DNA of 28,459 bases, taken from a virus. The notes under the pieces are model-generated. The model was not told the DNA's origin. It did no database searches and was given only the letters and a program-made list of their open reading frames with translations. Location of the stretch: positions 1 through 28,459 of IMG/VR virus record IMGVR_UViG_3300046491_000095; one strand, 5' to 3'. Numbering within the stretch: the stretch's first letter is position 1; the number at the start of each line of letters is the position of its first letter. This document shows, one piece after another, positions 1 through 28,459 of this stretch. The position numbers were made by a program, and so were the translations under genes.

Positions 1-1
1 G

Positions 2-1120
2 GAGTTGCGCCAGTTCGGCTCGGCAGCCGGCGAAGTGGTGCTGGACCAGGCGCGCGTGCCCACGCGTATCCAGCCGGTCGGCTCGCGCGACATCAAGTGG
101 TTCCCGGCGCCGAACGCGCGCTGGGCGATCCCGAACCAGCAGGTCGGCGGCCAGTACATCCCGCTCGACTTCCCTGCCTTCTTCTACGCATCGGTCGACC
201 AGTCGCTCTACACGGCGTACTCGGAGTCGCCGATGGAGCCGTCACTGCAGCCGGTGCTCTTCGGCCTGCAGCTGCTCAACGACATCCGTCGCGTGATCCG
301 CATGAATCTGCATCCGCGCACGACCGTCACGCTGAAAACGGAAGAGCTGCAGGGACTGGTGCCGCCCGAGGCGCAGCAAGACCCCGACAAGCTGCTGGAC
401 TTCTACAACAAGTTCATCGCGCAGGTCGCCGCCAACATCGACGGGCTGGAGCCGGAAGAAGCGCTCATCATGCTCGACTCGATGGAGGTCAAGATCCTCG
501 ACCGGGGCAACTCGACGCTCTCGAACGAGTACGACATCCTCACGAAGATGGCCGACCAGAAGATCAGCTCGGGCGCCAAGGTGCTGCCAGGCGTGATCGG
601 GCGCGGCACCAACGCGTCGTCCGCGTCGGTCGAGTCGATGATCTTCATCAAGCAGGTCGAAGGCAGCGTGCAGAAGCCGCTCAACGAGCTGCTCTCGCGC
701 ATGTTCACGCTGATCCTGCGCATGCTCGGCTCCGACTCGGTGGTCGAATTCAGGCTCGCTGACATCGACCTGCGCCCGAAGGTCGAACTCGAAGCGTTCA
801 AGGCGCAGCGCCAGGCGCGCGTCATGGAGCTGCTGTCGCTGGGCTTCATCAGCGACGAGGAAGCCTCCGTCCAGCTCAACGGCCAGCTGCAGAGCGGTAC
901 CTTCACGCCGCTCTCGGGCACGCGCTTCTATGAGCCGACGACCGTCGGCGTCACCGCGACCAACCCTTACTCAGGTAGCCCGTCAGGCGGCTCGCCCGGC
1001 CAGGACGGCGGCGGCGGCAGCCAGAACGAACAGCTCGGCAACACCCCCACCAAGGGCAAGACAGGTAGCAATCCTAAACAGGCGCAAAAACCGGCGCCTA
1101 AACAGACTCAGAAGGCATAA
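2..1120 (+). CDS. Phage portal protein, C-terminal part (gene starts before the window)
   Basis: The reading frame is open from the first bases of the window, so this is the 3' part of a longer gene; the TTG at base 5 is not a credible start. Portal proteins form the dodecameric ring through which DNA enters the head and to which the neck attaches. About 373 codons are visible. The helical stretch at bases 515-730 (SNEYDILTKMADQKISSG, then KVLPGVIGRG and a Ser-rich turn, then long helices) looks like the clip/stem and wing-return part of portals. The last 50 residues are low-complexity Gly/Ser/Gln/Lys/Pro, probably disordered. It lies directly upstream of the head protease, as in lambda (B then C). 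The call rests on sequence style plus gene order; the N-terminal portal core is not visible. Confidence 0.85.
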   Translation, partial: ELRQFGSAAGEVVLDQARVPTRIQPVGSRDIKWFPAPNARWAIPNQQVGGQYIPLDFPAFFYASVDQSLYTAYSESPMEPSLQPVLFGLQLLNDIRRVIRMNLHPRTTVTLKTEELQGLVPPEAQQDPDKLLDFYNKFIAQVAANIDGLEPEEALIMLDSMEVKILDRGNSTLSNEYDILTKMADQKISSGAKVLPGVIGRGTNASSASVESMIFIKQVEGSVQKPLNELLSRMFTLILRMLGSDSVVEFRLADIDLRPKVELEAFKAQRQARVMELLSLGFISDEEASVQLNGQLQSGTFTPLSGTRFYEPTTVGVTATNPYSGSPSGGSPGQDGGGGSQNEQLGNTPTKGKTGSNPKQAQKPAPKQTQKA

Positions 1121-1123
1121 ACG

Positions 1124-2137
1124 ATGAACCTCCTTTCGCTGCTGGGCGGCCAGATGTTGTGGGTGGGCGGCGAAGACTCGCTCGCCCAGGTCGTGCTGTC
1201 GCTGATCACTGACGATTACGACCGCATGCGCGCCGAAGCCGAGCGCGAGCGCACCGAGTTCTTCAAGCAGCGTGACTACCTGCGCACGCGCCGCAGCACA
1301 GCCAATGCCGGCGTGGTCGCCGCGCTCACCGCCGCGGGCATCACGGCGCAGGTCGACTCGGGCGACGCCAGCGAGAGCGAGGAAGAGCGCAAGGCATTCA
1401 GTTCCGCCCCGCTCTCCGTGCTCGATAACGGCGTGGGCGTGATCTCGATCAACGGCGGCCTCGTCAACAGCGACAAGTGGTACCTGAAGTACATGGGCAT
1501 GGTCGGCTACCCGCACATCCAGGATTCGCTCGTCGAGGCGTACAGCAACCCCGACGTGAAGAGCGTCGTGCTCGCGATCAAGTCGCCGGGCGGCGCAGTG
1601 TCAGGCGTCTCCGAGACAGCTGCGGCAATCCGCGCGCTGGGCACGGTCAAGCCGGTGTCGACCTTCGCCGACGGCCTGATGGCCTCGGGCGGTTACTGGT
1701 TGGGCTCGCAGACGGGCGACGTGATGGCCGCCCCGATGAGCCAGATCGGCTCGATCGGCGTGGTGATGACGCACATCGAGTACAGCAAGATGATGGAGAA
1801 GGCAGGCATCACGGCTACCGTCATGCGCAAGGGCGAATACAAGATGCTGATGACGCCGCATGAGCCGCTCTCGGACAAGGCGAAAGCCCAGGCCGAGAAC
1901 GACATGAACGTGATCTATGACTCGTTCACGCAGGACGTCGCGAACGGCATGGGCGTCTCGCAGGATACGGTCAAGAGCCAGTGGGGCGAAGGCCGGGTGT
2001 TCTGGACCAACGAGGCGATTGGCCTCGGTATGGCAAATTCTTCAGGATCTCTAACAGATGCTGTTGCAAAATCGGCGCAAAACGCAGAGAATCGCGCCAA
2101 ACAGGCGAACGGTGCCGGTGTTCGTCATCACTTTTAA
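1124..2137 (+). CDS. S49-family head maturation protease (SppA/lambda gpC-like)
   Basis: Expected to cleave scaffold, portal and itself inside the procapsid. The 337-residue protein has an N-terminal helical segment (about residues 1-95, charged around 35-60), then an S49 protease domain (about 103-320). Visible motifs are SPGG (154-157, oxyanion region), MASGGYW with the likely nucleophile Ser188, QIGSIGV (207-213), and GEYK with the likely general base Lys240, followed by the usual P-x-EPLS segment. This Ser/Lys dyad arrangement is typical of SppA36K and lambda gpC. The start follows the portal stop by 3 bases. Unlike lambda, where the scaffold Nu3 is nested in-frame in the 3' end of C, the scaffold candidate here is a separate downstream gene. 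The last 35 codons are noticeably more A/T-rich than the rest. Confidence 0.92.
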   Translation: MNLLSLLGGQMLWVGGEDSLAQVVLSLITDDYDRMRAEAERERTEFFKQRDYLRTRRSTANAGVVAALTAAGITAQVDSGDASESEEERKAFSSAPLSVLDNGVGVISINGGLVNSDKWYLKYMGMVGYPHIQDSLVEAYSNPDVKSVVLAIKSPGGAVSGVSETAAAIRALGTVKPVSTFADGLMASGGYWLGSQTGDVMAAPMSQIGSIGVVMTHIEYSKMMEKAGITATVMRKGEYKMLMTPHEPLSDKAKAQAENDMNVIYDSFTQDVANGMGVSQDTVKSQWGEGRVFWTNEAIGLGMANSSGSLTDAVAKSAQNAENRAKQANGAGVRHHF

Positions 2138-2149
2138 GAGGATTTAGTC

Positions 2150-2824
2150 ATGCCGACGATTCATGATCTGATGCAGGCGACCAAAACCGCTGTCGCAGCC
2201 AAGCAGGCGGCGCAGGCAGCAGGTGTCGTCGCCAAGACCGAAATTGCTGCTGCCGCGGAAGCGGTCGCAGGTGGTGCCGGCGAAGGTGCCGTGGCTATCA
2301 CGCAGGCCGCAGCGGCAGGCGGTGCGACGGCCGCCGGCGAACAGGGCAATGGGGCGAGCGCAGCTGGCGCTGCGGGAGCAGAGGCAGCAGCCGGTGCGGC
2401 CGCACCGGTTGCCGCAGCTGCAGCCCCTGTCGCAGCCCTCGCCGCTGACACGAGCCTGAACGCACTGGTGGGCAAAGTCACGGAGCTGTCGATTAGCAAT
2501 GCGAAGCTCACGACCGAACTCGACGCGATGACGGCCTCGTGCGTCGCAATGATCGCCGTCGTGTCGGACTCGCTGGACCGCATGAGCATCGCGCTCGGCG
2601 GCGGCAAGGTCGACGTATCGAAGCTCACGCCCGAAGCGCTGGTCGGCCTGCACACGGAACACGCCGCGAAGTTCGCTGCCAAGTTCCCGATCGGCGGCGT
2701 CGCCGCGGTCAACGTGGGTGCGGACGATGCAAGTCAGGAAGCGCAGCGCGGTAACGCCGAAGCACTGGCGATGCACGCGATGCGTGTTGCGGCGGCTGGC
2801 GGGCAGCTCGCTGCGAAGAAGTAA
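2150..2824 (+). CDS. Ala-rich coiled-coil protein, probable capsid scaffold
   Basis: This 224-residue protein is very rich in Ala (about residues 15-105 are nearly all Ala, Gly, Val, Glu and Thr). A predicted helical or coiled segment follows (about 105-150: LNALVGKVTELSISNAKLTT and onward), then a C-terminal basic/helical end (AAKK). The start is supported by GAGGA at 2138-2142, 7 bases upstream. It sits between the head protease and the decoration/capsid genes, the standard place for a scaffold, and scaffolds are often helical and low in complexity. No motif proves the function. The alternative is an unrelated minor head protein. Expected to be a substrate of the upstream protease. Confidence 0.5.
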   Translation: MPTIHDLMQATKTAVAAKQAAQAAGVVAKTEIAAAAEAVAGGAGEGAVAITQAAAAGGATAAGEQGNGASAAGAAGAEAAAGAAAPVAAAAAPVAALAADTSLNALVGKVTELSISNAKLTTELDAMTASCVAMIAVVSDSLDRMSIALGGGKVDVSKLTPEALVGLHTEHAAKFAAKFPIGGVAAVNVGADDASQEAQRGNAEALAMHAMRVAAAGGQLAAKK

Positions 2825-2870
2825 GGTTTTGCCCGAAACGCTTTAAACCGCCCTTGGGCGAATCCAAAAC

Positions 2871-2885
2871 TTCAGGAGTCCTGAA
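2871..2885 (+). promoter_or_regulatory. Inverted repeat enclosing the ribosome binding site of the decoration-like gene
   Basis: TTCAGGAGTCCTGAA is a perfect palindrome around a central G that ends at the base before the ATG at 2886. As RNA it can form a 5-bp stem (TTCAG/CTGAA) with the Shine-Dalgarno core GGAG in the loop. The core AGGAGTCCTG followed by two bases and ATG recurs at 5146-5160 before the connector gene. It could be a translational control element or simply a strong ribosome binding site; the structure is weak in energy terms. Confidence 0.4.
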
Positions 2886-3380
2886 ATGGCATTGAAAAAA
2901 GTCATCCTCTCGGAAACGTCCGATGACCAGACGGAAAACGTCATCACCGTCAAGCTCGGCACGATCGGCAATCCGCTGACCGATGCCGACCGCGGCAAGC
3001 CGGTGAAGCTCATCGGCGACGCCCAGTTCGACCTCTGCGCGACGGGCGACCAGATCGAAGGCTACGTGGCCTCGATCGCGAATTTCACGGCAGACGGCCT
3101 GACGGTTGGCTCGGTGCGCTACGTCGAACCGGGCAACAAGAAGGAAGCGACGATTACAGTCGCTGGCTGGGCGATCGGCAACTACGTACTGGCTGACGCA
3201 CAGGCTGCGCGCGGCACGTACAACGACGTGAACCAGTTCCCGCGCCCGAAGGTCAAGCTCACGGCTGACCAGCAGGCAGCGACGATTGCCGCCCTGCTGT
3301 TCCGTCACCGCATCGTCGGCGTCATGCCCGGCTTCAATGTCGGCGACGCGAACGCGGTCGTCATCATCATGCGCGCCTAA
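2886..3380 (+). CDS. Probable capsid decoration/stabilisation protein
   Basis: This 164-residue protein has beta-rich character throughout (alternating Val/Ile/Thr strands) and no membrane segment. It begins MALKKVILSE and includes TDADRGKPVKL, a pattern seen in phage proteins placed just before the major capsid gene. By position (between scaffold candidate and capsid) it matches lambda D, which trimerises on the capsid surface; at 164 residues it is larger than lambda D (about 110). A strong ribosome binding site (AGGAG, inside a palindrome) precedes it, which fits a protein needed in high copy. The function is inferred from position, length and a predicted beta fold; no diagnostic motif was recognised. 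Confidence 0.55.
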   Translation: MALKKVILSETSDDQTENVITVKLGTIGNPLTDADRGKPVKLIGDAQFDLCATGDQIEGYVASIANFTADGLTVGSVRYVEPGNKKEATITVAGWAIGNYVLADAQAARGTYNDVNQFPRPKVKLTADQQAATIAALLFRHRIVGVMPGFNVGDANAVVIIMRA

Positions 3381-3424
3381 CCAGCGCAGCGTCCAACTCC
3401 AAAATCCTTAAAGGGGAACAGAAC

Positions 3425-4615
3425 ATGAAGGTCACCTTCCTCGACGCTGCGGGCGCTCAACAGCAAGCCACGCTGCCGTTGAACCTGTACCAGCTCGCGC
3501 ATGAAGCGAACATGACGGTCGACGCGTACCTGTCGAACAAGTACAAGACCGACCCGTCGAAGTACGGCGCCACCATGAACCAGATGTTCGCCTCGGCGGG
3601 TCTGTTCATGAGCGAGGACAAGACGCTCGGCATCAAGAAAACGTCGGTTGCCGAAGCGATGACGGGTGCCTGCGACACGCAGTTCAACGTCGCCGGCTCG
3701 GCCAACCTCGCGGACGCGGTCCCCGCCTCGCGCATCCTGTTCCCGGCTGCACTCCTGCAGATGGTCGAAAGCCAGCTGTACGGCAACCGCGCCAGCGAAG
3801 TCGCGCTGTTCGACACGTTCATCACGGACAAGCAGACGGTCAGCAACAGCCGCTACTGGTGGCCGGTGCTGGACTACACGCGCCCGTCGCAGGCAGCAAG
3901 CTCGCGCATCTCGCAGCTGGCTGAGCCGAACCTGATGATGACCCTCACGGCGTCGGACAAGACGGGCTCGATCCCGACGTTCTCGCTCGGTCTGGTCATC
4001 TCGGACGAAGCGATGCAGCAGAACACGCTGGACTTCGTCGCACTGTCGATGACGCGTCAGGCCGAAATCGAAGCGGCTTCCCGCCTCGACGAGTGCGTGA
4101 ACGCGATGATCAACGGCGACGTGGACATCGGCCAGGGCGCACTCGCCGTGAACAAGGTGTCGGCTTACGACAGCTCGATCACGACGGACGGCGTGATCAC
4201 GCACGTGGCATGGATGAACTGGCTCTCGAAGTACCGCCGCATCCGCCAGATCGACGTGTGCCTGATGACGCTCAACACGTTCCTGAAGCTGGAGAACCGC
4301 ACGGGTCGCCCGACCAAGCTGGAAGACGCGTCGGCCCAGCCGTTCGAACAGCGCCCGGACATCATCCCGTCGCTGCTGAACCTGTCGCTCTCGGGCATCA
4401 AGGTCATGATTTTCGACAACACGGTCATCCCCGATGACCTGATCGTCGGCTTCGACACGCGCTACGCAATGCGCAAGGTCACCAACGCCCAGGCCGAGTA
4501 CTCGGCAATCGAGCGGATGGTGCTGCGCAAGGGCAACAGCATGCGCTGGGACTGGGGCTACACGGTTCACCGCCTGTACGACCAGGCGTGGGACGTGCTG
4601 TCGCTGACCCACTAA
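3425..4615 (+). CDS. Major capsid protein
   Basis: This 396-residue protein has the features expected of a HK97-fold coat subunit: an N-terminal helical arm (about residues 15-75), a mixed alpha/beta core with FPAALLQMVESQLYG and a Trp-rich strand, a central helical axis region (about 205-225, MTRQAEIEAASRLDECVNAM), and a C-terminal beta/helix domain in which a conserved-looking FDNTVIPDDLIVGFD precedes the end. Upstream AAAGGGGAA (3410-3418) supports the ATG. It follows scaffold and decoration candidates and precedes neck genes, and is followed at once by strong stem-loops, as expected for the most abundant product. Identification is by context and overall style. Confidence 0.85.
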   Translation: MKVTFLDAAGAQQQATLPLNLYQLAHEANMTVDAYLSNKYKTDPSKYGATMNQMFASAGLFMSEDKTLGIKKTSVAEAMTGACDTQFNVAGSANLADAVPASRILFPAALLQMVESQLYGNRASEVALFDTFITDKQTVSNSRYWWPVLDYTRPSQAASSRISQLAEPNLMMTLTASDKTGSIPTFSLGLVISDEAMQQNTLDFVALSMTRQAEIEAASRLDECVNAMINGDVDIGQGALAVNKVSAYDSSITTDGVITHVAWMNWLSKYRRIRQIDVCLMTLNTFLKLENRTGRPTKLEDASAQPFEQRPDIIPSLLNLSLSGIKVMIFDNTVIPDDLIVGFDTRYAMRKVTNAQAEYSAIERMVLRKGNSMRWDWGYTVHRLYDQAWDVLSLTH

Positions 4616-4624
4616 GCGTCACTG

Positions 4625-4650
4625 GACCGGCTGGGAGACCCCGGCCGGTC
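4625..4650 (+). terminator. First of two tandem stem-loops after the capsid gene
   Basis: Bases 4625-4635 pair with 4640-4650 (GACCGGC with GCCGGTC, a G-T wobble, then GGG with CCC), giving an 11-bp stem with an AGAC loop. No T-run follows, so by itself it is not a classic intrinsic terminator. It shares a 19-base core, CCGGCTGGGAGACCCCGGC, with the next stem-loop 38 bases downstream. It may act with that stem-loop as a composite terminator or protect the 3' end of capsid mRNA. Confidence 0.6.
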
Positions 4651-4658
4651 GAGCCTCT

Positions 4659-4693
4659 AACGGGCCGGCTGGGAGACCCCGGCTGGCCCGTTT
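4659..4693 (+). terminator. Second tandem stem-loop, terminator-like, after the capsid gene
   Basis: AACGGGCC at 4659-4666 pairs with GGCCCGTT at 4685-4692, and the inner bases extend the stem to about 15 bp including two G-T wobbles, closing on an AGAC loop (4674-4677). Only three Ts follow the stem top (4691-4693), so termination may be partial. The inner 19 bases repeat those of the previous stem-loop exactly. The next gene starts 24 bases downstream. Confidence 0.6.
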
Positions 4694-4717
4694 CACATCC
4701 AGCCAACGGAGCCAGAC

Positions 4718-5146
4718 ATGGTCAAGCTGAACCCTGCGATGCAGGCAATCGCCGACAAGGCGAAAGAATTCGAACAGTATCTCGGCAAGACGGTCGAGAT
4801 CCAGGCGATCGGCGCAAACCTGCGCCACATCTTCACGGGCGCAGAGTTCCGCATTGGCGGCAAGGTCGAGCACGAGTTCGACGGCTTCCTGCGCGGCCAG
4901 CTGATGGCGCGACGCGTGCTCGCCTTCTTCGAGGGCAAGCAGATCGGCCAGGCCCCCGCCGAGATCAAGGCGCAGGCCGAAGGCGCGGGCACCGACACGT
5001 CGGGCGAGACGCCGCCGCTGGTCATCAGCATGGCGCCGCCGAAAGCGCCCGAGACGCCGGCTGAAACACCGGAAACGCCCGAGGCACCGAAGGAAGAAGC
5101 GCCCGCTCCTGCCGCGAAGACGTCGATCCTCAAGAAGCAGTCGTAA
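4718..5146 (+). CDS. Hypothetical head protein in the position of lambda FI
   Basis: This 142-residue protein has a mixed N-terminal half (about residues 1-90) containing KTVEIQAIGANLRHIFTG, then an extended Pro/Glu/Ala-rich acidic tail (about 100-135, repeated ETPE/APE units) ending in a basic SILKKQS. It is the first gene after the capsid stem-loops and precedes the neck genes, the position taken in lambda by FI, a small accessory packaging protein that is also acidic and low in complexity. That parallel is positional only. No catalytic or binding motif was recognised. Confidence 0.45.
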   Translation: MVKLNPAMQAIADKAKEFEQYLGKTVEIQAIGANLRHIFTGAEFRIGGKVEHEFDGFLRGQLMARRVLAFFEGKQIGQAPAEIKAQAEGAGTDTSGETPPLVISMAPPKAPETPAETPETPEAPKEEAPAPAAKTSILKKQS

Positions 5147-5157
5147 GGAGTCCTGCG

Positions 5158-5652
5158 ATGCCCGTCATCAGCAACCTGTCTGACATCGTCTCGCCGGATG
5201 AGGTCCGCGCGATGCTGGGCGTCGCCGCGAAGGAGTTCAAGGACCAGACGCTGCAGCTGCCCATCTACCTGCGCTCGATCAAGATCGAGTGCGACCGGGC
5301 CGATGCGCGGCTGTGGGGGCTCTACAAGGGCCTGCCTGACTCCGGACTCACCGACGACCAGCAGAACTTCAGCGACCTGTTCTGCACGTTCGTGGGCTGG
5401 TCGGCGGCCAAGCTGATTGCCATCGCCCTGCCGCAGTTCTCGCCGCAGGAAGTGGGCAACGGCCAGGCCGTCATGCACCGCAATGATGACGCCGCCACGT
5501 CGGTGATGGCCGACATCCGCGCGCAGGTCGCGAGCGTGGTACCGCTGCTCGTGACGGCCGCAGACGTGCTGGACCCGGTGCAGCCCTCGAACGTGAAGAC
5601 GGCTTACGCGATGGGCCGGTTCGGCGCATCGGGCGACCCTGTTACGGGATAA
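5158..5652 (+). CDS. Head-tail connector (adaptor) protein
   Basis: This 164-residue, mainly helical protein has the layout common in gp6/gp15-type adaptors that dock under the portal ring: a helix starting SPDEVRAMLGV, a central helical block (about residues 25-100, with ADARLWGLYKG and a Phe/Cys/Trp-rich segment FSDLFCTFVGW), and a C-terminal part ending in a Gly-rich MGRFGASGDP. The ATG follows AGGAGT at 5146-5151. It is first in a run of four neck genes between the head and the tail tube. The family was recognised by position, length and helical character, not by a strict motif. Confidence 0.55.
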   Translation: MPVISNLSDIVSPDEVRAMLGVAAKEFKDQTLQLPIYLRSIKIECDRADARLWGLYKGLPDSGLTDDQQNFSDLFCTFVGWSAAKLIAIALPQFSPQEVGNGQAVMHRNDDAATSVMADIRAQVASVVPLLVTAADVLDPVQPSNVKTAYAMGRFGASGDPVTG

Positions 5653-5657
5653 CTGGC

Positions 5658-6500
5658 ATGGATCTGATCGACGCCGCAGGCTATTTCGACGACACTGCCG
5701 TAACCGCGCCGGGGTCGTCCGAGACGCTGTTCATGGCGTTTCTGGACCTCTATACCAACCAGCAGCGTGACGGCCTGCAGGTGCAGCGCCGCACGCTCGC
5801 ATACGACCCGACCCAGGTCTTCACGCTGCCAGCCGACGGCATCGTCGCGTTCGCGGGCCGTAACTGGGCGCTCGGGCTCGCCTCACCCGACGACTTCGCG
5901 GGCGGGCCGCTGCGCAGCGCCTATATCGCCCACCTGCTCGACTCGGTGATCCAGATCGGCACCGCTGGAGACTGGCTCGCCAACACACCGCGCGCGGCCA
6001 CGCACGGCGGCATGGTGTGGATGAAAAGCTCGAAGAACAGCGACGGCACCGAGGAAGTGTGGAGCGAGGTCGATGTGTATTCGGGAAGCGGCGTGCAGGC
6101 CGAGGAAGGCGAGTTCGCGCTGCTGCAGGGGCAGCTGTACCGCATCAGGAACAGCTACTTCACGGTGAGCGGGATTCGCGCACTGGACTGCATCGAGCTG
6201 CCGAAGGACGTCAGGAAGACGGTCACCTGGACCACACAGGCCGGCTACGACAAGGTCAAGCAGCAGTCGGTGCCGGGCGCATCGGTCGACATCCCGGCGC
6301 TCGTGATGCGCTTCTACCACGACTACCGGCGCGTCACGCAGGCTGCGATCAAGCCCGTCGACGGTGACCTGGTCGCGCGCGTCACGCAGACCCACGGCGT
6401 GACGGCGGGCGATGCCGCCCTGATCGACGGCGTCACCTACCGGGTCGTCTCGCGCCGCGCGATGCCGGACGCGACGTGGTGGCTGCACCTGACGGTGTAA
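5658..6500 (+). CDS. Putative head-tail stopper/neck protein
   Basis: This 280-residue protein is long for a stopper. The N-terminal 200 residues are of unknown type. The C-terminal 80 look like the small beta-barrel of SPP1 gp16/lambda FII-type stoppers: GDLVARVTQTHGVTAGDAALIDGVTYRVVSR, then a last strand WWLHLTV (the usual pattern is a loop, 'I-x-G-x-x-Y-x-V', and a closing strand). It starts 6 bases after the connector gene and ends 2 bases before the next gene. The role as the ring that closes the portal channel is inferred from position and the C-terminal pattern. Confidence 0.5.
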   Translation: MDLIDAAGYFDDTAVTAPGSSETLFMAFLDLYTNQQRDGLQVQRRTLAYDPTQVFTLPADGIVAFAGRNWALGLASPDDFAGGPLRSAYIAHLLDSVIQIGTAGDWLANTPRAATHGGMVWMKSSKNSDGTEEVWSEVDVYSGSGVQAEEGEFALLQGQLYRIRNSYFTVSGIRALDCIELPKDVRKTVTWTTQAGYDKVKQQSVPGASVDIPALVMRFYHDYRRVTQAAIKPVDGDLVARVTQTHGVTAGDAALIDGVTYRVVSRRAMPDATWWLHLTV

Positions 6501-6502
6501 GC

Positions 6503-7063
6503 ATGAAATTCACGAACCTCCCCGAGTTCAACACAGCCCTCGAAGCCGCCGTGATGCGCGGCATCGAGAAGGACATCGTGTCCGTGTTCAAGGGCGTGGT
6601 GATGCAGGCTGCGCAGGCGCTGATTGCCGGGGATTTTCGTTATGCAGGTACGCCGGAATGGAGCGGCAACGCGGCGGCGAACTGGTGGCCTTCTGTCGAC
6701 GGCGGCCCGCAGCCGTTCGAGGAGTTCTTCCACGACGTGCCGCGCCCCGGCCAGCGGGACTTCCCCCGCGACTTTGTGTCGCCCTACAGTGCGGCCACGC
6801 CGCGGCCGGAAGCGATCGAGATGTCGGAGCTGCGCATCAAGGCCTTCCTTCAGGAGTTGCCTGGCATTCCAAAGCAGGTCGTGATCCAGAACACGGCGCC
6901 GTACCTGCTCGAATACCAGCCGTATGGACCAAGCCAGAAGACCTTCCGGCTGGAAAACCTCTATCCGCTGTCCGCGACGCGGGCGGTCCTCTTCATGAAC
7001 CAGCAGATAGCCTCTGCCAGCAGGCAGCAGCTCGACGCGTGGAAGGTGGGGTTTGTCAAATGA
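6503..7063 (+). CDS. Neck/tail completion protein (HK97 gp10 / lambda gpZ-like)
   Basis: This 186-residue protein has an N-terminal helical stretch (residues 1-45), SGNAAANWWPSVDG, and near the C terminus QNTAPYLLEYQPYG. The pairing of a 'SGN-x-x-x-xW' loop with a later 'N-x-x-PY-x-x-x-x-E-x-G/YG' segment is typical of the gp10/gpZ family that links neck and tail. The chosen ATG lies 2 bases after the previous stop; an in-frame GTG further upstream (6476) would overlap the previous gene and has no better ribosome binding site. The stop overlaps the next start as ATGA. Confidence 0.7.
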   Translation: MKFTNLPEFNTALEAAVMRGIEKDIVSVFKGVVMQAAQALIAGDFRYAGTPEWSGNAAANWWPSVDGGPQPFEEFFHDVPRPGQRDFPRDFVSPYSAATPRPEAIEMSELRIKAFLQELPGIPKQVVIQNTAPYLLEYQPYGPSQKTFRLENLYPLSATRAVLFMNQQIASASRQQLDAWKVGFVK

Positions 7064-7473
7064 GCCGGCAATACATCATTGAGACATTGAATGCAGCGGT
7101 GCTCGCCGCGCTGGGCAGTTTCACCGGCATCGACTCGTTTAACGAGGAAGGCCCGCAGCCCGATCTCGCGAACCAGAGCCGTCCGTGGCTGGCCTTCGGC
7201 GTGGTGATCGACGGTCGCGCGCAGGCCTCGCTCGCGATGGCGGGCAGGCAGGTCAAGCGCTTTCGTGGCGGCATCCAGGTGGGTGCGTTCGAGAAGGTGG
7301 GCACAGGCACCTTCCAGACCACGGCAGTGCTCGATGCGCTGGACCTCGCACTCGCGAACCGGAGTGTGGGCGGCATCATCGTGGGCGACGCGCACAGCTA
7401 CCGGCCACAGCAGTATGGGGACTGGAATCCGTCAGGAGTCCAATATTTGTTCTACTACGACGTAACTGATTGA
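7060..7473 (+). CDS. Tail terminator protein (lambda gpU-like)
   Basis: This 137-residue protein starts at an ATGA overlap with the previous gene (7060-7063), which indicates translational coupling. It opens with a helix (SRQYIIETLNAAVLAALGSF) followed by beta strands and a helix-strand end (TTAVLDALDLALAN, then VQYLFYYDVTD), the alpha/beta arrangement of gpU-type proteins that cap the tail tube and bind the head neck. It lies immediately before the tail tube gene, as U precedes V in lambda. A longer in-frame reading exists upstream from 6658 but runs across the previous gene and is not credible. Confidence 0.65.
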   Translation: MSRQYIIETLNAAVLAALGSFTGIDSFNEEGPQPDLANQSRPWLAFGVVIDGRAQASLAMAGRQVKRFRGGIQVGAFEKVGTGTFQTTAVLDALDLALANRSVGGIIVGDAHSYRPQQYGDWNPSGVQYLFYYDVTD

Positions 7474-7498
7474 CCTATTCACATAGACCCGCGACAAT
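7470..7498 (+). promoter_or_regulatory. Weak sigma70-like promoter candidate before the tail tube gene
   Basis: TTGACC (7470-7475, five of six matches to the -35 consensus) and GACAAT (7493-7498, four of six to -10) are separated by 17 bases. The -10 half overlaps a stem-loop (7489-7503). In a GC-rich region such a match is suggestive only; it would allow separate expression of the abundant tube protein. Confidence 0.25.
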
Positions 7499-7503
7499 CG
7501 CGG
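7489..7503 (+). other. Short stem-loop in the leader of the tail tube gene
   Basis: CCGCGA-CAA-TCGCGG is a perfect 6-bp stem with a 3-base loop, 22 bases before the ATG at 7526 and just upstream of the ribosome binding site (CGGGAG). No T-run follows, so it is not an intrinsic terminator. It may stabilise the tube mRNA 5' end. Confidence 0.5.
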
Positions 7504-7525
7504 CAAACCTATCGGGAGCAGCAAA

Positions 7526-8758
7526 ATGACAGGACAAGTGCTTGCCGCATCCAGCTTTACACAGCTGCGGTATATCGTTGAAGCGAGCTGGGGCGTCACG
7601 CCGGTTGCTGGAAATGGCGTTGAGCTGCGCATGACGGGAGAATCGCTCGACTTCAGCCTCACGAAGGGAAGCTCGAACGAAGTCAACAGCTCGCGCCAGG
7701 TGCGCTCGCTCGCGACCACGGACGCTTCCGCCAGCGGCTCCGTGAACATCGAAATGAGCTACGCCGAGTACGACCCGTTCCTCGCGGCCCTGCTCGGTTC
7801 GGCGTGGGTCCAGTACGGCACGAACGGCACCTCGGGCACGATCAGCGCGACCTTCGTGAAGGACGGCACGGGTACCGGCCACGACACGATCACGGCCAGC
7901 GTCGCGACGGCGGGCGCTGACGCGTGGACGCAGCTCAAGAAGGGCGACTACGTCAAGATCACGGGATTCGACCCGGTGGCCGACAACATCGGCGCGAACC
8001 AGGGCCTGATGCTGCAGCTCGACGCCGACGGCACCGCCACGGTCCTGTCGTTCGCGACGGGCTCGGGCATCGTCGCGATGGCGGGCAAGAACATCAAGGT
8101 CTCCAGCGCGCGCCTGAAGATCGGCAACAACATCGGCAGCTTCACGCTGGAGAAGAACTTCACCGACGTGAACCAGTTCTTCAGCTACACGGGCATGTCG
8201 CCGTCGAAGCTGGACCTGTCGCTGCAAACGGGCAGCTTCATCACCGGCTCGCTGGCGTTCGTCGGCTCGCGCGGACAGCGCAAAAACACGACCGTCCTGC
8301 CGGGCGTACCTGTCGCCTCGCAGCCGTACCGCTCGATGTCGGCCGTTGACGGTGTCGCGGATGTGCGCATCGACGGCATCCCCGTCGTGCAGCGCTACAA
8401 CACGTACGTCAAAGAGCTGACGATGTCTTACGACAACCAGCTCGAAGGCCTGAAGGCGCTCGGCAACCTCGGCTCCGTGCAGCTGATGGCGAAGGAAATC
8501 AAGCTCGACGGCGGCATGCAGATCTACCTCGCCGACGGCTCGCTCTATGACGACTTCGTGGCGGGCGTGCAGCACAGCTTCTCGTTCATCGTGAAAGACC
8601 CGGACGGCTTCGGCTACGCATTCGTATTCGACAAGATCGACTTCAACTCGATGCCCGCGCAGGCAAGCGGCAACGGCCAGTCGATCATGCTCGCCGCGAA
8701 GTGGACGGCGCTGATGGGTCCGAACACGAAGAACTCGCTGACCATCTACAAACTTTAA
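7526..8758 (+). CDS. Major tail tube protein
   Basis: This 410-residue beta-rich protein begins ASSFTQLRYIVEASWGVTPVAG, the start pattern of the large phage tail tube family ('x-xLRY-x-x-E-x-x-x-GTTP'). It continues with strands expected of the tube beta-barrel (MTGESLDFSLTKGS; SGSVNIEMSYAEYDPFLAALL) and ends with another tube-like half (about residues 215-405: SFTLEKNFTDVNQFFSYTGM, TGSFITGSLAFVG). Residues about 95-190 look like an inserted beta domain, which would explain a length well above lambda gpV (246). It has its own leader and terminator, fitting a very abundant protein. Hundreds of copies stack as rings around the tape measure protein. Confidence 0.85.
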   Translation: MTGQVLAASSFTQLRYIVEASWGVTPVAGNGVELRMTGESLDFSLTKGSSNEVNSSRQVRSLATTDASASGSVNIEMSYAEYDPFLAALLGSAWVQYGTNGTSGTISATFVKDGTGTGHDTITASVATAGADAWTQLKKGDYVKITGFDPVADNIGANQGLMLQLDADGTATVLSFATGSGIVAMAGKNIKVSSARLKIGNNIGSFTLEKNFTDVNQFFSYTGMSPSKLDLSLQTGSFITGSLAFVGSRGQRKNTTVLPGVPVASQPYRSMSAVDGVADVRIDGIPVVQRYNTYVKELTMSYDNQLEGLKALGNLGSVQLMAKEIKLDGGMQIYLADGSLYDDFVAGVQHSFSFIVKDPDGFGYAFVFDKIDFNSMPAQASGNGQSIMLAAKWTALMGPNTKNSLTIYKL

Positions 8759-8792
8759 AGGCCTTGAGATAAGGCGAATGAAACAGTAGACT

Positions 8793-8825
8793 ACGCCTCG
8801 ATGCTTCGGCTTCGAGGCGTTTTTC
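8793..8825 (+). terminator. Intrinsic terminator after the tail tube gene
   Basis: ACGCCTCGA (8793-8801) pairs with TCGAGGCGT (8812-8820) across a 10-base loop, followed by an uninterrupted T-run to 8825. A small GCCTT/AAGGC hairpin (8761-8775) lies just upstream, right after the stop codon. Confidence 0.8.
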
Positions 8826-8847
8826 AATCTAACAAGGACTGCTACAC

Positions 8848-9258
8848 ATGGACATCTTTGCCCGTTTTGCGACCGACCCGAACAAGGAAGCGGAAGGCAC
8901 CATCATGCCGCTGGACGACAAGACGTCCCTGCGCGTGCGTCGCTTCGCGAATGACGACTACCTCGCGCTGAACCGCACACTGCGCGAGCGCCACAAGGTC
9001 GTTCTGGAAGGCACCGACGCGACGGCGGCGGAAAAGGCCGGGAAGGACATCCTGATCGAGGCGATGGCGAACTGCGTGCTCGTGGGCTGGGAAGGCGTCG
9101 ACTTCAAGGACGCGCCGCTGCCGTACAGCGTCGATAACGCGAAGATGCTGCTGAAGCTCAACGACTTCCGCAACTTCGTGTTTCAGGCCTCGAACAACAT
9201 CGAGAACTACCGCTACGAAAAGCTGGAAACCACCGAAAAAAACTCGTCGGCCGGCTGA
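8848..9258 (+). CDS. Tail assembly chaperone, G-like product
   Basis: This 136-residue protein lies between tail tube and tape measure, the fixed place of the lambda G/GT chaperones. It starts after AAGGA in its leader and has beta strands early (GTIMPLDDKTSLRVRRF), a helical middle (about residues 35-80) and a charged helical end (residues about 95-130). Its final codons read GAA AAA AAC before running on to TGA at 9256. The heptamer A AAA AAC at 9237-9243 is in the phase required for -1 slippage. G-type proteins coat the tape measure protein and recruit tube subunits. The sequence itself is not conserved enough to recognise without the context and the frameshift site. Confidence 0.85.
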   Translation: MDIFARFATDPNKEAEGTIMPLDDKTSLRVRRFANDDYLALNRTLRERHKVVLEGTDATAAEKAGKDILIEAMANCVLVGWEGVDFKDAPLPYSVDNAKMLLKLNDFRNFVFQASNNIENYRYEKLETTEKNSSAG

Positions 9259-9608
9259 CGTGGGATCTGCGGTGGGGCAGCCAGGAGGACTTCCTGCGCG
9301 ACGTGGTGTGGAAGAACAGCGGCAAGATGCCCGCCCCACTCGCAGAAAAGCCCAAGCTGGACGCAGAAGCCGCTGAGTTCTTCGCTGATTTTCGCGCGCT
9401 AAGCTCCGGGCGCGAATACAACGAACTGGGCGCCCAGGCGCTCAAGCTGTCGGAGATCCTGGCGTACTGCGAGCTGCGCCAGATCCACCACCCCGACCAG
9501 CGGCGTGACCTGCTGCAGATGATCCAGGCTATGGACGCGGTGTATGTCAAACACATGATTGACATGCGAAACGGTAAGACCGCGGCCCCGCCACCGGCCC
9601 GAAAATAG
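8848..9608 (+). CDS. Tail assembly chaperone GT-like fusion made by -1 frameshift
   Basis: Reading 8848-9243, slipping back one base at A AAA AAC and continuing from 9243 gives an open frame of 121 more codons to TAG at 9606-9608, for a fusion of about 253 residues. The T-part begins LVGRLTWDLRWGSQEDFLRD, then is helical with ELGAQALKLSEILAY and ends in a Pro/Arg tail. It has no convincing start of its own: GTG at 9303 has AGGAGG only 14 bases upstream, too far. In lambda the T domain of gpGT binds the tube protein while G binds the tape measure. The slippery site, phase and position together make the fusion very likely. Confidence 0.85.
9237..9243 (+). promoter_or_regulatory. -1 ribosomal frameshift site A AAA AAC
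   Basis: The heptamer fits X XXY YYZ with the zero frame reading AAA AAC, the most efficient type of -1 site known in bacteria. The zero-frame stop lies 12 bases further on. A short possible stem (9246-9250 with 9255-9259) begins 2 bases downstream, which is closer and weaker than usual stimulatory structures. Confidence 0.85.
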
Positions 9609-9635
9609 CGCCAGCCTTCGCGGCTGGCGTTTTTT
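9609..9635 (+). terminator. Intrinsic terminator between GT and the tape measure gene
   Basis: CGCCAGCC (9609-9616) and GGCTGGCG (9622-9629) form a perfect 8-bp stem with loop TTCGC, followed by six Ts (9630-9635). It begins at the base after the GT stop codon. Confidence 0.88.
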
Positions 9636-9685
9636 CGTCTACACACCGATAATGCGGACTACTAAACGGTGGTCAGGGGCGGGTC

Positions 9686-12600
9686 ATGGCTGAACAGGCA
9701 GGCGGTGTAGCACTCGTAGCGACGCTGGACTACGGTCCCGCGCTTGCCGCCCTGCGCGAGTTCCAGAAGGCCGTCACGGAGGTAGAGAACTCCGGCGCGC
9801 AGATCAGTAAGCTGCAGGACGACATGCTGCGCGTGAACGCGCGCCTGCAGGAGAACGTCGCCGCGCAGCAGGCTTCCGCCGCCGAGATGGAAGTCCTGAT
9901 CCAGAAGACCAACCAGCTGACCGCCGCGCAGGACAAGGAAGCGGGCGAGGCCGACAAGGCGAACCGCGCGCAGGCGAACGCCATGCGCGCGCAGATCAAG
10001 GACGCCGAGTACCTGAACAAGACGCTGGAGCAGCGTCAGCAGATCCTCGCGCGGATCTCGGCCTCGCTGAAGGGCCAGGATGTGTCGGAGCTGCAGCCCA
10101 AGCAGGCAGAAGTCCTGGCCGCACGCTACGGGCAGCTCGCGGTCACCGAGTACGCGGGCGGCGGTCTCGCGCAGGCGTCGCTCGCGCAGCAGCGTATCGC
10201 CGAGCAGGAGGCGCTCGCGCAGCAGGAGCGGCGCATGAAGCAGGCGAAGCTCGCGGATGACGCGCAGGCCGCCCTGCTGGAAAAGCAACTGGCCGCCGAT
10301 ACGGCCGCTGCGCAGATCGCCAGCGACCAGGCGATCCTGGCTGAGCGTGAGGAAGCCGCCGTCGCGCAGAAGAAGCTCACGGCAGCGCGCATTGCCGATA
10401 ACCAGCAGGCTGCCTTGCTGGAAAAGCAGCTTGCGGCTGATGCAGCGACCGCACAGATCGCTGCCGACCAGGCGATTCTCGCCGAGCGTGAGGAAGCCGC
10501 CGTCGCGCAGAAGCGCCTGAATGCTGCCCGCCTTGCGGACGACGCGCAGGTCGTGCTGCTGGAAAAGGAAATCGCCGCGGGTGAAGCCGCTGCGCGGGTG
10601 ACGGCTGACCAGGCGATTCTCGCCGAACGCGCCGAACGCGTCGCAGCAGAGGCTGCGCTGGCGGCCGCACGCCTTGCCGATGACGAACAGGTCGCGCTGC
10701 TGGAAAAGGCGATCTACGCGCTCGAAGTCGAAAACATCAAGGAGCGTGACCGGCTGATCCTCGCCGAGCAGGCCGAGTACCTCGCCGCGCAGAAGCGCGC
10801 AGCGTCCGAACAGGCTGCGGTTGAAGCGGCGCGCGCTGCCGAGATCAAGCGCAGCGCGGATTACGAGACGTCGACGGTCAGCTCGAAGATGAAGATGCTG
10901 AAGTCGATTGCGGAAGCCGAGAAGATGAGCGGCCCGCTGTCGCAGAACCCGTCGGTAGCCTCGCTGTTCCCGACCTCGGCGCTGTCCGACTACGCGATGA
11001 TCGGCGCGGGTGCGGATGCGTACCACAAGTTCCGCATGGAGCTGGAAGCCGTCGGCAAGGGTGCCGCGAGCGCCGCGACGGGCATCAAGGCCACCGCGCA
11101 GGAAGCGCGCGAAGTGGTGACCATCGCTAAGGACGTCGGCACTGGCGAGTGGGGTCGCTTCACGTCCTCGTTCGTGCGGCTGCTGACGCTCTCGGGCACC
11201 TTCGACGGAATCCTCGGGCCGCTCGGGCTTGCCATCGGCGCGGTGGGCACGGGTGTGGCGATTCTCGGGCTGGCGGCCGTCAAGGGCGCCGAAGAGCAGA
11301 ACAAGCTGAACCTCGCGCTCGCGATGACGGGCAACTACGCCGGTACCACGGTCGAAGGGCTCGAACAGATCGCACACGCTGCGACCTCGATGGGCGGCAC
11401 GATCGGTGAGGCGAAGGAAGTCGTCGCGCAGCTGGCCGAGACAGGCAAGTTCACCAGCGGCCAGATCCTGAACATCGCGACGGCCGTAGTCGAGCTGGGC
11501 CATGCCGGCGGCGACACGAGCAAGGTGCTGCGCGAGTTCCAGTCGCTCGCGCAAGACCCGCTGACCGCGACCGAGCGTTCGGTCGGCGCGCTCACGATGG
11601 CGCTCGCCAAGCTCAACGAGCAGTACCACTTCCTGACCGACGAGCAGTACGAAGAGGTGCGGCTGCTGGAGAAGTCCGGGCAGACTCAGGAAGCGGCGCG
11701 CGTGGCGACTGAGCTGTACGCGGAAGCCGTCCAGGAGCGCGCCAAGCAGGTGGTCGAGGCGCAGGGGTGGATTCTGCAGGGCTGGCACGCCATCAAGGAA
11801 GGTGCGAGCGCAGCGTGGGACGCGATGATGGGGCTGGGGCGCGACGTCGGCACCTCGGGCCGCATCGCGCAGCTCGAAGCCCAGATCAAGGGCGCGCAGG
11901 CCACACAAGGTGGACCGTTTGCCGCAGGCCCCGGCGAGGCGGGCTATGTCGACACGGACGCGATCAAGAGCGAGCTGGCGAGTCTGTACGAGCAACGCCG
12001 GCTGGAAACCGCGGATGCCGCCAAGCAGTCGGAGAAGGCTCAGAGCGATGCCGCGCTGATCGCGGCGACCGCGTGGCATGACCGCTTCGACCAGAAGTTC
12101 TGGAGTCCTGCGCAAAAACGTGCCGCCGAAATCGCCGAGTACTACAAGGCGATTGACCCGCTGCGCAAGGCGGGCAAGATCGATGAGGCGACGATCGCCT
12201 CGGACATCGCCAACATCAACGCGAAGTACCACGACAAGGCGCCCAAGCGCGGTCACATTGACCCGACCGATTACGAGGCGGCCAAGGTACAGGCGACGCT
12301 CGACGCCGACGCAGTCAAGCAGGCGCAGCAGCTGCTTAACCTGCGCAAGCAGATCGGCCTGTACGTCACGGATGAGAACCGCCAGCACCTGCTCACGCTG
12401 CAGGCGCAGGCAGAGATCAGCGCATACGACGCCCAGCGTGAGAAGATCCTCAAGGACATCAAAAACGCGGATCGCAACGGCAATCCGAACAGCAAGCAGC
12501 ATCTGGTCGAGGAACTCGACACGCTGGAGCGCCAGCACCGCTCGAAGATGGACAACCTCGAACTCGACTTCGAGGCGCAGACCGTCGCGCTGAACATGCA

Positions 12601-14200
12601 GCGCGCGCTGACCAACATCGCCACCGTCGAGCAGGCGCGCACGCAGATCCTGACGGCGCAGGACGCACTATGGGGGAACGCTGCCAGCCAGCAGGATGAC
12701 ATCCTGACGCAGATGTACGAGGCGGTGGCGGTCCAGAAGGCGCAGTACGAGCAGGCCAAGCAGATGGTCGCGCTGGGGGACTCGCGCGCGTCGCAGGAAG
12801 AGATCGCGTACGCGCGGCAGGCCAACACGCTGTCGCTCGCCCGGCAGCTGTTTGACATCGAGCAGCAGCGTCAGAAACTGCTGATGGACAACGCGTTCTC
12901 GCTGCAGAACGTGTACCAGCAGACGCTCAACGCGGTGGACGCGCAGATCTCCGCGCTGGAGAAGTCGCGCACCACCCTCGCCGACCAGGCCGTCACGGGC
13001 TTCAGCTCGGGGCTCGGCAAGGCGAATGATTCGCTGTTCCAGTCGTTCAAGGAAAAGAAGACGGCGGACGCGTACACGTTGCAGAACTTCACCGGCAACA
13101 TCGGCGGCGGCATCTACGACTCGATCACGCAATCGCTGTCCAAGGAGCTGACCGAGTCAACGCTCAAGGGCTTCCAGGGTCTTCTGAAGGCGACGGGCGC
13201 GGTGTCGATCGCGGACGCCGCGCGCGAGAAGGCGCAGCAGGATCTGGCACTGAACACCGCGTCGATGACGGAATCGCTGGGCGTGACGATCCCTGACCTG
13301 TTGCGCAAGCAGCTCGGCTACATGGACGGCACGCTGACGCCGACCGGGCCGGTGGGCAATGCCGCCGTCCCCGGCGGCCACGGGGCACTCTCCCAGGCCG
13401 ACCAGAATGCGCAGAACGGTGTGATCGGGCAGGCCGACTTCACCCGCGCCACCGGCAAGCCTTCGGACATCAGCAACGCAACCTCCGCGCTGCAGACGTT
13501 TGGCAAAGAGTCCGATTCAACGCTCAGCCAGTTCGGCCTGACGGCATCGAGCGCTGCGAGCCTGCTCTACACGGGCGTGGTGGCCGCGACCTCGGGCAGC
13601 TCGAAGGCGATCAAGAACTACGTGATCTACGCGACCGCGCAGCTGCTCGAACTGTATGCGATCCAGAAGCTCGTAGGCCTGATCGGCGCCGCAGCGGGGG
13701 GTGCAGGCGCCGCCGCTGGCGAAGGGGTGCAGGTCGGCGCGGTCGCCACGCCCACTGTCACCTCCACACCGCTCTATGCCGACGGTGTCGCGAGCGTCGA
13801 CAAGGACGGCTACATCACCGCGCCGGGCGGCCCGAAGGACGACCGCGGCCTCGCGTGGCTATCCAACGGCGAGTCGGTGCTCACGGCTGCCGCCACCAAG
13901 TACTACGGCGCCGACCGCATCGCGCGCATGAACAAGATGCAGCTGCCGCGCTTTGCCGACGGACGGGTCGGTGCGGGCGCCGGTAGCGGCGTTTCAGGCG
14001 GCGGCAACGTGTACATCGACATGAACTTCGCGAGCGGCGGCGGCAGCAGCACGGACGGCAAGGCGGGCGTGTCGGACGCCGCGCAGAACGGCCAGATGGC
14101 GCGCGATCTCGAATCGGCCGTGCTGAAGGTGATCTCGAAATACTCCCAGCCTGGTGGTGCGGTCTACACCACCATTCGCCAGATTGCAGGACGACCCTAA
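9686..14200 (+). CDS. Tail tape measure protein
   Basis: At 1504 residues this is the longest gene here, placed between the GT chaperone and the M-like gene. The first 450 residues are almost wholly charged Ala/Gln/Glu/Lys helix. Residues 190-377 are four consecutive 47-residue repeats of the type ADDAQ-x-x-LLEK ... DQAILAER. A hydrophobic segment follows (about 507-531, GPLGLAIGAVGTGVAILGLAA), then a lambda-H-like TMP domain (about 530-700), further coiled coil (about 850-1120), a second hydrophobic region (about 1292-1345), and a Gly-rich end that closes with a helix and QPGGAVYTTIRQIAGRP. Such proteins set tail length and reach the host membrane during DNA entry. Using about 0.15 nm per residue, known from lambda-type tails, a tail of roughly 225 nm would be expected. 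Confidence 0.95.
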   Translation: MAEQAGGVALVATLDYGPALAALREFQKAVTEVENSGAQISKLQDDMLRVNARLQENVAAQQASAAEMEVLIQKTNQLTAAQDKEAGEADKANRAQANAMRAQIKDAEYLNKTLEQRQQILARISASLKGQDVSELQPKQAEVLAARYGQLAVTEYAGGGLAQASLAQQRIAEQEALAQQERRMKQAKLADDAQAALLEKQLAADTAAAQIASDQAILAEREEAAVAQKKLTAARIADNQQAALLEKQLAADAATAQIAADQAILAEREEAAVAQKRLNAARLADDAQVVLLEKEIAAGEAAARVTADQAILAERAERVAAEAALAAARLADDEQVALLEKAIYALEVENIKERDRLILAEQAEYLAAQKRAASEQAAVEAARAAEIKRSADYETSTVSSKMKMLKSIAEAEKMSGPLSQNPSVASLFPTSALSDYAMIGAGADAYHKFRMELEAVGKGAASAATGIKATAQEAREVVTIAKDVGTGEWGRFTSSFVRLLTLSGTFDGILGPLGLAIGAVGTGVAILGLAAVKGAEEQNKLNLALAMTGNYAGTTVEGLEQIAHAATSMGGTIGEAKEVVAQLAETGKFTSGQILNIATAVVELGHAGGDTSKVLREFQSLAQDPLTATERSVGALTMALAKLNEQYHFLTDEQYEEVRLLEKSGQTQEAARVATELYAEAVQERAKQVVEAQGWILQGWHAIKEGASAAWDAMMGLGRDVGTSGRIAQLEAQIKGAQATQGGPFAAGPGEAGYVDTDAIKSELASLYEQRRLETADAAKQSEKAQSDAALIAATAWHDRFDQKFWSPAQKRAAEIAEYYKAIDPLRKAGKIDEATIASDIANINAKYHDKAPKRGHIDPTDYEAAKVQATLDADAVKQAQQLLNLRKQIGLYVTDENRQHLLTLQAQAEISAYDAQREKILKDIKNADRNGNPNSKQHLVEELDTLERQHRSKMDNLELDFEAQTVALNMQRALTNIATVEQARTQILTAQDALWGNAASQQDDILTQMYEAVAVQKAQYEQAKQMVALGDSRASQEEIAYARQANTLSLARQLFDIEQQRQKLLMDNAFSLQNVYQQTLNAVDAQISALEKSRTTLADQAVTGFSSGLGKANDSLFQSFKEKKTADAYTLQNFTGNIGGGIYDSITQSLSKELTESTLKGFQGLLKATGAVSIADAAREKAQQDLALNTASMTESLGVTIPDLLRKQLGYMDGTLTPTGPVGNAAVPGGHGALSQADQNAQNGVIGQADFTRATGKPSDISNATSALQTFGKESDSTLSQFGLTASSAASLLYTGVVAATSGSSKAIKNYVIYATAQLLELYAIQKLVGLIGAAAGGAGAAAGEGVQVGAVATPTVTSTPLYADGVASVDKDGYITAPGGPKDDRGLAWLSNGESVLTAAATKYYGADRIARMNKMQLPRFADGRVGAGAGSGVSGGGNVYIDMNFASGGGSSTDGKAGVSDAAQNGQMARDLESAVLKVISKYSQPGGAVYTTIRQIAGRP
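10253..10816 (+). repeat. Four tandem 141-bp (47-residue) repeats in the tape measure gene
   Basis: The units run 10253-10393, 10394-10534, 10535-10675 and 10676-10816. Units 1 and 2 are most alike: a 30-base stretch starting at 10343 recurs identically at 10484, exactly 141 bases later. Units 3 and 4 have diverged but keep LLEK, ILAE and the boundary AARLADD. No residue is inserted or lost between units, so helical phase is kept. Confidence 0.85.
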
Positions 14201-14551
14201 ATGGCAGACCTCGAAATTTACGACTGGTTTTGCACCTACGGCGCGACCAACTCCGTCACGCCGAACGTGCTCTCCGCGCAGTTCGGCGACGGCTACTCGC
14301 AGGATGTGCCGAACGGGATCAACACCACGGCCGACTCGTGGGACATCACGTCGCGCCTGTCGCCGAGCGACGCCGACGACGCGTTCGAGTTCCTGCGCCG
14401 GCAAGGCGGCACTAGGCGCTTCTGGTGGCTGCCGCCGCGCTACGCCGACCCGATCAAGGTGAAGACCAAAGGCGCCTTCAAGAAGAACGAAGAGAGCTGG
14501 GGCTTCGTCGTTGTCTCGGCCACCTTCGTGCAGTGTTTCGACCCGGACTGA
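14201..14551 (+). CDS. Minor tail protein, lambda gpM-like
   Basis: This 116-residue protein starts at the base after the tape measure stop. The arrangement LSAQFGDGYSQDVPNGINT, then a W-D strand (DSWDITSRLSP), a helix (DDAFEFLRRQGG), a FWWLPP turn and a final strand region is characteristic of the M family of tail-tip assembly proteins: the 'FGDGY-x-Q-x-x-x-x-GIN' start and an aromatic 'P-P' loop are the marks. In lambda M adds to the J/I/L/K tip initiator. The order H-M-L-K-I-J is kept here. Confidence 0.9.
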   Translation: MADLEIYDWFCTYGATNSVTPNVLSAQFGDGYSQDVPNGINTTADSWDITSRLSPSDADDAFEFLRRQGGTRRFWWLPPRYADPIKVKTKGAFKKNEESWGFVVVSATFVQCFDPD

Positions 14552-14561
14552 GGACTGACAC

Positions 14562-15266
14562 ATGACCACCGCCAACACCATCAACGCCGAGTGCATGCGG
14601 CTCGCGCCCGACGCACTGATCGAGCTGTACCTGCTCGACCTCAATCCGATCGGGCTCGCTTCCGTGCAGTACTTCCATTGCGGCACCAACGAGTTCCGCC
14701 AGCCGATCGTGTTTCAGGGCATCACCTACCAGCCGTACCCGGTCAACGTGACGGGCTTCGAACTGAACGGGCAGGGGCAGATGCCCACACCCGGCCTGGT
14801 GGTGTCCAACGTGAACGGCGCGATCTCGCAAACCATCATGCAGTATCAGGACATGGTGGGTGCCAAGCTCACGCGCAAGCGCACCTTCCGCAAGTTCCTC
14901 GACGGCATGCCCGACGCGAACCCGACCCAGGAGTTCCCGCAGGACGTCTTCTACCTCGGCCGCAAGACGGCTGAGAGTGACGACGTGGTGGCCTTCGACC
15001 TCGTCAGCTCGCTGGATCTGACGGGCATCACGCTGCCCAACCGGCAGGTCATCCAGAACAGCTGCCCGTGGGTCTACAAGAGTTCCGAGTGCAGCTGGGT
15101 GCCCATCGCGGGCTTCTATTTCGACATCAACGACCAGCCCGTCGCGCTACCGGGCGCGGACATCTGCGGCAAGCGGCTGGACAGCTGCAAATGCCGTTTC
15201 GCCCACTTTGGCGCGAACCCTGACCTGCCGTTCGGCGGCTTTCCTGGAGCACGACGCTATGTCTGA
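14562..15266 (+). CDS. Minor tail protein, lambda gpL-like, with Fe-S cysteine set
   Basis: This 234-residue protein starts with a short helix and the strand ELYLLDL. It has the family pattern of a first beta domain (residues 20-160) containing IVFQGITYQPYPV, then a Cys-rich C-terminal domain. Cys168, Cys177, Cys202 and Cys209 are spaced 9, 25 and 7 residues apart (Cys211 is extra). Lambda gpL carries a 4Fe-4S cluster in its C-terminal domain with a very similar four-cysteine layout, so cluster binding is likely here too. It sits between M and K and overlaps the next gene by 8 bases. Confidence 0.92.
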   Translation: MTTANTINAECMRLAPDALIELYLLDLNPIGLASVQYFHCGTNEFRQPIVFQGITYQPYPVNVTGFELNGQGQMPTPGLVVSNVNGAISQTIMQYQDMVGAKLTRKRTFRKFLDGMPDANPTQEFPQDVFYLGRKTAESDDVVAFDLVSSLDLTGITLPNRQVIQNSCPWVYKSSECSWVPIAGFYFDINDQPVALPGADICGKRLDSCKCRFAHFGANPDLPFGGFPGARRYV

Positions 15267-16005
15267 TGTCATCCTGATCCGCCAGATGCTGGCGCGCATG
15301 GAGGAAGAGAAGGCCCTGCACCCCGACAAGCCGCTGGAGCTGTGCGGCGTGATCGTCGAGCGCGAGCACGGCAACGAACTGGTCGAATGCGCGAACGTGT
15401 CGACCGAGCCCGACCAGCAGTTCCGCATCGGAGCGGTCGAGTGGGCGAGGCTGCACAACAGCGAGAAGGTGGTGGCCGTATGGCACACGCACCCGCGCGC
15501 CACCGCGCAGCCTACCCAGGCTGATCTCGTGCAGCTGGAGCCCTCGGGCCTGCCGTGGCATATCGTCGGCGCGGACGGCAGCCACAGCCTGACGCTGCCC
15601 ACCGGCTACGTGGCGCCCTACGTCGGACGCGAGTTCTATCACGGCATCCTCGACTGCTACGCGCTGTGCCGGGACTGGTACAGCCGCGAGATGGGTATCG
15701 AGCTGCCCGACGTCGAGCGCGCGGATGACTGGTGGAGTAACGGCGGCAACATGTACGTCGAGCAGTTCACCCAGCACGGCTTCCGGGAGGTGTCGCCCGA
15801 GGTCAACTTCAACGATCTGAAGCGCGGCGACGGGTTGCTGATGCAGATGGCCTCGCGCGTGCCGAATCATGGTGCGATCTACCTGGGTGACGGTACAATC
15901 CTGCACCATAGACACGGTCGGTTGTCCGAAATTGTTCCCTACACCTTCGGCAGCGACTGGTTCAAGAGGACTACTCACCACCTGCGACACGAGAGCCAGC
16001 TATGA
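15259..16005 (+). CDS. Tail tip protein, lambda gpK-like: MPN (JAMM) plus NlpC/P60 peptidase
   Basis: This 248-residue protein has two enzyme domains. Residues about 1-115 are an MPN/JAMM fold with Glu34 a candidate, H76-T-H78-P and Asp89; the usual Ser of the HxH-x7-S-x2-D motif is Thr86. Residues about 120-245 are NlpC/P60: the nucleophile Cys133 lies in GILDCYALCRDWY and the partner His204 in PNHGAIYLGDG, with a His-rich strand (HHRHG) after it. In lambda-type tips K takes part in tip assembly and is thought to cut peptidoglycan during DNA entry. The chosen ATG overlaps the L gene by 8 bases; a TTG at 15208 would give a longer form reading through L and is less likely. The stop overlaps the next start (ATGA). 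Confidence 0.93.
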   Translation: MSDVILIRQMLARMEEEKALHPDKPLELCGVIVEREHGNELVECANVSTEPDQQFRIGAVEWARLHNSEKVVAVWHTHPRATAQPTQADLVQLEPSGLPWHIVGADGSHSLTLPTGYVAPYVGREFYHGILDCYALCRDWYSREMGIELPDVERADDWWSNGGNMYVEQFTQHGFREVSPEVNFNDLKRGDGLLMQMASRVPNHGAIYLGDGTILHHRHGRLSEIVPYTFGSDWFKRTTHHLRHESQL

Positions 16006-16655
16006 GCGCGCGCGTCATCGACAACGAAACCGTGGAAGTCGTGCTCGCCGGCCAGCTCGGCGAGCTGTTCGGCCGCACCCACCACCTCGTGGCCAGCACG
16101 ACGGCCGAGGTGTTCCGCCTGCTCGGCATGAACTATCCGGAGTTCAAGCAGAAGCTGATCGAGGACTCGCAGGCGGGGGCCGAGTATCAGATCGTGGTCG
16201 ACGACGGTGCGCGCGGCGTCGGCGAGAAGGAGCTGACGCTGCCTATCGCCGGCAAGCGGCTGACGATCGTGCATGTGATACAGGGCGGCGGCGGCAAGCT
16301 CTTCTCGGCGGTCGAGTTCGTGGTCGGCCTGATCATTCTCGCGGTGTGCTGGTGGAACCCGTTCGGCTGGGTAGCGGGCGGCGGCATGATGATGGCAGCC
16401 GTGGGCCTGGGCGTGTCGCTCACGCTGGGCGGCATCACAGGGCTGCTGACCACCATCCCGAAAAACAGTAACGGCGGCAATAGCGGCGACTCGCTCAGCT
16501 CGTTCTACTTCAACGGCCCGGCCAACACACAGCAACAGGGTGCGCCCGTGCCCGTCGTCTACGGCCGCGTGCTGATCGGCTCACAGGCCATCTCGGCAGC
16601 GCTGTCGGCGGTGGATCTGGCGAACGCACCCGCCGAAACGGGGAACCTCACTTGA
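16002..16655 (+). CDS. Tail assembly protein, lambda gpI-like
   Basis: This 217-residue protein starts at an ATGA overlap with K. It has an N-terminal ubiquitin-like region (about residues 8-90: VEVVLAGQLGELFG, then AEVFRLLGMNYPEFKQKL and a strand pattern to VIQGGGG). A hydrophobic central region of two probable helices follows (about 105-150: VVGLIILAVCWW and GGMMMAAVGLGVSL), and the C terminus contains APVPVVYGRVLIGSQAISA, a segment shared with the start of J-type tip proteins. That order is characteristic of gpI. In lambda I is needed for tip assembly but is not found in the mature virion. Confidence 0.9.
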   Translation: MSARVIDNETVEVVLAGQLGELFGRTHHLVASTTAEVFRLLGMNYPEFKQKLIEDSQAGAEYQIVVDDGARGVGEKELTLPIAGKRLTIVHVIQGGGGKLFSAVEFVVGLIILAVCWWNPFGWVAGGGMMMAAVGLGVSLTLGGITGLLTTIPKNSNGGNSGDSLSSFYFNGPANTQQQGAPVPVVYGRVLIGSQAISAALSAVDLANAPAETGNLT

Positions 16656-19600
16656 ACGCGCCCTTTCCGCGACGCTTCGCGCACTACCCGGCTCAGAAAA
16701 TTGTCGCCCGCATCCCCACTCCGCCGCGCGGCGCGGGCGGCGGCAAGGATGGCGGAGGCTCAGCCAACACGCCCACGGAAGATCCCGACTCGCTGCAGTC
16801 GGTCGCCTTCGTGTCGCTGCTCGACCTGCTGTGTGAGGGTGAGATCAAGGGGCTGGTGCAGGGTGGTCTGAACCCGAGCGTCGCAGGCGCCCAGACGGAC
16901 GCGATCTTTCTGGATAACGTCCCCATCACCACCAACGGCTCTCCGAACTTCAACGGCTATAAGGTTGCGTGGGTGAACGGCACGCAGAGCCAGCCGGTGG
17001 TTCCCGGCTTCGGCTCGGTCTACACGAGCACGCAGCTGGGTACCCAGGTCAAGAAGGGTGTGCCGATCCAGACGGCCATCGACAACCCCGAGGCGAACGC
17101 CTGCGTGGTCACGCTGTCGGTGTCCGCGCTTTACAGCGTGAACGCGTCAACAGGCGACGTGCATGGCAGCTCGGTCGAGATGGTGGTCGAGTACCAGTCA
17201 AGTGGCAGCCTGGCGTGGACCCAGGTGGTCGATATGACGATCACGGGCAAGACGCGCAGCAAGTACCAGCGCAGCGCCCGCTTCGACCTGCAGGGCGCGG
17301 GCCCGTGGCTCGTGCGCGTGCGCCGTATCACAGACGACTCGACCAGCTCCACGCTGATCAACGACACCTTCTTCGACGTGCTCGAATCAGTGGTCGACCA
17401 GCGGCTGCGCTACCCGAACTCGGCGCTCGTCGGCCTGAACATCGACGCACGCCAGTTCAGCAGCGTGCCGGGCCGCAGCTACCTGATCGACGGGCTGCTG
17501 GTGCGCGTGCCGAACAACTACGACCCGGATCTGCGCACCTACAGCGGCGCATGGAACGGCGGCTTCAAGCTCGCCTTCACCGACAACCCGGCGTGGTGTT
17601 TCTACGACCTGATCACCTCGACCCGCTATGGGCTGGGCAACTACCTGTCCGATTCGACCATCGACAAGACGGCGCTCTACCAGATCAGTCAGTACTGCGA
17701 CGAGATGGTACCCGACGGCTTTGGCGGGCTGGAGCCACGCTTCACCTGCAACATGGTGATCAACAACGCCAAGGAAGCGTACCAGTGCGTGCAGGACATG
17801 CTGTCGATCTTCCGCGGCATGAGCTACTGGGCGGCCGGCAATATCCTCGTCACGCAGGACGCGCCGCATACGCCCGTCAAGACGTTCAGCCGCGCGAACG
17901 TGATCAACGGCAAGTTCCAGTACCAGGGAACGGCGCTCAAGGACCGGCACAGCGTCGCGCTGGTGCGCTGGAACGACCCCGCCCAGCAGTACCAGCAGAA
18001 CACCGAGTACGTCGAAAACGCCGATGCGCTGCAGCGCTTTGGCGTAAAGGTCACGGAGATCATGGCCGTTGGCTGCACCTCGCGAGGACAGGCCCACCGG
18101 CTGGGCCAGTGGGCGCTGATCAGCGAGCTGGCCGACACCGACCAGCTGACCTTCCAGGCCGGGCTCGACGCCGCGATGCTCACGCCGGGCGAGATCATCT
18201 ACGTCGCTGACCCGACGCGCAGCACCAAGCGCATCGGCGGCCGGATCATGAAGGCCGACGTCAACACGATCACGCTCGATGCGCCCGTTGTGCTCGACCC
18301 CGGCGTCACCTACTCGATCATCTACTACGACGGCGACGGCAACAGCCACCAGGCGCAAGTCCTGAATACAGTCAATACGACGGCGCTGCTGAGCTTCGTG
18401 TCGCCCGTCGCTAACGTGCCGCAGCCGGGCTTCATGTGGGTGCTGACGGGCTCGAACCTCGTGCCGCAGACTTTTCGCGTGCTCAACGTGAAGGAGTCCG
18501 AGAAGAACCAGTTCGACGTGACGGCCGTCACCTACAACGCCTCGAAGTACAGCGCGATCGATTTCGGCACCAAGCTGCAGATGCCGCCCATCGGTTACGG
18601 CGACGCGCTCGGCGCGGCATTGCCGACGCTGTGGTCGCTCACCGAGACGACGTTCCTCGCGGCACCTGGCGTGATCGGCTCGAAGATCATCATGAGCTGG
18701 TCGGGCAACACCACCCACTTCATGATCCAGTGGCGCGTAAATGGCGGCATCTGGATGAGCGACACGACGCGCACGCCCGGCTACGAGATCGATGGCGTGA
18801 CCAAGGGAGACATCTACGACTTCAAGGTCTACGGCATCAGCTCGGACGGCTCGCTGTCGCCTTCGCTGGACGAGACCTACACGATCCAGGGCAGCAGCGC
18901 ACCGCCGGGAGCCTGCACGTCACTCACGGGCGCGGCAGACTTCCGCAGCGCGATCCTGAACTGGGCGGCGCCGTCCGACCTCGACCTGAACTACTTCCAG
19001 GTCGCCTACAGCGGCACCAACAATATCGCCACGGCCGCCATTATTGGCGACAAGATCGGCTCGACCAACTGGACGGTGGGCGGCCTCACGCCCACCGTGC
19101 CGTACTACTTTTGGGTGCGCGCGGTCGACACCAGCGGCAACGTCGGGCCGTGGAACAGCAACGTCGGCACGCAGGTGATCCCGAAACAGGGCGGCACGCT
19201 CGACATCGAGAACCTGTCGGTCACCAATGCGAAGATCGCCAACGCCGCGATCGGCACGGCCAACATCCAGAACGCGGCGATCACGGCTGCGCTGATCGCC
19301 AACGCGCAGATCCTGGCCGCACACATCGCCAACGCGCAGATCCAGACGGCACACATCGGCGTCGCGCAGATCGACACGCTGCGCATCGGCGGTAACGCGG
19401 TGACGACGATGGCGTCCTACGGTGTTGGCAACGGCAGCGTGATCAACTACGCGGCGGGCGGCGGCGCCATGCTGGTGTTCCTGACGGGCAACGTCGGCCA
19501 GCCGCCGTCGGGCTCGGGCAACGCCTCGGCAGCCACCAACGTTGGGGGTACCGTATCGATCTCCGGTACTGCGGGTATTCCGCAAAGTAACGTCATAACC

Positions 19601-19690
19601 ATCGGCAACTACTCAGGAAACCTGCAGATTGTGGTGAGCGTAAACAACTGCACGAACCTGGCGGTAACCGTCTTCGAGGCAAAGCGATGA
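16652..19690 (+). CDS. Tail tip attachment/host specificity protein, lambda gpJ-like
   Basis: This 1012-residue protein starts at a TTG that overlaps the previous stop as TTGA; GGGGA at 16640-16644, 7 bases upstream, supports it and no ATG fits better. It opens with a disordered basic/Gly-rich stretch and DSLQSVAFVSLLDLLCEGEIKG, the standard start of J proteins (LLSEGEI-G). The tip barrel follows (about residues 40-740), then a fibronectin-III-type domain (about 748-845, beginning at PPGACTSL and including YYFWVRAVDTSGNVG). Next is a strip of eleven pentads with Ile every fifth residue (about 858-912), and finally a small beta-rich C-terminal domain (about 925-1012) that ends the gene. It probably forms the tail tip trimer. 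Confidence 0.95.
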   Translation: MNAPFPRRFAHYPAQKIVARIPTPPRGAGGGKDGGGSANTPTEDPDSLQSVAFVSLLDLLCEGEIKGLVQGGLNPSVAGAQTDAIFLDNVPITTNGSPNFNGYKVAWVNGTQSQPVVPGFGSVYTSTQLGTQVKKGVPIQTAIDNPEANACVVTLSVSALYSVNASTGDVHGSSVEMVVEYQSSGSLAWTQVVDMTITGKTRSKYQRSARFDLQGAGPWLVRVRRITDDSTSSTLINDTFFDVLESVVDQRLRYPNSALVGLNIDARQFSSVPGRSYLIDGLLVRVPNNYDPDLRTYSGAWNGGFKLAFTDNPAWCFYDLITSTRYGLGNYLSDSTIDKTALYQISQYCDEMVPDGFGGLEPRFTCNMVINNAKEAYQCVQDMLSIFRGMSYWAAGNILVTQDAPHTPVKTFSRANVINGKFQYQGTALKDRHSVALVRWNDPAQQYQQNTEYVENADALQRFGVKVTEIMAVGCTSRGQAHRLGQWALISELADTDQLTFQAGLDAAMLTPGEIIYVADPTRSTKRIGGRIMKADVNTITLDAPVVLDPGVTYSIIYYDGDGNSHQAQVLNTVNTTALLSFVSPVANVPQPGFMWVLTGSNLVPQTFRVLNVKESEKNQFDVTAVTYNASKYSAIDFGTKLQMPPIGYGDALGAALPTLWSLTETTFLAAPGVIGSKIIMSWSGNTTHFMIQWRVNGGIWMSDTTRTPGYEIDGVTKGDIYDFKVYGISSDGSLSPSLDETYTIQGSSAPPGACTSLTGAADFRSAILNWAAPSDLDLNYFQVAYSGTNNIATAAIIGDKIGSTNWTVGGLTPTVPYYFWVRAVDTSGNVGPWNSNVGTQVIPKQGGTLDIENLSVTNAKIANAAIGTANIQNAAITAALIANAQILAAHIANAQIQTAHIGVAQIDTLRIGGNAVTTMASYGVGNGSVINYAAGGGAMLVFLTGNVGQPPSGSGNASAATNVGGTVSISGTAGIPQSNVITIGNYSGNLQIVVSVNNCTNLAVTVFEAKR

Positions 19691-20076
19691 TCCCTACTGA
19701 CGCACTAGGCAACGTGGACTTCGTGTGCGCTGACGCTGACGGCCGCATCGACCACACGGGCAACGCGCCGCGCTACATTTTCGAGGCCCACCAGCGGGAG
19801 GTGGGCCGCCGCTACATCGAGGGGCGGGGCTCGATCGAGGGCCACTACGTGACGGCTGACGACCAGGTAGTTGCCAGGCAGTCCAATCCGTCAAGCCTCG
19901 ACGGCATGAAAATTTCGAACGTGCCGAACCCGTCCACGGTTACAATCGGCACCGAACTGCCCGTCGATATTCAGGACGGCGAAATAGATCTGGAGTTCGC
20001 CTACCCCGGCACGTACCTCGTGGTGATTGAGTCGTGGCCGTACCTGGCGGCGAAGTTTGAGGTAACCCAGCCATGA
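19687..20076 (+). CDS. Hypothetical tail-tip-associated protein
   Basis: This 129-residue protein is coupled to the J gene by an ATGA overlap. It has mixed strands, a conserved-looking RYIEGRGSIEGHYV, and a C-terminal beta segment rich in aromatics (EFAYPGTYLVVIESWPYLAAKFEV). There is no membrane segment or enzyme motif. Its place as the first of three small coupled genes between J and the fibre suggests an adaptor or assembly role for the tip or fibre. I do not recognise the family with certainty. Confidence 0.6.
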   Translation: MIPTDALGNVDFVCADADGRIDHTGNAPRYIFEAHQREVGRRYIEGRGSIEGHYVTADDQVVARQSNPSSLDGMKISNVPNPSTVTIGTELPVDIQDGEIDLEFAYPGTYLVVIESWPYLAAKFEVTQP

Positions 20077-20270
20077 CAAAAATAGTTCACGCACCTAACC
20101 CCGCGCCGCTGCGCGCCGTCTCGTACCCGGACTACGGGGACCAGATGGACGAATTGTGGAAGGGCTTCGAGGCGCTGCTTAACGGACAGCCGGTGCCGCA
20201 GAGCACGCTGGACATGCTCGCGCGCATCAAGGCGGTCAAGGCGAAATACCCGAAAAGGAAGGCGACATGA
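20073..20270 (+). CDS. Hypothetical small protein
   Basis: This 65-residue, mostly helical protein (SYPDYGDQMDELWKGFEALL, then DMLARIKAVKAKYPKRK) has a strongly basic end. It overlaps both neighbours by 4 bases (ATGA at each end), so it is translationally coupled and very likely real despite its size. Its helical character and place before fibre genes would fit a small chaperone, but there is no direct evidence for a function. Confidence 0.6.
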   Translation: MTKIVHAPNPAPLRAVSYPDYGDQMDELWKGFEALLNGQPVPQSTLDMLARIKAVKAKYPKRKAT

Positions 20271-20677
20271 GCGGCGCAGCGCTGGACCTGTACATCGAGC
20301 AGGGTGACGACTGGACGCCCATCTGGACGCTGCGGTTCAAGGCGAACGCGCAGCCGATGGACCTGACGGGCTATACGGCGCGCATGCAGATCCGCTCGTC
20401 CTACTCCGCGACGGCCACGCTGGTTGACCTGCAGTCCGCCACGGGCGGCATTGCGCTGGGCGGCGTGAACGGCACGATCCAGCCGAAGCTCACCGATACG
20501 CAGACGATGGCGTTTTTCCCGGTGGGCGGCCCTGCGCCGAACCCGGTGAACGTCAAGGTCAATGACCGGCCCTTCACGCTGGTGGGCGCCTACGACCTGA
20601 AGCTCACGAGCCCGGCAGGCAATACCTTGACCGTCGCGGGCGGCCGCGTGTACTGCTCGCCCGACGTAACCCGATAA
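20267..20677 (+). CDS. Putative baseplate/fibre adaptor protein (BppU-N-like)
   Basis: This 136-residue beta-rich protein carries the pattern LDLYIEQGDDWTPIWTLRFK, then PMDLTGYTARMQIR and a later YDLKLTSPAGNTLTVAGGRVY. That run of 'QG-x-x-W/F', 'DLTGYTARMQIR' and 'YDL-x-L' strands is widespread in small phage proteins at the base of fibres and resembles the N-terminal domain of upper-baseplate BppU proteins, which attach fibres to the tail. It is coupled upstream by ATGA and lies 13 bases before the fibre start. The fibre-docking role is inferred. Confidence 0.6.
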   Translation: MSGAALDLYIEQGDDWTPIWTLRFKANAQPMDLTGYTARMQIRSSYSATATLVDLQSATGGIALGGVNGTIQPKLTDTQTMAFFPVGGPAPNPVNVKVNDRPFTLVGAYDLKLTSPAGNTLTVAGGRVYCSPDVTR

Positions 20678-20690
20678 TCAGGACCGCGAA

Positions 20691-23600
20691 ATGGCCTCGG
20701 ATCTCGAACTTGTAGTAGACGACAGCAACGTCATCGAGTTGCACGACTCGGATGTCGGCGGCACGGCTGCGGCTGGCGCAGCCACCAGTGCGTCAGCAGC
20801 CGCTGCCAGTGCGACAGCCGCGGCCGGAAGCGCGACGGCAGCCGCAGGCAGCGCTACGGCGGCGAGCGGCAGCGCGATGTCGGCCACGGCCTCGAAGAAC
20901 GCGGCTGCCACGTCGGCGACCAATGCGGCCACGAGCGAGACGAATGCGCTCGCCTCGAAGAACGCGGCTGCCACGTCGGCGACTAATGCGGCCACGAGCG
21001 AGACGAATGCGCTCGCCTCGAAGAACGCTGCGGCGACATCCGCGACCAACGCGGCAACCAGCGAGACGAATGCGCTCGCCTCGAAGAACGCAGCCGCCAC
21101 GTCGGCAACAGCCGCTGCCACGTCGGCGACCAACGCCGCCACGTCGGCGACCAACGCCGCCACGAGCGAGACGAACGCGGCGGCCAGCGCGAGCGCGGTG
21201 AACGGCATCCTGACCAAGGACGTCAGCTCCGCGGACGTGACGCTCACCACCCTCGAAGCGGGCAACGGCATCTATCGCTTCACGGGCACGCTGACGGGCA
21301 ACCGCATCGTCACGATCCCGAACACCGGGCACCCGTTCGTCGCGGAGAACCTGACCACCACGGGCGACAGCTTCACGCTCACCCTGAAGGCGGCCGGGCA
21401 GACCCCGTCGATCTCGCTGCTGCGCGGCAAGCCCGCCTCGGGCTTCTGTGACGGCACGGGCGTGTACGCCACGACCTCCAGCCCCGGCCTGGGCTACAGC
21501 AACATCGCGACGGCAGCCGTCGACACGGCGCTCACGCTGTCGAACGTGGGCGGCCTGTTCGTGCAGTCGGGCGCGGGCAGGACCACCACGCTGCCGAAGG
21601 CGTCCACCATCCCTGCCGGGCTCGGGGTGGCTGTCCAGATGGCAGCGGCGTCGAGCATCGCCCTGAACGGCACGGACACGGCCACGGGCATCACCATGCC
21701 GTACAGCGGTGTGCTGCTCGACACGTTTTTCTTCGTCTCGGACGGTGTATCGAACTGGAAGCTGCAGTTCTACGCCAACAAGACGACGCCGAAGTTCGAC
21801 ACCAGTGTCAGCGCGCCGCGCGTGCTGGCCGGCGGTGTGACGGATGATGGCGTAACCTCGCTGCAGGCGAGCACGACGCACTTTGGCAACCTGTACGGCA
21901 CGGCTAAACCGAACCTCGTGGTCAACGGTAGCGGCGAGTTGGGTCTGGTAGGGTGGACCGCTGGACCGTCGGCGCTGAGTGTCGTGACGGACAGCGACGG
22001 CACCTACTTCAAGGGCGCCGCAAACGGTGTGTCCACCACCAACTCGTGGTCCAGTGCGCCGTTCCCGGTATCGCCGAACCAGATCCACTCGGCGCAGGCT
22101 GAGGTGCAGGTGGATGCGGGGGCGACGGGCACCTACTACGTGGACGTGCTGTACTACAGCACAGCAGACGGCTCTGGCGCAGCCGTGCTCGATGGCTCGA
22201 ACTCCTTGCTCAGCGCGACCGATGGCGCGTGGCATTCGTGCCAGGGTACGGATAGCGCAGCTCCGGCGAACGCTTTGTCGGCACGCGTGCGCATTGTGGT
22301 GACTTCGGCCACGTGGACGACGCTCAAGTTCCGCCGCGTCAAGGTCGAGCAGAACGCCGTGCGCTCGGTGTACTCGCAGGAAGCGACTATCGCGCAGGCC
22401 TTGTCGGGGAACAGCCCCGTCATCGCCTCGGGCGGCCTAACCTTCCCCGACGGCTCGCAGCAGACCACGGCACAAGGCCTCACGCAGGCCACCTCGGTGC
22501 GCTATCTGGTCGGTGCCACCGACACGGTCGGCAGCTTCGCAGCGGGCGACACGTCGCTGCGCACGGGCGGCTTCGTGGCGCCGTATGTCGAGATCCTGCG
22601 CAACGGGGATGAGCTGTATCAGGGCATCCACTACACGCTCAACGCCGACGGCATCCACATCAACGGGCTGGACCCGCTGCTGGCGGACGAAGACCTGCTG
22701 ATCAAGACGAAGTTTCCGTACAACCCGAGCACGGTGTATGCGCCGAACTTCCAGCCGCTGACAGTGGCTGCCGGTGCCACGACGATCCCGTTTGCGCATG
22801 TGCAGGGCTGCGCGCTGCTGGCAATGAACGGCGCGCTGCTCGACTATGGCACGGACTACACGGACGACGCGAACAACTTCTACCTGGCAGCGGCGGCGGG
22901 GGGTGAGAAGTACGGTGTGCTGAACCTGAATCCGATCACGATTGCCAACATGCTGGCGAACGTGAACCCGGTGATCGCCTCGGGTGTGCTGCAGTTTGCT
23001 GACGGCACGCAGCAGAACTCCGCAGCGCTACCGTCTGGCCAGTGCTATCTCAGCCTTGTTGGCGGCAACCTCGTGCTCGCCCGCAAGAACGGTAACAAGC
23101 TGTCCATCAACGGCAAGCTATACGCGATCCCGGCAGCCGGTGTGTCGCTGGCTGTGACGGGTGCAACCGCCTCGACGCTCTACTATATCTACGCGTACAT
23201 GAACGGTACGACGATGACGCTGGAGCGGGTCACAACGGGCCACAGCACGGATGCAAACACTGGCGTCGAGATCAAGACGGGTGATCCGTCACGCACGCTG
23301 GTGGGGATGGCCTATTGCGACGGGACTGGCAACTGGCGCGATGACTCGGCAAACCGAATGGTGGCGAGCTACTTCAATCGGAAGGCACGCGGCGCATTCG
23401 GCAACATAGGGACTGTCGGCGGAATCACCACCACATCATATGGCAGCGATGTTGGTTCTGGAATGTCTGCGGTCACCTGGGCTGATGAACTCGTCATATC
23501 GAATCTGGACGTGACGCTGCAGAACAACACCGGGTCGGCGGTGACTTATGCGGTCATATCCATCGATGGAGTTGCCACAACAAGTTCTGAGGCGCAATAC

Positions 23601-23753
23601 CAGCCATATGCAAACAGTGCGTTTGGCATGGGTACGGCGAAGTCCAGAGCTTTCCTTTCCGAAGGGCTTCACGGATTCCAGATAAAGGTGCGGGTAAGCA
23701 GCAACACTGGCACGGTCGTATCTGGTGTGCTCGACATTCAATCGGCGGGGTAA
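20691..23753 (+). CDS. Tail fibre protein
   Basis: This 1020-residue protein has a short N-terminal region (1-25). An Ala/Ser/Thr-rich collagen-like or coiled-coil shaft follows (about 25-170) with 21-residue repeats ASKNAAATSATNAATSETNA, the same type found in lambda side-tail fibres (Stf). Beta-rich domains come next (about 175-560), with two copies of the fibre motif 'FPDGSQQTTAQ' / 'FADGTQQNSAA' (about 583 and 765), each preceding a new domain. The tip (about 898-1020) has a lower GC content. The repeats are exactly three heptads long, consistent with a trimeric shaft. AGGA lies upstream of the ATG. It is probably the receptor-recognising side or central fibre. Confidence 0.9.
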   Translation: MASDLELVVDDSNVIELHDSDVGGTAAAGAATSASAAAASATAAAGSATAAAGSATAASGSAMSATASKNAAATSATNAATSETNALASKNAAATSATNAATSETNALASKNAAATSATNAATSETNALASKNAAATSATAAATSATNAATSATNAATSETNAAASASAVNGILTKDVSSADVTLTTLEAGNGIYRFTGTLTGNRIVTIPNTGHPFVAENLTTTGDSFTLTLKAAGQTPSISLLRGKPASGFCDGTGVYATTSSPGLGYSNIATAAVDTALTLSNVGGLFVQSGAGRTTTLPKASTIPAGLGVAVQMAAASSIALNGTDTATGITMPYSGVLLDTFFFVSDGVSNWKLQFYANKTTPKFDTSVSAPRVLAGGVTDDGVTSLQASTTHFGNLYGTAKPNLVVNGSGELGLVGWTAGPSALSVVTDSDGTYFKGAANGVSTTNSWSSAPFPVSPNQIHSAQAEVQVDAGATGTYYVDVLYYSTADGSGAAVLDGSNSLLSATDGAWHSCQGTDSAAPANALSARVRIVVTSATWTTLKFRRVKVEQNAVRSVYSQEATIAQALSGNSPVIASGGLTFPDGSQQTTAQGLTQATSVRYLVGATDTVGSFAAGDTSLRTGGFVAPYVEILRNGDELYQGIHYTLNADGIHINGLDPLLADEDLLIKTKFPYNPSTVYAPNFQPLTVAAGATTIPFAHVQGCALLAMNGALLDYGTDYTDDANNFYLAAAAGGEKYGVLNLNPITIANMLANVNPVIASGVLQFADGTQQNSAALPSGQCYLSLVGGNLVLARKNGNKLSINGKLYAIPAAGVSLAVTGATASTLYYIYAYMNGTTMTLERVTTGHSTDANTGVEIKTGDPSRTLVGMAYCDGTGNWRDDSANRMVASYFNRKARGAFGNIGTVGGITTTSYGSDVGSGMSAVTWADELVISNLDVTLQNNTGSAVTYAVISIDGVATTSSEAQYQPYANSAFGMGTAKSRAFLSEGLHGFQIKVRVSSNTGTVVSGVLDIQSAG
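20889..21077 (+). repeat. Three tandem 63-bp repeats in the tail fibre shaft
   Basis: Units at 20889-20951 and 20952-21014 differ at a single base (ACC versus ACT). The third, 21015-21077, encodes the same 21 residues with more silent changes, and a degenerate fourth copy follows to about 21170. Each unit is 21 residues, three heptads. Confidence 0.9.
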
Positions 23754-23756
23754 GCA

Positions 23757-24776
23757 ATGACTCTCACACAAAAAATCCAGCAGGCCCTTGCGATGATGTT
23801 CGGTGGCGGGGCGCAGCTGAGCAACCGCAATCTGATCGTCGATGGCAATAAAGATAGCTGGACACAACTTACCGCCCTTAGTCTCAGCACTACCGGACAG
23901 TACACGCCTAACACGCTGTTAGCCGGTCGTGCGGGCGCGGGCGGCGTGGCCACGTACACTGCGGCACCGTGGTCGGGCGCTCCCGGTAACCCTACGATGT
24001 GGGGCATGCAGCAGCCCGCTAAGTATTATGGGAGTTTCCAACAGACCACGGCAAGCGCGGGTACACATGCAGCGCGGACTACTCCTGGTCTGTGGGCTCC
24101 TATTGAGGATGTGCAAACATGCGAGGGCCAATCTTTTACGCTCTCTCTGTGGCTGTGGGCGACTGCACCTATCACTCTCACTAAAGTTATCTTTGACCAA
24201 AACTTTGGTACTGGTGGCAGTCCTAGCGCTACTGTGCTGAACGACGTAACTGTTAATTGGAACCTTACTACCACGCCCCAGCGCTTCTCTGTTCGTATCG
24301 ACGTGCCTAGCATTATCGGTAAGACGTTGGGCACGACTACACCCGGCTATACCCAAGTGGGTGTCTTGTTCCCTCCAGGCGTTACGTTCGCCATTAACGA
24401 CGGTCAATGGCAACTTGAAAAGTCTAGCCCGCAAAGCTCTAGCGACCTTAATGGTAAGGGCGGTACGCCTACGGCGTTTGAATACCGCGGCTTTCAGGCG
24501 GAACTGGCACGTGTGCTGCGATTTTACGAAACGGGCGTTTACTCTTTTTCGGCAGGGTTTACCGCAAACGGCGCGCAGCATGGCGGCACTACACAATTTC
24601 AACAACCAAAGCGCGCGAGTCCAGCGATGAGTGGCGCGAACCAGTCCGCTGGTGGAGTGGCCACCACCGTGAATTTCTCCATCTCTGTGACTGGCATTTT
24701 TATCTGGCACTCCACCAATGCCGCATCCGGCACAGGCGGATTCACAGACACTTGGACAGCCGACGCCCGACTCTAA
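23757..24776 (+). CDS. Adhesin/receptor-binding-type protein, paralogue 1
   Basis: This 339-residue beta-rich protein starts with a short amphipathic helix (MTLTQKIQQALAMMFGGG), then LSNRNLIVDGNKDSW, the start pattern of carbohydrate-binding-like domains found at the ends of phage fibres. It is paralogous to the next gene: residues 150-260 align without gaps to residues 151-261 there, with 64 of 111 identical by my count, and both end in WTADARL. Codons end far more often in T (ACT, GCT, CCT, CTT) than in the rest of the window; bases 24181-24240 are 45% GC against about 65% in the tail genes. This points to acquisition by transfer. Probably a virion adhesin. The alternative is a fibre-tip chaperone or a secreted protein. 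Confidence 0.75.
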   Translation: MTLTQKIQQALAMMFGGGAQLSNRNLIVDGNKDSWTQLTALSLSTTGQYTPNTLLAGRAGAGGVATYTAAPWSGAPGNPTMWGMQQPAKYYGSFQQTTASAGTHAARTTPGLWAPIEDVQTCEGQSFTLSLWLWATAPITLTKVIFDQNFGTGGSPSATVLNDVTVNWNLTTTPQRFSVRIDVPSIIGKTLGTTTPGYTQVGVLFPPGVTFAINDGQWQLEKSSPQSSSDLNGKGGTPTAFEYRGFQAELARVLRFYETGVYSFSAGFTANGAQHGGTTQFQQPKRASPAMSGANQSAGGVATTVNFSISVTGIFIWHSTNAASGTGGFTDTWTADARL

Positions 24777-24788
24777 GGACAACAGACC

Positions 24789-25844
24789 ATGTTCAATCCA
24801 ACAAAAATCGCGCTGCTGATGGCGGGACTGTTCACGCTGAATGCGGCGAACGCGGTGCCGCTCTCAAACCGTAACCTGTTCGTTGATGGCCGGTTCGATA
24901 ACTGGACTTCGACTAGCGCCGCTGCCGGTGTGGGCGTGCTGACGTACGTCGCCCCGACAATGTGGGCAACGGGTGCAGGAACAGGCGGCGCAGCGACCAT
25001 CTCCCGTGTGGACCTGCGAACGAGTGCTAACCTGGCCTACATGGAAAGCGGTGCGCCCTACGCGCTACAGTTCAACCAGACTGTGGCGTCAACAGGCACT
25101 GTAGCGGCAGGGACAGCTCCTTTGATCACGCAGAAAATTGAGGGAGTGAGCAAGTTCGCAGGGCGCAGCGTCACCTTCCAGGTCAAGCTGTGGGCCGCAG
25201 CCAACATGACCATTCCGTCGATTATCGCGAGGCAAGGTTTTGGGACTGGCGGCTCGCCCAGTGCGCAGGTCGTGCAGGACAAGGCGGTCAACTGGGGCGT
25301 TACCACCACCCCAAGGAAGTTCAGCGTACGCATTGACCTGCCCGCCATTACCGGCAAAACAATGGGCAGTAATGGTGACGACTCCCTGCAGATCGGGTTG
25401 TGGCTGCCACCTGGTGTGACGTACACGCTCACAATGGCCGAGGCCCAGGTAGAGTATTGCGATCCAAGCTCGTCGTCGGACATCAACGGGGCAGGCGGCG
25501 CTCCGACGACGTTTGAGTATCGCGGTGAGCAGGCGGAACTGGCGCGGATGAACCGTCATTACCAGGGCGGCAGCACCCGGATGGAGATCGTTAACACGAA
25601 CTACTTCGGGGCCACCCATCGGTTCGTAGTGCCTATGCGAGGCATTCCTGCCATCACCGTTTCAGACGGATCGGGGAATGTAGGCAAATACGCGAGCGCC
25701 GCCGGTGGCAGTAACCGTACCAATTCTGGCGGGCAGTTGGCGCAAGCGCCGAACATTGCGGACTTTCAAACCGACGCCATTGCACAGACTACGAGCGAAG
25801 GAAACTGGGCCTTCATACTGTGGACGGCAGACGCCCGCCTATAA
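24789..25844 (+). CDS. Adhesin-type protein, paralogue 2, with predicted signal peptide
   Basis: This 351-residue protein is collinear with the previous one from LSNRNLFVDG onward. Its first 22 residues instead form a typical Sec signal peptide: Lys6, a hydrophobic core at 7-17 (IALLMAGLFTL), then NAANA giving an A-x-A cleavage site after Ala22, just before VPLSNRN. There is no lipobox Cys. Virion proteins do not normally carry signal peptides, so export from the host cell is suggested. Its composition is nearer to the phage average than that of paralogue 1, so the pair is not a fresh duplication. Upstream AAGGAC supports the ATG. Function unknown: possibly receptor masking, or a virion adhesin whose N-terminal helix only mimics a signal. 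Confidence 0.72.
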   Translation: MFNPTKIALLMAGLFTLNAANAVPLSNRNLFVDGRFDNWTSTSAAAGVGVLTYVAPTMWATGAGTGGAATISRVDLRTSANLAYMESGAPYALQFNQTVASTGTVAAGTAPLITQKIEGVSKFAGRSVTFQVKLWAAANMTIPSIIARQGFGTGGSPSAQVVQDKAVNWGVTTTPRKFSVRIDLPAITGKTMGSNGDDSLQIGLWLPPGVTYTLTMAEAQVEYCDPSSSSDINGAGGAPTTFEYRGEQAELARMNRHYQGGSTRMEIVNTNYFGATHRFVVPMRGIPAITVSDGSGNVGKYASAAGGSNRTNSGGQLAQAPNIADFQTDAIAQTTSEGNWAFILWTADARL

Positions 25845-25869
25845 TCCGCACACCTAACCGGAGAACACC

Positions 25870-26418
25870 ATGTCCGATATCCGCTTCAAGCAGTTCCGTG
25901 ACCCGGCGACGGGCGCAATCAGCGAAACCCGCGTGATCTATTTCGACGAGAACGGCCAGGATCACAACATCCCCGTCGCGGGCATGTGGATGAGTCAGAT
26001 CTACCAGGACTGGCTCGCCGCGGGCGGCACTGTAGAGACTGACCAGGAGAGCACGCAGGACGGGCAGGCTGCGCAATGGAGCGCGATCAAGGCAGAGCGC
26101 GACCGGCGTACGCAGACGGGCGGCTACTACGTCGCGAGCGTCGATAAGTGGTTCCACTCGGACGCGCAGTCGCGCATCCAGCAGATCGGGCTCGTGATGT
26201 ACGGCGCGAATATGCCCGCAGGACTGCAGTGGAAAACGCTGGATGGCTCGTTCGTCACGATGACGCCGACGCTGGCGCAAGCCGTCTTTGCCGCAGCGGG
26301 CGCGAGCGACGCTGCGCTGTTTGCCTACGGCGAGCAGCTCAACGCCCAGGTGCTCGCAGCGAGCGACCCGCTCAGCGTTGATGTGCTGGCAGGCTGGCCG
26401 AAAATCTACGGGGAGTAA
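25870..26418 (+). CDS. DUF4376-type tail fibre assembly-like protein
   Basis: This 182-residue protein has an N-terminal part (1-60) resembling fibre-assembly proteins, and a C-terminal region with the DUF4376 pattern: AQWSAIKAERDRR, GGYYVASVDKWFHSDAQSRIQ, then LQWKTLDGSFVTMT. Proteins of this type lie directly after fibre or adhesin genes in many phages and are taken to be chaperones or fibre-associated proteins. GGAGA precedes the ATG. It closes the fibre region; the next genes belong to the lysis side. The DUF assignment is by eye. Confidence 0.75.
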   Translation: MSDIRFKQFRDPATGAISETRVIYFDENGQDHNIPVAGMWMSQIYQDWLAAGGTVETDQESTQDGQAAQWSAIKAERDRRTQTGGYYVASVDKWFHSDAQSRIQQIGLVMYGANMPAGLQWKTLDGSFVTMTPTLAQAVFAAAGASDAALFAYGEQLNAQVLAASDPLSVDVLAGWPKIYGE

Positions 26419-26421
26419 CCT

Positions 26422-26880
26422 ATGCGCGTCGCGTTCTTCACCGGGCGGCATCCGGGCTTTGCTGGGATCTATGGCGTCATTGTCAAGTGGTGGACGCGCG
26501 GCGACTTCTCGCATACGGAACTCATCGAGAGCGTCAATCCGGACGGCACCGCCAACTGCTGGTCCTCGGCATATCTCGACAAGGGTGTGCGCCGCAAGAC
26601 CTACGCACTCCCCCCTTCCGACTGGCGCTTTGTCGACGTACCGACGACGCCAGAGCAGGAAGCGCAGGCGCTGCAGTGGTTCAAGGATCACACCGGCGAG
26701 CCGTACGACGTGCGCGGCATGTTCGGCATCGCGCTGCGCCGCCTGCCCAACTATCGCGGCAAATGGTTCTGCTCAGAGTCGGTCGCGGCGGCTTTGGGCT
26801 TTTCCGAGCCGTGGCGGCTCGATCCCGCGACCCTGTATATCGCACTCCAACGTGCTGATTTTTCAGGACCGAGAAACTAA
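26422..26880 (+). CDS. Permuted papain-like (YiiX/NlpC-P60-related) hydrolase
   Basis: This 152-residue protein shows the circularly permuted order of the YiiX/YaeF group: the catalytic His comes first, in GDFSHTELIES (His31), and the Cys later, in GKWFCSESVAAALG (Cys117). An EPYDVRGMFG segment lies between them, as in the family. There is no signal peptide or membrane helix. Such enzymes act as peptidases, amidases or acyl-transfer enzymes; the substrate cannot be told from sequence. Located 3 bases after the DUF4376 gene and before the lysis genes, it could process cell-wall or lipid material during entry or lysis. Confidence 0.7.
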   Translation: MRVAFFTGRHPGFAGIYGVIVKWWTRGDFSHTELIESVNPDGTANCWSSAYLDKGVRRKTYALPPSDWRFVDVPTTPEQEAQALQWFKDHTGEPYDVRGMFGIALRRLPNYRGKWFCSESVAAALGFSEPWRLDPATLYIALQRADFSGPRN

Positions 26881-26963
26881 GCAGTACGAATAAAGCGTCA
26901 TTTTCCTGTAAACTGCGGGCAAACCTGATCCCACGCAGGCTGACCAACAGTACAGGACCGCTA
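26881..26963 (+). other. Short non-coding gap before the lysis genes
   Basis: This 83-bp gap is more A/T-rich than its surroundings. It could hold a promoter for the lysis genes (TAAACT at 26909-26914 is -10-like), but no good -35 partner lies at the right distance, and no clear terminator is present. This and the 87- to 101-bp gaps after the capsid and tail tube genes are the longest gene-free stretches in the window. Confidence 0.3.
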
Positions 26964-27314
26964 ATGGACGCGACACTCGTTATCGCCGCTGCGGGCGTGA
27001 TCGTGCCGGTAGTAGGCGGTCTCGTCGGGTGGCTGTGGAATGCGCATTCAAAGCGCATCGACGCGCTAGAACAGAGAAACGCCGAGCAGGATGCAGCGAT
27101 GAAGTCTATAGCAGACAAGCACGCAGCTTTCGAACTCCAGGTCACCAAGGACTTCATCACGCAGCCCGCGCTGATGCAGGTGATGAGCGCTCTGGACAGA
27201 ACCATCACGGCACTCTCTGACGTCATCAAGGACAACCAGCGTGAGACGCGGGCGCAGCTCAACGCGCTCAATGAGCGAATCGACGTTCTCTTCAGCGAAA
27301 AGACCAAGGGGTGA
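26964..27314 (+). CDS. Membrane-anchored coiled-coil protein, holin-like candidate
   Basis: This 116-residue protein has one N-terminal transmembrane helix (about residues 4-25, LVIAAAGVIVPVVGGLVGWLW), then a long charged helix likely to form a coiled coil (about 30-112, with IDALEQRNAEQD and LNALNERIDVLF). The layout resembles XhlA-like or class III-type lysis accessory proteins. AGGA at 26954-26957 supports the start. It lies right before the endolysin, so a lysis role (holin, antiholin or holin partner) is likely. The alternative is an unrelated membrane protein. Confidence 0.6.
   Translation: MDATLVIAAAGVIVPVVGGLVGWLWNAHSKRIDALEQRNAEQDAAMKSIADKHAAFELQVTKDFITQPALMQVMSALDRTITALSDVIKDNQRETRAQLNALNERIDVLFSEKTKG
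27306..27311 (+). promoter_or_regulatory. Ribosome binding site that fixes the endolysin start
   Basis: AAGGGG lies 8 bases before ATG at 27320. The upstream GTG at 27311 overlaps the ribosome binding site itself and therefore has no usable spacing, so the ATG is preferred. Confidence 0.6.
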
Positions 27315-27319
27315 CCACG

Positions 27320-27880
27320 ATGCTGCCACAGCCGAATTACTCTGCCCGCTTCCTCGCCGTCATCAAGACCCTCTTCAGGATCGAGGGCGGTGTCTCCAAT
27401 GACAAGGACGACCACGGCGGCCTCACGAACATGGGCGTCACGCAGGCGGCCTACGACAGCTGGCGCAGGAAGCACGACCTGCCCGTGCAGCCCGTCACGT
27501 TCATCACCCCGCCCGAGGCCACGCAGCTGTACTGGGAAGACTACTGGACGCTTGCACAGGCGCCGCAACTGCCCGCCCCGCTCGATGCGCTCGTGTTCGA
27601 CATGGGCGTGAACAGCGGCCCCGGCCAGGCGAAGATGACCTTGCAGCAGACGATGGGCATGGGCGGTTCGGCCGTCGACGGCAAGATCGGCCCGAAGACG
27701 CTGGGCATGATCGCGAGCTACCAGCCGCTGCGCCTCTCGGACGAATACCTCGACGCGCGCGAGCGCTTCTACTACGACATCTGCGCACGCGACCCGTCGC
27801 AGAAGCGCTTCCTCTCGGGCTGGATCAACCGGCTCGAAGGGCTGCGCAAGACGTTCGGCGTGCCTCGCGCCGAAGCCTAA
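27320..27880 (+). CDS. Endolysin, GH108-type N-acetylmuramidase
   Basis: This 186-residue protein has the GH108 active-site start: a helix RFLAVIKTLFRIEGGVSND with catalytic Glu22, then DDHGGLTNMGVTQAAYDSW. Other family marks are LYWEDYWTLAQ and FDMGVNSGPGQA (a helical core), then DGKIGPKTLGMI, which is the peptidoglycan-binding-like second half common to this family, and a C-terminal GWINRLEGLRKTF. It should cut the glycan strand of peptidoglycan. There is no signal peptide or membrane helix, so release depends on a holin. Confidence 0.92.
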   Translation: MLPQPNYSARFLAVIKTLFRIEGGVSNDKDDHGGLTNMGVTQAAYDSWRRKHDLPVQPVTFITPPEATQLYWEDYWTLAQAPQLPAPLDALVFDMGVNSGPGQAKMTLQQTMGMGGSAVDGKIGPKTLGMIASYQPLRLSDEYLDARERFYYDICARDPSQKRFLSGWINRLEGLRKTFGVPRAEA

Positions 27881-27900
27881 ACCCTGACCCGGAGAACGAC

Positions 27901-28137
27901 ATGATGCGAGCCAAGATGCAGGTTGAATCGGTACAGCGCTTTAGCGGCAGCGAAGTGCTGAAGATGCGTGCGGTATCGAAGTCCACTGCCTACCCGAGTG
28001 ACGGCACCGACGAGGACAACACGTTCGCGAAGTGGTCGCCGCAGGGCGAGCTGACGCTGACCGTGACGAACCCGGAGCTGCACGGCAAGTTCAATCCGGG
28101 CGACAAGTTCTACGTCGACTTCACGCCGGCCGGGTGA
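27901..28137 (+). CDS. Small conserved-type phage protein of unknown function
   Basis: This 78-residue protein begins at ATG ATG (either could be the start). It is beta-rich with a distinctive pattern: VESVQRFSGSEVLKMRAV, DGTDEDNTFAKWSPQGELTLTV, and a C-terminal GDKFYVDFTPAG. Small proteins with this style occur near phage structural or lysis genes. GGAGA lies upstream. There is no hydrophobic segment, so it is not a holin. Function unknown. Confidence 0.75.
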   Translation: MMRAKMQVESVQRFSGSEVLKMRAVSKSTAYPSDGTDEDNTFAKWSPQGELTLTVTNPELHGKFNPGDKFYVDFTPAG

Positions 28138-28141
28138 CGCC

Positions 28142-28402
28142 ATGTGGGCCGCGCTCAAGAAGCTCGTCAAGGACTGCCTGACGGAAAACAACGGCGAGAG
28201 CTATGACGTGATTCGCGTGATCACCGCGCTGGTGGGCGCGTCGGGCTTGCCGACGTTCATCGGCCTGTCGATCTACAGCGTCGTCGCGTCGACTGACCAC
28301 CACTTCCCGATGACCGAGTTCGGTGCAGCCTTCGGACTGATCCTGTCGGGACTGTGTGCGGCTGCCATTGGTGTCGGGCAGAAACAGAAGACGGACACCT
28401 GA
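28142..28402 (+). CDS. Holin candidate (two transmembrane helices)
   Basis: This 86-residue protein has an amphipathic N-terminal part with MWAALKKLVKDCL, two predicted membrane helices (about residues 27-50, VITALVGASGLPTFIGLSIYSVV, and 60-80, FGAAFGLILSGLCAAAIGVG) and a short charged tail (KQKTDT). Two helices with a charged C terminus fit class II holins. It lies after the endolysin and directly before a spanin-like gene. With the one-helix protein at 26964 it makes two candidate membrane lysis proteins around the endolysin; which is the holin and which its regulator is unknown. Confidence 0.7.
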   Translation: MWAALKKLVKDCLTENNGESYDVIRVITALVGASGLPTFIGLSIYSVVASTDHHFPMTEFGAAFGLILSGLCAAAIGVGQKQKTDT

Positions 28403-28420
28403 CCAACTGGGGAATCGACC

Positions 28421-28459
28421 ATGCCTACGCTTAATCCGTGGGTACTACTGGGGGAGCTG
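28421..28459 (+). CDS. Start of probable Rz-type inner-membrane spanin (cut by window end)
   Basis: Thirteen codons are visible (MPTLNPWVLLGEL), after GGGGAA at 28409-28414. The start 'NPWVLLG-x-L' is typical of the signal-anchor of i-spanins in phages of this type, and the position after holin and endolysin agrees. Too short for certainty. Confidence 0.5.
   Translation, partial: MPTLNPWVLLGEL

Follow-up and report, generated by a model that had tools for sequence, protein, structure and literature searches.

Known phage systems offer two quite different precedents for a product encoded beside a receptor-binding gene. Among Klebsiella phage adhesins, the N terminus of the second protein is a conserved stretch of 7 to about 29 residues (PMC6872550). 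In the T5-like siphophages DT57C and DT571/2, the N-terminal 45 amino acids of LtfB resemble gp15 of phiEco32, which binds gp14, and LtfA and LtfB provide two glycan specificities (PMC4728585, PMC10713586). Llp of phage T5, on the other hand, is a small lipoprotein that is expressed early (PMC9586334).

The locus described here seemed at first to fall in with Llp. The window (the whole stretch of DNA that was analyzed, 28.5 kb from a collection of virus sequences) contains two adjacent adhesin-like genes. The original prediction took the second of them to bear a near-textbook Sec signal peptide and, as its leading reading, to encode an exported module that blocks superinfection. Our analysis indicates that the product of this gene, P0001, is instead probably a virion tip adhesin held by a docking helix and not a secreted receptor blocker.

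The Tail-Fiber Locus and Its Tip Module

The window is annotated with the tail genes of a lambda-type siphophage, including those for a tape measure (9686-14200) and a J-like host-specificity protein (16652-19690), and the closest relatives of the phage are Burkholderiales prophages and phages (Caballeronia, Paraburkholderia, and Burkholderia). A long tail fiber of 1020 residues (P0003; 20691-23753, + strand) matches PHROG tail fibers over residues 24-190 and has an Ala/Ser/Thr-rich repeat stalk. Since its gene lies directly upstream of the tip genes, this fiber is probably the scaffold that carries their products. Searches of PHROG, Pfam, and PDB sequences, which can miss such domains, detected neither a T4 gp10-like domain nor any other domain of solved structure in the long fiber. 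Within the stalk, a 63-bp tandem repeat is present in 3.5 copies (20889-21106) with units rich in Ala, Ser, Thr, and Asn, and fiber length may change with the copy number of this repeat.

Two standalone tip adhesins follow, P0002 (339 aa; 23757-24776, + strand) and P0001 (351 aa; 24789-25844, + strand). Both match the C-terminal part of the tail fiber family PHROG 4492 (positions about 785-1094 of 1096; E=7e-42 for P0002 and 2.5e-40 for P0001), and they share 44% identity over 272 aa. The same module ends the Nazgul42 fiber of BcepNazgul, an 801-aa Caballeronia prophage fiber (L005, 53% identical to P0001 in this module), and a Paraburkholderia prophage protein (L006). The tail-fiber family matches and these fused homologues bear out the earlier view of the two genes as paralogues of an adhesin or receptor-binding type. 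Beyond P0001 lie a DUF4376 tail protein (25870-26418, + strand; Pfam PF14301, E=1.8e-19; PHROG 2837 tail) with a possible role as a fiber assembly factor, a papain-like protein (26422-26880; weakly Peptidase C54 or NlpC type) between the fiber genes and the lysis genes, and an endolysin (27311-27880). PHROG 1128 labels the papain-like product "enoyl-CoA hydratase-like", a doubtful name.

The third-position G+C of both tip genes is low (57% for P0002 and 70% for P0001) relative to the 77-91% found in J, the long fiber, and the downstream genes, a pattern to be expected if the adhesin cassettes at 23757-25844 were exchanged recently. Over 6576 bases, a near-identical contig (IMGVR_UViG_3300046457_000079) shows only 5 mismatches to the window. 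All five differences fall at third codon positions within 91 bp of P0002 (24176-24266) and leave the protein the same in the part compared, a distribution that resembles a short tract of recombination or a mosaic made in assembly.

The tip module is without a Pfam model, and a PDB sequence search returned no match for the long fiber or the module profile. The AlphaFold2 model of P0001 contains a beta jelly roll at about residues 43-223 (24915-25457, + strand), with pLDDT mostly above 70 in this region. Foldseek matched the model to CBM4 (E=1e-6), CBM22, CBM16, CBM30, and phage tailspikes in the PDB (E=1e-6 to 1e-4, probability 1.00), which places the predicted fold with the carbohydrate-binding jelly rolls of the CBM4/22/16 type. 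The P0002 model is also a jelly roll, and its best BFVD match is the BcepNazgul tail fiber (E=2.3e-30). Judging from the modeled fold, the ligand of P0001 is likely to be a glycan. Across the standalone members of the PHROG 4492 type, an alignment of the CBM-like body has 30 invariant columns. The C-terminal ADARL of P0001 (25827-25841, + strand) is present in P0002 and has a similar counterpart in the fused fibers, and its D-A-R is invariant across 15 standalone relatives.

A Helical Leader Shared by Standalone Tip Modules

Single-sequence scans of genome and viral contigs found no relatives because patterns made from one sequence are too specific. Alignment-based scans succeeded, and those of IMG/VR together with prophages gave 15 close standalone members, with the two genes of the window counted. 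Searches of 398 Burkholderiaceae genomes and of two genera matched only three genomes; P0001 orthologues are therefore rare among the genomes searched. In the IMG/VR relatives, the module is encoded alone beside a long fiber, often as tandem pairs. Two further contigs (L030, 1527-9000, and L122, 660-4800) have runs of at least four distant standalone tip genes, each with a short N-terminus followed by KN-x-[IL]NG, suggesting larger adhesin arrays.

In each of the 15 close standalone members, R-N is preceded by about 21-30 residues that open with a helix-forming stretch, and the alignment puts this short helical leader ahead of P-L-S-N-R-N. The leaders include MISIAQKLARLADLFAGNASSTGLPLSNRN, MTSPVNLIAHLLDLFDFLPLSNRN, MSALSKLASLLGLFDGTLPLANRN, MTVAANLLARLVDLFDFNQYSNRN, MSLLDRLSTLVDWFDFLQMSNRN, MSLAQQLSRLGELFGAGLPLSNRN, MTAIDKFAKLLDIYTNVPFAHRN, MSLNQTLARLSDIGGPAGVPFANRN, and MSQAVNLARLSDVNENLPLSNRN. 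A similar leader precedes neighboring tip genes that have other bodies (L021 at 5128, MSQALNTARLSDGAGG; L010 at 2483, MSNANLTARAADLN). In most members, the leader core contains D, E, K, or R, as in KLARLADLF, LLARLVDLF, and KFAKLLDIY, and these charged leaders cannot act as Sec signals. The P0001 core, KIALLMAGLF (residues 6-15; 24804-24833, + strand), was scored against a leader motif built from eleven members outside the window/L016 pair, with a penalty for the one inserted residue that the match requires. It scored 9.8, a value that 0.3% of shuffles reach and 0.4% of the 746 ORFs scored from outside the family. The family members, when left out one by one, scored 8.2-21.6, and 14 true signal peptides scored at most 6.6, with 13 of them below 3. 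The P0001 stretch is best read as the family leader helix turned very hydrophobic.

The corresponding core in P0002, KIQQALAMMF (residues 6-15; 23772-23801, + strand), does not match the wider-family motif (score -0.6). Each paralogue nevertheless has one predicted helix here (residues 4-14 in P0001 and 3-14 in P0002 by AlphaFold2, with leader pLDDT below 50 in both models), the two helices take up the same place in the alignment within the family-wide leader region, and K6-I7 and F15 are common to both. The N-termini had been called unrelated, a description that these shared features do not bear out; common descent of the two helices appears likely. Both proteins do go on with LSNRNL-x-VDG, as had been noted.

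The closest syntenic phage, L016 (J 76% identical), has the fiber and a first and second tip gene and therefore allows leaders and bodies to be compared by position. Leader identity between the window and L016 is 71% for first against first and 52% for second against second, compared with 29-33% for the cross pairs. The core body of P0001 is 58% identical to that of the first L016 gene versus 49% for the second, and in the tree P0001 falls in a supported group (98/90) apart from P0002 (100/98, with L025 and L101). In this one phage pair, leader type follows gene position and the bodies do not. By analogy with multi-adhesin phages, in which a short N-terminal peptide docks the second adhesin (PMC6872550), and with LtfB of DT57C (PMC4728585), such a pattern would be the signature, in one pair, of position-specific attachment peptides with exchangeable bodies behind them.

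The two second-position leaders also differ from each other in a telling way. K-I-A-L-L-x-x-G-L-F is identical between P0001 and its L016 counterpart, whereas the linker that follows is TLNAANAV in one (24834-24857, + strand) and GGGNSGAGT in the other. A signal peptide is expected to keep its hydrophobicity and the residues at -3 and -1, not particular core residues. Conservation of the core and not of the would-be cleavage region is, as far as these two sequences can tell, opposite to what signal peptides typically show. The A-x-A of P0001 comes from its linker. G, A, and N abound in the linkers of the family, and about 41% of 8-residue draws with this composition contain [AVSTG]-x-A, so that the A-N-A of P0001 is cheap.

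How Signal-Like Is the P0001 Leader?

The resemblance to a Sec signal is strong. P0001 begins MFNPTKIALLMAGLFTLNAANA and continues, past the would-be signal peptidase I (SPase I) cut after A22, with VPLSNRNLFVDG. K6, an uncharged core at 7-17, and A20-N21-A22 are all present in the signal-like leader (residues 1-22; 24789-24854, + strand). A hand-made scorer, which looks for a basic n-region, a hydrophobic core free of charges, and small side chains at positions -3 and -1, found each of these in P0001 and gave it 11.5. The positive controls, 14 E. coli signal peptides, scored 10.5-14.4. The near-textbook motif of the original prediction is thus confirmed and lies within the range of true signals. 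A score at least this high occurs in 0.66% of 905 ORFs from related loci, P0001 itself counted, and in 0.2% of shuffles of P0001's own leader. This rarity shows that the likeness is real and not an effect of composition, and an origin by chance only was ruled out by the shuffles.

Among the close standalone members scored, P0001 shares this strong likeness with the second tip gene of L016. That gene scores 10.7, the first-position genes have intermediate scores (6.1 and 7.2), and the members from outside the window and L016 get either no signal score or one of 3.7 at most, largely owing to charged residues in the leader core. A signal conserved across the family was rejected on account of the charged cores of most members. 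The expectation that would count against export, that homologues all lack a signal-like N terminus, accordingly holds for every relative scored with one exception, the same-position gene of L016. The leaders of P0001 and this L016 gene rank lowest of the set in hydrophobic moment (muH 0.26 for P0001 and 0.33 for the L016 gene, versus 0.42-0.70 for the others) and have the highest hydrophobicity (H 0.60 and 0.69, respectively), near true signals. The only Cys of the 351-residue P0001 is residue 224, and the protein has no lipobox of the kind found in small lipoproteins such as Llp or Cor.

The gene start is well supported. The P0001 ORF opens with ATG, and AAGGA (24775-24779, + strand) lies 9 nt 5′ of it and partly overlaps the P0002 stop codon. 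The second tip gene of L016 has the same arrangement, TTTAAGGACTACAAACA-ATG. P0001 sits inside a packed tail-to-lysis gene run, and a scan of the + strand from 20400 to 26500 gave no promoter-like site. The overlapping ribosome-binding site, its recurrence in L016, and the lack of a promoter-like site fit expression together with the virion genes. A mis-annotated start, with translation from GTG at 24855 and the leader left untranslated, was considered because this GTG is codon 23, right after A22, and its product would open at the conserved PLSNRN. It was discarded as extremely improbable, since no site comparable to AAGGA lies ahead of 24855 and the leader DNA, ribosome-binding site included, is 80% identical to L016 over aligned bases, with the protein at 52%.

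Docking or Export

We propose that a siphophage tail fiber carries two tip adhesins, each with a gene of its own, and that P0001 is the second. Its body would be a carbohydrate-binding jelly roll that other phages fuse to the end of the long fiber and that has here been cut loose, with a flexible linker and, at the N-terminus, a short helix. The helix would dock the adhesin onto the fiber or its partner during cytoplasmic assembly, the helix type would set which of the two sites each adhesin occupies, and the bodies could be swapped to alter glycan specificity. The Sec look would then arise because the docking helix is unusually hydrophobic, has a Lys ahead of it, and leads into a linker of small residues in which A-N-A occurs by chance. 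A false signal serving as a coiled anchor had been among the readings offered originally, and of these it is the best supported. Against docking, the P0001 match to the leader motif needs an inserted residue, the leaders are modeled with low pLDDT, and the sequence searches of the long fiber brought up no docking partner. In addition, the P0001 and L016 second leaders are the least amphipathic and most hydrophobic of the set, and both pass the signal scorer.

These leader properties are what a working Sec signal would have. If SPase I cut after A22, the whole module would be left intact, to be periplasmic or released as a mature CBM-like protein, and soluble T5 receptor-binding protein pb5 does block infection when added to cells (PMC9586334). 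Nonetheless, we regard export as unlikely. The same N-terminal element is charged and non-exportable in nearly all relatives, A-N-A is not conserved in L016, P0001 has neither a lipobox nor an outer-membrane barrel, and the stretch from 20400 to 26500 showed no promoter-like site on the + strand, whereas Llp is made early (PMC9586334). The further step, in which exported P0001 would bind LPS, capsule, or a precursor glycan and so lower adsorption of sister phages, is no less doubtful, because the fold suggests a glycan ligand and a glycan at the cell surface is out of reach of masking by a periplasmic binder. The exported superinfection-blocking module of the original prediction is therefore not favored. 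A lineage-specific version, in which the docking helix of the second adhesin became a true Sec signal in the window/L016 lineage and the exported paralogue masks or titrates its own receptor glycan, seems to us improbable as well. Dual fate, with most P0001 docked on the fiber and a fraction leaking to the periplasm through weak Sec/SRP recognition and without a selected role, would suit the intermediate scores of the first-position genes; late expression would leave little time for export, and we give this little credence. P0001 could also be a decayed or selfish adhesin duplicate without function, to which its foreign third-position G+C might point. Its frame is open, the invariant residues and the C-terminal ADARL are conserved, and tandem pairs are retained in several phages, which makes this extremely unlikely. 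Among the papers listed by literature searches, none was a direct precedent, either for structural phage proteins wrongly called signal-bearing or for receptor-binding proteins secreted as decoys.

Docking of P0001 as a tip adhesin would carry a warning: what looks like a strong Sec signal at the start of a phage adhesin can turn out to be a helix for docking onto the virion, which bears on the calling of lysogenic-conversion or exclusion genes from signal predictions. It also points to a family of exchangeable fiber-tip modules in phages related to Burkholderiales prophages, in which a short leader seems to set adhesin position, and this family should be useful for reading host range from metagenomes. 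Export with masking of the receptor, if true, would mean that a phage receptor-binding protein has been re-used as a superinfection-exclusion factor.

Comparison with Known Systems

The likeness to T5 Llp, a supposition of the original prediction, is that of a signal-bearing product encoded beside a receptor-binding gene. Llp is Cys-anchored and unlike the adhesin, whereas P0001 is a fiber-tip homologue without a lipobox. Comparable in arrangement is gp38 of T2, S16, and PP01, a non-fused adhesin at the fiber tip held by its N-terminal part, although gp38 folds as a polyglycine-II sandwich and recognizes OmpC (PMC12892980) and P0001 is a predicted beta jelly roll. LtfA and LtfB of DT57C and DT571/2 come from a siphophage, and the second fiber protein is proposed to be carried by the first (PMC4728585, PMC10713586). 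LtfB is a full fiber and P0001 a short tip module; the likeness drawn here is one of arrangement. Homologous modules (45-53% identity) are found in Nazgul42 and in the Burkholderiales prophage fibers L003, L005, and L006; these are fused to a long fiber and hence, unlike P0001, have no leader of their own.

The multi-adhesin or anchor-branch systems of the Klebsiella phages KP32, KP34, and Menlow and of coliphages K1-5 and G7C (PMC6872550) are similar in having a long first fiber or spike followed by separate receptor-binding proteins. They differ in that P0001 and P0002 are CBM-like jelly rolls and not depolymerase spikes, that their N-terminal peptide is helical and either hydrophobic or amphipathic, and that the T4 gp10-like docking domain of the first fiber was not detected by sequence in the window. 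What these systems have in common with P0001 and P0002 is that only a short N-terminal peptide is shared and the bodies are exchanged (PMC6872550), and in the window/L016 pair the leader is likewise conserved by position with different bodies behind it.
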